DNA from: Anaerolineales bacterium
Lineage (GTDB): Bacteria > Chloroflexota > Anaerolineae > Anaerolineales > Villigracilaceae
Reading direction: 5' to 3'
Length of the DNA stretch: 64,000 nucleotides
NCBI GenBank assembly: GCA_016789305.1
Contig: JAEURJ010000016.1
Span: forward strand, 124,001 to 188,000
This document shows, piece by piece, positions 1 to 64,000 of the stretch. The notes beneath the pieces were generated by a model. It was not told the origin of the DNA. It did no database searches and saw nothing but the letters and a program-made list of their open reading frames with translations. The first letter of the stretch is position 1. Every line of letters begins with the position of its first letter. The position numbers and the translations under genes were made by a program.

Positions 1-614
1 TCGATGAGTGCAATGCCGATTTTGCCATTGGCTGCACATACAAATATCTCAACGGCGGTCCCGGCGCGCCCGGGTTTTTGTATGTCAACAAAAGCATTCA
101 GGAAAAACTCTCCTCGCCCATCTGGGGTTGGTGGGGGCAGAAGAATCCGTTTGACTTCGATCTCGATTACACTCCCGCTCCCGGCGCACAAAGATTTCTC
201 GTCGGCACGCAGCCCATGATCTCTCTTTTAACAATGGAAGCCGCGCTCGAACCGACTCTACAAGCCGGCATGGATGCCATCCGCGAAAAATCCATCTTGA
301 TGACAGACTACGCTTCATACTTAACGAAAGAGCTGCTTGCCCCCTTCGACTTTTCCCTCGGCTCTCCAGTGGACTCTGCCGGACGCGGCTCGCACATCAG
401 CATCCGTCATGCAGACGGTTACCGCATCAACCGCGCGCTGATCGAGGAGATGAACGTCATCCCCGACTTCCGCGAACCCGATAACATCCGTTTGGGATTT
501 GCGCCGTTGTATACTTCCTTTCAAGATGTATGGGAGGGCTTTGACAGGATCAAGCGTGTGATGGAAGAGAAACGGTATGAGAAGTATCCGAAGCAGAAAT
601 TGACAGTTACTTAG
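1..614 (+). CDS. kynU: Kynureninase, C-terminal part (5' truncated by window edge)
   Basis: About 203 residues are visible, roughly the C-terminal half of a PLP-dependent kynureninase, which cleaves kynurenine (or 3-hydroxykynurenine) to anthranilate and alanine in tryptophan breakdown. The first full codon is at base 3. The PLP-lysine segment reads CTYKYLNGGPGAPGF, the signature of this family, with the Schiff-base lysine inside it. A QPMISLLTMEAALEPT helix and the end of the small domain with GSHISIRH follow, as expected for the family. The stop is at 612-614. The start and the N-terminal domain lie outside the window. No other tryptophan-catabolism gene is visible downstream. Confidence 0.92.
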   Translation, partial: DECNADFAIGCTYKYLNGGPGAPGFLYVNKSIQEKLSSPIWGWWGQKNPFDFDLDYTPAPGAQRFLVGTQPMISLLTMEAALEPTLQAGMDAIREKSILMTDYASYLTKELLAPFDFSLGSPVDSAGRGSHISIRHADGYRINRALIEEMNVIPDFREPDNIRLGFAPLYTSFQDVWEGFDRIKRVMEEKRYEKYPKQKLTVT

Positions 615-623
615 AATAATATT

Positions 624-1025
624 ATGCCAACCAATTTCGAAACAATCAAACAAGCGGGCGAAGAAATGTTAATCTCACTAAATCAAAAATTCCATGTTGA
701 TTTAGGCTACAATAAACAAACCGTGAATTGGTTGGATTGGTATATTTCACAAAACAGAGATTACTTTTCGAAAACTGAAGTTCAAAAAATGACACTGTCA
801 ATTGGCTATATTTTAGGAGAAGCAATCATACAGGAATACGGCGGAGAGTGGCAATATGACGAAGACTTTCATCAATGGGTGGTCGACATTGGGAAAGGAA
901 AGGCAAACCCAATCGGGAAGACTCGGAAATATTTCGAGGATTACCTTGACAGCATAGAATCATTTTTCGAAATTATTGGAACATTCAAACAAAATACCGA
1001 CTCTGATTTTTCAGAAGAGAATTAA
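624..1025 (+). CDS. Hypothetical protein, 133 aa
   Basis: I do not recognise this protein. It is soluble-looking, acidic to neutral and has no signal peptide, membrane segment or cysteine motif. Segments such as NWLDWYISQNRDYFSK and GEAIIQEYGGEW resemble small helical immunity- or SMI1-like proteins only vaguely. It starts 10 bases after the kynureninase stop without a good ribosome-binding site. Its codons are clearly more AT-rich than those of both neighbours, which hints at recent acquisition. The reading frame is intact and ends 11 bases before the next gene, so it is probably real. Confidence 0.6.
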   Translation: MPTNFETIKQAGEEMLISLNQKFHVDLGYNKQTVNWLDWYISQNRDYFSKTEVQKMTLSIGYILGEAIIQEYGGEWQYDEDFHQWVVDIGKGKANPIGKTRKYFEDYLDSIESFFEIIGTFKQNTDSDFSEEN

Positions 1026-1036
1026 GGAAGAAAATC

Positions 1037-1678
1037 ATGGAATCCAAACCCGACACGATAAAAGTATCCAGCACATACAAAGAGGAAATCCCCGCTACAC
1101 ATGCGGATCTGCATGTGGCCGTCAAAGGCTCATCCATTGTGGGCGGGAACGAGGCGATGAAGAAGGCCAAAGAGGTGAACGGGCTCGTCGAAGCATTGAC
1201 CAGTTTCGGGCTTAAGAGCGAGGCGGTCACCTTGCAGGGAGTCCACATCGAAACTGAGAGCGGCGTGCTGCTCAAGTCATCCAGCGCGACGTATCGTCTC
1301 AAGATCCACTGCGAGGAGTTAAGCCAACTGGCGGGATTGTTGGATGTCATTTCGTCGCAGAAGAACGCTGCACTCGAAAGAATCGAGTGGAAATACAACG
1401 AAGACGAAGCGCGCGAACGCGGATTGAACATCGCGTTGGAGAAAGCAAAAACCAAGGCTCAAAAGATCGCCGCGTCATTCAATGTAAAGCTGCTGGGCGT
1501 ATATGACTTCATCGAGAATTCCTACGATGAAGAAGCGCCCGCAATGTTCCAGCCGCAGGCACGGATGATGAAACGCGGCGGCGCATCTGCTGATGAACCG
1601 AATCTGGGCATGGACATTCAGCATAACAAGACCATTCATGTGAATGTGGACATCTGGTATCGTGTCTCTGCGTTTTAA
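1037..1678 (+). CDS. SIMPL domain (DUF541) protein
   Basis: This 213-residue protein matches the SIMPL/DUF541 pattern: an N-terminal strand region (IKVSSTYKEEIPATHADL), a central segment in which a periodic argument is differentiated (VTLQGVHIETESGVLLKSSSATYRLKI) and a long Ala/Lys-rich helix (ARERGLNIALEKAKTKAQKIA). The family includes the Brucella BP26/OMP28 periplasmic protein and others of uncertain role. Unlike BP26 this one has no signal peptide, so it should be cytoplasmic. The start at 1037 is supported by AAGGAAG seven bases upstream. It may share a transcript with the preceding hypothetical gene (11-base gap). Confidence 0.75.
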   Translation: MESKPDTIKVSSTYKEEIPATHADLHVAVKGSSIVGGNEAMKKAKEVNGLVEALTSFGLKSEAVTLQGVHIETESGVLLKSSSATYRLKIHCEELSQLAGLLDVISSQKNAALERIEWKYNEDEARERGLNIALEKAKTKAQKIAASFNVKLLGVYDFIENSYDEEAPAMFQPQARMMKRGGASADEPNLGMDIQHNKTIHVNVDIWYRVSAF

Positions 1679-1779
1679 GCAGGCTCTTTCGAGGGCCAAG
1701 CCCCCGAAAGAACGAGGGTGCATAATCTAGCACTTTTGTTCTAGTAATGATAAAATCCCTCCCTTACAGGAGAGATTTT

Positions 1780-2757
1780 ATGTCCCCCACGATTACGGTT
1801 CAACAACTCAGCAAGACCTATCAAGTGCCAGAGCGCGAAGGCGGGTTCGGCGCGGCAGTCCGTAGTTTTTTCAAACGTAAATATAAAGATGTAAAGGCAG
1901 TTCAACAGGTCGATTTCAAGATCGAGCAGGGTGAGGTCGTCGGATTCCTTGGGCCGAACGGCGCAGGCAAGACCACTACGCTCAAGATGCTTTCGGGATT
2001 GCTGCACCCCACAGGGGGCAAGGCGGAAGTGCTTGGCTTCACCCCGTGGGAACTCAGACCCGATTACCTGCGTTCGATGACCCTCGTGATGGGACAGCGT
2101 AACCGCCTGTCCTGGGACATCCCCGCAGCGGATTCGTTCCTGCTCAACCAGGCCATTTATCGCATCCCGGATGATGAGTACAAGAAGACATACAAAGAGT
2201 TGGACGAATTGCTCGAGCTCGAGCCTTTGATGAAGAAGCCTGTGCGCAATCTTTCACTCGGCGAACGCATGAAATGTGAGATTGCTGCCGGTCTTTTACA
2301 CCGCCCGAAAGTTTTGTTCTTGGATGAACCCACCATCGGACTCGACATCACGGGCCAGGTGCGCATCCGTGAGTTTTTGCGGGAGTACAACAAGCGCACC
2401 GGTGCAACGATATTACTCACCAGTCACTACATGGCCGATGTGACCGCGTTGTGCGAACGTATCATCATCATCCATCACGGAAATTTGAAATACGATGGCG
2501 GCATCAGCGATCTATCCAAGAAAATCGCGCCGTTCAAACTGATCGGCATGATGTTGACCGAACCCGATTCACATGACCTCTCCAAATACGGCGAACCCGT
2601 TCAAAACGAGGAAGATGCCGCGAAGAAATATATCCAGGTCAAGGCGGAGGATGTGACGCGCGTCACATCCAAACTGCTGGCTGATCTGCCGATCCACGAC
2701 ATCACCATTACCGATCCCCCGATCGAGGATGTCATCGAGCAGGCGTTTAATCAGTAA
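1780..2757 (+). CDS. ABC-2 type exporter, ATP-binding protein
   Basis: A 325-residue ATPase with Walker A GPNGAGKTTT (near residue 65), signature LSLGERMK, Walker B VLFLDEPT and the switch histidine in LLTSH. The insert AVRSFFKRKYKDVKAV before the core and the C-terminal domain of about 80 residues are typical of ATPases that pair with the DUF990-type ABC-2 permeases. ATG 1780 is preferred over an in-frame ATG at 1747, because AGGAGAG lies five bases before it. The two permease genes follow, so the three form an exporter operon; the substrate cannot be read from sequence. Confidence 0.93.
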   Translation: MSPTITVQQLSKTYQVPEREGGFGAAVRSFFKRKYKDVKAVQQVDFKIEQGEVVGFLGPNGAGKTTTLKMLSGLLHPTGGKAEVLGFTPWELRPDYLRSMTLVMGQRNRLSWDIPAADSFLLNQAIYRIPDDEYKKTYKELDELLELEPLMKKPVRNLSLGERMKCEIAAGLLHRPKVLFLDEPTIGLDITGQVRIREFLREYNKRTGATILLTSHYMADVTALCERIIIIHHGNLKYDGGISDLSKKIAPFKLIGMMLTEPDSHDLSKYGEPVQNEEDAAKKYIQVKAEDVTRVTSKLLADLPIHDITITDPPIEDVIEQAFNQ

Positions 2758-2794
2758 TTATTTTCGCCCTGCCTGCACCGTGCTGCAGGCACGC

Positions 2795-2895
2795 GTGAGC
2801 GGAGCCGCGTTCGTGGCGGCATAGTCGAAGGACAGGACGCTTCGACTGCATTCGGACGAAAACCCGTCCTCATTCCGCTCAGCGCGAATGAAAGG
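2795..2895. repeat. Dispersed GC-rich intergenic repeat, copy A
   Basis: The gap between ATPase and permease holds GAGCGGAGC, AGTCGAAGGACAGGACG and CCGCTCAGCGCGAA blocks. The same words (CCGCTCAG, GAGCGGAGC, GTCGAAGGACA) recur in a different order at 25140-25225. They look like degenerate copies of one dispersed, hairpin-forming repeat. Confidence 0.5.
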
Positions 2896-2902
2896 AAACT
2901 TT

Positions 2903-3700
2903 ATGTACCTAATCTTCCAACGACTCTGGCAGGTCAACTGGGCGGAACAATGGCAATACCGCGCCAACATGTTGATGTACCTGCTGTATTGGCTGGTCTC
3001 CCCCATCATGTATCTGGCGGTGTGGACCAGCATCGCAAATGCCAACGGCAGCGTGAATGGTTTTACTGCCAACGATTTCATCACGTATTACATGACACTG
3101 TTGATCTGCGATCAGGTGACCAGCAATATCGTCATTCACATCTTCGGATATAAAATTCAGGACGGCACGCTTTCCGGTGAGTTGGTCAAACCGATCCATC
3201 CCATGTTGACCAATGCGTTGATCAACAACATCGCATTCAAGGTCCTGATGATCCTTGGATTTCTCCCGATCTGGGTCATTCTGTTCTTCCTGTTCAAGCC
3301 TGATTTCAGCAGCGTCGCTTTAAGCGGTGTGTTGTTATCCATCCCTGCGATGATCCTCGGCTTCTTCGTCAGCTACATGATCTCCGCCGCGATCACCGCC
3401 CTCGCCTTCTGGACGACGCGCGTGTATTCGATCCATGAATTTTATTTCGCATTGATCCTGTTGTTCTCGGGTCAATTCGTTCCGCTGCCGCTCATGCCCA
3501 AACTGGTACAGGACATCGCGCAATATCTTCCGTTTCAATTGTTCATGTATTACCCGATCCAATTAATTCTTGGGAAGTTATCCACGGAACAGATCATTCA
3601 AGGATTCGTGTCTGGAGTTATATGGCTGGGCATCAGCACCGTGTTATTCAATTGGGTTTGGAAAAACGGTGTCAAACGTTATTCCGCCGTGGGAGCGTAG
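2903..3700 (+). CDS. ABC-2 type exporter permease, first subunit
   Basis: A 265-residue membrane protein with about six hydrophobic segments, beginning MYLIFQRLWQVNWAEQWQYRANM and ending with a short basic tail (NGVKRYSAVGA). This is the layout of the DUF990/ABC-2 permease family, in which two different permeases (this and the next gene) form the channel. ATG 2903 has AAAGGAAA close upstream; an ATG at 2888 in the same frame is less well placed. It is separated from the ATPase gene by about 145 bases of repeat-like DNA and from the next permease by two bases. Confidence 0.88.
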   Translation: MYLIFQRLWQVNWAEQWQYRANMLMYLLYWLVSPIMYLAVWTSIANANGSVNGFTANDFITYYMTLLICDQVTSNIVIHIFGYKIQDGTLSGELVKPIHPMLTNALINNIAFKVLMILGFLPIWVILFFLFKPDFSSVALSGVLLSIPAMILGFFVSYMISAAITALAFWTTRVYSIHEFYFALILLFSGQFVPLPLMPKLVQDIAQYLPFQLFMYYPIQLILGKLSTEQIIQGFVSGVIWLGISTVLFNWVWKNGVKRYSAVGA

Positions 3701-3702
3701 AC

Positions 3703-4488
3703 ATGCATACTTTAAAACTGCTCTCGTCATTTTTCAAAGTCAATGTGCAAATGTCATTGGCTTATCGTGCGGATACTGTGGTCAATATTCTTTTAAATCT
3801 TATGTGGCTGGGCTGGGAACTGCTCAGTTTGAACATCATCTTCAGCAACACCACCACGCTGGGCGGTTGGGGCTTCGCCGAATTGATCGCGCTGCTGGGC
3901 GTCTTCCGCCTGGTCAACACCTTGATGATGGCGCTGATCTGGCCGAATACAGAAAAATTCAACCAAAGCATCCGCGACGGCTCGATGGATTACACCATCC
4001 TGCAACCAGTCAACAGCATGTTCCTGGTTACCTTTTCGCGCATCACCGTCTGGCGCATCTGGGATCTGATCCTTGCCATCACATTGATAGTCGTCGGCAT
4101 CAACATGACCGGCGACACAACCACCGCGCTTCACATCCTGACCTTCATCCTGCTCGCCACCACCGGCACGATCGTCATCTACAGCCTGTGGATCGTCTTA
4201 ATCGCCCTCACCTTCTGGTTCACCAAGTTCGACAACAACGTCACCATCCTGCACGCCTTGCTTGACTCGGGACGTTATCCCGCAACAGTGTACCCAGTGT
4301 GGCTGCGAGTCATCGTGACATTCATTGTTCCCATTGCAGTAGCAACGACCATTCCGCTGCAGGCTCTGCGTGGGGATTTGAACCTGGGTCAAGTAGCGAT
4401 CTTCTTCTTTGTAGGCGTGGGAAGTTTTATCATCGCTTCTCAAGTATGGAAGGCTGGATTGAAAAGATATAGCGGTGCCAGTAGTTAA
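3703..4488 (+). CDS. ABC-2 type exporter permease, second subunit
   Basis: A 261-residue permease of the same DUF990-like group: about six hydrophobic segments, the internal motif NQSIRDGSMDYTILQPVNSMF after the second pair of helices, and a tail KAGLKRYSGASS much like that of the upstream permease. ATG 3703 lies two bases after the upstream stop, so translation is probably coupled; an in-frame ATG further upstream would lie deep within the previous gene. A strong hairpin follows the stop and ends the operon. Confidence 0.88.
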   Translation: MHTLKLLSSFFKVNVQMSLAYRADTVVNILLNLMWLGWELLSLNIIFSNTTTLGGWGFAELIALLGVFRLVNTLMMALIWPNTEKFNQSIRDGSMDYTILQPVNSMFLVTFSRITVWRIWDLILAITLIVVGINMTGDTTTALHILTFILLATTGTIVIYSLWIVLIALTFWFTKFDNNVTILHALLDSGRYPATVYPVWLRVIVTFIVPIAVATTIPLQALRGDLNLGQVAIFFFVGVGSFIIASQVWKAGLKRYSGASS

Positions 4489-4489
4489 A

Positions 4490-4522
4490 TAAAAAGTGGA
4501 GGCGTGAGCCTCCACTTTTTAT
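4490..4522. terminator. Bidirectional hairpin terminator
   Basis: Perfect stem AAAAAGTGGAGG / CCTCCACTTTTT with a six-base loop sits between the convergent permease and methyltransferase genes; it has A and T flanks and can serve both strands. Confidence 0.85.
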
Positions 4523-5337
4523 TTCTGATTAAACCCGATTCGATTGAAGAGAGTTATTCCCGCCGAAGCAGAGACGTTCAGCGACTCGACCTTCTCACTG
4601 ATCGGGATACGCACCTTCATCGTTGCGGCTGCTTCCACCTCGGGCGAACAGCCGTCCTTTTCGCTGCCGAAGGCGATCAGCAAACGTTCAGGCATGGCGG
4701 TAATTTCATCCACAGTCTTATCGGTCTGCATATCCATCACCAGCAAAGTCTCGTTATTCTCTTTGCAGTAATCCAGAAAATCCACAGTCGCGGCGGTGAT
4801 CATCGGCAGGGAGAATAAATATCCGCGGCTGGCACGGATGAGGCGACGGTCATACAGGTCAATGGGATCCATATTCAATAGAAGAATGCCACCTACGCCT
4901 AGTGCAAGCGATGTGCGCGTGATGTTGCCGATATTGCCGGAGATGCTCAAGTCTTCAAGCACCACGATGTCTTTTTTGATCGTCTTTAGAGAGTCGAGTC
5001 CCAACCGCGTGGGCATATCCGCAATGGCGAAGATGCGTGAGATCTTGTCATTCTCAAATAATTTCTTGGTGGTGCGTTTTGCCACTTCATGAATGGTGGC
5101 GCCTGCGGTCAGGTTTTTGCGCAAGGCATCCGAGATCTGGTCATCGCCGGAGAAATACACCGAGTCGATCTCCACGCCGGCATCCAGTGCCTGAAGGATG
5201 TTCTCTTCGTCATCGATCAATATCTTCTTTAATTCCTGTCTGCCGCTGCGGGTGAGCAATTTACGGATCGGCTGTGCCAGTGGATGCAGAAGGGAGTCGA
5301 TCAGGTTTGGGTCAAATGTTTCAGGGGTTTCATTCAT
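4519..5337 (-). CDS. TsnR/NshR-like 23S rRNA 2'-O-methyltransferase (SPOUT)
   Basis: A 272-residue SpoU-family methyltransferase. Its motifs are SGNIGNITRTSLALG (motif 1), LYDRRLIRASRGYLFSLP (between motifs 1 and 2), LLIAFGSEKDG (motif 2) and ESLNVSASAGITLFNR (motif 3, knot). These agree, segment by segment as I remember them, with the thiostrepton and nosiheptide resistance enzymes TsnR and NshR, which methylate A1067 (E. coli numbering) of 23S rRNA; the total length and the N-terminal RNA-binding half (ILQALDAGVEIDSVYF, IFAIADMP) agree as well. It may protect the host's own ribosome or be a housekeeping relative. It is a single gene, divergent from the pseudouridine synthase. Confidence 0.85.
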   Translation of the reverse strand: MNETPETFDPNLIDSLLHPLAQPIRKLLTRSGRQELKKILIDDEENILQALDAGVEIDSVYFSGDDQISDALRKNLTAGATIHEVAKRTTKKLFENDKISRIFAIADMPTRLGLDSLKTIKKDIVVLEDLSISGNIGNITRTSLALGVGGILLLNMDPIDLYDRRLIRASRGYLFSLPMITAATVDFLDYCKENNETLLVMDMQTDKTVDEITAMPERLLIAFGSEKDGCSPEVEAAATMKVRIPISEKVESLNVSASAGITLFNRIGFNQK

Positions 5338-5397
5338 ACTTGCATCATAAACGCGGGCGTCGCTTCATGTCAAGGAAAGGGACACAGAGTGAGGATG

Positions 5398-5403
5398 TAT
5401 AAT
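5398..5403 (+). promoter_or_regulatory. -10 box, probable leaderless promoter
   Basis: TATAAT ends six bases before ATG 5410 and there is no ribosome-binding site at a usual distance. The transcript would start at or next to the start codon. Confidence 0.5.
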
Positions 5404-5409
5404 GCAATC

Positions 5410-6060
5410 ATGCAAATCATTCACCAAGACGATCAAATACTCGTCATCAACAAACCTGCAAATCTTCCCGTCCTGCCGGATGGCTGGGATAAGGAAGCTC
5501 CTTATCTCGTACAAATGCTGGAAGAGAAATATGAAAAAGTCTGGGTGGTACATCGCATCGACAAGATCACCAGCGGGATCATCATCTTTGCCTTAACAGC
5601 CGAAGCACACCGTTCGTTGAATATTCAATTTGAAAAACATCAGGTGGAGAAGAAATATCACGCGATTGTGAACGGCAATCCACCCTGGGAGGAGAAGGTC
5701 ACCAAATTTCCCCTGCGCGTGAACGTCGGCCACAAACACCGCACGATGGTGGACAACAAAAACGGAGTCCGCTCCGAGACGCGGCTTAAGGTCTTGAAAC
5801 GGAATCAGGCCACGGCGCTGGTCGAAGCGATGCCGATGACGGGGAGAACGCATCAGATCAGAGTCCATTTATACGCGTTGGGATATCCGCTGCTGGGAGA
5901 CATCCTGTACAGCGCACCGGAAACGGATCTCATCGCCCGCCCCGCATTGCACGCGTATTCATTGAGCTTCATGCATCCAGTAAGCAATCAACTCATGACA
6001 TGTATTGCGCCTTATCCAGATGATTTTATACAAGCGCTAAATAAAAAGAGCCAGTCATGA
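5410..6060 (+). CDS. RluA-family pseudouridine synthase
   Basis: A 216-residue RluA-type synthase. The catalytic aspartate lies in VVHRIDKITSGI, a variant of the family's HRLDxxTSG motif, and the later motifs TGRTHQIRVHLYALGYPLLGD are complete. No S4 domain is present, as in the short RluA/RluC-like members. The target uridine (rRNA or tRNA) cannot be told. ATG 5410 is chosen because a TATAAT box ends six bases upstream; ATG 5395 in the same frame is the alternative. The stop codon lies within the terminator hairpin shared with the next, convergent gene. Confidence 0.9.
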   Translation: MQIIHQDDQILVINKPANLPVLPDGWDKEAPYLVQMLEEKYEKVWVVHRIDKITSGIIIFALTAEAHRSLNIQFEKHQVEKKYHAIVNGNPPWEEKVTKFPLRVNVGHKHRTMVDNKNGVRSETRLKVLKRNQATALVEAMPMTGRTHQIRVHLYALGYPLLGDILYSAPETDLIARPALHAYSLSFMHPVSNQLMTCIAPYPDDFIQALNKKSQS

Positions 6061-6072
6061 CTGGCTCTTTTT
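6043..6072. terminator. Bidirectional hairpin terminator
   Basis: Stem AAAAAGAGCCAG / CTGGCTCTTTTT around loop TCATGA, between convergent genes and overlapping the upstream stop codon. Confidence 0.85.
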
Positions 6073-6074
6073 AT

Positions 6075-7391
6075 TTACGAAATCTTTCTCGCTTCCATAT
6101 AAAATCTTTTCTCCCTCGCCTCACCCATCGAAAAGGTTTTTCTGGGCAGTGCGCCATCCAGAATCACAGTCTTGAACAATTCAGATTTGGACATGCCTGC
6201 CAGATAAAAGCCTGCATTGCCTGGCTGCAAGGCGAGTCTTTCCACCACATCCTCCCCATGCACATAATCGATCTTTTCCGCGCCGCCTTCTTTAAGGAAT
6301 GTATCGAGAAATGATTGAATGGTCCCCACCGCAAGATTCGACGATGCGTGTGCGATCTCGATGACGCCAAACTTCCTTCCGCCTCCCACCAAACCGATGG
6401 CCTGCTTCTCGCCCTCGGCCGAATCCACACGCTGGATCATTTCTTCTCCGTTTGCGACTTCGGTATAAATGAAATTCGCGCCGAATGTTTTTTGCAGTTC
6501 GGCAAACAGATCCTTCTTCAAGCCGAACAAAACACGATGGATGGGTTCAAACTCCAGCCCGTCATCGTGGACATTCTCGATCTCAACCAACGCATAGCGG
6601 GAGGGATGATCCATGCCCACCTCAGGTTTCATCTTTTCCCAGATCGCCTTGGCCGTGGCAAGCGAGTGATTGCCGTCACCCATCGCAAACAAAAGCACAG
6701 GCTGGTCCTTGCCGATTCCGTATTTCGCGGCAAATGTTTCAGGGTCGGCAAGCGCACGCAGGGCTTCAACAACTTGATCTTCCAATTCAGTACTGACAGC
6801 GTATCCAGCGAGGTGCCCGCTATCCAGCATTAGGTCGAAATCATATAGTTTTTCAAGCCCAGATCTTGCCGCTGTCAACGGCTGGATCACCGTATGCTTT
6901 GGATCATCGATCAACACGAGAATATGCGGCAACTCCATTGCAGCGCCTTCGCGGATCTTCATCCGTGGAGGCAGGCGATCCACAATCGTCCCTTCCGTGG
7001 CGCGGATCAGGCTTGATGAGCCTTTGTTGTAATCGTAGCGTTCCAGGTCAAGGCAAAGGATGATTCCCTTGCGCGTCTTCCCACTGACCGTGCGTTCGAC
7101 ATAGATCAACCCATCATGCGGCTGGAGGATGCCTTCGTCCATGTACTTTCGCATGGTCGCCTGAACGTCTTTGATGCGTGCCCCACCGTCTGATTTTTCA
7201 AGATAAACCTCGGGAAATGTGAGATTCAAAGTGGAAGGCGCGTTGCCAACGATCTTTTCTACTTCACGCCAATATTCAGGTTCCGATGTAAATTGATCGC
7301 AGGCGATCACGGCCCATTTTTTCAGGTCCGTGCCGTGTTTCGGCAGATAGACCTGCGGAATTTGAATTCCAATATCGCCAATGATCTTCAT
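6075..7391 (-). CDS. DUF1015 family protein
   Basis: A 438-residue protein of the DUF1015 family, recognised by KWAVIACDQFTSEPEYW near the N-terminus and FAMGDGNHSLATAKAIWE in the middle, both hallmarks of the family. The function is unknown; the conserved Asp/His residues suggest an enzyme. The start is placed at 7391 (MKIIGDIGIQIPQ) since GGAG lies seven bases upstream; an in-frame ATG 14 codons earlier has no such site. It stands alone, convergent with the pseudouridine synthase gene. Confidence 0.82.
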   Translation of the reverse strand: MKIIGDIGIQIPQVYLPKHGTDLKKWAVIACDQFTSEPEYWREVEKIVGNAPSTLNLTFPEVYLEKSDGGARIKDVQATMRKYMDEGILQPHDGLIYVERTVSGKTRKGIILCLDLERYDYNKGSSSLIRATEGTIVDRLPPRMKIREGAAMELPHILVLIDDPKHTVIQPLTAARSGLEKLYDFDLMLDSGHLAGYAVSTELEDQVVEALRALADPETFAAKYGIGKDQPVLLFAMGDGNHSLATAKAIWEKMKPEVGMDHPSRYALVEIENVHDDGLEFEPIHRVLFGLKKDLFAELQKTFGANFIYTEVANGEEMIQRVDSAEGEKQAIGLVGGGRKFGVIEIAHASSNLAVGTIQSFLDTFLKEGGAEKIDYVHGEDVVERLALQPGNAGFYLAGMSKSELFKTVILDGALPRKTFSMGEAREKRFYMEARKIS

Positions 7392-7668
7392 GGATATCTC
7401 CAATGGGGATTGATACGATGAGTGAAAAGCCATAATCTCCTCTATTGTCTAAACAGCTTGTTGATTAAAATTAATAACAGAAACCCAACTGACCAGGCAG
7501 CCGAGTTTCTGTTTGAGTGTAAGTTCAACACGGAAATTATTCTAACAACGAGGAAAACCTTTGTCAACGATGTTAAGCGGGTTCAAACACGTCAAAAGTT
7601 ACAACAAGGGATTAGATGACACTTTCGTTAGAAGACCGCCTTTCACGAAAAGGCCGGCCCGTTTGTTT

Positions 7669-7674
7669 TATAAT
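7669..7674 (+). promoter_or_regulatory. -10 box, probable leaderless promoter
   Basis: TATAAT followed by six bases and then ATG 7681, the same arrangement as before 5410 and 12299; no Shine-Dalgarno sequence is present. Confidence 0.5.
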
Positions 7675-7680
7675 GGACGA

Positions 7681-8043
7681 ATGGACTTTTTCTTCCCCGA
7701 AGACAACCTTACCCGTGCCGTGCCCGAAGAAACAAAAATTTCCGCGCTTGGCGCTGAAACCTATCCCGATGGACGCCGCCTGCGCGTTAATATCGCGATC
7801 ACCCCTTTTCAAAAACGACCTTATATTGAGGTCATGCTCACCGACAAGGATGGAAATGAAATTGCATCCACCAGCATCGTGGAGCCGCTTTCATGGAAAC
7901 TGGAATTCACCATGCACCTGCGCGGCGAGATCAATAATCCATACACATTGAACGCAAAATTATACTTTCCAGATGGACCTTCCCAGGAGCCGGTACTTTA
8001 TTCCTTTGACGTGCAGCCGCCTCAACCTCAATCTGAAAACTGA
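7681..8043 (+). CDS. Conserved hypothetical protein, 120 aa
   Basis: A small soluble protein, predicted mostly beta (RRLRVNIAITPFQKRPYIEVMLTD, PLSWKLEFTMHLRG, YTLNAKLYFPDG), like a single immunoglobulin- or C2-like sandwich. There is no signal peptide. I do not recognise a family. An in-frame ATG at 7561 exists, but the 40 codons before 7681 look non-coding and a TATAAT box sits just upstream of 7681, so the short form is chosen. The next gene starts 21 bases downstream and may be cotranscribed. Confidence 0.65.
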   Translation: MDFFFPEDNLTRAVPEETKISALGAETYPDGRRLRVNIAITPFQKRPYIEVMLTDKDGNEIASTSIVEPLSWKLEFTMHLRGEINNPYTLNAKLYFPDGPSQEPVLYSFDVQPPQPQSEN

Positions 8044-8064
8044 TTCCCCTTACTGACATTTTCC

Positions 8065-9942
8065 ATGCCTTTTCATTTTCCCATCTTAAGGACAAAAAAA
8101 TTGCATCCTGCAAGGATCGTTTCCGCTTCTTTGATGATCGCATTTCTGCTTGTTTCCTGTTCCCAGCAAACACAGTCCACCAATGTGGCGCAGGAAGTCA
8201 CGATCGAACCCACCATCACCCAAACACCGGCACCGATCGAGTTCAGTGCAGATGAAAATGTCGCATTCCTCTCCATTGAAGAGAACGGATACGCCCACTT
8301 ATTCATCCAAAACCTGCTGGACCTCCCGCTCACCCGCATCACGGAGGGCGAATGGAACGATACCAACCCCGCCCTCAGCCCGGATCGCACGCAACTTGCC
8401 TTTGCATCGAATCGAAGCGGATATTGGGACCTTTACTTGATGGACCTGGATAACGGGGAAATCACTCAAGTCACAGATACGCCGGAATATGACTCGGCCC
8501 CATCCTGGTCACCGGATGGACAGTGGCTGGTTTTTGAAACCTACATCAACGAAAATCTGGAAGTATCCATTATTTCCGTAAATGACCGTTCGCAACCGAT
8601 CATCCCGGTCACAACGCACTCTGCTGGGGATCATTCTCCCGTGTGGTCGCCAGACGGACGGCATGTGGCGTTCGTCTCCTCCCGTGACGGGGACAGCGAC
8701 ATCTGGCTGGCCAATCTTGACTTTGCCGGCAATGAACGCTTTCAAAATTTAAGCAACACTCCGTATGCGTCGGAGAGTCACCCGGTTTGGAATTACGATG
8801 GATCAAAATTATTGTGGGCTTCCACCTCACAAACCATCGGATTAAGCGGATTGTATGTTTGGGATGCAAACAATCCCACGCTTGCCGCCCGCTGGATCAG
8901 TGACGGAAGCTGGGGCGTGTGGGATGAAACCGCGCGGGAAATTCTCGCCATCACCAGCGCGCCCAACAAGGAATATGTCACTGCATATGACTTGAATGGA
9001 ACCCTTTTATATCCTCCGACACCATTGATGGGTCATGTCCGCGGATTGGCATGGGGAACGGCAAAATTACCAAACCCGCTGCCGGACGCTTTTTCAAAAC
9101 CCGCGGACAACACACCCTCTCCATTGTGGGCACCGATCATCACGCCTGTGGGCGACATCCCAAACCAGCGCTGGTATGTGGTGCCGCTGGAGAATGTGCA
9201 GGCACCCTACCCGCAGATGCATGAACTCGTCGACGAATCTTTTCTCGCGTTACGCGAGCGCCTGAGCAAGGAAACCGGTTGGGATGCGCTCGCCAGTTTG
9301 GAAAATGCCTTCGTGCCGCTCACCACTCCGCTCGAACCCGGGATGAAGGAGGACTGGCTTTACACAGGCCGTGCCTTTGCGATCAATTCCCTGATGACCA
9401 ATGCCGGTTGGATGATTGTTTTGCGTGAAGATATCGGCGCGCAAACCTACTGGCGGCTTTTCATCCGATGCACGATACAGGATGGTTCGCTGGGCGAGCC
9501 GCTTCACGACGCTCCCTGGAATTTGAATGCCCGCTACGAATTGAATCCGCAAACCTATGAACAAGGCGGGGCGTATTCAGCGATCCCTGCCGGGTACTGG
9601 GTGGATGTGACGAATCTTGCTGCCGCCTACGATTGGGAACGGCTCCCCGCGCTGCCCAACTGGCGCACGTTTTATGCCGGCGCGCGCTTCACGGAATTTG
9701 CCCTCACCAACCAATTGGATTGGTACACCGCCATGCGTGAACTGTATCCACCCGAGGCTTTGATCACGCCTACGCGTGTGCTGCCGCCTTCGTTGACCCC
9801 GACAAAAACAGCCACACCCACCGATACCAACCAACCGACCCGCACGCCGCGCGCCACCCTTACCGCGTCAATGACCTTTACGCCGGCACCACCCACCTCC
9901 ACAGCGACCATGACGCCGACACCACCAACCATCGTTCCATAA
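8065..9942 (+). CDS. TolB-like beta-propeller lipoprotein
   Basis: 625 residues. A signal peptide ends in a lipobox (AFLLVSC, lipidated Cys near residue 33). Residues about 70-330 hold PD40/TolB-type blades: NPALSPDRTQLAFASNRSG, APSWSPDGQWLVFET, SPVWSPDGRHVAFVSSRDGDSDIWL, HPVWNYDGSKLLWAS. Residues about 370-570 form a second domain I cannot name (QRWYVVPLENVQAPYPQMHELV and onward), found after such propellers. The last 50 residues are Thr/Pro repeats, likely a wall or matrix spacer. It should sit on the outer face of the membrane. The next gene begins one base after the stop, so the two lipoproteins are one unit. Confidence 0.85.
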   Translation: MPFHFPILRTKKLHPARIVSASLMIAFLLVSCSQQTQSTNVAQEVTIEPTITQTPAPIEFSADENVAFLSIEENGYAHLFIQNLLDLPLTRITEGEWNDTNPALSPDRTQLAFASNRSGYWDLYLMDLDNGEITQVTDTPEYDSAPSWSPDGQWLVFETYINENLEVSIISVNDRSQPIIPVTTHSAGDHSPVWSPDGRHVAFVSSRDGDSDIWLANLDFAGNERFQNLSNTPYASESHPVWNYDGSKLLWASTSQTIGLSGLYVWDANNPTLAARWISDGSWGVWDETAREILAITSAPNKEYVTAYDLNGTLLYPPTPLMGHVRGLAWGTAKLPNPLPDAFSKPADNTPSPLWAPIITPVGDIPNQRWYVVPLENVQAPYPQMHELVDESFLALRERLSKETGWDALASLENAFVPLTTPLEPGMKEDWLYTGRAFAINSLMTNAGWMIVLREDIGAQTYWRLFIRCTIQDGSLGEPLHDAPWNLNARYELNPQTYEQGGAYSAIPAGYWVDVTNLAAAYDWERLPALPNWRTFYAGARFTEFALTNQLDWYTAMRELYPPEALITPTRVLPPSLTPTKTATPTDTNQPTRTPRATLTASMTFTPAPPTSTATMTPTPPTIVP

Positions 9943-9943
9943 C

Positions 9944-11026
9944 ATGCACAGCAAAAGATTTTTTGCGCACCTCCTTCTTGCAGTGCTGCTTACATCCTGC
10001 ACCGCATTGGACAGGCTTCGAGTCAGCCCAACGCCGGTGATCAACCTTGATGCGGCAGAGCAGGCTCAGGTCACGATCGAAGCGGGGTTGACTCCTTCGC
10101 CCGCACCGTTCCAATTTGTGCTTCCCCAACAAGGCGCGGAACCCATCTCCGGCTGGCGTCCGCCTTTGTACCCGATCCCACTGGCAAAGACATCCAACGA
10201 TCACTTTTATTTTGCGCGCCCCATCGCCGCGGATCAGGTCAACTGGCCGCTTCCTGATTACCGCTACGGCGGCGTGTTCTTTGCGGGCGTGGTCCACACC
10301 GGTGTGGATATTGACGCGGAGGAAGGCACACCGATCATGGCCGCCGCACCGGGGACCATCGTTTGGGTGGGCTGGGGATTATTCACTGAAACGCCCGGTT
10401 ATATCGACGACCCTTATGGAATTGCAGTGGCCATTCGCCACGACTTTGGGTACAACGACCAACGCTTGTATACGATCTATGCCCATATGAGCAGAACAGA
10501 TGCCGTGATGAGTCAGCACGTTGAGACAGGCGATGTGATCGGCTATGTGGGGGATACCGGCGCAACAACCGGTCCGCATGTTCACTTTGAAGTGCGCTTT
10601 CCGGATAATTCATTTCAAGATACCTATAACCCGGAGCTTTGGCTGGTGCCCCCGCAAGGCTGGGGCGTGCTGGCCGGCCGTGTGTTAAACGATGAAGGCA
10701 AGGTTCAGCCCTATACGGAAGTGCGCGTGATCTCACAGGAGACCAAGGAAACCTTTCTTGCGAAATCCTACGGCAGCGGCGGGGCGATCAACCCCGACCC
10801 GTATTACAACGAGAACGTGGTGATCGGTGACCTGCCTGCCGGCATCTACCGAATTAACATAACGTACGATAAGAAGGTCAAACAAACCTGGGTGGAGATC
10901 CTGCCAGGGCAGGTTACCTACTTTACCTTTAGAGGCCTGGATGGCTTCACGACGGGTCTGCCCAGTTATCCCACCCTTCCATTTGTGCCTGAGGCCCTGC
11001 CATTTACCCCTACACCGCTCCCTTGA
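9944..11026 (+). CDS. M23-family peptidase-like lipoprotein
   Basis: 360 residues with signal peptide and lipobox (LLTSC, Cys near 19). The LytM/M23 fold is seen in HTGVDIDAEEGTPIMAAAPGTIVW (first His and Asp zinc ligands) and GPHVHFEVRF (HxH motif), plus a middle histidine in YTIYAHMSRTD, so the zinc site looks complete. Cell-wall peptide hydrolysis is the family role. The C-terminal 130 residues resemble a carboxypeptidase-regulatory (transthyretin-like) beta domain, as in LAGRVLNDEGKVQPYTEVRV. The recA -35 box overlaps its stop codon. Confidence 0.88.
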   Translation: MHSKRFFAHLLLAVLLTSCTALDRLRVSPTPVINLDAAEQAQVTIEAGLTPSPAPFQFVLPQQGAEPISGWRPPLYPIPLAKTSNDHFYFARPIAADQVNWPLPDYRYGGVFFAGVVHTGVDIDAEEGTPIMAAAPGTIVWVGWGLFTETPGYIDDPYGIAVAIRHDFGYNDQRLYTIYAHMSRTDAVMSQHVETGDVIGYVGDTGATTGPHVHFEVRFPDNSFQDTYNPELWLVPPQGWGVLAGRVLNDEGKVQPYTEVRVISQETKETFLAKSYGSGGAINPDPYYNENVVIGDLPAGIYRINITYDKKVKQTWVEILPGQVTYFTFRGLDGFTTGLPSYPTLPFVPEALPFTPTPLP

Positions 11027-11050
11027 CGTACTGAACATCTGTGCTATACT
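11023..11050 (+). promoter_or_regulatory. recA promoter with SOS-box-like sequence in the spacer
   Basis: TTGACG and TATACT are separated by 16 bases. Within that spacer lies GAACATCTGTGC, one mismatch from the GAAC-N4-GTTC LexA box of Gram-positive bacteria, in the place where a repressor would block RNA polymerase. Confidence 0.6.
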
Positions 11051-11122
11051 CTCGAAACCCTATATTTTTAACCCTCGTGGTTAATTTCCTACCTTTTACA
11101 CTTGTACTGGAGAATTTAAACA

Positions 11123-12238
11123 ATGGCTAAAAAAGCTGCCCGTTCCACTGAAACTTCCGCCCCAAATGCAAATATGGATACCGCCAAACGTGCCATGCTC
11201 GACAAGGCCGTCGGCGATATTATCAAAAACTTTGGTGAAGGCTCCATCATGCCGCTGGGCAAGGCCCATGCGATGGTGACTGAGGTCTTTCCCACCGGCT
11301 CCCTCTCTCTCGATATTGCTCTCGGTGTGGGCGGCGTCCCCCGCGGACGCATCATGGAAATCTACGGGCCTGAATCCTCCGGTAAAACAACCTTGTGTCA
11401 GCACATCGTGGCCGAAGCTCAAAAGATGGGAGGCACCGCCGCCTTCATCGACATGGAACATGCGCTCGACCCCGTCTACGCCGCGCGCGTAGGTGTGGAC
11501 ATCGATAACCTGCTGGTCTCGCAGCCCGATACCGGCGAACAGGCGCTTGAGATCGTTGAGACCCTCGTACGCTCCGGTGCCGTGGACGTGGTCGTGGTCG
11601 ACTCTGTGGCCGCGCTCGTACCCCGCTCCGAAATCGAAGGCGACATGGGCGATGCCACGATGGGTGTGCAGGCGCGTTTGATGTCGCAGGCGCTGCGCAA
11701 ACTTTCCGGCGCGATCAATCAGACCAAGACCGCTGTCATTTTCACCAATCAACTTCGCCAGAAGATCGGCGTGATGTTCGGCAATCCTGAAACCACCACG
11801 GGCGGGCAGGCACTCAAGTTCTACGCCTCCATTCGTCTCGATGTCCGCCGCATTCAAGCCATCAAGGTTGGCGAGGAAGTCATCGGCAACCGCACGCGTG
11901 TGAAGGTCGTCAAGAACAAAGTTGCGCCCCCCTTCCGCACTGCCGAGTTCGACATCATGTTCAACGAAGGTATTTCAAAAGCTGGCGATGTGCTCGATCT
12001 GGCAACCAAGTTCGAGGTTGTTACGAAGCGCGGCGCGTTCTTCTCCTACGGGGATGTCCGCCTCGGTCAGGGACGCGAAAACGCGAAGGAATACCTGCGC
12101 GCCAATTCGGATCTGATGGGCGAGATCGAAGCAGTCATTCGCACCAAATCCATGACAGGCGAGATCGCCCTTCCGCTGGATATCGGCGGCGATGCCATCG
12201 GTGAAGATGCCGGCCCCGCTGCAGAAGAAGAATTATAG
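11123..12238 (+). CDS. recA: Recombinase RecA
   Basis: 371 residues, full length. It binds ssDNA and ATP, drives homologous pairing and strand exchange, and stimulates LexA self-cleavage. The Walker A box reads GPESSGKTT and the Walker B region [14 protein letters not shown]; the L2/ATP-cap region has [21 protein letters not shown] and [14 protein letters not shown]. The N-terminal ~20 residues are an Ala/Ser/Lys-rich extension before the first RecA helix, and the C-terminus is acidic ([12 protein letters not shown]), as is normal. GGAG occurs a dozen bases upstream of ATG 11123. A perfect 16-bp hairpin follows the gene. Confidence 0.98.
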
Positions 12239-12250
12239 GATTGACCTTTT

Positions 12251-12285
12251 CATAAAGTCACAGAGAGTTTCTCTGTGACTTTATG
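12251..12285. terminator. Perfect 16-bp hairpin after recA
   Basis: CATAAAGTCACAGAGA and its exact complement flank a GTT loop. It probably terminates recA, though no long T tract follows; a -10-like TTTAAT for the next gene begins two bases after it. Confidence 0.6.
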
Positions 12286-12286
12286 G

Positions 12287-12292
12287 TTTAAT
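12287..12292 (+). promoter_or_regulatory. -10 box, probable leaderless promoter
   Basis: TTTAAT, six bases, then ATG 12299; no ribosome-binding site. Same spacing as the promoters before 5410 and 7681. Confidence 0.4.
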
Positions 12293-12298
12293 CAGGAC

Positions 12299-12847
12299 AT
12301 GCTCCGCATCAAGCTCCGCCCCGGCCTGCTTCTGTTTTCATTGGCATTTGCTTTCCTCCAAGCATGTGCCCCGCAAGTGACTCCCACCCCGTTCCGCCCG
12401 CCCACACAACCGCCGCCCACATCAATCCTGCCCACAACCACCTCGGTGCCGCAGCTATTTACAACAGTGCCCACAGAAACCGTCACGGCCACGGTCCCCG
12501 GACCCTGTACCGATAATCTGTCCTTCCTCAGTGATATCACCATCGATGACGGCACCACGGTCTCCCCCGGCTCTGCCATCGATAAGCAGTGGCTGGTGCA
12601 AAACAGCGGATCATGCAATTGGGACTCCACTTACCGCCTCCGATGGATCGGCGGCGACCCGCTTGGCGCGAACACCGAGCAACTACTATATCCCGCCCGC
12701 GCAGGAGCGCAGGCAACATTACGAATTGAATTCACTGCTCCGTTCACAGAAGGTCCCTACGAAAGCGCCTGGCAGGCCGTTGACTCAAATGGAAATGTGT
12801 TTGGCGATTTGATATTTATCAAGATTGTTGTCGGTTTTTTACAATAA
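12299..12847 (+). CDS. Lipoprotein with NBR1-Ig-like (four-tryptophan) domain
   Basis: 182 residues: signal peptide with lipobox (AFLQAC), a Pro/Thr spacer of about 45 residues, then a domain of about 100 residues. The latter matches the NBR1 Ig-like or FW domain: VSPGSAIDKQWLVQNSGSCNW, YRLRWIGGDPLG and GPYESAWQAVDSNG carry the spaced tryptophans. In Chloroflexota this domain is common on secreted and surface proteins; its ligand is not known. ATG 12299 is chosen over an in-frame one at 12275, which lies within the recA hairpin. Confidence 0.85.
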   Translation: MLRIKLRPGLLLFSLAFAFLQACAPQVTPTPFRPPTQPPPTSILPTTTSVPQLFTTVPTETVTATVPGPCTDNLSFLSDITIDDGTTVSPGSAIDKQWLVQNSGSCNWDSTYRLRWIGGDPLGANTEQLLYPARAGAQATLRIEFTAPFTEGPYESAWQAVDSNGNVFGDLIFIKIVVGFLQ

Positions 12848-12856
12848 GGAGTTTTT

Positions 12857-13225
12857 ATGCCATCCGAAAATGAATTCCCAGTTGTCTTTGAAAACCTAAA
12901 ATCCATTCTCAAACCATACGCGTCAAAACTGACTCTCAAAGGGAATACGGAGGACAGCTTCTATCTCGAAGGCGCATTCAACGAAAAGTGGAAAAAGGAA
13001 TTATTCTTCGCCTCGGCACAGGTCAAGAAGAATTATGTCTCCTTTTATCTCATGCCGGTATATATGTATCCCGAACTGTTGAAGAATATTTCCCCCGAAC
13101 TCAAGAAACGAATGCAGGGAAAATCCTGCTTCAACTTCAAGAAGGTCGAACCATCCCTGTTCGATGAGTTAAGTCAACTCACAAAACAGGGATTTGAACG
13201 GTTTATGAAGGAAAATTATTCATAA
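12857..13225 (+). CDS. DUF1801-like small protein
   Basis: 122 residues, soluble. The C-terminal half (FASAQVKKNYVSFYLMPVYMYPELL, GKSCFNFKKVEPSLFDELSQLT) resembles the DUF1801/YdhG-type alpha-beta fold, in which a conserved short strand 'KSCFNFK' precedes the last helix. The function is unknown. GGAG lies seven bases before ATG 12857, and it starts nine bases after the lipoprotein stop, so both may be on one transcript. Confidence 0.6.
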   Translation: MPSENEFPVVFENLKSILKPYASKLTLKGNTEDSFYLEGAFNEKWKKELFFASAQVKKNYVSFYLMPVYMYPELLKNISPELKKRMQGKSCFNFKKVEPSLFDELSQLTKQGFERFMKENYS

Positions 13226-13235
13226 CGACATAAGG

Positions 13236-15593
13236 CTATTCATACACCAGCGCATCGCGGATCGTGAGTTTCGCGGCGCTTTGCGCAGGGACCAAACTGG
13301 CAGCGACCGAGATCGCCAGCATCAGCCCAAGCCAGGTCAATACAGCGGGGACCGAGAAAATGTAATCCAGCGGACGGGCAAGCAGGGAATTCCCCAAAGA
13401 ATTTCCGATCCAGATCGCAAGGGGGATCGAGCACGGGATGGATAACGTCCAACTGATCAAACCGATCACCAATCCCTCCACGATCACCACACGGCGAACG
13501 ACTCCGTTTTGCGCGCCCAGCGAACGCAGAATGCCGATCTCGCGCGTACGCTCGATGACGTTCAAACTCATCGTGATGGCAAGTCCCAACCCACCCACCA
13601 CGGAAATCAACACCACCATGGCCAGCAGCAAAATGATCAACACGTCCATTTGGGCCGCGCTGGTCTCTTTGACCTCGGTGGTGGTTTGCGAACCGAGCAC
13701 ATCAAAATTCACGGTCTTAAACCGACTGAGGATATCCGACTGCATTTCGGATTGAAATGCAGGGTTGGAGAAGTCCGTTTGAACCACCAAGCGATTCGCC
13801 AGTCCGTTCAAGCCGGTCTGGCTGGCAAGGTCATCGTAATAGACAAAGGCCGTGGGGATAAAGCCGCGTCCGCCTGAACCGACAATCATCCACTCCTGTT
13901 CACGTCCGGCAATGTTCAAAGTAATGACGGAACCGATTTCCAGGGACGGCGAAAGATCAAGAAAATCGGCATTGACGAAGATGCCACGAGTCATATTCCC
14001 GGTCAACCAATTCCCATGGATCACACCCGGCTGCGCCATCGTTGTCCCTTCCGGCACTCCATATAAAACGATGCTGCCGCTCAAGTGGTCATCGCTAAAC
14101 ACCAAACGACCGTTATCCACAGACCAGGTCTCCGCCGCGTTGACACCATCCACGCTCAACGCTTCTGCTTCAAGTTTATTGGAAGAATACGGGCGGACGA
14201 AATCTATACCCACATCGTAGTTCATATCTCCTTGAATTTCCTTCACCGCCTCCCGCATCGACTGGCGTATCCCGATAATGGCAATGAACATCGAGCCAGC
14301 CAGCAGCAAAGCGACGAAGGTCAAAGCGAGACGTCCCTTGCGGCGAAATGTGTTGCGAACCGAGAGATTGATCAGTTGCGGCAACTCACCAAACAGGCGA
14401 AACCCGTTTACCTTTGCAGCGCTCTCCGGGTTGTAATTGCTGATCGCTTCCCGGATGGTGATCATCGAACCGGAGATGATCGGAAACAAGGAAGCCAGCA
14501 CAGGAGCGAGCAAGGCGCTGAAAACCTGCAACACCAACGTGAGAACCGGCAGGTTGAAACGTTCCACATTGAAGTTCATGCCGGAAGCAACGCCATCTGC
14601 AAGAAAGTATGCACCGATCAAACCCATGGGGATCGCGAGGATCAAAGCCAGCACGCCAAATAAAAGGACTTCCTGAAAATATAAGGACATGGTTTGGTTA
14701 ATGCGCGCGCCCAACGATTTCAAAATACCGATCTGCGGAATTTGCTGCGACATCACCGCAGACATGACACTCGTCACCAAAAATGCGCTGAGGATCAAGG
14801 TCAATACACCAAGCGAGTTGAGAATGAACAATACCGAGGTCATGTTGCCGCCAAGCGCATATTGAGCTGGAACAGGCACGGCCGAGCTAAAGACCTGATA
14901 GCCTTCCTTCTCAAGCTCTTTCACCAGCTTTGTGGTTTGAATCTCCACATCGCTGCGTGTGGCTGAATTTGCAAAGATCACGGTCAATTGGTTGTATTCA
15001 TTTTCAATATCAAGCGCATCCGCAGTTTCCCTGGAAATATAACCCAACCCCGAAAGGCTGATCTCAGAAGGCAGATGTGAAAGGTCGTTGACAAAGCCAG
15101 CCACCTTTAACGTATGAACATCACCGTTAAGCAATTGAATTTGGACCGCATCTCCCACCGGCATGATATTTTTCAACGAACGTTCAAGCAGGATCGAATC
15201 GAGCGGCGGCGGAATGATGGCACCGTCTTCCAAGGTCAGTTTGTTGATGGAAATGGAATTGAAATCGGGGATGGAATGAATCTCGAAACTGAGCCAGGTG
15301 TCCGCTTTGGAAAGGATGCGTGCCTGGTCCACGCGACGGGCATGCACGATGGAAACAGAGTCCATCGATTGAACAGATTTCAAGAGGTCATCATCAAATG
15401 GCGCGAGGGCTAAAGTGGTTTGCGCCGGGACGGAATTGGAATAAACCTCATCAAGGTTCTCCTCCAATACGATCCGTCCAGTGATCATCAAGCCAAAAGC
15501 GGCCACACCGACCGCGACGGCGAGGATGATCAACAAGCTGCGCGATTTATTGACCAGCAGGTCGCGCAGAATCTTGGTTGCACGCACGCTCAT
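13236..15593 (-). CDS. FtsX/MacB-like ABC transporter permease
   Basis: 785 residues with two FtsX-type units. Predicted topology: one N-terminal membrane helix (residues about 18-38), a large extracellular domain of about 200 residues, three helices including the repeat motif GILKSLGARINQTMSLYFQE, one further helix, a second extracellular domain of about 200 residues, then three helices with REIGILRSLGAQNGVVRRVV. This is the long type of MacB/LolCE-like permease found with stand-alone ATPases that move lipoproteins or peptides or drive mechanotransmission. Its start overlaps the upstream ATPase stop by four bases, so the pair is one operon. Confidence 0.92.
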   Translation of the reverse strand: MSVRATKILRDLLVNKSRSLLIILAVAVGVAAFGLMITGRIVLEENLDEVYSNSVPAQTTLALAPFDDDLLKSVQSMDSVSIVHARRVDQARILSKADTWLSFEIHSIPDFNSISINKLTLEDGAIIPPPLDSILLERSLKNIMPVGDAVQIQLLNGDVHTLKVAGFVNDLSHLPSEISLSGLGYISRETADALDIENEYNQLTVIFANSATRSDVEIQTTKLVKELEKEGYQVFSSAVPVPAQYALGGNMTSVLFILNSLGVLTLILSAFLVTSVMSAVMSQQIPQIGILKSLGARINQTMSLYFQEVLLFGVLALILAIPMGLIGAYFLADGVASGMNFNVERFNLPVLTLVLQVFSALLAPVLASLFPIISGSMITIREAISNYNPESAAKVNGFRLFGELPQLINLSVRNTFRRKGRLALTFVALLLAGSMFIAIIGIRQSMREAVKEIQGDMNYDVGIDFVRPYSSNKLEAEALSVDGVNAAETWSVDNGRLVFSDDHLSGSIVLYGVPEGTTMAQPGVIHGNWLTGNMTRGIFVNADFLDLSPSLEIGSVITLNIAGREQEWMIVGSGGRGFIPTAFVYYDDLASQTGLNGLANRLVVQTDFSNPAFQSEMQSDILSRFKTVNFDVLGSQTTTEVKETSAAQMDVLIILLLAMVVLISVVGGLGLAITMSLNVIERTREIGILRSLGAQNGVVRRVVIVEGLVIGLISWTLSIPCSIPLAIWIGNSLGNSLLARPLDYIFSVPAVLTWLGLMLAISVAASLVPAQSAAKLTIRDALVYE

Positions 15594-17098
15594 TTTTGGA
15601 CCTTTCGCATGCGGCTGCTTTCGATCTCTTTTCTGCGTACCCCGGCCACTTTTCGAATATCCGACTTGAACTTTTCCGACGAGTCGGTGATTTTTTCAAA
15701 TTCCTGCACGTTTAGCTCAAGCACTTTGGCGCTCCGCCCTTTGCTCACACGTACCGTGGCCTGACGACGTGTATCGCCCATCAAGGCCATCTCGCCAAAA
15801 TAACTTCCTTTGGAAAGATGATTGACCAAATCTTCATTCCCGAATTCATCTTTGACAAGGATATCCACATGGCCATCAAGCAGTAGAAAAAAGGAACTTC
15901 CCACATCTCCCTGCTTGATGATCTCATGACCGGATTCAAACGTGACCGGTTGGGTTTCGCTGAGAATAGAAGACAGTGCCTTTTGATTCAAGGATGAAAC
16001 CATCTGCAACTGGTTATAGATATTTCTTTTCTCGATCAATCCCAGCAGTTCTTCACGCAGTTGGGGTGAGGCCTTGGTCAACGAATTAAAAGCCCTCTCA
16101 TCAAGTGCCGCGACAGAAACTTCCGCATCCTGTGACGCCTTCACGGTGGCCGTGCGAAGGCCGCCGCCCAACAATGCCATCTCCCCGAAATATTGTCCGC
16201 GTTTCAATTGATTGACGAGAATTTCGCTGCCGCCGGGTTGACTGAGGAAGACATCGGCCTTACCGTCCAATAAAATATAGAATTTATCCCCCACCTCTCC
16301 CTGGCGAATAATGCTGGAGTTCGGCTGGAATATCTGCGGCTTGATGCGGCGGGAAACTTCCACCAGTTGATCCTGCGTCAATCTGGAAAGAGCGCGCACC
16401 AAATATTCATTCACGATCTCACCATCGGAGATGAGGATCGTTCGATTCACCCGGCGGGCCAGGTCACTGTCATGTGTGACCATCAATATGGTTTTCCCGG
16501 AAGCGACCAAATCTTCAAACAAGGAAAATATTTTTTCTGCCGTCTTCGAATCAAGATTACCTGTCGGTTCATCGGCAACGATCAAGGGCGGGTCATTGGC
16601 GAGCGCGCGCGCAATTGCCACACGCTGCTGCTGTCCGCCGGAGATGGTGGAAGGAAGCTTGTTCGCCTGTGCGGTCATCTCCACTTTTTCAAGCAGGTGC
16701 ATGGCCCGTTCTTTTCGTTCACTCTTTGTATAAAGGTCATTCAACTCCATCGGAAGAATGATGTTCTCCAGGATGGTAAGGGTTGGGAATAATTGAAAGA
16801 ATTGAAAGACAATTCCCAAATTCCGCCCGCGCCAGGCAGCCATTTGCGCTTCGTTGAACGAATGCACTGGCGCGCCGTTGATCATGATCTCGCCCGAGGT
16901 GGGGCGGTCAATGCCGGTGATCATATTAATAAAGGTGGATTTCCCACTGCCGGATTTCCCGATAATGGCTACAAACTCGCCGCGCTTCACTTCCACGTCG
17001 AGGTTATTCACGGCAGTGAAATCGCCGGCGGGCGTTTGATACACTTTGCGAAGGTTTTTGATTTCGATCAAGGGCTGGGCAGGGATTTTTGGGGTCAT
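15590..17098 (-). CDS. ABC transporter ATPase fused to two cyclic-nucleotide-binding domains
   Basis: 502 residues. Residues 1-230 are a LolD/MacB-type ATPase: Walker A GKSGSGKST, Q-loop FQFFQLFPTLTILEN, signature SGGQQQRVAIARAL, Walker B LIVADEPTGNLD, H-loop VTHD. Residues about 260-370 and 380-490 are two CAP_ED domains, each with a phosphate-binding cassette (FGEMALLGGGLRTATV and FGEMALMGDTRRQATV) that keeps the Glu and Arg used to hold cyclic nucleotides. The ligand could be cAMP or cGMP; the domains might also act only as scaffolds. The fusion suggests gating of the exporter by a nucleotide signal. No clear ribosome-binding site precedes ATG 17098. Confidence 0.92.
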   Translation of the reverse strand: MTPKIPAQPLIEIKNLRKVYQTPAGDFTAVNNLDVEVKRGEFVAIIGKSGSGKSTFINMITGIDRPTSGEIMINGAPVHSFNEAQMAAWRGRNLGIVFQFFQLFPTLTILENIILPMELNDLYTKSERKERAMHLLEKVEMTAQANKLPSTISGGQQQRVAIARALANDPPLIVADEPTGNLDSKTAEKIFSLFEDLVASGKTILMVTHDSDLARRVNRTILISDGEIVNEYLVRALSRLTQDQLVEVSRRIKPQIFQPNSSIIRQGEVGDKFYILLDGKADVFLSQPGGSEILVNQLKRGQYFGEMALLGGGLRTATVKASQDAEVSVAALDERAFNSLTKASPQLREELLGLIEKRNIYNQLQMVSSLNQKALSSILSETQPVTFESGHEIIKQGDVGSSFFLLLDGHVDILVKDEFGNEDLVNHLSKGSYFGEMALMGDTRRQATVRVSKGRSAKVLELNVQEFEKITDSSEKFKSDIRKVAGVRRKEIESSRMRKVQK

Positions 17099-17220
17099 AA
17101 AATCTAGTTTACCTTAAGTTGTTTATTTAAATATGTATAGATAAGTTCTGGGGACAATGCAGACCACACTTAATACAAAAATGCTAGGCTTGATAATGAA
17201 AATGCAATCGTGTTTTCACT

Positions 17221-17236
17221 GTTGTTAGCTAACAAC
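17221..17236. promoter_or_regulatory. Perfect 16-base palindrome upstream of secreted-protein cluster
   Basis: GTTGTTAGCTAACAAC lies 70 bases before the first gene of the signal-peptidase cluster, downstream of a TTGATAAT-like stretch. It could be a regulator site; no regulator gene is adjacent. Confidence 0.4.
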
Positions 17237-17305
17237 GATGTCTGCTCCAATCTTTGCGACGAATGATATATTGACGCCAATCTAAATCATAAGGAGTTCT
17301 TAAGA

Positions 17306-17668
17306 ATGTTTCGTTCGACAAAATTATTCATCATTGTTCTCGTTGTTTTGGTTTTTGCGACATCGGCTTTTGCCTTTGCAGCCAGCAACACAGTCCCCGC
17401 TTCCTATGCTGGTGAAGGTGCAAGTGTGACCAGCGGCTATACGGTGACCAATGTGGTTTACAACCTCAACGCAACCACAGCCTCCAACATTGACAGCACC
17501 ACATTCACCTTGAATGCGGCAGCCACCACTGTCAAGGTCCGTTTGGTAACCACCGGCTCGTACTACTCCTGCACAAACACTTCAGGCTTCAACTGGAGCT
17601 GCAACACAACTTCTCCGCAGGCCACCGTTGCCGCGGCAGACGAGTTCCGCGTCGTAGCCAGCCAGTAA
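17306..17668 (+). CDS. Small secreted protein, ASNT family, copy 1
   Basis: 120 residues: a signal peptide (LFIIVLVVLVFATSAFAFAA), then the mature part beginning ASNTVPASYAGEG. A beta-rich core follows (GYTVTNVVYNLNA, IDSTTFTLNAAATTVKVRLV) with one Cys pair (SYYSCTNTSGFNWSCNTT). It is clearly a paralogue of the protein at 20065 (same order: SGY, strand, SxTFTLdA, YxCxNxxGFxWxC, RVxAS). The family is unknown to me; a TasA-like or pilin-like matrix subunit is a guess from the neighbouring SipW-type peptidase. AAGGAG supports the start. Confidence 0.75.
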   Translation: MFRSTKLFIIVLVVLVFATSAFAFAASNTVPASYAGEGASVTSGYTVTNVVYNLNATTASNIDSTTFTLNAAATTVKVRLVTTGSYYSCTNTSGFNWSCNTTSPQATVAAADEFRVVASQ

Positions 17669-17697
17669 TATACACACAGGGAAAACCCTGAAAAGAG

Positions 17698-17736
17698 AAA
17701 AAGGTCTGCATGGTTCATTATTTGCAGGCCTTTTTC
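17698..17736 (+). terminator. Hairpin terminator
   Basis: AAAAAGGTCTGCA pairs with TGCAGGCCTTTTT (one G-T pair), loop of 12, T-rich tail; it ends the transcript of the first secreted protein. Confidence 0.75.
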
Positions 17737-17746
17737 TTTCGTGCTT

Positions 17747-17752
17747 TATAAT
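17747..17752 (+). promoter_or_regulatory. -10 box before signal peptidase gene
   Basis: TATAAT is 11 bases from ATG 17764, which predicts a very short leader of about five bases and no room for a ribosome-binding site. Confidence 0.45.
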
Positions 17753-17763
17753 TTTCACCAAGA

Positions 17764-19374
17764 ATGATCGTTTACAAAAAACTATCCCCTTCCCTTAACT
17801 ATGCGCTGCTGATCGCGGTATTGCTCTTTACCTGGCTGTTCCTTGCTCCAATTCAGGCGGGAGGAAATGCTTCCTATGTGATCGTGATCGGCAAGAGCAT
17901 GGAACCAAAGTTCCACGTGGGCGACCTGGTCATCGTCCAAAAGGAAGCGCAATATCAAAAAGGGGACGCCGTAGCCTATCAGAATCAAGAGTTAAACAGC
18001 TTTGTTTTCCATCGAATCGTGGACCAATTCCAGGGACGATTTACACTCAAGGGTGATAACAATTCATGGATCGATACGTATCAGCCCACCAGCAGCGAGG
18101 TCATTGGGAAACTGTGGATTCACATTCCACGCGGCGGCTTTTTAATGCAACAAATACGGGACCCGGCCGTGATGGCGATCCTTTCCGGTTTACTCGGCCT
18201 GGTACTGATAAGCAGCTTGTTTGGCGATACAAAAAAGGAAGTTCGCATGAATAAAAAATCATTTTGGAAGGGCATCCTCCCTGAAAAACAAAAAGGAGGC
18301 GATGCCGCCTCCAAAAAGCCGGATTCCGGCCCATCGAACTTATGGGGAATCTTCGAGAATTCATTTTTCCTGCTTGGATTAATTGCATTCATTTCCATTG
18401 TTGTTGCCCTTATTTCCTTTTCAAGACCCTCCATGATCCCCGTTGATGCAGATATTCCTTATGGACAGTTGGGTTTTTATTCCTATTCCACGACCGCACC
18501 TCAAAATATTTACGATGAAAACAAGATCATTACCGGGGATCCAATCTTCCCGAAATTGACCTGCGCAATCGACGTTAATTTTCAATACTCATTGGTTTCA
18601 GCTCAGGCTGAAAATGTACAGGGAACCTATCAATTGACGGCCAGGATCATCGAGCCCGGCAGTGGCTGGGAGCGTGAAATCGCCCTCCAAAAGGAATTAA
18701 CGTTCAGCGGAACCGTATTTGACACCAACGCAAAATTAAACTTCTGTGAAATCGAGGCGCTGATCCATGCCGTGGAGGAAAAAACCGAATTCCATCCTGC
18801 CACATACTTTCTCGAAGTCAGTCCGCAGGTTAGTGTGACCGGTATCATTTCCGCGCAGGATTTTCAGGATGGCTTTGATCCCAAACTAACCTTTGCCTTC
18901 GATCGTCTCCTGTATCACATGGTTGAAAATGAAGAGGGCAATTCACTAACCCCGTCTTCAACCGGCAACCTTACTGAAAAAAGGAGTCAGGAAGCAGTCG
19001 TATCCTTTCTTGGCATGGGGTTCAGGGTTTCCTCTTTGCGAACCATCTCCCTGTGTGGTCTTGGGATCTCGGTCCTGGGCATGGCGGTCATGGGTTTGAT
19101 GATTTGGAATATGGAGCGTAAAGACCCAGCCGGGTTGATTCGCTTAAAATACGATGCGCTGATAGTCGAGGTACATGACGCGGAGTCCCTCAACACTATG
19201 CAGAGAATTAATATTTCCTCGATGGACGATCTCGCGAAACTTGCGGAAAGATATAATTCGATGATCTTTCATGAGACGGTTGAAAACGTACACATATATT
19301 TCATCAAACATAATGGGGCGATCTATCAATTTGTCTTAAATGATGGACTGGCAAATACGCAAGGTGGATCATGA
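17764..19374 (+). CDS. SipW/ER-type signal peptidase I fused to DUF5305-like region
   Basis: 536 residues. Residues 1-145: membrane anchor, then GKSMEP with nucleophile Ser45, FHRIV with His83 where LepB-type enzymes have lysine, and LKGDNN; this Ser/His pair is that of SipW and archaeal/ER signal peptidases. A helix (about 155-175) and a short linker follow. Residues about 200-225 form another helix, then an extracellular beta domain (SYSTTAPQNIYDENKI onward), a helix at about 420-445 and a cytoplasmic tail (LKYDALIVEVHD... ISSMDDLAKLAERYN). That second half resembles the DUF5305 proteins found beside SipW-like peptidases in archaea. It should process the small secreted proteins on both sides. 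Confidence 0.88.
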   Translation: MIVYKKLSPSLNYALLIAVLLFTWLFLAPIQAGGNASYVIVIGKSMEPKFHVGDLVIVQKEAQYQKGDAVAYQNQELNSFVFHRIVDQFQGRFTLKGDNNSWIDTYQPTSSEVIGKLWIHIPRGGFLMQQIRDPAVMAILSGLLGLVLISSLFGDTKKEVRMNKKSFWKGILPEKQKGGDAASKKPDSGPSNLWGIFENSFFLLGLIAFISIVVALISFSRPSMIPVDADIPYGQLGFYSYSTTAPQNIYDENKIITGDPIFPKLTCAIDVNFQYSLVSAQAENVQGTYQLTARIIEPGSGWEREIALQKELTFSGTVFDTNAKLNFCEIEALIHAVEEKTEFHPATYFLEVSPQVSVTGIISAQDFQDGFDPKLTFAFDRLLYHMVENEEGNSLTPSSTGNLTEKRSQEAVVSFLGMGFRVSSLRTISLCGLGISVLGMAVMGLMIWNMERKDPAGLIRLKYDALIVEVHDAESLNTMQRINISSMDDLAKLAERYNSMIFHETVENVHIYFIKHNGAIYQFVLNDGLANTQGGS

Positions 19375-19769
19375 TCAAAAAAAACATATCCCACCTGATC
19401 GTAATTACCTTGATCGCGCTGGTTCTAATGAGCTCGGTTTCAGCGCTTGCGGCGACAAATACAGTGCCAACCACGCGGATCGGCCAGCAAATCAACTCCA
19501 TTACCGCAAACACCTTGAAGCCCTCAACGTGCGCCGCATTGAACCTAACCAGAATTGTGGTTTGTACCGGTGGAAATTGTGATGGAAGCGGGGCAAACGA
19601 ACTCTTGCTCGGAACCGCCGCCGGAGAAAGAATCAGGGGGCGCGGCGGGCAGGATTGTATTATGGGTGGCGGTGGAAATGATCAGCTTGTGGGCAATGGA
19701 GCCAGCGATGTTTGCATCGGCGGCCCCGGTACAGATACGTTTACCACCTGCGAAACCCAGATCCAATAA
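19371..19769 (+). CDS. Secreted protein with RTX-like repeats, ASNT-type N-terminus
   Basis: 132 residues. A signal peptide (HLIVITLIALVLMSSVSALA) leads to AATNTVPTTRIG, close to the start of the two small secreted proteins nearby. The C-terminal half has glycine/aspartate repeats, GRGGQDCIMGGGGNDQLVGNG and CIGGPGTDTF, like the calcium-binding nonapeptides of RTX proteins, with cysteines at regular spacing. The ATG overlaps the signal peptidase stop by four bases, so the two are translated together; this supports an enzyme-substrate pair. Confidence 0.8.
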   Translation: MIKKNISHLIVITLIALVLMSSVSALAATNTVPTTRIGQQINSITANTLKPSTCAALNLTRIVVCTGGNCDGSGANELLLGTAAGERIRGRGGQDCIMGGGGNDQLVGNGASDVCIGGPGTDTFTTCETQIQ

Positions 19770-19810
19770 TTTGAAAAGTTCCTGTAAAGTGAAAGATCCC
19801 CAGTTGGTGA

Positions 19811-19816
19811 TATAGT
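19811..19816 (+). promoter_or_regulatory. -10 box of the riboswitch transcript
   Basis: TATAGT places the transcript start near 19823, just before the c-di-GMP-I riboswitch fold. No good -35 box is seen. Confidence 0.4.
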
Positions 19817-19822
19817 AAACGC

Positions 19823-19926
19823 ACAAGACAACATCCGATAAAGGCAAACCCGACGAAAGTCGGCGACGCAAAGCCATGGGTCTACCACCGTCAAAACGGT
19901 TACGACTGCCAGGCCGCCGAAGACCA
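19823..19926 (+). ncRNA. c-di-GMP-I (GEMM-I) riboswitch aptamer
   Basis: The strand carries the GEMM-I signature in order: AAGGCAAACC (19841-19850), stem CGAC-GAAA-GTCG with GNRA loop (19851-19862), the invariant GCGACGCAAAGCC (19863-19875), a second arm with CTACC, ACCGTCAAAACGGT and GCCAGGC, and closing CGCCGAAG. It binds cyclic di-GMP. It precedes the secreted protein gene at 20065 and is followed at once by a terminator. GCCAGGC (19908-19914) is complementary to GCCTGGC (19951-19957) in the terminator stem, so aptamer folding and termination can be linked; ligand would then favour termination. Confidence 0.9.
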
Positions 19927-19987
19927 CAAAACATATTTTGTGTTTTTTCAGCCTGGCTTATGATTGATAAGCCAGGCTGCTTTTTTT
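19925..19987 (+). terminator. Riboswitch expression platform: two hairpins with T tracts
   Basis: A weak hairpin CACAAAA / TTTTGTG followed by six T, then a strong one, CAGCCTGGCTTA / TAAGCCAGGCTG (19949-19979), followed by seven T. Part of the strong stem can instead pair with the aptamer. Confidence 0.85.
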
Positions 19988-20064
19988 ACTCGGGTGTCTT
20001 GTACATTCCTAAATTTTGATGATTTCTACACCCATTTGGGTATGGATATCATCAGGAGGCAGTC

Positions 20065-20436
20065 ATGACACCCAGACTTCAAAAACTTTTCTTCTCGTTT
20101 GTTATTGCCCTTGTCGCCGCAGTTTACCTGTCGATCACCTATGCATACGCTTCATCGAACACGCTTACTTCCGCCCCAAGCGGTGATGGACTGGGCATGA
20201 TCAGCGGATATGAAGTGAGTGACATTTCCTATACCCATGCTGAAGACCCATCGAAAATCGCATCTGTCTCATTTACATTGGATGCCCCGGCCAGTTATGT
20301 GAAAATACAACTCGCCGAAACTCAAGACGATTGGTATCAATGCAGGAACAGCGGCGGGTTTACCTGGCACTGCGATGCAAACAATCTTCCACTTTCAGCA
20401 GCCAGTCAATTACGCGTAATCGCCAGCGGAAATTAA
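20065..20436 (+). CDS. Small secreted protein, ASNT family, copy 2, under c-di-GMP riboswitch
   Basis: 123 residues: signal peptide (LFFSFVIALVAAVYLSITYAYA), mature start SSNTLTSAPSGDG, then the fold of the 17306 paralogue, with SGYEVSDISYTH, ASVSFTLDAPASYVKIQLAE, the Cys pair in WYQCRNSGGFTWHC and the ending QLRVIASGN. AGGAGG lies five bases before ATG 20065. The upstream c-di-GMP-I riboswitch and terminator put its expression under the messenger that generally controls sessile versus motile life, so a surface or matrix role is likely. The molecular function is unknown. Confidence 0.8.
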   Translation: MTPRLQKLFFSFVIALVAAVYLSITYAYASSNTLTSAPSGDGLGMISGYEVSDISYTHAEDPSKIASVSFTLDAPASYVKIQLAETQDDWYQCRNSGGFTWHCDANNLPLSAASQLRVIASGN

Positions 20437-20448
20437 ACCGCCAGCCTT

Positions 20449-20940
20449 TCAACTCACCTTCATAAACCCAAGGACATTCCAAAGTCCCCGCATCATGCCG
20501 TGACCGAAATCCGGTTGCAAAAACTGATTCGGACATGACCCCGGAATGACTGCGATCCCGTTGGTTTTACAGGTTTCCACTGCATTTTGAGAGACACTGG
20601 TCATGCCAGCCGCAAGGCCGGGCTTTGTCCCCATCATGCAATGCATCCAAACATGTTTAACGCCCAGCTCCACGCATTGGGCAACGATCTTCTCGGTCAC
20701 GTTGGGGTTGGCAAGAATGAAAACAGCGTCCACCTTCTCAGGGATGGATTTCAAGTCCGGGTAACATGCATCCCCCTCATAGGTGCTGATCCGCGGATTA
20801 ACTGCATAGACTTGATATCCGTTATCCTTGAACTTTTTATAGCTCAAATTACAACCAGTGTCGCGCTTGTCCGAGACACCCACCACGGCAATTTTCTTTT
20901 GAGCGAGAAAATCATGAACCAAACCATCGATAGCAGCCAT
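20449..20940 (-). CDS. CoA-binding (YccU-like) protein
   Basis: 163 residues with the CoA_binding_2 Rossmann fold: KKIAVVGVSDKRDTGCN (nucleotide loop), YQVYAVNPRISTYEGDACYPDLKSIP, VDAVFILANP, GVKHVWMHCMMG, and NGIAVIPGSCPNQF. Small stand-alone proteins of this type bind CoA but their role is not established. It faces the secreted protein gene (convergent, 12-base gap) without an evident terminator between them. AGGAG lies seven bases before the start on the minus strand. Confidence 0.88.
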   Translation of the reverse strand: MAAIDGLVHDFLAQKKIAVVGVSDKRDTGCNLSYKKFKDNGYQVYAVNPRISTYEGDACYPDLKSIPEKVDAVFILANPNVTEKIVAQCVELGVKHVWMHCMMGTKPGLAAGMTSVSQNAVETCKTNGIAVIPGSCPNQFLQPDFGHGMMRGLWNVLGFMKVS

Positions 20941-21075
20941 TTTAATTTCTCCTGGTGAAGAATCGGAACCGGTCCGGCTCCGATCAAAACATCATTTGTT
21001 CCCTTAATTTAACAACTAAAAAAATTATACTTACCGGCCCCATATCTACAAGATGACGAAAATCACATGGGAAGT

Positions 21076-21081
21076 TATACT
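21076..21081 (+). promoter_or_regulatory. -10 box, probable leaderless promoter
   Basis: TATACT, seven bases, then ATG 21089; no ribosome-binding site. Confidence 0.45.
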
Positions 21082-21088
21082 TTACCCC

Positions 21089-21715
21089 ATGAGCATTCAA
21101 AACGCGTACAACGAGTGGTCGGAAATATACGACTCAAACCAAAACCTGACCCGCGATCTGGATCAAATGCTGACCCGCAAGGCTTTTGCAGGCCAGCATT
21201 TCGATTCCATCCTGGAAACAGGCTGCGGGACGGGAAAGAACACCGAGTTCCTGGTGCAAATCGGCAAACAAGTACACGCTCTCGACTTTTCACAGGGAAT
21301 GATCGAAAAGGCAAAAGAAAAGGTAAAAGCGGAAAACGTCCGCTTTTCCATCGCAGATCTGACGAAACGCTGGCCCAGTGACGACTCAGCCTATGACCTG
21401 ATCACCTGCAACCTTGTACTGGAACATATCGAAGACCTGAATCACATCTTCTCCGAAGCCGCGCGGACCTTGCAGCCAAAGGGAAAGTTCCATATCAATG
21501 AACTGCATCCTTTCAAGCAGTATCCAGGGACCAAAGCCAGATTCGAAAAGGGAGCGGAAATCGTTGAGGTGGAGGCTTTTGTACACCATATTTCAGATTT
21601 CATGAATGCCGCCGGTGCCAACGGCCTGTCCTTGCTGACTTTGGGGGAACACTGGCATTCGGAAGATCAGGGTAAACCTCCGAGGATCGTTTCCTTCCTA
21701 TTCGAAAGAGCCTGA
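21089..21715 (+). CDS. Class I SAM-dependent methyltransferase
   Basis: 208 residues. SAM-binding motif I is ILETGCGTGKNTEFL, followed by HALDFSQGMIEKAKEK (motif II/acidic loop), VRFSIADLTKRW, and YDLITCNLVLEHIEDL (motif IV). It belongs to the Methyltransf_11/25 group; the substrate is unknown. ATG 21089 (MSIQNAYNEWSEIYDSNQN) is chosen because a -10 box ends seven bases before it; an in-frame ATG at 21053 would start upstream of that promoter. The N-terminal 'YDSNQN' resembles small-molecule methyltransferases such as those acting on quinones. Confidence 0.85.
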   Translation: MSIQNAYNEWSEIYDSNQNLTRDLDQMLTRKAFAGQHFDSILETGCGTGKNTEFLVQIGKQVHALDFSQGMIEKAKEKVKAENVRFSIADLTKRWPSDDSAYDLITCNLVLEHIEDLNHIFSEAARTLQPKGKFHINELHPFKQYPGTKARFEKGAEIVEVEAFVHHISDFMNAAGANGLSLLTLGEHWHSEDQGKPPRIVSFLFERA

Positions 21716-21819
21716 ATTTTCTAACAAACTTCTTACTGACTAATTGACATAATCCAATTAAAATTCTGGAAAAATACAAACACCCCACGCGGAGTATTTT
21801 ATTTTTCAGGAGGCAAGGC

Positions 21820-23682
21820 ATGTCTGAAACTACCGACACCCAGCAATATTCATTTAAAGCAGAGACCAAACAACTGCTTAATATCCTCATTCACTCGCTG
21901 TACAAGGACCGCGAAGTATTTCTGCGTGAGCTGCTTTCGAATGCATCCGACGCGCTCAACCGCCTGCGCTTCGAGATGGTCACCAATCGCGATGTACTCG
22001 ACCCGAATGCCGAGTTGACGATCCACATCACCGCAGATAAGGAAGCCCGCACACTTGTGATTCAAGACACCGGCCTCGGCATGACCCGCGACGAGGTCAT
22101 CGAGAACCTTGGGACCATCGCTCAATCGGGCGCACGCAAGTTCCTTGAATTGACCAAGGAGCAGAAAGGCGATTTCAGCCAGGTGATCGGTCAATTTGGC
22201 GTGGGATTTTATTCCGTGTTCATGGTGGCCGAGTGGGTGCGGGTGACTTCGCGTTCGTTCCGCAAGGATGCCGAAGCGGTAACCTGGTATGCCACAGGCG
22301 AGGACAACTATCAGATCGGGCCGGCAGACAAGAGCGAAAGAGGGACGCGCATCGAGATCAAACTCAAAGAGGGTGCAGCGGAATTCGCGGAGGAATTCCG
22401 CCTGAAGAACATCATCCACAAACATTCCGATTACATCGGCTTCCCCATTTTCATTGGCGAGGATAAGACCGCGGTCAACAAGCAGACTTCGCTATGGCGC
22501 ACTTCGAAACAGGAAGTGACCGAGGAGCAGTACAAGGAGTTTTACCGCCAGACCACGCTTGATTTCGAAGACCCGCTGCTGCATGTTCACATGTCCACGG
22601 ATGCGCCGGTGCAGTTGTATGCGCTGTTGTATATTTCGAGCAAGGCTGAGCGCAGCATGTTCTCGTTGCGAAAAGATGACGGGCTGAAGTTGTACACGCG
22701 CAACATTTTGATCGACGAATACAACAAGGACCTGCTGCCTGAATATTTGCGCTTTGTGCAAGGTGTAGTGGACTCAGAGGACCTGCCGCTCAACGTCTCG
22801 CGGGAAACTGTTCAGTCGAGTGGACTGATGCCCAAGCTGAAAAAGGTGCTGACAAACCAGGTGATGCGCGAGCTGGAAAATCTGGCAAAGAATAATGCCG
22901 AAAAATACGAAACCTTCTGGAAGGAGTTCGGCGTGTACTTGAAGCAAGGCATCGCCGCCACTCCCGCCGAGGCAGACACGATCAACCCGTTGCTGCGGTT
23001 CAAGACGAATTTGAATCCCGAAACCTGGTCATCACTTGCGGATTATGTATCACGCATGAAAGAGGGGCAAAAGGAAATCTATTACATCGTAGGCGAGGAT
23101 CCCAAGTCTGTATTGCGCAGTCCGCATCTGGATTACTTCCACTCCCAGGGAACGGAAGTGCTGCTGCTCACCGACCCGATGGATTCGTTCATGTTGATGG
23201 GCTTGCATAAATACAAAGACTTTGACTTGAAGAACGTGGCACAGGCTGAAGTGGATACAAAAGAAAAGCCGAAGGATCAACCCGAAGCAGAAAAGATCCC
23301 CGACGCAGACTTCAATTCACTGGTCGAAACCTTCAAGAAAGTACTTGGAGAGCGCGTGACCGATGTACGCGCCAGCAACCGTCTATATCAATCGGTGGCG
23401 CGCCTTGCAGATGCGGATGCCAATGCCAACCCTGAGCTCCAACGTGTGTATAAATACCTCGGCAAGGAATATGAAATCCCAAAGAAGGTGCTGGAATTGA
23501 ATGCCTCGCACACCATTCTGAAGGATTTGCTTAAACTGGAGTCGAATTCGGAATTGCAAAATATTATTATCGAGCAGATCTACGACAGCGCGCTGCTTGT
23601 GGAGGGAATTCATCCGGACCCATCCAGCATGGCACCGCGGGTGCAGCAGATCATCGAAGCTGCATTGAAACAAAAGCAGTAA
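21820..23682 (+). CDS. htpG: Chaperone HtpG (Hsp90)
   Basis: 620 residues, full-length bacterial Hsp90. GHKL ATPase motifs are present: LRELLSNASDALNRLR (catalytic Glu and Asn), QDTGLGMTRDEVIENLGTIAQSG, and GQFGVGFYSVFMVA. The middle domain has VDSEDLPLNVSRETVQ with the catalytic-loop Arg; the dimerisation domain closes with NPELQRVYKYLGKEYEIPKKVLELN. GGAGG lies eight bases before ATG 21820. A perfect 18-bp hairpin follows, so it is monocistronic. No heat-shock operator such as CIRCE was seen upstream. Confidence 0.97.
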   Translation: MSETTDTQQYSFKAETKQLLNILIHSLYKDREVFLRELLSNASDALNRLRFEMVTNRDVLDPNAELTIHITADKEARTLVIQDTGLGMTRDEVIENLGTIAQSGARKFLELTKEQKGDFSQVIGQFGVGFYSVFMVAEWVRVTSRSFRKDAEAVTWYATGEDNYQIGPADKSERGTRIEIKLKEGAAEFAEEFRLKNIIHKHSDYIGFPIFIGEDKTAVNKQTSLWRTSKQEVTEEQYKEFYRQTTLDFEDPLLHVHMSTDAPVQLYALLYISSKAERSMFSLRKDDGLKLYTRNILIDEYNKDLLPEYLRFVQGVVDSEDLPLNVSRETVQSSGLMPKLKKVLTNQVMRELENLAKNNAEKYETFWKEFGVYLKQGIAATPAEADTINPLLRFKTNLNPETWSSLADYVSRMKEGQKEIYYIVGEDPKSVLRSPHLDYFHSQGTEVLLLTDPMDSFMLMGLHKYKDFDLKNVAQAEVDTKEKPKDQPEAEKIPDADFNSLVETFKKVLGERVTDVRASNRLYQSVARLADADANANPELQRVYKYLGKEYEIPKKVLELNASHTILKDLLKLESNSELQNIIIEQIYDSALLVEGIHPDPSSMAPRVQQIIEAALKQKQ

Positions 23683-23690
23683 TCATCTTC

Positions 23691-23733
23691 AAATAAAACA
23701 GGCCGTCACAAAATGACGGCCTGTTTTATTTTT
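23691..23733 (+). terminator. Hairpin terminator after htpG
   Basis: Perfect 18-bp stem from AAATAAAACAGGCCGTCA with a five-base loop and T-rich 3' arm. Confidence 0.9.
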
Positions 23734-23888
23734 GGTATATAGAAGACGGCCGGGGAATTAATAAAATATTAAATCCTTAACACCTTTGCAAAGGGAGATG
23801 CCATGGTACTATGCCGTCTGTTTTCTCCAAAAAGTTATGCTACCATCTTAACGCACGGTACCGTACAAAATAAACACAGGAGAACATT

Positions 23889-24131
23889 ATGAGTATTTTA
23901 ATTTGGATCATCAGCGGTATTCTGGCAGGATGGCTGGCAGGTGTGATCGTAAAAGGCAATGGCTTCGGCCTGCTGGGTGACTTGATCGTCGGTTTGATCG
24001 GCGGCGTGATCGGGGGCTGGCTGGCCGGCCTGTTGGGATTGCAAGCCGGCAGCTGGCTGGGACAGATCCTGGTGGCTGCCCTGGGCGGCGTGGTCTTCGT
24101 CGTGATCCTTCGAGCGATCCGTCGCTTATAA
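23889..24131 (+). CDS. GlsB/YeaQ/YmgE family membrane protein
   Basis: 80 residues with three hydrophobic glycine-rich segments: ILIWIISGILAGWLAGVIV, DLIVGLIGGVIGGWLAGLLG and WLGQILVAALGGVVFVVILR. This is the transglycosylase-associated (YeaQ/YmgE) family of small inner-membrane stress proteins; the molecular role is unknown. AGGAGA supports the start, and a strong terminator follows. About 150 bases upstream contain no gene; GGTAC words repeat there but I see no clear operator. Confidence 0.9.
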   Translation: MSILIWIISGILAGWLAGVIVKGNGFGLLGDLIVGLIGGVIGGWLAGLLGLQAGSWLGQILVAALGGVVFVVILRAIRRL

Positions 24132-24137
24132 GTGACT

Positions 24138-24176
24138 AAAAAAGTGGCCCCGCTTGAAACAGGGGTCACTTTTTTT
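24138..24176. terminator. Hairpin terminator
   Basis: AAAAAAGTGGCCCC pairs with GGGGTCACTTTTTT (one G-U pair), between convergent genes. Confidence 0.85.
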
Positions 24177-24188
24177 CTTAATCCCGGA

Positions 24189-25064
24189 TCAAACTTCAGG
24201 AATCACCCTTACATAATCACTGTCTTTATCACCAAACAACCCGATGACGAGATGATACAGCGCGTACAGTTCCAATGCGAAGGGAAGATAGCCGCCGTAG
24301 CCGAGCAGAGGCATCTCGAAGATGTGGAACCAATCGGCATAAGGGACATGATAGATCCATTTGGGATAGGAATAATAATTCCACATTTCCCAGAAGAAGG
24401 CGGTCAATAAAACACCTAGCCACAACGCAAGTACGGGAGTCCAATCCCCTTTCGCGGTGGAGTGAGCGAGGGAGCGATTCTTAAGCCAGACGTTGAGCGG
24501 TTCGAGGATGAAGTAAATGGACAGCCAGAGGAACGGAAAGAAAATTTTCGGGTAAAGCAAAAGCAGCGCGAGGGTGACCCAGCCCAGAGCAAAGAAAGAA
24601 GCGGTTGTTTTTGCGTCGGTACCGATGACCGGCCCGTGTTTGATCCGCTTCATGAAATCGAAGCTGGCGAAAAATTCCGCACTTCCCAAGACAGCGGGAA
24701 TGACCGTGGTGAAGCTCACGGCCGTCCAAAAGAAATATTCATAGGGAGTGAAAATCTCGGCGCCGATGTACGTCCAGTTTTGGGTGCGGATGTTGAGCAG
24801 TTCGAAGATCCACCAAACCGGCGCGGAGACAAGAAAGAGGCCGATGTATTTTTTCGGGCTGCGCGTGAGCAGGGACGTGCCGCTTCGCAGAAAGACCAGA
24901 CCATCAATGGCGAGGCAGTACCCCAGCCAAAGCGGGAAGAAACCCCAATGCGTGCGGGCGCCGGGCAGGGTCCAATTGAGGACCCAGAACAGAATGACCA
25001 GGCCGAGGCCAAGCCAGCCGTGAAGCGGCATGGATTTTTTGTTTTCATGCTTGCGTGTGTTCAT
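24189..25064 (-). CDS. Integral membrane protein of unknown function
   Basis: 291 residues with about eight hydrophobic helices, rich in Trp, Phe and Tyr (GLGLVILFWVLNWTLPG, FFPLWLGYCLAIDGLVFL, TSLLTRSPKKYIGLFLVSAPVWWIFE, VLLTAFFWEMWNYYSYPKW, WFHIFEMPLLGYGGYLPFALELYAL). I do not recognise a characterised family. The start is uncertain: ATG 25064 (MNTRKHENKK) is used, with ATG 25106 and an ATG shortly after as alternatives. It is monocistronic and convergent with the YeaQ-like gene. Confidence 0.7.
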   Translation of the reverse strand: MNTRKHENKKSMPLHGWLGLGLVILFWVLNWTLPGARTHWGFFPLWLGYCLAIDGLVFLRSGTSLLTRSPKKYIGLFLVSAPVWWIFELLNIRTQNWTYIGAEIFTPYEYFFWTAVSFTTVIPAVLGSAEFFASFDFMKRIKHGPVIGTDAKTTASFFALGWVTLALLLLYPKIFFPFLWLSIYFILEPLNVWLKNRSLAHSTAKGDWTPVLALWLGVLLTAFFWEMWNYYSYPKWIYHVPYADWFHIFEMPLLGYGGYLPFALELYALYHLVIGLFGDKDSDYVRVIPEV

Positions 25065-25134
25065 GGGATGATGGAATACCTTTCGATGTGATTGTTGACT
25101 GAGCATATACGGCTCACGCTTCGATTACGAGCGG

Positions 25135-25225
25135 GATAACCATCCGCCCTCCGCTCAGTGCGAACTTCGTCCTGAGCGGAGCGACGAGTGCAAGTCGAGG
25201 AGCGAAGTCGAAGGACATAATTTCG
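25135..25225. repeat. Dispersed GC-rich intergenic repeat, copy B
   Basis: Contains an inverted pair CCTCCGCTCAG / CTGAGCGGAGC around an 11-base loop, then GAGGAGCGAAGTCGAAGGACA. It shares these words with 2795-2895. The remaining stretch up to the PilZ gene (25226-25390) shows nothing else I can identify. Confidence 0.55.
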
Positions 25226-25390
25226 TTCAAGGCATTATAGGCGCGGCGGCGGTCAAATCCAATCAAAGGCTATCGGTTTCAACTCGGACCCTGCAAACCG
25301 ATTCTTACTTTTTTGAAAAGCGCTCCATCCGATTGGCAGTTGATTTTACGATGCGAGGTCATTAAACTTAGAAGTGTGCAGGAGGTTTCC

Positions 25391-25762
25391 ATGAGCAGAT
25401 TGAGGATGGAACGACGCAGGAAGGTGTTGAACTTCACGCCGGTCTACGACCAGGGCGAGGATGTGCTGTTGGGCTACCTTGGGGATTTGACCCTGCGCGG
25501 CGCGCTGATGATCAGCGAGACCCCCATCCCCGCGGACCAGACCCTGACGTTGGGAATCGAATTTCGAAAGAGCGCGGTCAAACCCGTCAAACGCACGGTC
25601 ATCCCCGCCCGCGTGGCATGGTGCAAACATGAAGACCACCGCACGTACTTCAACACAGGGTTGGAATTTTTGGAGTTGAGCGAGAAAGATCAAAAAGCCA
25701 TCGCTTCCATTTTGAAAAAGTACGAATTTAGCCGCAAAATGCCCGAAAAGAAGGCAAACTAG
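25391..25762 (+). CDS. PilZ-domain protein
   Basis: 123 residues forming one PilZ-like beta barrel. The N-terminal RMERR (RxxxR) and the DLTLRG that follows 25 residues later approximate the c-di-GMP-binding motifs RxxxR and D/N-x-S-x-x-G, with Thr for Ser. Later strands are LTLGIEFRKS and GLEFLELSEKDQKAIASIL, the last being the usual C-terminal helix. It could be a c-di-GMP receptor without an output domain, like YcgR-type adaptors that bind partners. GGAGG is five bases before ATG 25391. A double hairpin follows. Confidence 0.78.
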   Translation: MSRLRMERRRKVLNFTPVYDQGEDVLLGYLGDLTLRGALMISETPIPADQTLTLGIEFRKSAVKPVKRTVIPARVAWCKHEDHRTYFNTGLEFLELSEKDQKAIASILKKYEFSRKMPEKKAN

Positions 25763-25780
25763 GGGCCCGGGACCAGCGGA

Positions 25781-25866
25781 AAAACTTCGAAATGTTTTCC
25801 CCAAAACATTTCGAAGTTTTTTAAAAAACATTTCGAAGTCTTTGGGAAAACATCGAAATGTTTTTT
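25781..25866. terminator. Double hairpin of nested inverted repeats
   Basis: Stem 1 is a perfect 18-bp pair (25781-25798 with 25803-25820, loop CCCC, sequence AAAACTTCGAAATGTTTT). Stem 2 is a perfect 14-bp pair (25823-25836 with 25853-25866) built from the same ACATTTCGA word. Stem 1 ends in T and can terminate the PilZ gene; the arms can also pair across each other. Confidence 0.75.
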
Positions 25867-25958
25867 AAGAGACATCCCGTTCTGTTTAAGCCGAAGAGCC
25901 GACTTTTTACGAAAAATGACGGCTCTTATTCACTACACGCAGTTTTCGCGGATTCGAC

Positions 25959-26333
25959 CTACTTCCCCGCTTCCAGGATCCTGAATGCCATGGGACTGAA
26001 ATACGGCACCAGCCAGACCAGCCAGACAAAGATGCTGAACTTGTGAAAGCTCACGATCATCCTGTCGTCTTTCCTGATCAATACATACGTGGCCCAAATG
26101 GCGTGGACAAACATCAAGACGATCGCCAGCACCCCGGAGAACCCGTGGATGTCGTAGCTCATCCCGCCCACATACTCAAACATCATGCCCGTCCCCCACG
26201 TGTCACAGACGAGGCCGAACCAAAAGAAGACGGTGTGCCAGACCTTGAGCCGTCCCTGAAGCCGTTCGCTCCACACCCCGATGGAATAGAAGAGCAAGGC
26301 TAAATTGATCATAACAGCTGCAATGGGATTCAT
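25959..26333 (-). CDS. Four-helix membrane protein, TIGR03987/HsmA-like
   Basis: 124 residues with four hydrophobic segments: AAVMINLALLFYSIGVWSE, HTVFFWFGLVCDTWGTGMM, GVLAIVLMFVHAIWATYVLI and FSIFVWLVWLVPYFSPM. The pattern of a short N-terminal helix, the GLVCDTxGT motif and DIHGFSGVLAIVLM is that of the TIGR03987 family; its function is unknown. It is preceded on the minus strand by GGAGG about five bases from the start. Confidence 0.75.
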   Translation of the reverse strand: MNPIAAVMINLALLFYSIGVWSERLQGRLKVWHTVFFWFGLVCDTWGTGMMFEYVGGMSYDIHGFSGVLAIVLMFVHAIWATYVLIRKDDRMIVSFHKFSIFVWLVWLVPYFSPMAFRILEAGK

Positions 26334-26475
26334 ACGTAGGTTCCTCCAGACTTATTTTTTGTATCTGAAAGATTATATTCACCTCCCCCAAAAGCGGACC
26401 GTGTCAAACGTCACTTAAAGCGTGCGATCTCATTCTCCGCTTGATTGTCCCAAAAGCGCGGGACAAAAAACGGTG

Positions 26476-27294
26476 TTATGTGACATTCCGTTCCTGTTGC
26501 AATAAATCATACTCAATCGAAGAAATGACCTTTTCCCGATTGAGATCCATAAATTTGATATAGAAATCGATATTCACTAGCCCAATCGTATAGAATCTGG
26601 GGCGAATGATCACAATTTGTGCCGCACCTTGTCGTATGGCGTCGTTCGCCTCCACAAATTCATCCACAGCCGTCCGTTTTTTTGCCTGGTCGAGTAAGAA
26701 TCCCTGAACCGCAAAAACAAATGAAAGGATATACAGCCAATAGCTTTTTGTAAAATATCCAGCCACCGTCAAAACCAGTGCCACGAACATGGATGCATAA
26801 TAACCAAAAGACAAAGGCTGGAGCAGCCTCTCTTCATCTTCATCCATGCCCAACTTCCGTCTAAATCGTCGATTTGCCACATACCGAGTTAATATGAAAA
26901 CTGGCAGGATAATTAGAGAAATACTGCCTTTCAGCCACTCCATGGAGGCAGGTCCAAAGATAATAATAGCCAAAAGACATATGGCGAACGAAATACCTAG
27001 TATTGATCCATAAGTGAATGTATGGTTTTCCTGCAACGCTGAAACCAATACATAGTGTTTTTTACAATAAGGCACATCTCCAACATTTGTGAACAAATAC
27101 AGTTGGGACCGTCCTATTCCAATTGTGCCCTGGATCTGCTCACTTCTGCACATGGCACATATTCGGGGGAACAATAATATGTCTTCTTTTCGGACACTGC
27201 CAATTCCCCTGCCACGTTTGATATGTACGAAAAATTTGCACTTTGTAAGAAGCAGGGTATCTTGAACGAATTGGGTGATTTCAAGCTCTTCCAT
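26476..27294 (-). CDS. Membrane protein with CxxC motif, paralogue 2
   Basis: 272 residues. The N-terminal 90 residues hold ICAMCRSEQIQGTIGIGRSQL and VPYCKKHYVL, a CxxC plus C-x2-H arrangement suited to binding a metal. About four hydrophobic helices follow (SILGISFAICLLAIIIF, SISLIILPVFIL, YYASMFVALVLTVAGYF, YWLYILSFVFAV), then a C-terminal domain ending RPRFYTIGLVNIDFYIKFMDLNREKVIS. It aligns end to end with the gene at 27351. The family is unknown to me. Both genes are more AT-rich than their surroundings. The two are 56 bases apart and probably cotranscribed. Confidence 0.75.
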   Translation of the reverse strand: MEELEITQFVQDTLLLTKCKFFVHIKRGRGIGSVRKEDILLFPRICAMCRSEQIQGTIGIGRSQLYLFTNVGDVPYCKKHYVLVSALQENHTFTYGSILGISFAICLLAIIIFGPASMEWLKGSISLIILPVFILTRYVANRRFRRKLGMDEDEERLLQPLSFGYYASMFVALVLTVAGYFTKSYWLYILSFVFAVQGFLLDQAKKRTAVDEFVEANDAIRQGAAQIVIIRPRFYTIGLVNIDFYIKFMDLNREKVISSIEYDLLQQERNVT

Positions 27295-27350
27295 TCTCTA
27301 CAATCCCTTCACCGAATATTTACTAAAGCAAACTAAAATGTTTATAAAGA

Positions 27351-28172
27351 TCAGGATACATGAGACTTCTCAAGTAATTCATCCCGTGTTTCAGAATAAA
27401 TGATCTTCTCCTGATTGAGATTTACAAATTTAGAAAACTGACCTTCATTCATAAATCCCAGCGTGTAAAACCCAACATCGTAGGATGCAACTTGTACGCC
27501 GCCCAGTTTTGTAACCTGATCCGCCTCGATGATTTGCTCGACCTCCGTCTGGCCCTTTAATTGTTCGCGAACAAACGCCATACCCAAACTCAAAACAGAA
27601 ACAATGTAATATCCGGCATTTCCTGAAAACCATCCGATTAACATCAATACAAATGAAAAGATGAAATACAAAATAAGATTCCGTGACATCACTGGAATCA
27701 TCAGATTCTCATCAAAATCATTCAATCCCATTTTCGCTCGATATTTCAAATTTGCAAAATAACGGATAAAAATCAACGCAGGTAAAGTAGTGAAATAAAG
27801 AACAGTTTTTATTATCCCACCAGCCTCAATACCAAATATCCAGACCCCAACGAACAAAGCCAAGAACATAATAATCATTATGGCCCGCAACACGAAGGCG
27901 TTGTACTCCTGTTTGGCCGCGACTGCCACATAATGTTTCTGACAATAAGGAACATATCCAACATGGGTAAACAGGAACAAAGATGGTCTTCCGATACCAA
28001 CGTGACCAACAATCAATTCGCTCCCACAAATTGAACACATTTGCGGAAATACCAATAAGTCCTTCTTTCGAAAACGACTAAAATTTTTCAATCGTTTGAG
28101 ATGGACAAAGTATTGATAGGGCGAATTTAGAAGGGCACCTCGAACAATCCCTTTGTTGATCTGCTCTTCCAT
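27351..28172 (-). CDS. Membrane protein with CxxC motif, paralogue 1
   Basis: 273 residues with the same plan as the next gene downstream: a CxxC site (MCSICGSELIVGHVGIGRPSL) and PYCQKHYV, four hydrophobic helices (AIMIIMFLALFVGVWIFG, VLYFTTLPALIFIRYFA, LILYFIFSFVLMLIGWF, YYIVSVLSLGMAF), then QVASYDVGFYTLGFMNEGQFSKFVNLNQEKII. The tandem pair arose by duplication, perhaps long ago, since identity is moderate. It starts four bases after the methylmalonyl-CoA mutase stop and could be transcribed with it. Confidence 0.75.
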   Translation of the reverse strand: MEEQINKGIVRGALLNSPYQYFVHLKRLKNFSRFRKKDLLVFPQMCSICGSELIVGHVGIGRPSLFLFTHVGYVPYCQKHYVAVAAKQEYNAFVLRAIMIIMFLALFVGVWIFGIEAGGIIKTVLYFTTLPALIFIRYFANLKYRAKMGLNDFDENLMIPVMSRNLILYFIFSFVLMLIGWFSGNAGYYIVSVLSLGMAFVREQLKGQTEVEQIIEADQVTKLGGVQVASYDVGFYTLGFMNEGQFSKFVNLNQEKIIYSETRDELLEKSHVS

Positions 28173-28176
28173 TCCC

Positions 28177-29847
28177 CTAAAACCCCTCCGCTACATATTC
28201 CCCCCATACCCCTCTAAGCGTATTGCAGATTTCTCCCAGTGTGATGTCATTCTCCACACATTCAATGAAGAGCGGCATCAAATTATCCGTACCCTTCGCC
28301 ACGGTCGCCAATTTCCCGAGCAACTCCGTCACTCTTTCCTTCTTTCTTCTTTCTCTTAATTCCTTCAACTTCGCCCGCTGACCCAGCTCAATCGACGGGT
28401 CCACCTGCAGGCGTTCCAACGTGAGGACTTCGTCCACGCTGAATTGATTGACGCCCACCACGATCTGCTCTTTGCGTTCGATCTCCTGCTGCGCGGCATA
28501 GGCGGCATTTTGAATTTCATTTTGCATATATCCGCGCTCGATGGATTGCAGTGCGCCACCCATCTCGTCGATCTTCGCGATGTAATCCAGCGCGCCTTTT
28601 TCGATTTCGTCGGTCAACTGCTCGATCAGATACGAACCCGCCAGCGGATCAATCGAGTCCGCCACGCCTGATTCGTAGGCGATGATCTGTTGGGTGCGCA
28701 GCGCCACACGCACGGATTTCTCCGTGGGCAGCCACAAGGCTTCGTCCATGCTGTTGGTATGTAAACTTTGAGTCCCGCCGAGGACGGCGGAAAGCGCTTG
28801 CAGAGTCACACGCACGACGTTGTTTTCAGGCTGCTGGGCGGTCAGCGTGGAGCCTGCGGTCTGCGTGTGGAAACGCAGCTGCCAGGAGGATGGTTTCTTC
28901 GCCTTGAAGCGTTCGCGCATGATTCTTGCCCACATGCGGCGTGCCGCGCGGAACTTGGCAACCTCTTCCAATAAATTGTTATGTGCGTTGAAGAAGAACG
29001 AGAGCTGTCCCGCGAAATCATCGATGTCGAGTCCCGCCTTCAATGCGGCCTCAACATATGCAATGCCATTCGCCAGCGTGAAGGCCACTTCCTGCACAGA
29101 GGTCGAGCCCGCTTCACGGATGTGATAACCCGAGATCGAGATCGTGTTCCAATACGGAACTTCCTTCGCGCAAAACGAAAAGATGTCGGTGATCAAGCGC
29201 ATCGAAGGCGCGGGTGGGAAGATATACGTCCCGCGCGCCACATATTCCTTGAGAATATCATTTTGAATTGTGCCGCGGAGCTGGTGCATGTCCGCACCTT
29301 GACGCTTTGCCACGGCAATGTACATCGCCAGCAGCACGCCCGCAGGCGCGTTGATCGTCATCGAAGTCGAAACCTTGTCGAGCGGGATCTGGTCGTACAA
29401 CTGCATCATGTCGTGAATGGACGAGATCGACACGCCCACCTTGCCCACCTCGCCCTGCGCGATGGGATCATCCGCATCGTATCCAATTTGAGTCGGCAGG
29501 TCGAACGCTACGCTCAGCCCCGTTTGGCCTTGTTGCAACAAATAGCGATATCTTTTATTTGACTCTTCCGCCGTCGAGAAGCCCGCATATTGACGCATGG
29601 TCCAGAAGCGCGAACGATACATCGTCGGCTGGACTCCGCGGGTATAGGGATATTCACCGGGGAAGCCGATGTTATTTAAATAGGATTCATCCACCGTAGG
29701 GACGGGGTCCCCCCGCCCAGGCAGCGCCACACGCGGGACCTCAATGCCTGCTGAAGTCTCGAAGCGCTCTTTCCGTTCCTTGAATTTGTCCAAAGACTTC
29801 TTGAGCGTGGATTCTTTCCATTTGTTGTATTGATCGTTGATTGTCAT
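28177..29847 (-). CDS. mcmA1: Methylmalonyl-CoA mutase, large (catalytic) subunit
   Basis: 556 residues, the usual length of the stand-alone catalytic subunit that lacks the B12-binding domain. It interconverts (R)-methylmalonyl-CoA and succinyl-CoA by an adenosylcobalamin radical mechanism. Motifs: [24 protein letters not shown] (catalytic Tyr of RQYAGF), [39 protein letters not shown] (substrate Arg), [12 protein letters not shown] (His), [10 protein letters not shown]. The Tyr and Arg are those of methylmalonyl- rather than isobutyryl-CoA mutases. The small B12-binding subunit must be encoded elsewhere. An inverted-repeat element lies upstream. Confidence 0.93.
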
Positions 29848-29862
29848 GTTGTTCCTTTTTTA

Positions 29863-29932
29863 AACACAAAGGGCACGAAGTTCACGAAGGAAGAGCTTTA
29901 AAACTTTGTGCCCTTTGTGTCCTTCGTGTTTA
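29863..29932. repeat. Inverted-repeat element
   Basis: CACAAAGGGCAC and GTGCCCTTTGTG form a 12-bp stem within a larger AAACAC/GTGTTT bracket; it has ACGAAG words on both arms. This resembles small non-coding repeats dispersed in many bacterial genomes. The rest of the gap to 30068 contains a TATAAA -10-like box (30042-30047). Confidence 0.6.
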
Positions 29933-30067
29933 ATTTGTTCAAGTATAAAGCCAATCCTCTGCCTTCGGAATTGGATAAACAGAGGAAGATTTCAAGATAA
30001 AAGTCACATGTAGGAAAACAACGAAACTGCTACACTTTTCGTATAAATCGAAGGAGTCTGATCACAT

Positions 30068-30466
30068 ATGGGAAATAAAACCTTGTTGTATCTCGGCGTT
30101 GGGGTATTGCTCTTCATCGGCGTATGCCTTTTCGGATATGGAATTCTCAGCATCATCGGCTCCACTTCTGCCCAGGGAGCTTTCTCCTGGTTTGGGGCGG
30201 GGCTTGCCTTTGCCTTGGTGGGAGCAGCATTTCTCGGCGGCGGCATCCTGCTGATCGTGCGGGCGCAGGCCCAGGGTCCGGCCGGAGGCGATCACGTCAC
30301 CTACAAGATCGACCTGCCATCCACAACAAAGATCGAACAAATGAAGTGCCGCAGCTGCGGCGGAAGCCTGACCGCGCAGAATGTCAAAATGCTGGCGGGC
30401 GCACCCACGGTGGAATGCCCGTTCTGCGGCACGACCTATCAATTAACGGAAGAACCGAAATGGTAA
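30068..30466 (+). CDS. Two-helix membrane protein with zinc ribbon
   Basis: 132 residues. Two transmembrane helices (LLYLGVGVLLFIGVCLFGYGIL and WFGAGLAFALVGAAFLGGGILLIV) are followed by a cytoplasmic zinc ribbon with CRSCGG and CPFCGT (two CxxC pairs 25 residues apart). The function is unknown. AAGGAG is present nine bases or so before ATG 30068. It is the first gene of an apparent five-gene operon with the DUF2207-like protein (10-base gap) and the radical SAM genes, so it may belong to the same system. Confidence 0.75.
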   Translation: MGNKTLLYLGVGVLLFIGVCLFGYGILSIIGSTSAQGAFSWFGAGLAFALVGAAFLGGGILLIVRAQAQGPAGGDHVTYKIDLPSTTKIEQMKCRSCGGSLTAQNVKMLAGAPTVECPFCGTTYQLTEEPKW

Positions 30467-30475
30467 AGGTGTCCC

Positions 30476-32128
30476 ATGAAATATAGAGTCGCCATTTTCT
30501 TCGCACTGTTGTTTGCATTCATCTCCGCGTTCAACGTCTCGGCGCAATCGTATTATTTCAGTCTCGACAAGGAAGTCGTGGATGTCTATTGGAACGCCGA
30601 TGGGACGATGTCGCTCGATTACCAGCTGACCTTTACCAACTGGCCCGGCTCGCACGCCATTGACTTCGTCGATATGGGCATGCCCAATGGAAACTTCGAC
30701 ATCAACAACGTCAAGGCGGAAGTGCAGGGCAGCCCGGTTTCCGTTTCGAAATCGGATTATCAAGGAAACGGCAGCGGCTTTGCCGTGGTGCTCGGCTCCC
30801 GGGCGATCCAACCCGGGCAGAATGGCACTGTACATGTGTATGTGGGGCACGTTGAAAGGGTCTTATACAAGGATGACCAGGACGAGAACTATGCCAGCGG
30901 AGTCTTCGCCCCGACCTATTTTGGAAGTCAGTATGTAACGGGGTTCACCGATCTTACGGTCACATTTCACCTGCCGCCCGGCGTAAAGACAACCGAACCG
31001 CGCTGGCATTCCGCCCCTGCGGGATTCCCTTCCGAACCGCAAACAGCGCTAGACTCGCAAGGGCTTGTCACCTATACCTGGCACAACGTCAATGCCAACG
31101 GGTCCACGCAGTATAAATTCGGGGCTTCGTTCCCAAAGAGCTACATCCCGGCAGACAGCATTGTCACCATTCAACTGCCTTCCATTTCAGTTTCATCGGA
31201 TACGGTCTATGCAACCGTATGTTTTGGGTTTGTGGGCTTCATGATATTCGGCGTCCCGATCATCACCGCGGTCAGCAACAACCGCCGAAAAATGAAATAC
31301 CTGCCGCCGAGGATCAGCATCGAAGGTCACGGCATCAAACGCGGGTTGACCGCCGTGGAGGCGGCGATCCTGATGGAACAACCGCTCGACAAAGTGATGA
31401 CCATGATCCTGTTCGGCACGATCAAGAAGAACGCCGCAGAAGTGATCACCCGCGATCCGCTTGAATTGCAGGTGACCTCTCCCTTACCGGAAGGCTTGCA
31501 TGAATATGAATTGAACTTCCTAAATGCATTCAAGGAAGACGATGCACGGGTTCGACGAAATAAATTACAGGAGATGACGATCAAACTGGTCCGTTCGGTC
31601 TCGCAAAAGTTGAAAGGCTTCAGCCGCCGCGAAACACTGGACTATTACAAGAGCATCATGGAAAAGGCATGGCAGCAGGTGGAAGCCGCCGATACCCCCG
31701 AAGTGAAAAGCAAGATGTTCGAAGAAGCCCTCGAGTGGACGATGCTCGACCGCGATTACGACGACCGCACTCGACGCGTCTTCCACGGTCCGATCTATGC
31801 TCCCACATGGTGGAATCGCTACGACCCGGTCATGAGGGGCGGCTCCAATATTCCACGAACCACTTTCGCGCCTTCGTCCAGCAGAGGTTCAAGCGCATTA
31901 CCCGGCGCAGACTTCGCCGCATCCATGGTCACCGGCGTACAAACTTTCTCGCAGAAGGTCATTGGCAATGTCAATGAGTTTACGGGTCGCGTTACCAATG
32001 TCACCAACCCGCCGCCTCCTCCTCCGAAATCCTCCGGTGGATCTGGCGGCAGCAGCGGGGGCCGTTCGTGTGCGTGCGCTTGTGCATGTGCGGGCTGTGC
32101 CTGTGCCTGTGCCGGCGGCGGGCGGTAA
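30476..32128 (+). CDS. DUF2207-like membrane protein with Cys-Ala repeat tail (candidate modification substrate)
   Basis: 550 residues. Signal peptide or anchor at 1-24; an extracellular beta domain (about 25-240); a transmembrane helix near 243-262 (TVCFGFVGFMIFGVPIITAV); then a cytoplasmic region starting YLPPRISIEGHGIKRGLTAVEAAIL, like the C-terminal part of DUF2207 proteins, and helical to about 450. After a PPPPPP and Gly/Ser linker the protein ends CACACACAGCACACAGGGR, with seven cysteines in 19 residues. Ala and Cys codons vary along the tail, so it is kept at the protein level and is not a simple DNA repeat. The tail should be cytoplasmic, accessible to the radical SAM enzyme encoded 12 bases downstream. 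The role of the N-terminal domain is unknown. Confidence 0.85.
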   Translation: MKYRVAIFFALLFAFISAFNVSAQSYYFSLDKEVVDVYWNADGTMSLDYQLTFTNWPGSHAIDFVDMGMPNGNFDINNVKAEVQGSPVSVSKSDYQGNGSGFAVVLGSRAIQPGQNGTVHVYVGHVERVLYKDDQDENYASGVFAPTYFGSQYVTGFTDLTVTFHLPPGVKTTEPRWHSAPAGFPSEPQTALDSQGLVTYTWHNVNANGSTQYKFGASFPKSYIPADSIVTIQLPSISVSSDTVYATVCFGFVGFMIFGVPIITAVSNNRRKMKYLPPRISIEGHGIKRGLTAVEAAILMEQPLDKVMTMILFGTIKKNAAEVITRDPLELQVTSPLPEGLHEYELNFLNAFKEDDARVRRNKLQEMTIKLVRSVSQKLKGFSRRETLDYYKSIMEKAWQQVEAADTPEVKSKMFEEALEWTMLDRDYDDRTRRVFHGPIYAPTWWNRYDPVMRGGSNIPRTTFAPSSSRGSSALPGADFAASMVTGVQTFSQKVIGNVNEFTGRVTNVTNPPPPPPKSSGGSGGSSGGRSCACACACAGCACACAGGGR

Positions 32129-32140
32129 GAGAAGGTTGCT

Positions 32141-33514
32141 ATGAATTTATTGAACGAGTTGTTTAATCGTAGGTCGACCGTATCGGCTCCCATTCCCGGC
32201 TTGTATCATTTCCTCAAAGAGAATGAATTTGAAAAATCACGCATTCACCTGCGCATCGACCCGGATGGCACCGGGACGTTAATCGTCAATGCCAGCAGTG
32301 TGATGCATCTGAATCCAACCGCTGCGATGATGGCGTATCTCATATTGAAAGAAGTGGAAGAACAGGCGGCCATTCAGTCCATTCAAAAAACATACAAGGT
32401 ATCAAGAAAACAGGCACGCGAGGATTATTCCGCATTCATCCCGCATCTTTCCTCCTTGTTGGATGGCGCCTGCCCGGTTCATGAACTGGATCTCGAATCC
32501 ATCATGCCGTTCAGCGCACGTCCCACCGCGCCCTATCGCATGGACCTGGCCGTCACCTATCGCTGCAACAACGATTGCGCGCATTGCTACAACGCCCGCG
32601 AACGGAACTTCCCCGAGCTCAGCACCCAGGAATGGTTCAGAGTCATCGACCGCTTATGGGACCTGGGCGTGCCGCACATCGTTTTCACCGGTGGCGAAGC
32701 CACACTGCGAAACGACCTTCCACAATTGATTGAACACGCGGAGAAAAATGGGCAGATCACCGGCTTGAACACGAACGCCCGCCGCTTGATCGACGCCGAT
32801 TACGTCCGTCAGCTTACCGATGCAGGCCTCGACCATGTGCAGATCACGGTCGAATCCTGTGTGCCAGAGATCCACGATGAAATGATGCGCGCCAAAGGCG
32901 CGTTCAAACAAACCATCACCGGTTTGAACAATGTTTTGAAGACCAAGCTGTATGTGATGACCAATACCACCATGCTGCGCACGAACGTCCATACCATCCC
33001 CGCCACATTGGATTTTCTTGCAGACATCGGCGTACCGACCATCGGATTGAACGCGCTGATCTATTCGGGTCACGGCTTGACCGTTGGAACGGGTCTGCGC
33101 GAAAGTGAATTACAGCCCATCCTTGACCTTGCCACGCACAAGACCGCCGAACATGGGCAAAAACTCATTTGGTACACGCCCACGCAATACTGCGAGTTTG
33201 ACCCCACTGCGAATAATCTTGGAGTCAAAGGCTGCACGGCCGCACTATACAGCATGTGCATTGAATCCAACGGGGATGTGCTCCCCTGCCAATCGTATTA
33301 CCATTCACTGGGCAACATGCTCAGTGACTCATGGGACTCGATCTGGAATCATAGCCTGTCTGTGCAGCTGCGCGAGCGGCAGAACCTGCCATTCAAATGC
33401 GAGACCTGTTCCCTCGTCGCAGAGTGCGGCGGCGGATGCCCGCTTAATTTCGAGAATCACCGCGAACAATATAAAGTAAATGCGGAAGTCATTCCGCTCT
33501 CCGTCCTGAATTGA
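32141..33514 (+). CDS. PqqD-like/radical SAM/SPASM peptide-modifying enzyme
   Basis: 457 residues. Residues about 33-108 resemble PqqD/RRE peptide-binding domains (LRIDPDGTGTLIVNASSVMHLN, then a helical part). The radical SAM core starts at about 133 with CNNDCAHC (Cys142, 146, 149 for the 4Fe-4S cluster) and has the SAM motif FTGGEATLR. The C-terminal SPASM region has GCTAALYSMC, LPCQSYYH, CETCSLVAECGGGCP, enough cysteines for two auxiliary clusters. Enzymes of this build (PqqE, AlbA, MftC type) make C-C or thioether bonds in peptides. Neighbourhood suggests the Cys-Ala tail of the upstream protein as substrate. AGAAGG precedes the start. Confidence 0.9.
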   Translation: MNLLNELFNRRSTVSAPIPGLYHFLKENEFEKSRIHLRIDPDGTGTLIVNASSVMHLNPTAAMMAYLILKEVEEQAAIQSIQKTYKVSRKQAREDYSAFIPHLSSLLDGACPVHELDLESIMPFSARPTAPYRMDLAVTYRCNNDCAHCYNARERNFPELSTQEWFRVIDRLWDLGVPHIVFTGGEATLRNDLPQLIEHAEKNGQITGLNTNARRLIDADYVRQLTDAGLDHVQITVESCVPEIHDEMMRAKGAFKQTITGLNNVLKTKLYVMTNTTMLRTNVHTIPATLDFLADIGVPTIGLNALIYSGHGLTVGTGLRESELQPILDLATHKTAEHGQKLIWYTPTQYCEFDPTANNLGVKGCTAALYSMCIESNGDVLPCQSYYHSLGNMLSDSWDSIWNHSLSVQLRERQNLPFKCETCSLVAECGGGCPLNFENHREQYKVNAEVIPLSVLN

Positions 33515-33531
33515 ATTCCATTGGAGTCGCC

Positions 33532-34671
33532 ATGAAATTATTCAATCGCCTTGCCGATCGTTTTGCAAAAGTTGAACCACTGCCCGTTGGGACCCATCAC
33601 CTGCAAACCACACAGGATGAAAAACCGTATCGCGTCCACCTGCGTCTGCAGCAGGACGGCTCGGGCGTATTGATCGTCAACGCTTCCACGGTGCTGCAGT
33701 TGAATCCCACCGCCGCAGAGTGTGCATTTCATTTCATCAAAGGAAGCACGCCGGAGGAAGCTGCAAAACAAATTTCTACTCGCTACCGCATCAACAAAAG
33801 GGTTGCGCTGGAAGACTTCAACAACTTTACCGAACAAATTCATACCTTGATCTCCACGCCGGATCTGGACCCCGTCTCTTTTATGGGCTTTGAGCAGGCC
33901 GCGCCTCATTCCACAGAGCTCAGCGTACCGCTGCGCCTCGATTGTGCACTGACCTACCGCCTGCCTGAAAACACACAAGCCGAATATGCGCCTGTCAAAC
34001 GAGTCACACGTGAACTGAGTACTGATGAATGGAAGATCATTTTAAACAAAGCCTGGGGGATTGGGATTCCACACATCACCTTCACCGGCGGAGAAGCCAC
34101 CCTGCGCGACGATCTCCCTGAATTGATCGCCCACGCCGAGAGCATCGGTCAGGTCTGCGGATTGCTCACCGATGGCATGAAGCTTGCCGATAAAAAATAC
34201 CTCGATCAACTGCTGAAAACCGGGCTCGATCATATTTTGTTCATCCTCCAGCCTGAGAAGAAGGAATCCTGGACGGCGCTTGAAACGATCATGCCTGAGG
34301 ATATCTTTGTCACAGTACATATCACTTTGAACAAAAATAGCGGAAACATGGGACAAGTACTTGAAAAGCTGGCAAGCTTGAAAGTACAAAGCCTTTCTCT
34401 TACGCTCGCGGATGATTCCCTTGATGAAACATATAACGCTCTGCGCGATCAGGCCGCGGAACTGGGTCTCTCGTTGAAATTCGATCTGCCCGTTCCGTAT
34501 TCTGCCAATCATCCGATTGCTTTTGAAACACTGGAAGATCATATTCCCAATGGCGCAGGCAGGGCCTGGTTGTACGTGGAACCGGATGGCGATGTATTGC
34601 CGGCGCAGGGCAAGGCCGATCAGGTAATGGGAAACTTCCTGCGTGATGAGTGGAACGCGATCCGTTCTTAA
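33532..34671 (+). CDS. Radical SAM-like paralogue lacking all cluster cysteines
   Basis: 379 residues. It aligns with the upstream enzyme from residue 1: PqqD-like region (LRLQQDGSGVLIVNASTVLQLNPTAA), LDCALTYRL at the place of TYRCNNDC, then GIPHITFTGGEATLRDDLPELIAHAE nearly unchanged. The three radical SAM cysteines are replaced and the SPASM end (VEPDGDVLPAQGKADQVMGNF) has lost its cysteines. It cannot bind the iron-sulfur clusters, so it is probably a non-catalytic partner, for example for peptide binding. It is intact, without frameshift, which argues against decay. GGAG lies five bases before ATG 33532. Confidence 0.85.
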   Translation: MKLFNRLADRFAKVEPLPVGTHHLQTTQDEKPYRVHLRLQQDGSGVLIVNASTVLQLNPTAAECAFHFIKGSTPEEAAKQISTRYRINKRVALEDFNNFTEQIHTLISTPDLDPVSFMGFEQAAPHSTELSVPLRLDCALTYRLPENTQAEYAPVKRVTRELSTDEWKIILNKAWGIGIPHITFTGGEATLRDDLPELIAHAESIGQVCGLLTDGMKLADKKYLDQLLKTGLDHILFILQPEKKESWTALETIMPEDIFVTVHITLNKNSGNMGQVLEKLASLKVQSLSLTLADDSLDETYNALRDQAAELGLSLKFDLPVPYSANHPIAFETLEDHIPNGAGRAWLYVEPDGDVLPAQGKADQVMGNFLRDEWNAIRS

Positions 34672-35400
34672 ATGAATTGGCACAAGCGATATGCCCAGCA
34701 AGGTCAATGGACTCGCGACCTGCGGGCTTATATTTTCGACAAAATAAAACTGAAGAATACAGATCGCGTGCTTGAAGTGGGCTGCGGGACAGGGGCGATT
34801 CTCTCCGAAATCCCAACGCATCCCACGCTTCATGGTCTGGACCTTGATCCTGCTGCGCTCGCCGAATGCAGATTCCACGCCCCAACCGCTTCGTTGATCC
34901 GCGGGGACGCGCTTGCGCTCCCCTATCCCGATCGATCCTTTGATATCGTCTACTGTCACTTTCTGCTGTTGTGGGTACAGGATCCATTGCAGGCTTTGCT
35001 GGAGATGAGGCGGGTTGCAAAACAAAACGGTCACATCATTGCATTTGCAGAGCCCGATTATTTAAATCGAATCGACAAACCCGACGAACTCTCCAAATTG
35101 GGGAAATGGCAAACCGAAGCGCTGATCCGCCAGGGCGCGGACCCGGGTTTGGGTTCGCGGCTCGCTGAATTATTTTTTCAGGCTGGGATAAAAACAATAG
35201 AAACAGGAACAATTCAAAGCGGGGAAAAAGAAGCGTCGCCCGAAGAGTGGGAAATGGAATGGGCGGTGATCGAATCCGATCTGGCAGGATCAATTTCAGA
35301 TGCAGACATCCAAAAAATGAAGCAACTGGATGGACAAGCCCGCGCGCAAAGCCTGCGGTCGTTAAATGTACCCACCTACTTTGCCTGGGGAACCTCCTGA
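34672..35400 (+). CDS. SAM-dependent methyltransferase of the radical SAM operon
   Basis: 242 residues, class I fold: VLEVGCGTGAILSEI (motif I), HGLDLDPAALAECR (motif II), IRGDALALPYPDRSFDIVYCHFLLLWV (motifs III-IV), NGHIIAFAEPDY. It belongs to the Methyltransf_11 group. The ATG follows the preceding TAA with no gap, so it is translationally coupled and probably works on the same substrate, for instance methylating the modified tail or its C-terminus. Independent small-molecule function cannot be excluded. Confidence 0.85.
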   Translation: MNWHKRYAQQGQWTRDLRAYIFDKIKLKNTDRVLEVGCGTGAILSEIPTHPTLHGLDLDPAALAECRFHAPTASLIRGDALALPYPDRSFDIVYCHFLLLWVQDPLQALLEMRRVAKQNGHIIAFAEPDYLNRIDKPDELSKLGKWQTEALIRQGADPGLGSRLAELFFQAGIKTIETGTIQSGEKEASPEEWEMEWAVIESDLAGSISDADIQKMKQLDGQARAQSLRSLNVPTYFAWGTS

Positions 35401-35456
35401 TTGACTTGTGCTACACTTACTGACATTCAAAGTTCAATCATTTAGGAAACCCCAAT

Positions 35457-36470
35457 ATGGAAATCTGTTATTTGATCGCCTTCCCCGATACATACGAAGG
35501 CAGTACCCCCATTCCCGAGCAATTTAAGGGATTGGTGAAGGACGCTCCCTACTTCCAACCCACCGATATTGATCTGGTTGCGTTAGGCGAAGAGACCATT
35601 CTGATCGAAGGATATGCCGTCTCGACGGTTCGCCAACGGTTCGACGACCGCGTGCAGATGGTGGAATGTCATTTTGACTTGAAGGATCCGTTTGCACCTT
35701 CGGTGTTATCCGACCGTATCAAGATCCAAAGTGCCCTGCAAAGCCGCTTCATTCCGGAAGCGATCCGCAGAAACGGACTGTATGAGGAATATTCCATTCT
35801 GCTCGTACAGGAAGCAAACCCCACACCCGATAAGTGGATCGACAAGAATAGTTTGGCGATTGCCAACTTCATCCGCTCGCAGCGCGAGGTGTTCGACAAG
35901 GAGGAAGTGAATGAAATTCTCGCTTCCCGCACGCGGTATTCTGCACGCGAGCTCACCCTAGTGGATTGGGAAGGGGCGATCATCATCGCGCCCAACGCGG
36001 ATTATCATTCCGATATTGCGCTGCTTAAGATCGGCAATTACCAGTTATTGCGCTATCGCATGTTGGACAAATCTGTGGAGGAAATGCTCGACAAGATCAA
36101 TGAAACATTCTTTAAAAACAAGCGGCGGCCACGCCCCACCCGCGGCATGATCCGCCAGATCGCGCAGCATCGGCTCGAAGTGATGCTCGGCTTCGAACGC
36201 GCCGAACAAAATATGCTGCTCATTGGGGATTGGTACACCTCGAAATTATATGAAGCCATTCAAGGCGAGTTTTACCTCAAGGACTGGAAGGAAAGCGTCC
36301 GCTCGAAACTGGACAACCTCGAGAACATCGTCGAGACCATTAAGGACAACTTCAGCATCTCCTGGGAAAATTTGATGGACCAATTCCAAATGTACCTGTG
36401 GCTGCTGCTGCTGCTTGGTTACCTATATCTGTACTTTTTGGACGCAGGCTGGATCACGATTCCAAAATAA
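35457..36470 (+). CDS. RMD1/DUF155-like protein with C-terminal membrane helix
   Basis: 337 residues. The last 100 residues (MLLIGDWYTSKLYEAIQGEFYLKDW, RSKLDNLENIVETIKDNFS, then hydrophobic MYLWLLLLLGYLYLYFLDAG) follow the plan of the RMD1/YagE (DUF155) family: a conserved helix pair and a C-terminal transmembrane anchor. The N-terminal half is divergent (ALGEETILIEGYAV, ELTLVDWEGAIIIAPNADY). No function is established for bacterial members. It has its own promoter-like TACACT (35412-35417) with TTGACT upstream but short spacing, and AGGA before ATG 35457. Confidence 0.6.
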   Translation: MEICYLIAFPDTYEGSTPIPEQFKGLVKDAPYFQPTDIDLVALGEETILIEGYAVSTVRQRFDDRVQMVECHFDLKDPFAPSVLSDRIKIQSALQSRFIPEAIRRNGLYEEYSILLVQEANPTPDKWIDKNSLAIANFIRSQREVFDKEEVNEILASRTRYSARELTLVDWEGAIIIAPNADYHSDIALLKIGNYQLLRYRMLDKSVEEMLDKINETFFKNKRRPRPTRGMIRQIAQHRLEVMLGFERAEQNMLLIGDWYTSKLYEAIQGEFYLKDWKESVRSKLDNLENIVETIKDNFSISWENLMDQFQMYLWLLLLLGYLYLYFLDAGWITIPK

Positions 36471-36564
36471 GTCAGTCCGCCACCCAACATAACTGTAACC
36501 CTTCCGGGGCAAAAACCGGCTTTCGCTATGGTATCCTTGCCAAAATTTTCCAAAAGGATTCCCC

Positions 36565-37602
36565 ATGCATCGCCTTAAACTTCTGTTCGCCCTTCTTACC
36601 CTTTTCTTTGTTACCGCAGCCTGTGCCAGCCTCGGCAGTGATGAAGAATATTACGATGAAGAAATCGTTACCGAGGAAGCCCTTCCCACGGAAGAACCAA
36701 CCGAAGCCCCGCTGTCAGTCGCAGAAGGCGCCATCTGCACGGACCTCACCGACCAGATCATGCAGATTTCCACATCTGCAAGTGAGGCAGGCAGCGATAC
36801 CGAATCAACAGATGTTCAGGAAGAGACGCCGCTTGTTGTTTATGAGGTGAACGGGGATCAGATCTCCAACCCCGTGTTGGAAGATGTTTCCTCCGAGTTA
36901 CAGGACCAACAGGCTGATGAAGCCACCCAACAGCAAGTATGGGATTATTACACCGCGCTCATCCCAGCCGAGAACCGCAGCACCATCGTCGAATATTCCG
37001 TCTTCACCGACGGTGTGGATAATACCCTTGCCGCCGTCACACAAACCCAAACGGACCCGGCCGCCTGGTCCCTGCAAGTGGATATTGCCGATACTTCCGA
37101 TTATTACAGCCTGACCTTCACGCTCATTCACGAATATGGCCACCTGCTCACACTGGGACCCGATCAAGTGCCCCCCAGCCTTGCTGTGTTCAACAACCCT
37201 GAAGATAACGATATCTATCTAAAAGAACTCTCCGCCTGTCCCGATTACTTCCCCGGGGAAGGCTGTGCCAATCCTGATTCCTACATCAACGCTTTCTACA
37301 ATCAATTCTGGGCCGGCATTCACGAGGAATGGCAGCAGATCAACCTCGAAGAAGATCCCGACCTGTTGCAACAAGGTCTTGATGATTTCTATGCCAGGTA
37401 TCAGGATCAATTTGTCACCGATTATGCCGCCACCAATCCGGAAGAAGATATGGCCGAATCATGGTCGTTCTTCGTTCTTGGTCCAAAGCCGGCCGGTGAC
37501 ACCATCGCGGAACAAAAAACACTTTTCTTCTATGATTATCCTGAGCTTGTTGAATTACGCTCCGCCATCCTGAATAATCTTTGCACTTCGTTCCCTCAAT
37601 AA
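36565..37602 (+). CDS. Zinc metallopeptidase-like lipoprotein
   Basis: 345 residues. Signal peptide with lipobox (FVTAAC, Cys near 19), an acidic Glu/Thr/Pro spacer, then a domain with LIHEYGHLLTL: the HExxH zinc motif at residues 189-193. It is followed by two Cys (LSACPDYFPGEGC), an aromatic helix FYNQFWAGIHEEW and PEEDMAESWSFFVLG, whose Glu could be the third zinc ligand, as in gluzincins. It should be an extracellular, membrane-attached protease; the substrate is unknown. AAAAGGA precedes the start. Confidence 0.8.
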   Translation: MHRLKLLFALLTLFFVTAACASLGSDEEYYDEEIVTEEALPTEEPTEAPLSVAEGAICTDLTDQIMQISTSASEAGSDTESTDVQEETPLVVYEVNGDQISNPVLEDVSSELQDQQADEATQQQVWDYYTALIPAENRSTIVEYSVFTDGVDNTLAAVTQTQTDPAAWSLQVDIADTSDYYSLTFTLIHEYGHLLTLGPDQVPPSLAVFNNPEDNDIYLKELSACPDYFPGEGCANPDSYINAFYNQFWAGIHEEWQQINLEEDPDLLQQGLDDFYARYQDQFVTDYAATNPEEDMAESWSFFVLGPKPAGDTIAEQKTLFFYDYPELVELRSAILNNLCTSFPQ

Positions 37603-37610
37603 AAACCAAA

Positions 37611-37646
37611 TTCCCTCCGCAGAATAGCCTGCGGAGGGAATAAAAA
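37611..37646 (+). terminator. Hairpin terminator
   Basis: TTCCCTCCGCAG / CTGCGGAGGGAA, loop AATAGC, between the metallopeptidase and phosphatase genes. Confidence 0.7.
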
Positions 37647-37652
37647 TACCCT

Positions 37653-38216
37653 ATGACCAAACTTCCCATCATCGAATCCTACTGGGTGCAGGAAAATCGT
37701 TTCCTTGCCGGTGAATACCCCGGCGATTACAACCCGGAAACCGCCCGCCGCCGCATCGACCAATTTCTGGAAGCGGGTATCAACACTTTCTTCGATCTCA
37801 CTCAACCCGGCGAACACGCACCTTACGAAATCATTCTCAAGGAACAAGCCCATGCTTACGAAGTCGATGCGCAGTATCATCGCTTCGCCATTCGCGATCA
37901 CGACACCTCTTCGCGCGAAACCATGGTTCACATTCTGGATACCATCGACACGTCCCTGGATAAAGGAAGAAACATCTATGTCCATTGCTGGGGTGGTATT
38001 GGGCGCACCGGCATTACAGTGGGCTGTTATCTCGTTCGTCACGGCATGAAAAATGAGCAGGCTGTGGAACACGTCAACAAGTTGTATAAAACACGACCCC
38101 ATAATTTCTCCTATCCGCGCTCGCCTGAAACTTCCCATCAAATCGACTTCGTCCTCAATTGGCATGAGATTCCTGATGCGGCTCACAAAAGTAAACAAAA
38201 TTTTTGCGAAGGATAA
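37653..38216 (+). CDS. Cysteine-based protein tyrosine / dual-specificity phosphatase
   Basis: 187 residues. The P-loop is HCWGGIGRTG with nucleophile Cys112 and Arg118; the general acid lies probably in IRDHDT about 30 residues earlier (the WPD-loop equivalent). The N-terminus (YWVQENRFLAGEYPGD) is that of prokaryotic dual-specificity-like phosphatases. No signal peptide, so cytoplasmic. It could dephosphorylate phosphotyrosine proteins or small phosphates such as inositol phosphates; sequence alone does not say. Weak -10-like AAAAAT lies five bases before ATG 37653 and there is no ribosome-binding site. Confidence 0.85.
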   Translation: MTKLPIIESYWVQENRFLAGEYPGDYNPETARRRIDQFLEAGINTFFDLTQPGEHAPYEIILKEQAHAYEVDAQYHRFAIRDHDTSSRETMVHILDTIDTSLDKGRNIYVHCWGGIGRTGITVGCYLVRHGMKNEQAVEHVNKLYKTRPHNFSYPRSPETSHQIDFVLNWHEIPDAAHKSKQNFCEG

Positions 38217-38273
38217 AGATCCGCGCTTCGGCCGGGACCCCTGGCCTGCGGTGTCAACCCATGCATTTTCCAA

Positions 38274-38334
38274 GCCTCAGCTTTGTTTCTGCCGGTGGCT
38301 GGAATCAGCCTTCGGCGGAGAATGAGGCGTTTTG
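38274..38334 (+). terminator. Branched hairpin with T run
   Basis: GCCTCA / TGAGGC outer stem encloses GGCTG-GAAT-CAGCC and a CTGCCG/CGGCGG arm, followed by GTTTTG. It probably ends the phosphatase transcript. The rest of this 210-base gap holds the lepB promoter. Confidence 0.55.
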
Positions 38335-38394
38335 TCCTCCATCCACCAAATGTGAGTAAGACCTAAGTGGGAGCGGGGCATCTGGAAATGGAAG

Positions 38395-38420
38395 TATAAT
38401 TTTGGCCAGATCGTGGAGGC
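38395..38420 (+). promoter_or_regulatory. -10 box and ribosome-binding site of lepB
   Basis: TATAAT at 38395-38400; GTGGAGG at 38413-38419, seven bases before a TTG start codon, which fixes the unusual start. Confidence 0.65.
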
Positions 38421-38426
38421 TTTTCA

Positions 38427-39020
38427 TTGGAAACTTTTCAGCAGGAAGAACAGGCAGAAACAGAAACGCAGCCGCCTACAGAGGAAAAAATCAATTGGGG
38501 ACGGTTTGCCTTGGACCTGGTGGAAACGCTTGTTTTGGCAGTCGTTTTATTCGTCGGGATCAACACGGTCTCGGCGCGCGTACGAGTGGATGGGACCAGC
38601 ATGGTCCCCACCTTGCAGGACGGCGAATTTGTGTTGGTAAATAAACTGAGTTACCGCTTCGGCGATGTCACTCGCGGCGATATTATTGTTTTTCACTTCC
38701 CCCTTAATCCGCAGGAGGATTTGATCAAACGTGTGATCGGGTTGCCCGGTGACCAGGTGAAAATTGAAAACGGGCAGGTTTTTGTGAACGGTGCGTTGCT
38801 AAATGAAACCTACATTGCCGCTCCGCCAAACTATGCCAGCGACTGGCAAGTGCCGGCAGACAACTTCTTCGTTCTCGGAGATAACCGCAATAATTCGTCC
38901 GACTCCCATTCCTGGGGGTTGCTGCCCAGCGACAAGATCGTGGGCAAGGCGGTGCTGATCTACTGGCCGCCTCCGCTTTGGAAAGTGATCCAACACCCTG
39001 ATATTCTGGCTGTTCAATGA
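38427..39020 (+). CDS. lepB: Signal peptidase I, LepB type (TTG start)
   Basis: 197 residues, the bacterial P-type enzyme that removes Sec/Tat signal peptides. Ser58 in GTSMVPTL and Lys101 in DLIKRVIGLPGD form the catalytic dyad; the later boxes FVLGDNRNNSSDSHSWG and GKAVLIYWPP are complete. One membrane helix (residues about 30-50) follows an acidic N-terminal segment. TTG 38427 is the start, since GGAGG is correctly spaced and no ATG is near. The next gene overlaps its stop by four bases. This contrasts with the Ser/His-type peptidase at 17764. Confidence 0.95.
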   Translation: METFQQEEQAETETQPPTEEKINWGRFALDLVETLVLAVVLFVGINTVSARVRVDGTSMVPTLQDGEFVLVNKLSYRFGDVTRGDIIVFHFPLNPQEDLIKRVIGLPGDQVKIENGQVFVNGALLNETYIAAPPNYASDWQVPADNFFVLGDNRNNSSDSHSWGLLPSDKIVGKAVLIYWPPPLWKVIQHPDILAVQ

Positions 39021-39334
39021 AGACGAACATGACTGACAACGAAAACACCATCATTCTCGAACCATTTCCCTGCACTGAATGTTCTGCCGGGATGATGCAT
39101 CCGCGCATGATCACGTACTTCACCTGGTTGGGACAGGAACTCGTGACGGTGCCCCACTTCCCCGCCTGGATCTGTGATGTCTGCGGAAGGCGCCAGTACG
39201 ACGAGAAAGCCATCGCGTGGTTGAACATGTTATTGGATCCCAATACCGGCAAAACCACCATAAAGAAGCGCAAGACCAATCTGCGCAATAAAAAAACACG
39301 GTTGAACTCGCACCGCCCAATCCCGGACTCATAG
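39017..39334 (+). CDS. YgiT/MqsA-type zinc-finger protein
   Basis: 105 residues with two CxxC pairs: PCTECSAGMM and ICDVCGRRQYDEKAIAWLNML. The second, with the following YDEKAI helix, is the typical end of YgiT-type zinc-finger domains found in MqsA antitoxins and related proteins. There is no HTH domain as in MqsA and no toxin-like neighbour, so a toxin-antitoxin role is not supported. The basic tail (KTTIKKRKTNLRNKKTRLN) may contact nucleic acid. ATG 39017 overlaps the lepB stop. Confidence 0.75.
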   Translation: MKTNMTDNENTIILEPFPCTECSAGMMHPRMITYFTWLGQELVTVPHFPAWICDVCGRRQYDEKAIAWLNMLLDPNTGKTTIKKRKTNLRNKKTRLNSHRPIPDS

Positions 39335-39345
39335 GACGGCCGCTC

Positions 39346-39894
39346 ATGGCAATGGAAACTTCCCCTCGAACCAATCGCTTTATTTCCACGGACATTCTCA
39401 CCTCCGGCTATCGCATCGTCGGCAAGGCAATGGTGACCAACCATGGAGTGATGGGAATGATCAACGACAACTCGCATTCCGCGGTCGAGATCAATGATGC
39501 CCGTCTGGCACGCCTGCACATGCCCACCAAACTTGCAGATCATTTTGAACTGGTCCGCATGATGAAGAGACAAATTCACATGATCTGCCTGAATCGTCGC
39601 GAGGACCTGGGTCCTTCTGCACTGGTCCGTGGTGGATATAACAAGTTCGTCGAATATCCAGTACGAATGACCACTCAAATGTTCGAGCTCGAAGGCGTGA
39701 TGGAATTGCCCGGCCGCTTTGACTTTACTTCGATGATGGCGGAGGGTTCCCGTGAGTTTATCCCCATCTTCAATGCAGTGGTCACCGCCATCCTGATCCC
39801 CAACCTGCGTGTGGAAAGCGCTGCCGTGCTGATCAATCGCGGGAAGATTGACCTGGTGGCTTTGCTAAATCAACGGGTAAAGCCGGAAAACTAA
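39346..39894 (+). CDS. Conserved hypothetical protein, 182 aa
   Basis: No recognised domain. The protein starts with a short strand-rich segment (YRIVGKAMVTNHGVMGMINDNSHSAVEINDARLARLHMP), has a Met-rich middle (ELVRMMKRQIHMICLNRREDLGP) and ends with IFNAVVTAILIPNLRVESAAVLINRGKIDLVALL. There is no signal peptide or membrane helix. It begins 11 bases after the zinc-finger gene, so lepB, the zinc-finger gene and this gene probably form one operon. AGGA precedes ATG 39346. Confidence 0.65.
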   Translation: MAMETSPRTNRFISTDILTSGYRIVGKAMVTNHGVMGMINDNSHSAVEINDARLARLHMPTKLADHFELVRMMKRQIHMICLNRREDLGPSALVRGGYNKFVEYPVRMTTQMFELEGVMELPGRFDFTSMMAEGSREFIPIFNAVVTAILIPNLRVESAAVLINRGKIDLVALLNQRVKPEN

Positions 39895-39962
39895 TCAGCA
39901 GATTTGCTTGACTGACAAAAGGTGGGGTGATACAATCCGCCCGCTCAAAAAATAGAGCAACT

Positions 39963-40038
39963 GCCCCCATCGTCTAGTGGACTAGGACGCGGCCCTTTCA
40001 AGGCCACGACCGGGGTTCGAATCCCCGTGGGGGCACCA
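39963..40038 (+). tRNA. tRNA-Glu (anticodon UUC)
   Basis: Complete cloverleaf: acceptor GCCCCCA / TGGGGGC, anticodon loop CTTTCAA (anticodon TTC), T arm CGGGGTTCGAATCCCCG, discriminator A and encoded CCA. A hairpin with a T run follows. Confidence 0.97.
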
Positions 40039-40075
40039 AACAAAATCACCTGTTGCTGGGTGGTTTTTTTGTTTT
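40039..40075 (+). terminator. Hairpin terminator after tRNA-Glu
   Basis: AACAAAATCACC pairs with GGTGGTTTTTTTGTT; T-rich tail. Confidence 0.75.
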
Positions 40076-40121
40076 ATTCGGCTTGCATACTTTCAGAATC
40101 AAAACCAATCAATAAATCATT

Positions 40122-40157
40122 ATGATATAATTAGAACATGAGTTCTAATTATATCAT
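40122..40157. promoter_or_regulatory. Perfect 16-bp palindrome with internal TATAAT and SOS-box core
   Basis: ATGATATAATTAGAAC and its complement flank ATGA. The centre GAAC-ATGA-GTTC fits the GAAC-N4-GTTC LexA consensus exactly, and the left arm holds TATAAT (40126-40131), so a bound repressor would cover the promoter of the ASCH gene 19 bases downstream. Confidence 0.6.
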
Positions 40158-40175
40158 TTACACCAAGGAGGCAAA

Positions 40176-40460
40176 ATGGCTGTTCAATTGGTTCTTCATC
40201 TCAAAAAGCAATATTTCGAGGAAATCAAAAACGGTAAAAAGAGGTTTGAATACCGTCTGAAAACTCCTTACTGGCATAAACGCCTGGTCGGCAAGCAGTA
40301 TGACAGCATTCGCCTTTTGTGTGGATATCCAAAGGTTGGCGAGAAAGACAAGGAAATCGTCCGCCGTTTTAAAGGCTATCGACCCATGATCATCAAGCAT
40401 CCGCACTTCGGCAAAAATCCAGTGCGTGTCTACGCAATTGAAGTGGACTCGAGAGTATGA
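40176..40460 (+). CDS. ASCH-domain protein
   Basis: 94 residues covering one ASCH/PUA-like barrel: LVLHLKKQYFEEIKNGKKRFEYRLKTPYW (the K-x2-YFxxIxxGxKxxExR pattern with conserved Lys, Glu and Arg), YDSIRLLCGYPK and VRVYAIEVDSRV. ASCH proteins bind RNA or act on modified nucleosides (for example YqfB as an acetylcytidine amidohydrolase). AAGGAGG lies close before ATG 40176. The palindrome upstream suggests repression. A perfect 16-bp hairpin terminates it. Confidence 0.85.
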   Translation: MAVQLVLHLKKQYFEEIKNGKKRFEYRLKTPYWHKRLVGKQYDSIRLLCGYPKVGEKDKEIVRRFKGYRPMIIKHPHFGKNPVRVYAIEVDSRV

Positions 40461-40492
40461 AAAAAAATCCCTGAACGTTCAGGGATTTTTTT
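40461..40492 (+). terminator. Hairpin terminator
   Basis: Perfect palindrome AAAAAAATCCCTGAAC plus complement, ending in seven T. Confidence 0.9.
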
Positions 40493-40500
40493 ATATCCGA

Positions 40501-40980
40501 TTATGAATTCGCTTTTTTCGGATGGTACGGAATGAATAACAAAAATCCCAAAGCGATCACTCCCTGCCCGATGAGTACGCCCGTCGCCTGCCAGGGGCCA
40601 AAATAAGGAGTCTGCGGAAATGATTGGGATCCCATGCCAAAGATATCTGCCAGTCCTGCAAAAACTGCAATGACAAATCCCGTGGCCGCCATGCGGGTGC
40701 CGATCTCGGAAATGATGGTGCGTTCATATCCCCACCACAAGGTGAGAATACCCACATAACCGCCAAGGCACATGACTGCCAAACCGACCAGGAACATCGC
40801 AATTTGTACGAAGCCAACCACCGGGCTGCGATCCCAGCCAAATAAATCGGGTTTGGTTCCAATTGCAAAGAAGAGAAATCCAGCCAGGACCGTGATCAAA
40901 CTGATGCGAATTCGGGGCGTTGCAGCATCATCCAGCGGATTGGTGCTTATGGAAGTGGTTGCGGGAACATTTGAAGTCAT
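40501..40980 (-). CDS. Four-helix membrane protein of unknown function
   Basis: 159 residues with about four membrane helices (LITVLAGFLFFAIG, GFVQIAMFLVGLAVMCLGGYVGIL, MAATGFVIAVFAGLADIFG, TGVLIGQGVIALGFLLFIPYH). No family is recognised. ATG 40980 shares its A with the dipeptidase stop (TAATG), so it is translated by reinitiation after the dipeptidase; an in-frame ATG 12 codons earlier would lie inside that gene. Confidence 0.7.
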   Translation of the reverse strand: MTSNVPATTSISTNPLDDAATPRIRISLITVLAGFLFFAIGTKPDLFGWDRSPVVGFVQIAMFLVGLAVMCLGGYVGILTLWWGYERTIISEIGTRMAATGFVIAVFAGLADIFGMGSQSFPQTPYFGPWQATGVLIGQGVIALGFLLFIPYHPKKANS

Positions 40981-42071
40981 TATTTTGGCAGGTCTCTTTT
41001 CAGGCGGGCGATCCAATTGCCGCCTAGAATATTAGCAGTGTCTGTTTCGGTATATCCGCGTGCGTGCAACAAGGATACCAGATTTTGTAAATCGGCAACT
41101 GTATCGATTTCAGGTGGAACGTGCTGCAAACCGAAGCCGCCATCAAAGTCGGAACCGACACCGGCATGGAGTGCGTCACCGGCCAACTGGCAGATATGAT
41201 CAATGTGATCGGCGACCACACTCAATGGGACTTCTTCCCGTTTGCTGTTCTTTTTGAAATCCCAACCCACTTTGAGATAGGTGTTGAAAGGAACCACCCC
41301 CACCACCCCATCGCGCCCAATGATGCCTTCGATAATCCGATCCGAGAAATGGCGGTTGGTATTCGCATTTGGCATCAGCGCAAGACAGTTGCCATGTGTT
41401 CCAACAATGGGGCCGTCATAAATATCCAATGCTTCGATCGCCGCCTCTTGGTCCATGTGACTCAAATCAAGCGTAAACTTGTATTCAGACATGGCCCCCA
41501 ATAACTGGCGGCCCTCTTTTGTCAACGGACCGGGTTCACGCCAGCCACCACAGTAGCGCGTCCCCACCCACGCCGGACCAATGAGGCGTACGCCAAGTTC
41601 GTACCATTCCTCCAATTCGGCAGGAGTGCGGACGCCTTCGGCGCCTTCCATCAACACAACCATGCCCACCGGGTGGCTGTCTTTGCTGGTATCAGACCAA
41701 TCGTCGAGAATCAAGTTCAGGTCGGCGTTGGAAGCGATCAGTCGAAATTTATCGGGAATCGAATCAGTCATGCGGTGATAAGTCATCAGTTGTTCACGAT
41801 ACAACTTGTGAGCCTCATCAAAGTTTTTATAGACCTGGGTTTCAAATTCGGAAGACTTAAATCGAATGGGGCTGGCAAAAAGCGTGGAAAAGATAATGGC
41901 AACATTTCCGCGCTGGTAATCAGGCCACCCAAGCAGGGAATCGCCGTTTTCAACCACAGTACGGGAACCAACTTCAAGCCTGCGAGTTTCTTCAGCGGAG
42001 CGTGTGTAATCGCGCCCGTAGTTGAGCATGTTAAAAGCAATATCTGCGTGACCGTCGACAATGAGTGTCAT
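40980..42071 (-). CDS. M19-family membrane dipeptidase-like hydrolase
   Basis: 363 residues of the renal dipeptidase (M19) family, an amidohydrolase-type TIM barrel with two zinc ions. Ligand motifs: VDGHADIAFNM (HxD), VLMEGAEG (bridging Glu), DLSHMDQEA and GTHGNCLALMPNANTNRH (His ligands), GVGSDFDGGFGL (Asp). It hydrolyses dipeptides with a C-terminal D- or L-residue in known members. No signal peptide, so it is probably cytoplasmic, and would take up the products of the M42 and S51 peptidases encoded 9 kb away. Confidence 0.9.
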   Translation of the reverse strand: MTLIVDGHADIAFNMLNYGRDYTRSAEETRRLEVGSRTVVENGDSLLGWPDYQRGNVAIIFSTLFASPIRFKSSEFETQVYKNFDEAHKLYREQLMTYHRMTDSIPDKFRLIASNADLNLILDDWSDTSKDSHPVGMVVLMEGAEGVRTPAELEEWYELGVRLIGPAWVGTRYCGGWREPGPLTKEGRQLLGAMSEYKFTLDLSHMDQEAAIEALDIYDGPIVGTHGNCLALMPNANTNRHFSDRIIEGIIGRDGVVGVVPFNTYLKVGWDFKKNSKREEVPLSVVADHIDHICQLAGDALHAGVGSDFDGGFGLQHVPPEIDTVADLQNLVSLLHARGYTETDTANILGGNWIARLKRDLPK

Positions 42072-42081
42072 CTGTTATTGA

Positions 42082-42115
42082 AGAGCGCACCTTTCGGTGC
42101 GCTCTGTTCCTTTTT
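42082..42115. terminator. Hairpin between rpsA and dipeptidase genes
   Basis: AGAGCGCACC / GGTGCGCTCT with loop TTTC. The T-rich side (CCTTTTTATT) lies in plus orientation, so it fits termination on the plus strand better than for the minus-strand genes. Confidence 0.5.
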
Positions 42116-42116
42116 A

Positions 42117-43334
42117 TTATTCGTTGTCGTCCTGATCGCCAAATTCCTGTGTCAGGAGTTTGAAATCCTTGTCAGCAAATGCTGCAGAATCCACTTTGCG
42201 CAGGCTCAAACCAATGCGATGTTGTTCGGAGTCAATGCGAATGACGCGAAGGGTCTTGACATCGCCTTCCTTGAGGACTTCCTTGGGATGTTCGACACGA
42301 TTCTCGCTTAACTCGGAGATATGGATCAGACCTTCGATATCGCCTTCCAGACGGGCAAAAGCACCGAACTTGGTCAGGCGGGTAATGACGCCTTCCACAA
42401 GTTGGCCAACGCTGAATTTCTCAACGCGGTTCTTCCAGGGATCATCCTGCAAAGCGCGGATCGAAAGGCCAATGCGTTTCTTATCCTTGTCGACATTGAT
42501 AACCTTGACCTGGACTTCCTGCCCGACTTCCAGCATTTCCTTGGGATGCTGAATGCGATCCCAGGAGAGTTCGGAAAGATGGACAAGACCATCGGCACCA
42601 TTGACGTTAACGAATGCGCCAAAGTCCGCAAGGCTGGTAACGCGCCCGGTATACGTCTTCCCTTCTTCAAGTTCGCTGATCACGCGATCCTTCATCGAGG
42701 AACGGGATTCAGTATTCGCAGCACGCTCTGAAAGGATCAAGCGGCGGCGTTCACGATCGACTTCGATAATTCGTACGGAAATGGGCTGGCCGACCATTTT
42801 TTGCCAGCGTTGTTCCGGAGTATCACCAGTGGACAGGGCACGACGGGTCTGACTAAATTGCGAAGAAGGAACGAAGCCGCGCAGGCTGCCGATCCCAACG
42901 ATCAGACCACCCTTGTTAAAGCCGATGATCTTGCTGTCGATGACAGTTTCATCCGCAATGTTCTTTTCAACATTTTCCCAGGACATTTGCTCCTGGGCTC
43001 GTTTAAACGAAAGGACAACATTGCCATTCTCATCTTCAGGACGAATGACAAAAACACTGACTTCCTGTCCCACTTTAAGAGCCGCGCGCTCATCCTCCGT
43101 GAGTTGTTCCAACTCGCGGCTGTTAATCACGCCTTCGGACTTGGCGCCAATACTTACAAGTATCTGGCTTTGGCCAATACTTGCAATCATGCCTTTGCGG
43201 ATCTCTCCGGCTTGAGGCAATTCAACGCTAAGAGACTCAGACTCCAGCAGTGACTCCATTGTTTGGTTGTTGTTGGGCTGGTCTCCCTGCGTATTGGCGG
43301 CCCCCTGCCCATTCAGGGCTTCATTTTGATCCAT
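42117..43334 (-). CDS. rpsA: Ribosomal protein S1-like, four S1 domains
   Basis: 405 residues. An N-terminal Gln/Asn-rich stretch (about 45 residues) precedes four S1 RNA-binding domains: KGMIASIGQSQILVSIGAKSEGVI, DSKIIGFNKGGLIVGIGSLRGFVP, TGRVTSLADFGAFVNVNGADGLVHLSELS and EGVITRLTKFGAFARLEGDIEGLIHISELS. Such short S1 proteins are usual outside Proteobacteria and bind mRNA at the ribosome. ATG 43334 is chosen, with GGAG nine bases before it; an earlier in-frame TTG overlaps that site. Confidence 0.9.
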   Translation of the reverse strand: MDQNEALNGQGAANTQGDQPNNNQTMESLLESESLSVELPQAGEIRKGMIASIGQSQILVSIGAKSEGVINSRELEQLTEDERAALKVGQEVSVFVIRPEDENGNVVLSFKRAQEQMSWENVEKNIADETVIDSKIIGFNKGGLIVGIGSLRGFVPSSQFSQTRRALSTGDTPEQRWQKMVGQPISVRIIEVDRERRRLILSERAANTESRSSMKDRVISELEEGKTYTGRVTSLADFGAFVNVNGADGLVHLSELSWDRIQHPKEMLEVGQEVQVKVINVDKDKKRIGLSIRALQDDPWKNRVEKFSVGQLVEGVITRLTKFGAFARLEGDIEGLIHISELSENRVEHPKEVLKEGDVKTLRVIRIDSEQHRIGLSLRKVDSAAFADKDFKLLTQEFGDQDDNE

Positions 43335-43503
43335 CACTAGCGACTCCAATTAAAAGAAATGTAAGGCGGATTATACAAGCTAAAGCATAAGTTGGCAACC
43401 CTGATACTCATACTTGGGGACTATTTTTGTTGAAAAAGACAGTTCCAGCTTGTGTAATGACAAAATCAAAAGTGGAGTTATAATCACGGGCTGGAGTACA
43501 TAA

Positions 43504-44607
43504 ATGCCTGCCATATTTCCTTTTACAGCTATCGTAGGACAGGAGCGCATGAAACGCGCTCTCATTTTGAATGCCGTTGACACACGCATCGGCGGTGTAT
43601 TGATCCGTGGTGAACGCGGTACAGCAAAATCAACTGCGGCACGTTCATTGGCGGCATTGCTTCCCAAAGTACAAGTCGTCCAGGATTGCCGCTTTGGATG
43701 TGACCCTGAAAAACCCGGGACATGGTGTACCGAATGCAAAGAACGGTATGCATCCGCAAAAAAACTTCCCACCTCAGAGCGCTTGACGCCATTTGTCAAC
43801 CTGCCTGTTTCTGCCACCGAAGATCGCGTGGTCGGTACTCTTGATATTGAAAAAGCCATTCAAAAAGGCGAGCGACATTTCGAACCCGGCATTCTCGCCG
43901 GCGCAAACCGCGGCCTGCTTTATATTGACGAAGTAAATCTATTGGACGATCATGTGGTGGATGTTCTCTTGGATTCCGCCGCCATGGGCGTCAACATGGT
44001 CGAACGCGAAGGCATTTCCTTCACCCATCCGGCACGCTTCATTCTCGTCGGGACGATGAATCCTGAAGAAGGAGATCTCCGCCCTCAGTTGCTGGACCGC
44101 TTTGCGCTATCCGTGGAGATCGTCGGCATCCGTGAGGCACGTGAACGCGTGACCATTATGGAACGCAATCTCTCCTACGAAAAAGATGCAGACGCCTTCC
44201 GCAAAACCTGGCTTCCCAAGGAAGAAGAGCTTTCCGAAAAGATCAAGCGTGGACGCGAGCTTGTGGATCAAGTCACCCATACCAGCCGTGACCTGCTCTC
44301 AATCGCCGCTCTCACAGCGTCGTTAAATGTCGACGGTCACCGCGCAGATCTGGTCATCTTAAAAGCCGCGCGCGCTGAAGCAGCTTATGAGGGCCGCACC
44401 AAGATCAACGACCACGATATTGCACTTGCCGCAGAATTGGCGCTCCCCCATCGTATTAAAAAGACTGCCTTTGCACAAGCCGAAATGACCACCGAACAAT
44501 TGCAGGAACGCATCGAGCAATTGGCGGGTCAATCCGTGCCGAGCGACGAAAAAGAAGATTCGTCTGAAAGCAAACAGGATGGCGAATCAGAGGAAAAAAA
44601 AACTTAA
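43504..44607 (+). CDS. chlI: Chelatase AAA+ subunit (ChlI/BchI type); N-terminal part of a frameshift-linked ChlD
   Basis: 367 residues. Walker A is RGERGTAKSTAAR, Walker B LLYIDEVNLLDDHVVD, sensor GTMNPEEGDLRPQLLDRF, Arg finger region REARERV. This is the AAA+ motor of magnesium/cobalt chelatase. The protein ends at a TAA immediately after nine A, in an acidic Lys/Glu/Ser linker (SSESKQDGESEEKKT). In the -1 frame translation continues into the VWA domain encoded next, without a stop. A TATAAT lies at 43479-43484 and GGAG nine bases before ATG 43504. No CobN/ChlH subunit is in the window. Confidence 0.92.
   Translation: MPAIFPFTAIVGQERMKRALILNAVDTRIGGVLIRGERGTAKSTAARSLAALLPKVQVVQDCRFGCDPEKPGTWCTECKERYASAKKLPTSERLTPFVNLPVSATEDRVVGTLDIEKAIQKGERHFEPGILAGANRGLLYIDEVNLLDDHVVDVLLDSAAMGVNMVEREGISFTHPARFILVGTMNPEEGDLRPQLLDRFALSVEIVGIREARERVTIMERNLSYEKDADAFRKTWLPKEEELSEKIKRGRELVDQVTHTSRDLLSIAALTASLNVDGHRADLVILKAARAEAAYEGRTKINDHDIALAAELALPHRIKKTAFAQAEMTTEQLQERIEQLAGQSVPSDEKEDSSESKQDGESEEKKT
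44594..44602 (+). promoter_or_regulatory. Nine-A slippery run, candidate -1 frameshift site
   Basis: GAGG followed by nine A, then CTTAA. The zero frame stops three bases after the run; a slip of -1 (or slippage by the polymerase) fuses the AAA+ and VWA parts into one 687-residue ChlD-like protein. AGAGG just upstream could act as an internal Shine-Dalgarno stimulator; GTCC/GGAC can form a short hairpin about 30 bases downstream. Confidence 0.65.
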
Positions 44608-44657
44608 AGCTCGACGATGAAACGCAGGAAGGTCCGCAGCAGGGACAGCCTGAACCC

Positions 44658-45566
44658 ATGCCCCAGGATGTGTTTGCGAACACAAGCTCCAACTGGTGGG
44701 ATGGCGGACAAAAGGTGAAACCGGGCGAGACCTTCCAGCCGCGTAAACTAAACACCCCGCTCGACAAATTAACCCGCAAACAGGCCGGCCGCCGCTCGCT
44801 CACCAAAACGGAGCGCAAGCATGGCCGCTATATCAAGTCACGCCCCGCAGGCGATAACCTCACCGATATCGCCTTCGATGCGTCATTCCGCGCTGCGGCA
44901 CCCTTTCAAAAGCAACGTGTGGAAGAACGCAAGAAACTGGCCTTCTCGATCAAGAAAAGTGACCTGCAGCGCAAGATACGCGTAAAGCGTGTTGCAAATT
45001 TGGTTTTATTTCTCGTCGATGCCTCGTGGTCCATGGCCGTGGCGGAACGTATGAATGCCACAAAAGGAGCAATTCTTTCCCTGTTGACTGATGCCTATCA
45101 ACGCCGTGACCGCGTGGGTCTGATCGTCTTCCAAAAAGACCGCGCCACACTTGTGCTGCCCCCAACCAATTCAGTTCAACTTGCACAACGCGCATTGATG
45201 GATATCCCCGTCGGCGGCAAGACACCGCTGTCTGCCGGCCTGTTCATGGCGCACGATGTCTTGAAACACGAAAAGCACATTCATCCAGACGTTGAACCTT
45301 TGTTGATGGTCATGACCGATGGCGCAGGCAACGTCTCGCTCGGCACCATGCCTCCGCAGGAAGAGTCATTCAGATTCGCCGAAATGATCGCGATGGACAA
45401 GATCCGCTCGGTGGTGATCAATATGGAACACGCGGCCTTCGATCAAGGTCTTGCGCAGCAACTAGCCGACCACCTTGAAGCACCATGTTTTGCACTCAGC
45501 GAATTGAAAGCCGAGAATTTGTACAACGCGGTCAAGCAGGGAATGGCCGCGCCGTCGAAGAAGTAA
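44658..45566 (+). CDS. Chelatase VWA-domain part (ChlD C-terminal half)
   Basis: 302 residues if counted from ATG 44658, but the open frame extends back to the nine-A run at 44594-44602 (linker LDDETQEGPQQGQPEPMPQ), and no ribosome-binding site precedes 44658. Integrin-I/VWA fold with MIDAS motif LVDASWSMA (DxSxS), then TPLSAGL and MVMTDGAGN. The linker with basic/acidic patches and AGRRSLTKTERKHGRYIKSRP is typical of ChlD/BchD, which bridges the AAA+ ring and the catalytic chelatase subunit. Most likely expressed as a fusion by frameshifting at the upstream run. Confidence 0.88.
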   Translation: MPQDVFANTSSNWWDGGQKVKPGETFQPRKLNTPLDKLTRKQAGRRSLTKTERKHGRYIKSRPAGDNLTDIAFDASFRAAAPFQKQRVEERKKLAFSIKKSDLQRKIRVKRVANLVLFLVDASWSMAVAERMNATKGAILSLLTDAYQRRDRVGLIVFQKDRATLVLPPTNSVQLAQRALMDIPVGGKTPLSAGLFMAHDVLKHEKHIHPDVEPLLMVMTDGAGNVSLGTMPPQEESFRFAEMIAMDKIRSVVINMEHAAFDQGLAQQLADHLEAPCFALSELKAENLYNAVKQGMAAPSKK

Positions 45567-45607
45567 GACAAAGTGACAGTCACCATTAAGGTGACTGTCA
45601 CTTTGTC
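45567..45607. terminator. Hairpin between convergent genes
   Basis: Perfect 18-bp stem GACAAAGTGACAGTCACC with loop ATTAA; no T tract, but well placed between convergent genes. Confidence 0.7.
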
Positions 45608-45610
45608 AAC

Positions 45611-47026
45611 TCAAGAATCAAATCCCAGTCCCAGTGCATCCAAAGTTCTTAACCACAGATTTCTTTTGCCAGCGTTGCGATCCGCCTGATCCAGTGACCA
45701 TCTTGTGAAGTTGATGATCGGCGAGCGGAAGGGTTCTGGTGGAAATGGAAATGGTTTCGATTTCACCATCTGCAATGAAGTGCGTTCGGTCTTTTTATTA
45801 TCCAAAAGATCCAGCATCACCTGCGCGCCGAAGCGCGATGCGCCAACTCCCAAGCCGGTATACCCCAACGCATATGCTACTTTATCGCCGTATGCTTTAC
45901 CCCAAAACACCGTATACCGTGAGCAGGTGTCAATCGCGCCGCCCCACGCGTGCGTGAAGCGCAGCCCCGTCAGCTGGGGGAATGTTTGGAAGAAATGCTC
46001 CGCCAATCGGGCGAAGGAGGCGGGGTTTGATTCCAAGTGTGGACCCACTCCATTATTGTGATAATAAATCGCATCATACCCACCCCACAGAATCCGCCCA
46101 TCCTCGCTGGTGCGATAGTAATGGAACTGATTGCCATTGTCGCTCAGACCCTCACGTCCGCGCCAGCCGATCTCGTCACGCTGCGATTTCGATAGCGGTT
46201 CGGTCATCAACACATAATCATAAACAGGCACTACATAAAACGAAAGACGTTTAAGTAAAGGTGGGAATGCATTGGTGGCAAGTGCCACTCGTTTGGATTC
46301 TATTTCACCATATTGAGTTTTGAGGATCACGGTCTCGCGCCTCTCTTCCAACGCCGTCACCTGCGTGTGTTCAAACAAGCGGACTCCAACTTCCAGGCAG
46401 GCTCTTCTTAATCCCCACGCCAACCGCGCGGGGTTGACCAGCGCCACGGACGGATCGTGAATGCCCGCGAGATAGGTGGGCGAGTTGGCGCGCGCGCGCA
46501 TTTGATCGCGGTCCAAAAACTGAATATGCTCCCCCACCGCTGCGGACTCTTCTGCCTCTTCGCGAAGTTCATCCACTTGATATTCTTCCGTGGCAATGTT
46601 GATCTCGCCCGAACGAATGAAATCGCAATCGATGTTGTATTGTTTGATCGTAGCTTCGATGCCGTCGAGATTCTTGTGTCCGAGTTCCACCAGTTTGGAC
46701 ATTTCTTTAGGCCAGCGGTTCATTCCGTTTTGAAAGGAATGCGTCAGCGACGAGGCGACGAAGCCACCGTTTCGTCCGCTGGCACCGATGGCGGTTTCCC
46801 CCGCTTCGAGTAAAACCACTTCGCGATTTGGATCAGCTTGCTTCACCTGCAACGCCGTCCACAATCCAGTGAAGCCTGCGCCGACAACAACAAGATCAGC
46901 AGTGATCTTTTCAGTCAGCGCAGAAAAGGGCTCAGGCCGTTGGTGATCATCCAACCAGAACGGCGTGAGTTTCACATCCGCAAGAGACTTGAGTGTCTCA
47001 GGGCGCGGAGTGTTTGAGAATTGCAT
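45611..47026 (-). CDS. FAD-dependent oxidoreductase, DAO/glycine-oxidase family
   Basis: 471 residues. The FAD-binding site is ADLVVVGAGFTGLWTALQV, followed by VVLLEAGETAIGASGRNGGFV (family motif GASGRNGG). Later segments include VVPVYDYVLMTEPLS, RTSEDGRILWGGYD, LTGLRFTHAWGGAIDTCSRYTVFWG and ALGYTGLGVGASRFGAQ, the FAD-closing part. The layout is that of PuuB-like gamma-glutamylputrescine or similar amine/amino-acid oxidases; the substrate is not determined. Monocistronic. Confidence 0.88.
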   Translation of the reverse strand: MQFSNTPRPETLKSLADVKLTPFWLDDHQRPEPFSALTEKITADLVVVGAGFTGLWTALQVKQADPNREVVLLEAGETAIGASGRNGGFVASSLTHSFQNGMNRWPKEMSKLVELGHKNLDGIEATIKQYNIDCDFIRSGEINIATEEYQVDELREEAEESAAVGEHIQFLDRDQMRARANSPTYLAGIHDPSVALVNPARLAWGLRRACLEVGVRLFEHTQVTALEERRETVILKTQYGEIESKRVALATNAFPPLLKRLSFYVVPVYDYVLMTEPLSKSQRDEIGWRGREGLSDNGNQFHYYRTSEDGRILWGGYDAIYYHNNGVGPHLESNPASFARLAEHFFQTFPQLTGLRFTHAWGGAIDTCSRYTVFWGKAYGDKVAYALGYTGLGVGASRFGAQVMLDLLDNKKTERTSLQMVKSKPFPFPPEPFRSPIINFTRWSLDQADRNAGKRNLWLRTLDALGLGFDS

Positions 47027-47150
47027 GAGTTCTCCAAGGTCGCGGTCCGCTCGAATTCATCGAACGGATTCATAGATTTTAGATAGTGTAACGGGGAAGG
47101 CAGGGAAGAGTCAATTGAAAAGGCGTCAACAAAAGTTGACACCTCTTCAA

Positions 47151-47963
47151 TTATTTCAAATCCAGTTGCTTTTTCAGCCATGCTTTTCTATCCTGCGTGG
47201 CATCTTCATTCAATCCATGACCTGCTTCATATAGTTTCTTTTCCTTAGGCTCTTGAGCCGCGATAAAGAACTCGTCCGCTCTCTCCAGAGGAACGTGAAA
47301 GTCATCATTCCCAAATTGAAAAAAGAGGGGAGCAGGCGATAGATTCGAGATATGTGTAATGGGGTCGATCTCAGCCATTTCGCGGATAAATATCTCGCGT
47401 GCTTCTCCTTCCAGTTTGGGAGCATATAAATACCAGTCAGAGAAGCGAGGCGTGGCTGCCATGATCACATAGTGTGTAGGACGTTTATCCAAACTACCAG
47501 CGAGGACGCCGTACATGCCAGCAAAGTCATGACCTACAAAAGCAAATCGTTTGGCATCTACATTGGGTTGAGAAAGTAAATAATCCATGAAGCGCCGCAG
47601 ATTGACGACTTCTTCCATTGAATTTTGCATATCATCTGCCTGAGTTCGCTTCATGAAGAAATCAGGGTCAGACCACATGGTTTCGACGGTCAGGCAAATG
47701 ACTCCGCTCTTCGCCATCTCGACGGCTTCGTTCACAAACTGACTTCGGTTGGAATCATGCTCTTCAGGCGCATACCAATGGACATACAGAATCGCAGGAA
47801 AGGGTCCTTTTCCATCCGGGAGAAACAACTCCGTTGTACGGCGAAATCCAAAGGGAGTTTGAAAAACCAGCAATTGCTTTTCATATCCTTCTTCTTTTTT
47901 CGCTCCAATAAGGCGTACATCAGTCAAAGCCAGCTTCGGATAATTTTTCATTTGAGTCAGCAT
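47151..47963 (-). CDS. Dienelactone-hydrolase-like alpha/beta hydrolase
   Basis: 270 residues with the hydrolase fold: LLVFQTPFGFRRTTELFLPDGKGPFPAILYVHWYAPE (oxyanion region) and KRFAFVGHDFAGMYGVLAG, where the nucleophile-elbow position is Asp instead of the common Ser. LFFQFGNDDFHVPLERADEFF and YEAGHGLNEDA provide the acid and histidine. An aspartate nucleophile occurs in dehalogenases and epoxide hydrolases, so the chemistry may differ from an esterase. No signal peptide. The gene is divergent from the serS T-box region. Confidence 0.8.
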   Translation of the reverse strand: MLTQMKNYPKLALTDVRLIGAKKEEGYEKQLLVFQTPFGFRRTTELFLPDGKGPFPAILYVHWYAPEEHDSNRSQFVNEAVEMAKSGVICLTVETMWSDPDFFMKRTQADDMQNSMEEVVNLRRFMDYLLSQPNVDAKRFAFVGHDFAGMYGVLAGSLDKRPTHYVIMAATPRFSDWYLYAPKLEGEAREIFIREMAEIDPITHISNLSPAPLFFQFGNDDFHVPLERADEFFIAAQEPKEKKLYEAGHGLNEDATQDRKAWLKKQLDLK

Positions 47964-48012
47964 GATCTCTCCATGGAAATTGGTTTCGCTGATTATATGG
48001 GATTCCCGTTTC

Positions 48013-48040
48013 TTGACATCCCTCTCCAGATGGGTATAAT
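48013..48040 (+). promoter_or_regulatory. Promoter of serS T-box transcript
   Basis: TTGACA and TATAAT with a 16-base spacer; transcript start expected near 48047. Confidence 0.8.
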
Positions 48041-48046
48041 CACGCC

Positions 48047-48370
48047 AATCAATTGCGTGAAGACAAGTACCTGTTCAACTGTTCAGAGAGCTGCCGCTCC
48101 GTGCGAGGCAGCCAGCCAGACAGCGAAATCCCCTTCACCTTATCTTTCGCAGGGATATCAAACATGATGTCGTAAGAAAGACGGGCAGTACCCGTTACAG
48201 TACACTCCGAGACCCCCACCCTTCCTCCCCCAAATTCGACACGCAATTTAGGGAAAAAGGAAAACCTCCCCAATCGAATTTGGGGAGGTGCCGAAGGCGG
48301 AGGGGGTAAAAGCAGGTGGCACCACGAAACGCCCCTTCGTCCTGCAATGGATCGGGGGCGTATTTTATTC
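48047..48370 (+). ncRNA. T-box leader of serS
   Basis: Stem I runs from about 48055 to 48150 with AGTA (48066-48069) facing CGAA in the specifier loop and a distal arm CAGAGAGCTGCC / GGCAGC. TCC at 48129-48131, just after GAA, is the likely serine specifier (an ATC read one base earlier would be the alternative). The T-box AGGTGGCACCACG lies at 48314-48326, followed by a terminator with stem ACGCCCC / GGGGCGT (48329-48361) and a T-rich tail. Uncharged tRNA-Ser would stabilise the antiterminator and allow serS expression. Between stem I and the T-box lies a repeat of about 95 bases. Confidence 0.92.
48213..48308. repeat. Palindromic repeat inside the T-box leader
   Basis: CCCCCAAATTCGA (48226-48240 area) and TCGAATTTGGGG (48274-48285 area) form an inverted pair; outer parts CCCCCACCCTTCC and GGCGGAGGGGG also pair. 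It looks like a miniature mobile or REP-type element that sits between stem I and the antiterminator. Confidence 0.6.
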
Positions 48371-48391
48371 CCTGCACACGGAGGTGCAAAC

Positions 48392-49660
48392 ATGTTGGAC
48401 ATCAATTTAATTCGCGAAAATCCTGAACTGGTCCGCAAGGCAATCAAGGATCGTCAGGGTGACCCATCCCCGGTGGATGCAATCCTTAAGTTGGATGAAA
48501 AACGCCGCGGTCTTTTGGGACAAGTGGAAACACTCAAAGCAGAGCGGAACACTGTGTCAAAGGAGATCGGGCAAATGAAAGACGCAGCAGCCCGGCAGTT
48601 AAAGGTCGATGCGATGCGCGTGGTCGGCGATCAAATTGCAGCGTTGGACAAGCAGGTCGCTGAAGTCGAAACCGAACTGAACGGACTCACATCCACGCTC
48701 CCGAATATTCCCGATGAACGAACTCCATATGGAACGACTGAAGATGAAAACGTGATTCTGCGCACGATGGGCGAGCCACGCAAATTTGATTTCAAACCGC
48801 TTCCCCACTGGGACCTCGGAACTGCTCTTGGCATCATTGACTTTGAGCGTGGCACCAAACTGACCGGCTCACGCTTCTACGTTTTGCAAAAAGCAGGCGC
48901 ACGATTGCAGCGCGCATTGATCGCGTGGATGCTTGACCTGCATACCCGCCAGAATTATCAGGAAGAGTATTTGCCATTCATGGTCAAGACCGCGACAGTG
49001 TATGGCGCGGGTCAACTGCCGAAGTTTGCGGACAACTTGTACAAGGATCACGAAGAAGATTTGTATTTTGTGCCCACCGCCGAAATCCCATTGACCGGTT
49101 TGCACATGGAGGAAATTCTCGATGAAGCTTCCCTGCCGAGGATGTACACTGCGTACACGCCATGCTTCCGCCGCGAAAAAATGAGCGCAGGCCGCGACGT
49201 GCGCGGCATCAAGCGCGGACATCAATTCGATAAAGTGGAAATGTACATTTACAGCAAACCTGAAGAGTCAGATGCGCTGCATCAGAAAATGCTCAAGGAT
49301 GCCGAAGAGACCTGTTCATTGCTTGGGATTCCATATCGTGTAAAACAACTCTGCACTGCGGATATTGGCTTCGGCGCCACCATGACCTACGACCTGGAGA
49401 TGTGGGCACCCGGCTGTGACGAATGGCTGGAGGTCTCTTCGATCTCAAATGACGGCGACTTTCAGGCGCGTCGTGCGAATATAAAGTATCGTCCGGCGGA
49501 TGGCGGCAAGGCGAAATTCCTGCACACTCTGAATGGTTCAGGGCTTGGCCTGCCGCGAACGATGATCGCCGTGATGGAAAATTATCAGCAAGCCGATGGT
49601 TCAATCATCGTTCCCGAAGTGCTGCGCCCATGGATGGGCGGGATCGATGTGATCAAGTAA
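48392..49660 (+). CDS. serS: Seryl-tRNA synthetase
   Basis: 422 residues. The N-terminal coiled-coil arm that grips tRNA-Ser spans about residues 25-100 ([27 protein letters not shown]). The class II core follows: motif 2 [18 protein letters not shown], then [21 protein letters not shown] and motif 3 [25 protein letters not shown] lies seven bases before ATG 48392; an upstream ATG at 48347 falls in the T-box terminator and is rejected. Expression is controlled by the T-box. Confidence 0.97.
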
Positions 49661-49674
49661 CGACGACTCTCGAC

Positions 49675-49735
49675 GTAGAGGCGACCCGCCCAGCGAAATT
49701 AAGGTGACATGATTAAGATTGACGGGTCGCCCCTA
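49675..49735. repeat. GTAGxGGCGACCCGCC inverted-repeat element, copy A
   Basis: Starts GTAGAGGCGACCCGCCCAGCG and ends GGGTCGCCCCTAC, so the ends are complementary; the middle is AT-rich. Copy B lies at 50823-50884. The two share 18 bases at the left end, with different middles. Confidence 0.75.
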
Positions 49736-49756
49736 CAACCAATAACAGGAGAATGA

Positions 49757-50278
49757 ATGACGCCCGAAGACATCAAACTATTTATAGAAATATTTTTCGA
49801 GCTGTTTACCTTTGCTGTTTTACTGGTGGGTCTGTTCGGGTTGCTCATTCCCGTCTTCCCCGGCCTGACCGTGATGTGGATCGCGACATTGATCTACGCC
49901 ATCGTTCAGGCGAGCATGGGCAATATGACCTGGGTCGGCTGGCTGCTCTTCGTCCTCATCACCTTATTGATGATCGGCGGCAACGTGGTGGATAACATCA
50001 TCATCGCCAAACATATGTTGGATAAAAACATCCCGTGGAGTTCGATCCTGTGGTCGTTCGCGGCTGGGATCGGAGTCAGCTTGATCTTCACGCCGGTCTT
50101 CGGCATCATCGCCTCGCCCGTTGGATTGTATCTAGCGGAATGGTATCGTCTTAAAGATAAGAAAGCCGCCTTTGACAACACCAAAGCCTGGATGACCGGC
50201 TGGGGCTGGTCCCTTGCGGCAAGGTTTGGGATCGGCGTGGTGATGATCGCCTTCTGGGGCGTTTGGGCATATCTATAA
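49757..50278 (+). CDS. DUF456 family membrane protein
   Basis: 173 residues with about five hydrophobic segments. The DUF456 hallmark is AVLLVGLFGLLIPVFPGLTVMWIATLIYAI near the N-terminus, with glycine-rich helices after it (WLLFVLITLLMIGGNVVDNIIIA, SILWSFAAGIGVSLIFTPVFGIIASPVGLYL). The function is unknown. AGGAGAATGA precedes ATG 49757. A copy of a short inverted repeat lies just upstream. A strong terminator follows. Confidence 0.88.
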   Translation: MTPEDIKLFIEIFFELFTFAVLLVGLFGLLIPVFPGLTVMWIATLIYAIVQASMGNMTWVGWLLFVLITLLMIGGNVVDNIIIAKHMLDKNIPWSSILWSFAAGIGVSLIFTPVFGIIASPVGLYLAEWYRLKDKKAAFDNTKAWMTGWGWSLAARFGIGVVMIAFWGVWAYL

Positions 50279-50294
50279 AAGAATAATCTTAACG

Positions 50295-50334
50295 AAAAAG
50301 AGGCTTCCCGAAATGGAAGCCTCTTTTTTTTTTT
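50295..50334. terminator. Bidirectional hairpin terminator
   Basis: AAAAAGAGGCTTCC / GGAAGCCTCTTTTT, loop CGAAAT, with ten T at the 3' side. Confidence 0.9.
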
Positions 50335-50806
50335 ATTTCTTCGCATCCTGCACGGACTTGATCAACGCTTCCTTGAACTTATCCCCTGCCACATCTTTTC
50401 CCAACGGTAGAAAAATCGTTCCTTTTTCACTCGAATCAGTAAACATGCCGGTAACATTCATGCCTGTGTCGGGGATCATGGCATAGAAACTAGTCTTCTC
50501 GTAATCTTCCACAATTATATCCCGCAGTTGCATGGACTTGATATACAGCGCATTCTGGTCCACACGGTCGGCAAGGATCAGCCAGCGATTTGTCAGAATG
50601 GCGGTTTGAATTAACAACTTCGGGCCGGGACCGCCGCCGAAGAGTCCCTTCTTTTGTTTTTCAGAAGTGGAGACAATGCAATGCGAAACGCCGTCGAGAA
50701 TATTCCCCAAATTATGCAACTCGATATATTTCTGAATCGCCTGCGTGATTTCTGTTGAAATATCCTGAACAGCGATTTCTTTTGTGGAGCGGTTGTAATC
50801 ACCCAT
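50333..50806 (-). CDS. Hypothetical protein, 157 aa
   Basis: A soluble protein beginning MGDYNRSTKEIAVQDISTEITQAIQKYIELHNLG. The middle (HCIVSTSEKQKKGLFGGGPGPKLLIQTAILTNRWLILADR) and end (VTGMFTDSSEKGTIFLPLGKDVAGDKFKEALIKSVQ) look like a PH-like or SRPBCC-free beta domain, but I cannot assign a family. ATG 50806 has AAGGA seven bases upstream; a longer frame to 50884 runs through a repeat and is rejected. It is separated from the upstream M42 gene by a repeat copy. Confidence 0.65.
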   Translation of the reverse strand: MGDYNRSTKEIAVQDISTEITQAIQKYIELHNLGNILDGVSHCIVSTSEKQKKGLFGGGPGPKLLIQTAILTNRWLILADRVDQNALYIKSMQLRDIIVEDYEKTSFYAMIPDTGMNVTGMFTDSSEKGTIFLPLGKDVAGDKFKEALIKSVQDAKK

Positions 50807-50822
50807 TGTTATCCTTGTAAAT

Positions 50823-50884
50823 GCAGGGGCGACCCGCCCAGCGTGAATCGAGACACTTGATAAATCATGAAGGGTCGCCCCCAC
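50823..50884. repeat. GTAGxGGCGACCCGCC inverted-repeat element, copy B
   Basis: Left end GCAGGGGCGACCCGCCCAGCG, right end GGGTCGCCCCCAC. Same element as at 49675-49735. Confidence 0.75.
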
Positions 50885-50892
50885 TATTAATA

Positions 50893-51894
50893 TTAAAACG
50901 AAACCGGCTTACTCAACAAAGCCGTGAGCAATTTCACCGTATTCTTCAAATCGTTGTAGTCGATCATTTCCGAAGCCGAGTGGACGTAGCGCACCGGGAT
51001 CGACACCGCGCCGGACATCACACCTGCACCGGCCAATTGAATGGCATGGGCATCCGTCGTCCCCACCAACAGCACTTCGCGTTGATATGGAATCTTCGCC
51101 TTCTCCGCAGTCTTGATCATCCAATCCACCACACGCGGGTCGGAGATCATGCCCACGTCGCGGAATTTAATGCATGGACCTTTGCCCAACTCCATCACCA
51201 TTTTTAACGAAGCAGGCGTATCGCCCGTCGGAGTTACATCCACAGCAATGCCGACATCGGGATTAATTCCGTAAGCAGCCGGGCCTGCACCGCGAGTCCC
51301 AACTTCTTCCTGTGTGGTGAAAACGAAATATACATCGTTCGGTGTGGACTTCAATCCGCGCAAGGTTTCGATCAGGCTTACCACGCCGCTGCGGTCATCC
51401 ATTGATTTCGCGACCAGGCGGTCGCCCATTTCAAAATAAGTGCGCTCAAACGCACCCACATCCCCGATCTTAAGGGGACAATTTTCGCGGCTGGTCGCAC
51501 CTACATCGATATACATCTTGTTCAGTGGAACCGCTGCTTCTATATTTTCCAGCCGATCATATCCAACCACGCCAGTCACACCATTCAAAAAGTGGACACG
51601 TGCTCCCAACGTGTACCGCCCAAATGGGCTGCCGATATTCGTGAATCGCACAAATCCTTTTTTATCGACATGGCTGACGATCACACCGATCTCGTCCATG
51701 TGCGCGGCGATCATGATCTTCTTCGGATTCTTCGCACCTTTCGCCGGCTTCCTGCGCGCGATCACACTTCCCAACGCATCCACACGCACTTCATCGGCAA
51801 GCGGCTTTACCTCTTTTAAGATCAACTTGCGGACGGCATCTTCATATCCCGAAGGGCCATAGGTTTCGGTCAACGTTTTGAGCAATTGTTTCAT
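50893..51894 (-). CDS. M42-family aminopeptidase, paralogue 3
   Basis: 333 residues. Dinuclear metal site of the M42 (glutamyl aminopeptidase/TET) family: IAAHMDEIGVIV (His), AKSMDDRSG (bridging Asp), FTTQEEVGTRGA (catalytic Glu pair), GIAVDVTP (Asp), and YVHSASEM (His). M42 enzymes form large tetrahedral assemblies and trim short peptides. It is the last gene of a four-gene peptidase operon, starting four bases after the S51 peptidase stop. ATG 51894 (MKQLLKTLTETYGPSGYE) is used; longer in-frame versions run into the neighbour. Confidence 0.92.
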   Translation of the reverse strand: MKQLLKTLTETYGPSGYEDAVRKLILKEVKPLADEVRVDALGSVIARRKPAKGAKNPKKIMIAAHMDEIGVIVSHVDKKGFVRFTNIGSPFGRYTLGARVHFLNGVTGVVGYDRLENIEAAVPLNKMYIDVGATSRENCPLKIGDVGAFERTYFEMGDRLVAKSMDDRSGVVSLIETLRGLKSTPNDVYFVFTTQEEVGTRGAGPAAYGINPDVGIAVDVTPTGDTPASLKMVMELGKGPCIKFRDVGMISDPRVVDWMIKTAEKAKIPYQREVLLVGTTDAHAIQLAGAGVMSGAVSIPVRYVHSASEMIDYNDLKNTVKLLTALLSKPVSF

Positions 51895-51898
51895 GGAT

Positions 51899-52618
51899 CT
51901 ATTTTCCCAAAGAAAATTTTTCACCAGCGGTATAGGTCTTGATATCATCCTTCGTAAACACATGCACCTTCGACTTGCCCATCACAGTCCAATCTTCATT
52001 CAGCTTCCCCACAGCCGCGGTGTCTTCATCGATGCCAAGCATCACCTCGCCGTCATACAGCCTGCGTCGCAATGTGGCGATCAACGGTTTGCCAAAGATG
52101 GGCAGTACATTGAAATGCGGCATGATCGATGCGGCTGGAACGATCCCAAATGCGGCCATCGAGCGGATACCCAACGCGCGAAAATCCGGCATCTCACGAC
52201 TGAGGATCATCGCGCCGGCAGAACAACCTGCATAGATCGCGCCGCGTGCCCATGCCTTTTGTGCCGCCTGCCAGACGAGGCTGTGATTCATGGTTCGATA
52301 TAAATAATTTGGATCCCCGCCGGAGAAGTAGACAAGGTCCGCTTCTTCCACAGCCGACGCATGATCCAGATCGTTGGCAGATTTTGCGTCGATGACAGGA
52401 ACAGCCCGAACGTCCGCCCCGAGGCGCGTGAAATGTTCCACGCCCATCTCCGACCAGCGATTCACGCTCTTCGGTCCCTCATCCCCCGCTGCTGTCGGCA
52501 GACAAACGACACGCGGCTTGCGGCCTTCCGCTCCACAATTGGCAAGCAGAAATGTATCTACTTCATCCATCACGGGGAGATATTCACCAGAGCCGAGTAA
52601 AGCAATATATCCATTCAT
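51899..52618 (-). CDS. S51-family peptidase (peptidase E / cyanophycinase-like)
   Basis: 239 residues. The nucleophile elbow is IYAGCSAGAMIL (catalytic Ser in GxSAGA). ALLGSGEYLP at the N-terminus, VVCLPTAAG, DLVYFSGGDPNYLY and VMLGIDEDTAAVG complete the S51 pattern. Members are aspartyl dipeptidases (PepE), cyanophycinases or other exopeptidases. The length fits PepE (about 230). It lies within three bases of both M42 neighbours, so it acts with them in intracellular peptide breakdown. Confidence 0.88.
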   Translation of the reverse strand: MNGYIALLGSGEYLPVMDEVDTFLLANCGAEGRKPRVVCLPTAAGDEGPKSVNRWSEMGVEHFTRLGADVRAVPVIDAKSANDLDHASAVEEADLVYFSGGDPNYLYRTMNHSLVWQAAQKAWARGAIYAGCSAGAMILSREMPDFRALGIRSMAAFGIVPAASIMPHFNVLPIFGKPLIATLRRRLYDGEVMLGIDEDTAAVGKLNEDWTVMGKSKVHVFTKDDIKTYTAGEKFSLGK

Positions 52619-52621
52619 AGG

Positions 52622-53668
52622 TTACCTGTTTAATAGATCACGATTAAGATTTTTCAAAGCGACATGCAAAAGATTTAAAGTATTCTTCCAATCGTCCATG
52701 CGCGAAACACTGATCGGCGAATGGGTATAACGATGCGGCACAGAGACTGAAACCACCGGCACGCCGCTGCGCGATTGTTGGATCGCGCCCGCATCCGTGC
52801 CGCCTCCGCCGGGCTGGCGGAACTGAAACGGAATTTTATTTTTGATCGCTGTTTGCTCCAAAAATTTCACAAGCCGCGGATCATCAATGGTCGATGAGTT
52901 CGCCATATAAATCGCCGGACCGAGTCCAAGCTTGGTGTTGTACGTATAATTTTCCCTGCCTTCAAAATCTGGCAGGTCGCGTGCAGGAGTTGAGTCAACG
53001 GCAATCGCAAGGTCGGGATTAAAGTAATGCGCTGCCACCGTTGCGCCGCGCAGCCCGATCTCTTCCTGCACACTGAACGCAAGACACAACTCGATATTCT
53101 TCGGCGCATTCTTCAACAGCTCGATCAAGATCGCGCAGCCAATACGGTTATCAATCGCCTTCGACATGATCGAAGGTCCAACACGTTTGAATTTTGTGGC
53201 GAACGTGGCACGATCTCCAAGACTCGCTTTGCCTTCGGGACCCAGGTCAATGCGCATGGCATCAGCTTCGACCGCTTGTTTGCGTTCTTCCGCAGTTGTC
53301 ATGTGAATGGGCTTTGCACCGATCACACCGATAACGTGCTCCTTGCCGACGATCACCTGCTTGCCAACCAAATGGCGGTCATCAATTCCACCGATGACTT
53401 CAAATTGAAAAAAACCATCGCCGTCATCGTTCGTGATCATGAAGCCCACTTCGTCCATGTGACAATCAAGCAGCACACGCAGCGGCCTTTTGCCAGTGCC
53501 GTTTTTTCTAACTAAAACACTGCCCATCGCATCCACTTTGACTTCATCTGCGTAGGGTTTTACCTCTTCCAATACAATGCGGCGGACCTCGCCTTCATCT
53601 CCAGAGACAGACATGACGTTGCAAAGTTTTTCAAGCAGCTTGATCTGAGCTGTACCAATCGAAAGCAT
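52622..53668 (-). CDS. M42-family aminopeptidase, paralogue 2
   Basis: 348 residues. Metal and catalytic motifs: LDCHMDEVGFMI, SKAIDNRIGCAIL, FSVQEEIGLRGATV, AIAVDSTPA and YTHSPISV, all complete. The loop GGGGTDAGAIQQSRSGVP is typical of the family. ATG 53668 lies five bases after the stop of the upstream paralogue; GGGAA is eight bases before it. A longer frame with ATG 53683 would overlap that gene. Confidence 0.92.
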   Translation of the reverse strand: MLSIGTAQIKLLEKLCNVMSVSGDEGEVRRIVLEEVKPYADEVKVDAMGSVLVRKNGTGKRPLRVLLDCHMDEVGFMITNDDGDGFFQFEVIGGIDDRHLVGKQVIVGKEHVIGVIGAKPIHMTTAEERKQAVEADAMRIDLGPEGKASLGDRATFATKFKRVGPSIMSKAIDNRIGCAILIELLKNAPKNIELCLAFSVQEEIGLRGATVAAHYFNPDLAIAVDSTPARDLPDFEGRENYTYNTKLGLGPAIYMANSSTIDDPRLVKFLEQTAIKNKIPFQFRQPGGGGTDAGAIQQSRSGVPVVSVSVPHRYTHSPISVSRMDDWKNTLNLLHVALKNLNRDLLNR

Positions 53669-53673
53669 ATCGA

Positions 53674-54741
53674 CTATTCCCACACAATCTTGGTCATAAA
53701 ATCTTCTTCAAGGGATGAGATAAATTCAGCCAGCAATCGCCCGGCTCGCTGCAGGTCTTTGACAGCGATCACCTCCACCGGCGTGTGCATGTAACGCAAT
53801 GGAATGCTGATCACCATCGTTGGGATTCCCTCGGCAGTTAATTGAATCGCATCCGCATCGGTCGATGAATAGGAAGCCATCGCTTCGCTCACCACGGGAA
53901 TTTCCACACGCTCCGCCACTTCCTTCAATCGTTTATGCAAAAACGGATGCATACTCGCGCCCACACCCAATGTCACACCTTTGCCAAGCGGGAATGCCGT
54001 GTGATCACTTGCGCCTGTTCCTTTTCCAAAAGTCACATCCATGGCGATGGCAATCGTAGGGCTGATCTCAAATGCAGAGGTGTAGGCGCCTGCATAAGAA
54101 ACTTCCTCCTGGACCGAAGCCAACGCCCACACATCCCAAACATGTGACTTGGACTGAAGTTCCTCCAGACAAATGGTCAATGCGGCAACCGAAGCGCGAT
54201 TATCGAGCGAATGCCCGCTCACGCATCCAGCGGACATTTCGACTGGTTCCGTATTAAAGGAGACGAGGTCACCCACTTTGACTCGCTTCGAAACCTCGCT
54301 GGAAGTGAGACCCGTTTCGACAAATAAATACTTCAACGCAACGGCGCCATGTGGATCGCCATCCGGCAACAAATTAGCGGGAGGCATAACCACAACACCG
54401 TACATCTCCTCCCCATTCGAAGCATGGACCGTGACCGGGCTACCGGGCAGAACACGCGGGTCGACGCCGCCAATATCTGTCACGTATAAAAAACCGTCCA
54501 CGATGCGTGTGACCATCAATCCAATGGCATCCATGTGGGTGGCGATCATCACGGAGGGACGATTCTGTTTGACGGAGGCAGAACCAGTTTTCAGGGCGTG
54601 CAAAGAGCCGAGTTTACTTCGCGTGATTCGATCCACCAGCGGAGTCCACTTTTGCTCGATGAGAGTCGCCACCGGAGCTTCGTGTCCGGAAAGACCGGGA
54701 ACGGAAATGATCGATTTTAAAAAAGGAAGGATATCAGTCAT
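53674..54741 (-). CDS. M42-family aminopeptidase, paralogue 1
   Basis: 355 residues, first gene of the peptidase operon. Motifs: IATHMDAIGLMV (His ligand), GHSLDNRASVAAL (bridging Asp), ASVQEEVSYAGAY (Glu pair), AIAMDVTFG, and YMHTPVEV (His). The segment EISPTIAIAMDVTFGKGTGASDHTAFPLGKG is longer than in the two others. The three paralogues have diverged, which suggests different peptide specificities, possibly mixed in hetero-oligomers as known for archaeal TET enzymes. Confidence 0.92.
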   Translation of the reverse strand: MTDILPFLKSIISVPGLSGHEAPVATLIEQKWTPLVDRITRSKLGSLHALKTGSASVKQNRPSVMIATHMDAIGLMVTRIVDGFLYVTDIGGVDPRVLPGSPVTVHASNGEEMYGVVVMPPANLLPDGDPHGAVALKYLFVETGLTSSEVSKRVKVGDLVSFNTEPVEMSAGCVSGHSLDNRASVAALTICLEELQSKSHVWDVWALASVQEEVSYAGAYTSAFEISPTIAIAMDVTFGKGTGASDHTAFPLGKGVTLGVGASMHPFLHKRLKEVAERVEIPVVSEAMASYSSTDADAIQLTAEGIPTMVISIPLRYMHTPVEVIAVKDLQRAGRLLAEFISSLEEDFMTKIVWE

Positions 54742-54790
54742 ATTAATCCAAAAGACCCCAAAGAAATTTTCTCCGGGGTCTCATTCAATG

Positions 54791-55282
54791 TTATCCGCCA
54801 AATGCTGTGGGCGAAACTGTGGGAGTGTTGCTCGGGATCGGGGTCAACGACGGCGTGACACTTGGGCTGATCGTAAATGGGAGTGTGGGAGTTACTGAAG
54901 GCACAAGCGTTTGCGTGGGAGTCGATGTGATGGTAAATGTCGGTGTAAATGTAAACGTATTTGTTGGAGTGAACGTGTTTGTACTCGGTTGAAAAGGTGT
55001 CAGGGTGATCGTGGATGTTAATGTTGTGGTGGTCGTCAGGGTTAACGTAGGTGTTAAAGTGGCGGTGCTTGTTAATGTGGAAGGGGTGGAACTGACAGTT
55101 GGTGTGGTTGTAGAAAGCGTTCCAGTTATGGTAGTGGTTGGTGTGGGAGTACCTGTGACCGGGCCGGGGGCGAGACTAAAAAGAATAAATCCTAAACAAT
55201 AACAAGGTATGGTTGCTAGAATGATCCAGATGAGTCGCGTACGCCATTTTGCGCGAGGGGTTTCGTTGTCGAAATTGACCAT
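54791..55282 (-). CDS. Membrane-anchored Thr/Pro-repeat protein
   Basis: 163 residues: a short cytoplasmic start (MVNFDNETPRAKWRTR), one membrane helix (LIWIILATIPCYCLGFILFSLA), then about 115 residues of Thr/Pro/Ser repeats (TLTPTLTLTTTTTLTSTITL, NTFTPTNTFTFTPTF). Probably a surface stalk or a glycosylated spacer without a globular head. ATG 55282 is selected: on the minus strand a TATAAT ends nine bases before it, giving a nearly leaderless mRNA. It is divergent from the SbcC-like gene. Confidence 0.7.
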   Translation of the reverse strand: MVNFDNETPRAKWRTRLIWIILATIPCYCLGFILFSLAPGPVTGTPTPTTTITGTLSTTTPTVSSTPSTLTSTATLTPTLTLTTTTTLTSTITLTPFQPSTNTFTPTNTFTFTPTFTITSTPTQTLVPSVTPTLPFTISPSVTPSLTPIPSNTPTVSPTAFGG

Positions 55283-55327
55283 GTTGGTTCGATTATAATC
55301 CATCCACTTCCATAGGATACGTTTCAC

Positions 55328-57901
55328 ATGATTCCCATTCATCTCCGCATTGCAGGCTTTTTATCGTATCGCGACCTCGTTGAACTGAATTTTGACTCTT
55401 TTGAACTGGCGTGTATTTCAGGACAAAACGGCGCAGGGAAATCATCTTTACTTGATTCCTTCACCTGGTCCCTGTTTGGCGAGGCACGCGGCAAGGGTAC
55501 GGACATCATTAACATCAACCCCGATGTCAAAGCCGCAGAAGTGGCATTGACCTTTAAATATGAGGGCAATATTTATCGAGTGCAACGAACGCTGCCACGA
55601 GGGAAGAGTACGGTGCTGGAATTTCAGGTGCTGGATCAGACGACGGAAAATGGTCAATGGAAAGCACTGACAGAAAAAACTACACGAGACACGCAGGCGC
55701 GCATCGAGCAAACCCTGCGATTGGATTACGAAACCTTCATCAATGCCTCCTTCTTTTTGCAAGGCAAGGCCGATCAATTCACGCAAAAGAAAGCCAGCGA
55801 GCGAAAAGCTGTGTTAAGCACGATCCTTGGGTTGGAAATTTGGGATACCTACAAGGAACGTACTGCGGAAAAACGCAAGGCCATTGAAAACGAAGTCAAC
55901 TCGATTGACGGGCGCATCGCGGAAATCGATGCCGAACTTGCAGAAGAAGATACGCGCAAATCCCGTTTGCTTGAACTCGAAAATAGTCTCAAACAATTGA
56001 CCCATGCACGTGCTGCGCAGGAAAGCATCCTCGAAAATATCAAGAAGACCGCAGCAGTGTTGAGCGAGCAACGCAAGCTGGTCGAGACACTTGCCAAATC
56101 ACTTGAAAAATCCCGCAAGTCTCTTTCCGATTCAGAATCGAGACTCTCTGAAAAAGAAGCGGATCAAACCAAATACGCAGATCTCGTCCGCCGCGCGAAA
56201 GAAATCGAATCCGCATACAAAGCCTGGCAAAAGGCACGCGCCGAAGTCGAAAAAATGGACAAAGTCGCCGCCCAATTCCGCGAACACGATGGGAAGCGCC
56301 AGCCTTTGCTGCGCGAGATCGAAGTGGAAAAGGCAAAGCTGAAGCAGGAACTGGAAAGTTTGGAAAAACAGTCCTCAGAGATCAGTGAACAATTATCCGT
56401 GACGAGTCAATTGGAAAAGCAGGTTGAAGAAGCGGAAAAATCTTTAAAAGGTGTTGAAGAAAAAATAAGTCAACGCAATGAGCTGGAAAACAAAAAGAAT
56501 CTAGCCCGTGAAAAACATGCCGCTCTCAAAGTGGAAAATGAAACTCTGCGCAGGGAGATGGATGAATTCAAGACCCGCATCGACTCCCTCGAAAAAGCGG
56601 ACGGCGCGTCCTGTCCCTTGTGCGGGCAGGAGTTAAGCGAGGCACATCGCAAGTCCACGCTTAAGGAGTTGAACAAGGAAGGCAAACAAAAAGGCGATCA
56701 ATTCCGCGCGAACAAAAAAGAGATCGAAGATATTGAAAAAGAAATCGCGAATAGCGAAGCAGGGCTCAAGCAATTTGGCAGCGTGGAAAACGAGCGCATT
56801 AAATTTTCGAGTACGATCTCTCAACTCACCGAACGTGTTGAATCTCTGCAAGCGCTTGCCAGAGATTGGAAGTCAAACGGCGAGAAACGTCTGAAGGAAA
56901 TTACAAAATTATTGGAGAGCGGAAAGTATGCAGGCGAAGCCCAAAAGGAACTCACCAAGCTGGACAAGGAACTTGCCAAACTCGGGTACGATGCCGCCGC
57001 GCATGATTCAGCACGCAGGGAAGAGATCGAAGGCCGCGAGATCGAAGAAGAATACGGCAGCCTGAAATCTGCAAAAGATGTGAATCAACGCATCGAAACA
57101 GAGATCAAGGAACTGGAAGAGGAAAGAAAAAAGAAGAAAGAGGAAGTTGAAGATCAAGAGAAAAATTATAACGAAGCCTCAAATGCATTGACCAAATCTG
57201 AAGCGGGCGCGCCCAATCTCAACGAGGCCGAGCGAGAATTATTCCGCCTGCGGGAAGATGAAAACCAGGTGCGCAGTGAGTTGGGCGGCGCGGAACAAAA
57301 GGTAAAAGCACTTGAAACGCTGCGCACACGCAAATCAGATTTTGGATTACAGCGCGAGGAATTAAATCAAAACATCAATCGTCACAAAAATCTTGAACGC
57401 GCATTCGGCAAGGACGGTGTGCCTGCACTGTTGATCGAGCAGGCACTGCCGCAGATCGAGCAAAAGGCCAACGACCTGCTTGACCGATTGAGCGATGGAC
57501 ACATGTCGATTCGATTCGTCACACAGGCTGAATACAAGGATAAAAAACGCGACGATCTCAAGGAAACCTTGGATATTCAAATCAGCGATTCCGCGGGTAC
57601 GCGCGATTATGAAATGTATTCAGGCGGTGAAGCATTTCGTGTCAACTTTGCGATCCGCCTCGCACTTTCGGAAATCCTCGCACAGCGAAAAGGCGCACGT
57701 CTGCAAACACTTGTCATCGACGAAGGCTTCGGTTCACAGGATGTACAGGGCCGCCAGCGACTCATCGAAGCCATTAACCTCGTCAAAAACGATTTCGCCA
57801 AGATCCTTGTCATCACCCACCTCGACGAACTCAAGGATGCCTTTCCGAATCGCATCGAAGTGGAAAAAACGGATCGCGGCAGTTCGGTGAAAGTCATATA
57901 G
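55328..57901 (+). CDS. SbcC/Rad50-like SMC-family ATPase
   Basis: 857 residues. The N-terminal ATPase half has Walker A SGQNGAGKSSLLD and the Q-loop region INASFFLQGKADQF. Coiled coils cover about residues 175-700, broken near 435 by a zinc hook, CPLCGQELSEAHR. The C-terminal half has the signature YSGGEAFRVNFAIRLALSE, Walker B TLVIDEGFGSQD and the H-loop VITHLDEL. Rad50/SbcC works with an Mre11/SbcD nuclease in DNA end processing; no sbcD is adjacent in the window. AGGATAC lies before ATG 55328. A short inverted repeat follows the stop. Confidence 0.92.
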   Translation: MIPIHLRIAGFLSYRDLVELNFDSFELACISGQNGAGKSSLLDSFTWSLFGEARGKGTDIININPDVKAAEVALTFKYEGNIYRVQRTLPRGKSTVLEFQVLDQTTENGQWKALTEKTTRDTQARIEQTLRLDYETFINASFFLQGKADQFTQKKASERKAVLSTILGLEIWDTYKERTAEKRKAIENEVNSIDGRIAEIDAELAEEDTRKSRLLELENSLKQLTHARAAQESILENIKKTAAVLSEQRKLVETLAKSLEKSRKSLSDSESRLSEKEADQTKYADLVRRAKEIESAYKAWQKARAEVEKMDKVAAQFREHDGKRQPLLREIEVEKAKLKQELESLEKQSSEISEQLSVTSQLEKQVEEAEKSLKGVEEKISQRNELENKKNLAREKHAALKVENETLRREMDEFKTRIDSLEKADGASCPLCGQELSEAHRKSTLKELNKEGKQKGDQFRANKKEIEDIEKEIANSEAGLKQFGSVENERIKFSSTISQLTERVESLQALARDWKSNGEKRLKEITKLLESGKYAGEAQKELTKLDKELAKLGYDAAAHDSARREEIEGREIEEEYGSLKSAKDVNQRIETEIKELEEERKKKKEEVEDQEKNYNEASNALTKSEAGAPNLNEAERELFRLREDENQVRSELGGAEQKVKALETLRTRKSDFGLQREELNQNINRHKNLERAFGKDGVPALLIEQALPQIEQKANDLLDRLSDGHMSIRFVTQAEYKDKKRDDLKETLDIQISDSAGTRDYEMYSGGEAFRVNFAIRLALSEILAQRKGARLQTLVIDEGFGSQDVQGRQRLIEAINLVKNDFAKILVITHLDELKDAFPNRIEVEKTDRGSSVKVI

Positions 57902-57902
57902 A

Positions 57903-57944
57903 GTCAAAAGTCGAAGGTTGCAAGTCAGACCTTCGACTTTTGAC
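57903..57944. repeat. Inverted repeat between SbcC-like and glycosyltransferase genes
   Basis: GTCAAAAGTCGAAGGT and its exact complement around a ten-base loop, followed by a partial third copy CCTTCGAC. It may weakly terminate the upstream gene. Confidence 0.65.
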
Positions 57945-57957
57945 CTTCGACTATATT

Positions 57958-59121
57958 ATGATCTATCTAATCATCTCCACCCTCCTGTTCGTGCCCGGCC
58001 TCATCATCATTTATTGGGTTCACAACCAATATCATCTTGATATCGTCGTCACGCCAACCGCGGCTCCAAAAGATGCGCCGCTCATTTCCATTTGCATTCC
58101 TGCGCGAAATGAAGAAAATAATATTCGCAGGTCTGTCGAAGCGGCGCTGGCGCAGGATTATCCAAACATCGAAGTCATTGTTTTGGATGACCGCTCCACC
58201 GATGCGACTCTGACTCAATTAAAAGAAATCGCCGCCCGTGACTCTCGTCTCCTCCCAATCAGCGGCTCGGACCTACCCGAAGGCTGGGCTGGTAAACCCC
58301 ATGCTTTATATCAAGCCTCGGCAGATGCCCGCGGCGAATGGTTATGTTTTTTGGATGCAGACACTTTCCTCGCACCCGAGGCCATCTCGTCGTGTTATGT
58401 CAAAGCCCTCGAAACAGAAGCAGATCTTTTCACAGTCATGACCGAGCAAATCCTTGGATCGTTCTGGGAGAAAGTAGTCATGCCGTTGGTGATGACCGCG
58501 CTCTCTGTCGGCTTCTCCCCTCGCAAAGTTAATGACCCTTCGCGCCGCGATGCCGTTGCCAATGGGCAATTCATCCTGATCAAGCACAGCATTTATGATT
58601 TGATCGGCGGACACGAAAAAGTTAAAGACCAGATCGTCGAAGATAAAGCCATCTCTGAACAAGTCAAATGGAATGGGCATCGATTGATCGTCGCCGATGG
58701 AATGCAAGTGGTGAGCACACGCATGTACACATCACTAGAATCAATGTGGGAAGGTTGGACGAAAAATATTTATCTTGGGCTTCGTGACCATGTTGCCATG
58801 TTGTTGCTTGGCGCATTCGGCGCATCGCTTGCGTTGATCGCGGCGTTGTTTCTGCCGATTTGGCCATTAATTGGATTGGCGTGGTATTTTAATAATGGCG
58901 AGTGGATGGCACTGGCTGTGATCCTCGAATCACTTTTTGTTTGGGGATATTTGATCTATAACCGCGCAATAATCGCGAAGAAGATGAACATTTCTGAGTG
59001 GTATTCGTTAACCACTCCACTGGGTGCGGGCGTTTTCGCCGCCATGATGTTGACCTCTGCATGGAAGGTGCTTTCCGGTCAGGGCGTTACCTGGCGCGGA
59101 AGAACGTATCATTCGAATTAA
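57958..59121 (+). CDS. Membrane glycosyltransferase, GT2 family
   Basis: 387 residues. An N-terminal helix (LIISTLLFVPGLIIIYWV), a GT2 catalytic domain (ISICIPARNEENNIRRSVEAALAQDYPNIEVIVLDDRSTD, WLCFLDADTF with the DxD motif, QFILIKHSIYDLIGGHE, VEDKAISEQVKWNGH) and three C-terminal membrane helices. The overall layout resembles carotenoid glucosyltransferases such as CruC or CrtQ, and also other lipid glycosyltransferases. The start is ATG 57958; an in-frame ATG at 57940 lies within the inverted repeat. Confidence 0.85.
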   Translation: MIYLIISTLLFVPGLIIIYWVHNQYHLDIVVTPTAAPKDAPLISICIPARNEENNIRRSVEAALAQDYPNIEVIVLDDRSTDATLTQLKEIAARDSRLLPISGSDLPEGWAGKPHALYQASADARGEWLCFLDADTFLAPEAISSCYVKALETEADLFTVMTEQILGSFWEKVVMPLVMTALSVGFSPRKVNDPSRRDAVANGQFILIKHSIYDLIGGHEKVKDQIVEDKAISEQVKWNGHRLIVADGMQVVSTRMYTSLESMWEGWTKNIYLGLRDHVAMLLLGAFGASLALIAALFLPIWPLIGLAWYFNNGEWMALAVILESLFVWGYLIYNRAIIAKKMNISEWYSLTTPLGAGVFAAMMLTSAWKVLSGQGVTWRGRTYHSN

Positions 59122-59134
59122 TGTTAGCTATAAC

Positions 59135-59199
59135 TTGACAGTTCTGACCTGAATTTGTTATATTTTGTCAATCTTTGTTAAAGGTAACAAAATATAACA
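59135..59199 (+). promoter_or_regulatory. Promoter and nested palindromic operator of the DeoR-NosL-like gene
   Basis: TTGACA (59135-59140) lies 17-18 bases from TTATATT. Overlapping the -10 box, a perfect 13-bp inverted pair TGTTATATTTTGT (59156-59168) and ACAAAATATAACA (59187-59199) encloses a second pair, TTTGTTA-AAGG-TAACAAA (59174-59191). This is the layout expected for autorepression by the adjacent regulator. Confidence 0.7.
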
Positions 59200-59202
59200 T
59201 TT

Positions 59203-59757
59203 ATGACTGTCCCATCCATTGACCGTGAAAAGAAAATATTAGAACTCTTGCAGCAGCAAGGCAGCGCATCCATCCAGGAATTGGTGGATGCGTTTGGCGT
59301 TTCCAACATGACCATCCATCGTGACTTGAACAAGTTGATGGAAGCCGGGCACCTTCAAAAAAAACATGGTGGTGTGACTTTGGCCAACAAATCAGCCATT
59401 TCCGTAGAGGGACAGTGTGCCATGTGCGGCAAGCCAAATTCAGAGCGAACCATTTTCATTGTGAATCTGGAAAACGGCGAGCAAAAACGTGCCTGTTGTG
59501 TCCACTGCGGCCTGATGATCCAAAGCCAGACCAAAAACGTCTGGCAATCCCTTACCACCGATTATTTACATGGTCACAAGATCAGTGCAAATCAGGCTTT
59601 CTATCTACTGGGAAGCGATTTAAGCATCTGCTGTGTCCCCAGCATTTTAAGTTTCGGTTCGCAAAAGGAAGCGGAAAAGTTTCGAAAAGGATTTGGGGGA
59701 CGCATTGCGAACATGGATGAAACTTTGAATTATTTACATAAAATGATGCACGCGTAG
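59203..59757 (+). CDS. DeoR-type HTH fused to a NosL-like metal-binding domain
   Basis: 184 residues. Residues 1-60 are a DeoR winged helix (DREKKILELLQQQGSASIQELVDAFGVSNMTIHRDLNKLMEAGHLQKKHGGV). Unlike normal DeoR proteins, no sugar-phosphate domain follows. Residues about 68-184 carry QCAMCG (Cys72, 75) and ACCVHCGLM (Cys98, 99, 102) and then LTTDYLHGHKISANQAFYLLGSD, FGSQKEAEKFRKGFGGRIANMDETL, which follows the NosL pattern. NosL binds Cu(I) for nitrous-oxide reductase. A copper-responsive repressor is inferred, supported by the PCu(A)C gene 43 bases downstream and the palindromic operator. Confidence 0.82.
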   Translation: MTVPSIDREKKILELLQQQGSASIQELVDAFGVSNMTIHRDLNKLMEAGHLQKKHGGVTLANKSAISVEGQCAMCGKPNSERTIFIVNLENGEQKRACCVHCGLMIQSQTKNVWQSLTTDYLHGHKISANQAFYLLGSDLSICCVPSILSFGSQKEAEKFRKGFGGRIANMDETLNYLHKMMHA

Positions 59758-59800
59758 CGTGATTCAGAAATATTCACACACCTACAAAGGAAGAGTACTA

Positions 59801-60322
59801 ATGAAAAAGCTTTTGACGTTCGTTTTGGCAAGTATGTTTCTATTGAGTGCTTGTGGCGCAGCCGATGACGGCCATGACCATGCTGATGGCACCGGAGTTG
59901 AGATCCATGATCCTTGGGCGCGTTCCGCCGCTCTGGGGGACAATACTGCAGCCTATATGCTGGTACACAATCATTCCACATCTGAGGATGCCATTGTGGG
60001 AGCTTCAACAGATGTCGCGGAATCTGCTGAAATTCATCTGAGTCAAATCGATGCAAATGGGGTCATGGAGATGATTCATCAGGATTCCGTCGCACTCCCG
60101 GCGGATACTGAATTGGAATTTAAGCCTGGTAGTTATCATATTATGTTAATTGGCTTGAAGCAGGATCTCAAGAAAGGCGATGAAATTACCGTGACCCTGC
60201 ATTTCCAGACGCATGAAGATATCGTTGTCACCATCCCTGTTTATGACGCGGCGGAAATGGGCGGCGAAGGCATGGACATGGATATGCATGACGATATGCA
60301 CGAAGAGACCCCCGCCCCATAA
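59801..60322 (+). CDS. PCu(A)C-type copper chaperone lipoprotein
   Basis: 173 residues. Signal peptide with lipobox (MFLLSACG), then a His/Asp segment (DDGHDHADG). The PCuAC (DUF461) domain has IHDPWARSAALGDNTAAYMLVHN, AEIHLSQIDANGVMEM and GSYHIMLIGLKQDLKKGDEITVTLHF: the pattern H-x(n)-M ... H-x-M that binds Cu(I) outside the membrane, for delivery to CuA oxidases. The C-terminal tail GMDMDMHDDMHEE adds Met/His sites. AAGGAAGAG precedes ATG 59801. It probably shares a transcript with the DeoR-NosL-like regulator. Confidence 0.92.
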   Translation: MKKLLTFVLASMFLLSACGAADDGHDHADGTGVEIHDPWARSAALGDNTAAYMLVHNHSTSEDAIVGASTDVAESAEIHLSQIDANGVMEMIHQDSVALPADTELEFKPGSYHIMLIGLKQDLKKGDEITVTLHFQTHEDIVVTIPVYDAAEMGGEGMDMDMHDDMHEETPAP

Positions 60323-60352
60323 GAAATTATCCGCCCAAGCACAAATTTCTGA

Positions 60353-60382
60353 GCCACCCCATTAGAATGGGGTGGCTTTTTT
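60353..60382 (+). terminator. Hairpin terminator
   Basis: GCCACCCCATT / AATGGGGTGGC, two-base loop core, then six T. Confidence 0.9.
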
Positions 60383-60496
60383 GATTGTCTAAACTCAAAG
60401 AATATAAATCCAAAATGTGCGGAATCATACCCGTGTCAGGTCGGAAGCGCAGGCGACTGATAAATCCTGAGGGGAAATTAATCCTATTCTCATAAT

Positions 60497-60539
60497 TGTG
60501 ATAAAAGTTACAGAAATTTCCAAGGCATAGCCTTATAGT
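60497..60539 (+). promoter_or_regulatory. nrfHA promoter with CRP/FNR-type site
   Basis: TGTGA-N6-TTACA (60497-60512) is one base off a perfect CRP-type palindrome. TATAGT at 60534-60539 sets the start near 60546, so the site is centred at about -41.5, the classic class II activator position. The rest of the gap from 60383 shows nothing further. Confidence 0.6.
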
Positions 60540-60566
60540 ATTCTCAATTCATCCCAAGGATCACCC

Positions 60567-61058
60567 ATGACAAAATTTCCAATTACCGTCATTGCAATCG
60601 TAGTCGCATTTTTTGCGTTGGGTTATTTTGCCTACGTGTCGGATGCGGCTGCCTATGGAGGAAATGCTCCTGAGACCTGCGCCAACTGTCACGTGATGGA
60701 TTCGCAATACGAGAACTGGTATCACGGCGGGCATGAGAACTGGGCGAAGTGCACCGATTGTCATTTACCTCACGATAATTTTGCGATCTACTATGCGGAA
60801 AAAGGAAGGCAGGGCATGAAGGATACCTATGCTTTTGTCACGGGAAACATCCCGGTTTCCATTCGCGCCAGTGACCAAACGAAGGGGATCATTCAAAACA
60901 ATTGTATTCACTGCCATGAACAGACCGTGGAAAATATTGTGATGGGCGCCCAGCCATTTGACCGTTATTGTTGGGAATGCCATCGCACGGTGGCACATGG
61001 CGAACGCGGGGCCTCCGGTCTCCCCTATCAAGACTCAGCTCTATATCCTGTTAAATAA
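60567..61058 (+). CDS. nrfH: NrfH-type tetrahaem cytochrome c (quinol dehydrogenase)
   Basis: 163 residues. A signal anchor (FPITVIAIVVAFFALGYFAYV) leads to four CxxCH haem sites: CANCH, CTDCH, CIHCH and CWECH. This is the NapC/NirT family, and the partner NrfA gene follows by 13 bases. NrfH takes electrons from menaquinol and passes them to NrfA at the outer side of the membrane. AAGGATCACCC precedes ATG 60567. Confidence 0.95.
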   Translation: MTKFPITVIAIVVAFFALGYFAYVSDAAAYGGNAPETCANCHVMDSQYENWYHGGHENWAKCTDCHLPHDNFAIYYAEKGRQGMKDTYAFVTGNIPVSIRASDQTKGIIQNNCIHCHEQTVENIVMGAQPFDRYCWECHRTVAHGERGASGLPYQDSALYPVK

Positions 61059-61071
61059 GGAGAATGTAACC

Positions 61072-62409
61072 ATGAAGAATTACACCACTCTCATTCTATC
61101 GGGTCTCGTCATTATTCTGGCGGCGGTACTGGTAGGTGTACTCACTTATGAAAGAAATCAACCGGCCGAGGAAAGGGCTGTTCAACCATTGGTTGAAATT
61201 GCACCCATGGAACCCGATTCATCGAAGTGGGGAATCAATTTCCCCAACCAATATGATTCGTTCATGAAAACCGAGACCAACAACACGCCTACCACGTTTG
61301 CAGGCTCCTCTCAATTTTCCTGGCTGGAACGCGATCCACGTCAGGTGATCTTGTTCGCGGGATATCCTTTTAGCAAGGACTACAACGATGACCGCGGACA
61401 CGCCAACGCGCTTGCAGATGTACGTGCCACAGGCCGCTTGAATTTGGACGATTCAAACCCCAAACATACACCAGCCACATGTTATTCCTGTAAATCAACG
61501 GATAACCCGGGATTGTGGGATGAATTGGGCATGGAAGCTTACGACAAGATGACATTCAATGAAATGACGCCTAATATCAATAATTCCATCGGCTGTGCGA
61601 ACTGCCACGAAGCGGGAACGATGCGATTGATCGTCACCAATCCGGCTTTGAAGGAAGCTTTAGCCGCACAAGGTAAGGATTGGGAAACTTTCACCCGTCA
61701 GGAAATGCGAACGGTGGTTTGTGCCAACTGTCATGTGGAATATTATTTCAAAGGTGACGGTAAGTATCTTACCTTCCCGTGGGCAAATGGAACCGATATT
61801 GACAGCATTTTGGCTTACTACGAAGAATCCGGCTTCAAGGATTGGGCTTATCCCGATGCCGACACACCCATGCTCAAGGCGCAGCATCCGGAATATGAAT
61901 TCTTCACAGCCAACAGCACTCATTACAATGCCGGCGTTTCATGTGCAGATTGCCACATGCCGTACGTCAGCGATGGTGCGACAAAATATTCCTCGCACGA
62001 TGTTCACAGTCCGCTGTTGAACGCGGAACAATCCTGCGGACAATGTCACACGGATACGCAGTATGTGACCAATCGTGTCGCGGCCATTCAAGAACAAGTG
62101 GCATCCACCAAGATCCAAACAGAAGATGCGATCCTGGATGCGATCACCGCGATCAAGGCAGCGGTGGCAGCCGGCAATGCGGATGCGGCATTATTGGATC
62201 AGGCTCGCAAATTGCATCGCGAAGCGCAATTTATGTGGGACTTTGTCTCAGCCGAAAACAGCACAGGCTTCCACAACCCGGAATATGCGCTAAAAATTCT
62301 GGCAGAATCCACAAACCGCGCAAGGCAGGCTCAAATGCTTGCAGCACAATCCATTGGCGATACGTCGCTTCTTTCGACGGGCACCTATTACGTCACGCCC
62401 ACGCCATAA
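61072..62409 (+). CDS. nrfA: Cytochrome c nitrite reductase NrfA (ammonia forming)
   Basis: 445 residues. N-terminal anchor (LILSGLVIILAAVLVGVLTYE), then five haem sites: CYSCK, the lysine-ligated catalytic haem, and CANCH, CANCH, CADCH, CGQCH. The active-site region around QHPEYEFFTANSTHYNAGVSC and KYSSHDVHSPL has the expected His and Gln residues. It reduces nitrite to ammonium with six electrons. AAGGAGA supports ATG 61072. A hairpin with a T-rich tail follows. In this setting the operon provides nitrite respiration or detoxification. Confidence 0.97.
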   Translation: MKNYTTLILSGLVIILAAVLVGVLTYERNQPAEERAVQPLVEIAPMEPDSSKWGINFPNQYDSFMKTETNNTPTTFAGSSQFSWLERDPRQVILFAGYPFSKDYNDDRGHANALADVRATGRLNLDDSNPKHTPATCYSCKSTDNPGLWDELGMEAYDKMTFNEMTPNINNSIGCANCHEAGTMRLIVTNPALKEALAAQGKDWETFTRQEMRTVVCANCHVEYYFKGDGKYLTFPWANGTDIDSILAYYEESGFKDWAYPDADTPMLKAQHPEYEFFTANSTHYNAGVSCADCHMPYVSDGATKYSSHDVHSPLLNAEQSCGQCHTDTQYVTNRVAAIQEQVASTKIQTEDAILDAITAIKAAVAAGNADAALLDQARKLHREAQFMWDFVSAENSTGFHNPEYALKILAESTNRARQAQMLAAQSIGDTSLLSTGTYYVTPTP

Positions 62410-62420
62410 TCAATTAAACA

Positions 62421-62456
62421 GACTCCCCGTCTATAATGGACGGGGAGTTTTCGTTT
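62421..62456 (+). terminator. Hairpin terminator after nrfA
   Basis: ACTCCCCGTC / GACGGGGAGT, then TTTTCGTTTT. Confidence 0.85.
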
Positions 62457-62507
62457 TAAGGGAACTTATTCCGAGTTCTGATCGTTTGGATTCAACAAGG
62501 AGAAAAA

Positions 62508-62954
62508 ATGAAAAAGATTGTCTTCGCACTACTAACCATCATCCTGGCGGCCTGTTCATTCACCGCGTCCAGCGAGTACGACCAAAACCTCGGCAAATGG
62601 CAGGATGCAAAAATTACTCATTATCGTTATACGCTTTCCATTGGTTGTTTTTGTGCGTTCAGGGAAGACATGCCAGTAATCGTTGAAGTTTTGAACGGAG
62701 AAATCGTCTCGATCATTTCCGCGAATGGCTCACCCATGGACTCGGCAAATCCTGCATATTCATCAGTCGAATATTATGCGACGATGGACCGCCTCTTTAC
62801 CCAGCTGAAATCTGCCCTTGATGAAGCAGATGAAGTGGCCGCTGTCTACGACTCGACCTACGGATTCCCCACTTCCATTTCGATCGACCAGATCAAGGAT
62901 GCTGTGGACGACGAGTTGTTCATCACGGTTGAAAATTTTGAAGTTCTTGAATAA
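62508..62954 (+). CDS. DUF6174-type lipoprotein
   Basis: 148 residues. Signal peptide with lipobox (TIILAACSF), then a domain with WQDAKITHYRYTLSIGCFCAF (CxC motif), VIVEVLNGEIVSI, a helix TMDRLFTQLKSALDEA and YDSTYGFPTSISIDQIKDAVDDELFITVENFEVL. This order matches DUF6174, a secreted domain of unknown role. GGAG is eight bases before ATG 62508. It is separated from nrfA by a terminator and ends in a hairpin shared with the convergent regulator gene. Confidence 0.82.
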   Translation: MKKIVFALLTIILAACSFTASSEYDQNLGKWQDAKITHYRYTLSIGCFCAFREDMPVIVEVLNGEIVSIISANGSPMDSANPAYSSVEYYATMDRLFTQLKSALDEADEVAAVYDSTYGFPTSISIDQIKDAVDDELFITVENFEVLE

Positions 62955-62955
62955 T

Positions 62956-62992
62956 AAATCAAAAGCGACCTGCGTAAGGTCGCTTTTGATTT
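62956..62992. terminator. Bidirectional hairpin terminator
   Basis: AAATCAAAAGCGACC / GGTCGCTTTTGATTT, seven-base loop, between convergent genes. Confidence 0.85.
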
Positions 62993-62996
62993 AAAC

Positions 62997-63674
62997 TCAT
63001 TGCATCCACTGATCCAAAATTTCCTGATCTGCGATCAGGATGCGCCGTTCCTCCATTTTGATGGCACCGCTGCGTTCCAATTCCTTTATGGAGCGGGCAA
63101 CGACCTCACGCACGGTTCCCAATCTTGCAGCCAGCTGCTCCTGCGTCCAGATAGGCGCGGACTTCTCCCCTGGCAATTCGGCAATCAAACGAGCAAGGCG
63201 GTGAGTCACTTGATAGAATGCCATTTCGCTGGCCATGCGGACCATGCCGCGCAGCATTTTCCCAAAGTTGTTCAGCACTTTTTGCGCAAACACCGGGTGA
63301 GACAAAATCAACTCATGAAGCTTCTCCCTGTCGATCACCCAAACACGACACAGTTCAAGAGCGCCTACATTGACAGGATTTGTCCCTTCGTCAAAGGCAG
63401 GCACTTCCGCAAACGTATCACCTTCCTGCAACATCCGAATGATGTATTGTCGTCCCTGGGGGGAAAGGGTAAAAATCTTGGCGCTGCCTTGTTCGATAAT
63501 ATGCAATCCATCGCAGGGATCCCCCTCCCAAAATAATACATCTCCGCGCTGGTATTCGCGAAGATGCATATGTTCAGCAATATCCTTCAGGATCGCTCCT
63601 GAAAGATCATCGAAATATTCATTTGCTTTTAAAACTTTCAACCTTTTTTGAACATCGGTTTCAATAGGCTTCAT
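62997..63674 (-). CDS. Crp/Fnr-family transcription regulator
   Basis: 225 residues: an N-terminal cNMP-type beta barrel (LREYQRGDVLFWEGDPCDGLHIIEQGSAKIF, GDTFAEVPAFDEG), a dimerisation helix (VLNNFGKMLRGMVRMASEMAFYQVTHRLARLI) and a winged helix with recognition segment TQEQLAARLGTVREVVARSIKELERSGAI. The barrel lacks the FGE...RxA cAMP cassette, and the N-terminus lacks the FNR cysteine cluster, so the signal may be haem or another ligand as in DNR/NnrR proteins. It lies 2.4 kb from a CRP/FNR-type site upstream of nrfHA, which is a plausible target. Confidence 0.9.
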   Translation of the reverse strand: MKPIETDVQKRLKVLKANEYFDDLSGAILKDIAEHMHLREYQRGDVLFWEGDPCDGLHIIEQGSAKIFTLSPQGRQYIIRMLQEGDTFAEVPAFDEGTNPVNVGALELCRVWVIDREKLHELILSHPVFAQKVLNNFGKMLRGMVRMASEMAFYQVTHRLARLIAELPGEKSAPIWTQEQLAARLGTVREVVARSIKELERSGAIKMEERRILIADQEILDQWMQ

Positions 63675-63682
63675 ATATAAAA

Positions 63683-64000
63683 CTATATTTCACTCAACAG
63701 CACTTGATCCGTTCCACGGTCCACCTCCCACGGATAGACAATGAAAGCATCCGTGGTGGCTGCGTAATAATCGGGTCGTGCGCTGCCAAACAAATTACGA
63801 TAAGGGTTGAAATGCAACACGCAGGTTTCGGGAAAACCACCCGCAGCAGAAACACGATTCTTGACTGCGGTGATGGTTCGTCCCGAACCCCACACATCGT
63901 CAACGATCAGAGTGGGCCTGCCGCGCAATTTGTCCTCAGCTGGGAATTGGATAAACTCCGGCCATGCCATGAATGCAGAGGATTTCTGGCTTTCCATTTG
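63683..64000 (-). CDS. Phosphoribosyltransferase (truncated by window edge)
   Basis: About 105 C-terminal residues are visible. The PRPP-binding loop is TLIVDDVWGSGRTITAV, followed by VLHFNPYRNLFGSARPDYYA. An ATG at 63997 exists, but a type I PRTase needs about 60 more residues before this loop, so the gene probably continues beyond the window. It starts upstream of the Crp/Fnr gene and its stop is eight bases from that gene's start, so the two may be cotranscribed. Confidence 0.8.
   Translation of the reverse strand, partial: QMESQKSSAFMAWPEFIQFPAEDKLRGRPTLIVDDVWGSGRTITAVKNRVSAAGGFPETCVLHFNPYRNLFGSARPDYYAATTDAFIVYPWEVDRGTDQVLLSEI

Follow-up and report, generated by a model that had tools for sequence, protein, structure and literature searches.

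A membrane protein with a near-invariant Cys-Ala tail and its co-occurring radical SAM/SPASM enzyme in Chloroflexota, a candidate system for in-place modification of the tail

Introduction

The locus described here raises the question of whether a radical SAM/SPASM enzyme modifies the Cys-rich tail of a full-size membrane protein in place. It occupies a segment (30068-35400) of a 64,000-nt stretch of contig JAEURJ010000016.1 of an Anaerolineales bacterium, and the whole stretch is referred to as the window. To our knowledge, work on radical SAM maturases has dealt almost exclusively with short peptides, the precursors of antibiotics or cofactors. The coupled candidate substrate in this locus is part of an intact membrane protein: an invariant tail that is conserved across the class and occurs in one genome outside it. 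Such invariance points to a defined structure that has a role in the cell.

Organization of the locus

The genes given in a preliminary description of the segment were all confirmed, with their positions and spacings (Table 1). The radical SAM enzyme (RS) starts 12 bases past the stop codon of the membrane protein (D22), the pseudo-radical-SAM paralogue (PS) lies directly after RS, and the methyltransferase (MT) follows PS with zero spacing, the gaps in the window operon being 9, 12, 0 and 56 bases. The PS reading frame opens at 33511 and the likely ATG start is at 33532. The C terminus of D22 is RSCACACACAGCACACAGGGR, the ending of the window gene also being given as SCACACACAGCACACAGGGR, and the linker that precedes the tail is Pro, then Gly/Ser rich, as had been claimed. 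A divergent gene for a methylmalonyl-CoA mutase N-terminal domain (28177-29847) is a conserved upstream neighbor in most Cys-Ala loci.

Table 1. Features of the locus, in positions of the window
Feature	Position	Strand	Description
ZR	30068..30466	+	small membrane protein, 2 TM helices, C-terminal CxxC/CxxC zinc ribbon, probably cytoplasmic
D22	30476..32128	+	550 aa; proposed full-size substrate; domain order: signal peptide, extracellular beta domain, one TM, cytoplasmic winged-helix/helical domain, linker, Cys-Ala tail
Cys-Ala tail	32069..32125	+	CACACACAGCACACAGGGR; last 19 residues of D22, 7 Cys
RS	32141..33514	+	PqqD-like RRE + radical SAM + SPASM; proposed tail-modifying enzyme
PS	33532..34671	+	pseudo-radical-SAM paralogue; proposed helper/substrate-presenting subunit
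MT	34672..35400	+	class I SAM-dependent methyltransferase
P6	35457..36470	+	conserved protein, no assigned fold, one C-terminal TM; accessory
P10	36565..37602	+	lipoprotein-like, HEYGH, weakly like zinc metallopeptidases; loosely associated

Architecture and family of D22

An AlphaFold2 model of D22 built on a 36-sequence alignment (mean pLDDT 81, pTM 0.45) had a signal helix, a beta domain (residues 28-220), a TM helix (241-271) and a cytoplasmic winged-helix/helical part, with a conserved helix (477-510) followed by a disordered linker and the tail at the C-terminal end. The predicted topology has one N-terminal signal and one TM helix (about residues 241-271) followed by basic residues, and hydropathy gave no second TM helix. 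Since there is only one TM helix besides the N-terminal signal, the tail is predicted to lie on the cytoplasmic side, in agreement with the topology proposed earlier.

D22 itself matched no family in Pfam or NCBIfam, and no protein exceeded the gathering score of PF09972 (DUF2207) in the window's own genome or in P0002. A sister family that carries a different, CHSA-type tail (see below) matched both DUF2207 and TIGR04222, with lowest E values of 3.6e-7 and 6.3e-10, respectively, and was aligned with D22 by hhalign at a probability of 99.9%. The label DUF2207-like, under which the protein had been described, holds as a remote homology of the head domain by way of the sister family, and not as a match of the window protein, which is below Pfam detection for DUF2207 (PF09972/PF20990). 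A relationship to OST1/ribophorin or to M1 aminopeptidases was rejected, the fold matches being to their beta domains only (TM about 0.25), a domain-level resemblance. At four loci (L063:5312-6163, L066, L067 and L068), D22 paralogues that consist of the head alone (275-283 aa), with neither Cys nor tail, are encoded just upstream of the tailed protein.

Conservation of the Cys-Ala tail

In a survey of 80 genome loci, each orthologue whose C terminus is intact ends in (CA)n-G-(CA)3-GGGR-stop, where n is 4 in most cases and 3 or 5 in some; the linker before the tail, in contrast, varies freely. The only tail-less homologues in this survey were the four head-only paralogues and one broken gene, L027. 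The tail was identical in amino acid sequence in 115 distinct tail genes, a set that by construction contains exact tails only, the rarity of departures resting on the 80-locus survey. In these genes the diversity at the second codon positions of the tail was 0, the pairwise difference at third codon positions was 54.5% of sites, and all six Arg codons were in use for the final Arg. Because the third positions vary while the amino acids stay fixed, the tail is under selection at the level of the protein and not of the DNA.

A pattern search, on which the single-tail count rests, found the Cys-Ala tail once in the 4.88 Mb genome of the window, and the reversed control gave zero matches. This control and the silent codon variation rule out a low-complexity or DNA-level repeat artifact. 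A reading of the tail from the opposite strand (minus ORF 31819-32193) was ruled out as well, the variation falling at the plus-frame third positions. Variant tailed proteins were seen at two loci. A second tailed protein of 255 aa, with the same tail and without the extracellular domain, lies between D22 and RS at L006:7215-7982. A 1139-aa ORF (L159:990-4409, genome G107) has a Ser/Thr kinase and AAA/TPR-like head fused in frame to the C-terminal ~130 residues of D22, carries the exact Cys-Ala tail and has RS downstream, the alternatives being a genuine domain swap and a chimeric MAG.

The radical SAM/SPASM enzyme

The PqqD-like, radical SAM and SPASM domains attributed to RS all exceeded their Pfam cut-offs, the N-terminal PqqD-like RRE with 26.9 bits (PF05402, cut-off 23.4) and the SPASM domain with 37.8 bits (PF13186, cut-off 21.5). 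The radical SAM motif is CNNDCAHC (CX3CX2C) and the SPASM motif is CX12GX4C...CX2CX5CX3C, in which the last SPASM Cys is absent; CX3CX2C and the SPASM motif occurred together in 123 RS proteins. No NCBIfam equivalog reached its cut-off. The top scores were spread across PqqE, heme and peptide maturases, each well under cut-off, and no small precursor of the PqqA type was found in the operon gaps, so that RS was not assigned to PqqE. The chemistry of RS is not readable from its family, because the best NCBIfam score, that of PqqE (TIGR02109), is far under the cut-off (128.5 bits vs 381.35) and there is no close characterized homologue. The best sequence match in the PDB was SkfB (E 6.7e-22, residues 29-411, RRE included), a sactisynthase that forms thioethers (PMC6231123).

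Coupling of the tail and RS

Among 61 relatives, 40 had both D22 and RS, 20 had neither, one had RS only and none had D22 only (Fisher 3e-15, a statistic that ignores shared ancestry). In the window's own genus both genes were present in 26 of 37 genomes and neither in 10, and since genomes with both and with neither occur in the same genus, D22 and RS appear to have been lost jointly more than once. Of the 298 class genomes searched, 27 contained the exact tail, and each of these had RS at 440 bits or more. Three further genomes of the class had RS at this level and no exact tail, two of them with RS at a contig end. RS was present and no tail was found in G065 and G215, MAGs that are 85% and 68% complete, and G066 was at a contig edge. 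Both D22 and RS were kept in G231 and G158 though they lie on different contigs, and one genome outside the class yet within the phylum Chloroflexota (G362) had the Cys-Ala tail together with RS.

The genomes surveyed were Chloroflexota, many of them MAGs, plus viral contigs, and the counts share ancestry. A widespread occurrence of the tail without the radical SAM gene had been named beforehand as evidence against the proposed modification system; it was looked for, and no genome with the Cys-Ala tail and without RS was found among those surveyed. The Cys-Ala tail had no matches in the viral contigs, and the CHSA pattern matches there were not tail genes beside RS. It is well supported that the Cys-Ala-tailed membrane protein occurs in many Chloroflexota and always together with RS. 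The earlier interpretation of the locus as a modification system is supported by this co-occurrence and by the shift of the tail sequence with the enzyme clade, set out in the next section.

Short peptides are the substrates of most PqqD/SPASM enzymes, and RS might act on an unannotated small peptide of an ordinary RiPP cluster, in which D22 with its tail would serve for immunity or regulation. However, the gaps between the core genes of the window are too short for a hidden precursor, the gap ORFs of the 80 loci formed no conserved family and no recurrent Cys-rich small ORF was found among them. The only Cys-rich terminus in the window operon sits on the 550-aa membrane protein, and a short leader-core precursor of the sactipeptide type was not found there. 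Moreover, D22 and RS, usually with the zinc-ribbon protein, are what both tail types share. This explanation is already mostly refuted, and we regard it as highly improbable.

Other tails accompany other RS clades

The RS proteins of a second clade are about 42% identical and are paired with Cys-Ala tails that have the Gly elsewhere, mostly (CA)3-G-(CA)4-GGGR. A Cys-Ala tail was present in 16 of 18 clade-II genomes, the remaining two loci being broken by contig ends; two of the 16 (G044 and G057) had the clade-I tail instead. Clade II also has an RS paralogue that has lost CX3CX2C and retained the SPASM Cys (CX2CX5CX3C) in 6/6 cases (L150, L151, L152, L190, L192 and L203). Judged by their motifs these proteins look like a half-way pseudo-enzyme, although all six sit on a separate long branch in the tree.

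A third clade, about 33% identical and forming one side of a branch with 100/100 support, is encoded directly downstream of the remote D22 homologue. The tail of this homologue is a near-invariant (CHSA)n repeat of ~55 residues that contains 13 Cys and multiple His and was almost unchanged over 14 aligned proteins. A search for the CHSA pattern across the class matched 32 genomes, 12 of which had given no RS match at the earlier threshold. In 10 of these 12 RS was immediately downstream, and in the other 2 the tail gene was at a contig end; the 10/10 readable loci are a test of the coupling between CHSA tail and RS on loci outside those used to propose it. G118 kept both the CHSA tail and RS on separate contigs.

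Tail type tracks the RS clade, Cys-Ala tails occurring with clades I and II and CHSA tails with clade III. Two tail sequences with two enzyme clades on homologous heads provide a natural experiment in substrate recognition. The same comparison bears on whether the tail is modified at all. A tail with 7 Cys, or with 13 Cys and multiple His, could bind metal unmodified, and a zinc-ribbon membrane protein is present in every full-length operon, so the tail may be a metal or Fe-S binding terminus, with RS co-occurring for another reason, for instance because it draws electrons or a cluster from the tail, or because its substrate is a small molecule. The PqqD-like domain of RS resembles an RRE, the mark of enzymes that act on ribosomal peptides, and it is against an unmodified tail, as is the switch of tail sequence with RS clade; we judge the unmodified terminus to be unlikely.

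Proposed mechanism

The reading that we favor, with fairly good confidence, is that RS acts in place on the cytoplasmic tail of the full-size membrane protein D22, with PS as a helper. D22 would be made full-size as a single-pass protein with the beta domain outside, one TM helix, and the winged-helix/helical domain inside, and the tail would stay in the cytoplasm as the substrate of RS. The N-terminal PqqD-like RRE of RS may be what binds D22, with the conserved helix ahead of the linker as a possible site, and radical SAM chemistry could then convert the tail to a polycyclic, thioether-bridged terminus, with bonds from Cys sulfur to the neighboring Ala carbon. PS, with its PqqD region retained and its cluster ligands gone, would be a non-catalytic partner, and MT possibly adds methyl groups. 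Neither cleavage nor export would take place, and the product would be D22 itself, still in the membrane, with a tail made rigid or metal/redox-active. Our best guess is that the modified tail is a membrane-anchored metal-binding or redox-sensing terminus.

Thioether formation is the likeliest chemistry, although we give it only an even chance. It is favored because of the match to SkfB and because Cys is the reactive residue repeated in both tails. Ala is a known thioether acceptor in RumC1 (PMC6779426), and the cross-linking of a large protein by QhpD shows that a whole protein can be the substrate of such an enzyme (PMC8172795). On the other hand, AlbA rejects Ala as a replacement acceptor (PMC8172795), and the missing last SPASM Cys of RS likewise counts against a thioether.

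RS might instead modify the tail by another reaction, such as Cys oxidation, C-C bond formation, epimerization or decarboxylation. Anaerobic sulfatase-maturating enzymes oxidize Cys to formylglycine, SPASM enzymes in general catalyze many reactions, and the family scores of RS are spread, all well under cut-off. In addition, alternating Cys-Ala is unlike the sactipeptides known to us, and the combination was not found in the open-access literature. Two observations stand against these reactions: 1) the best PDB match of RS, RRE included, is a sactisynthase, and 2) Cys, with Ala, is the residue repeated in both the Cys-Ala and the CHSA tails, which fits sulfur chemistry. We consider a non-thioether modification possible but rather doubtful.

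Relation to known systems

In the open-access literature we found no description of the Cys-Ala/RS system or of the CHSA sister system, no paper that joins DUF2207 or such Cys tails with radical SAM enzymes, and none on sactipeptides in Anaerolineae. The closest published idea concerns the Cys-rich tails of TIGR04222 membrane proteins encoded near MNIO (DUF692) enzymes, for which in-place modification was proposed (PMC12452194). In both systems a membrane protein has a C-terminal tail of low complexity that is rich in Cys, and a peptide-modifying metalloenzyme is encoded beside it. The head domains are also related, since the heads of the CHSA-tailed proteins match TIGR04222. D22 did not match TIGR04222, while 12 of 14 members of the sister family did at E <= 0.01, one member scoring 17.5 bits against a cut-off of 43. 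The two systems differ in that 1) the enzyme is a radical SAM/SPASM protein here and an MNIO there, 2) the tail is predicted to be cytoplasmic here and periplasmic there, and 3) the tails described here hardly vary and RS accompanies the Cys-Ala tail in every genome that has it, whereas MNIO is missing from a third of TIGR04222 genomes (PMC12452194). No MNIO (PF05114) was found in the window's genome. D22 and RS can be seen as the radical SAM equivalent of the TIGR04222/MNIO pairs that were proposed.

QhpD, which acts on QhpC in the maturation of quinohemoprotein amine dehydrogenase, is a SPASM radical SAM enzyme that cross-links Cys of a full-size protein, but QhpC is a subunit of an enzyme and its acceptors are Asp/Glu (PMC8172795), whereas D22 is a membrane protein with a repetitive terminal tail that has no acidic residues in its Cys-Ala form. 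The sactipeptide maturases SkfB, AlbA and RumMC share the layout of RRE, radical SAM and SPASM domains with RS; their substrates, however, are short leader-core peptides and the candidate substrate here is an intact membrane protein. The targets of the ACGX system bear short Cys-containing repeats that resemble the tails described here, and the ACGX system protein (TIGR04340) is also a radical SAM/SPASM enzyme, but RS scored 67 bits against a cut-off of 400 and is not a member.

A broader proposal, which we put forward tentatively and at somewhat less than even confidence, is that of a "tail-writing" family. Its radical SAM enzymes would equip full-size membrane proteins with a structure that is multi-ring or metal/redox-active, built on a C-terminal tail of fixed sequence. 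Two or more tail sequences that differ widely, among them Cys-Ala and CHSA, would be served by separate clades, and the modified tail would be a new protein-built cofactor or sensor.

Accessory proteins

PS had been described as a dead, cysteine-less copy of RS. It has three Cys (71, 145 and 216), so that cysteine-less is not literally correct, but none is at the CX3CX2C or SPASM sites, and both cluster motifs were missing in 81 of 81 orthologues examined, so that the loss of the cluster ligands is confirmed; the PqqD region is retained. PS, together with the clade-II paralogue that lacks the SAM-cluster site and keeps the SPASM Cys, suggests steps toward a helper subunit. The methyltransferase call at zero spacing also held.

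In the full-length Cys-Ala loci (n=43), ZR, D22, RS and PS were present in 43/43, MT in 36, P6 in 30 and P10 in 23. Neither PS nor MT was found in the CHSA-tail loci (0/29 each), 24 of which have a zinc-ribbon protein with 2 TM helices nearby. PS and MT are accessory and confined to the Cys-Ala branch, and because both are absent from clade-III loci they are not essential to the principle. A fold search with P6 gave no match below E 0.001. The HEYGH lipoprotein P10 is the metallopeptidase-like protein near 23/43 Cys-Ala loci; the metallopeptidase-like neighbors of CHSA loci include an InhA-like MAM-domain protein (L209:9513-11528) and HExxH proteins of more than 550 aa, the latter in 15 of 29 loci.
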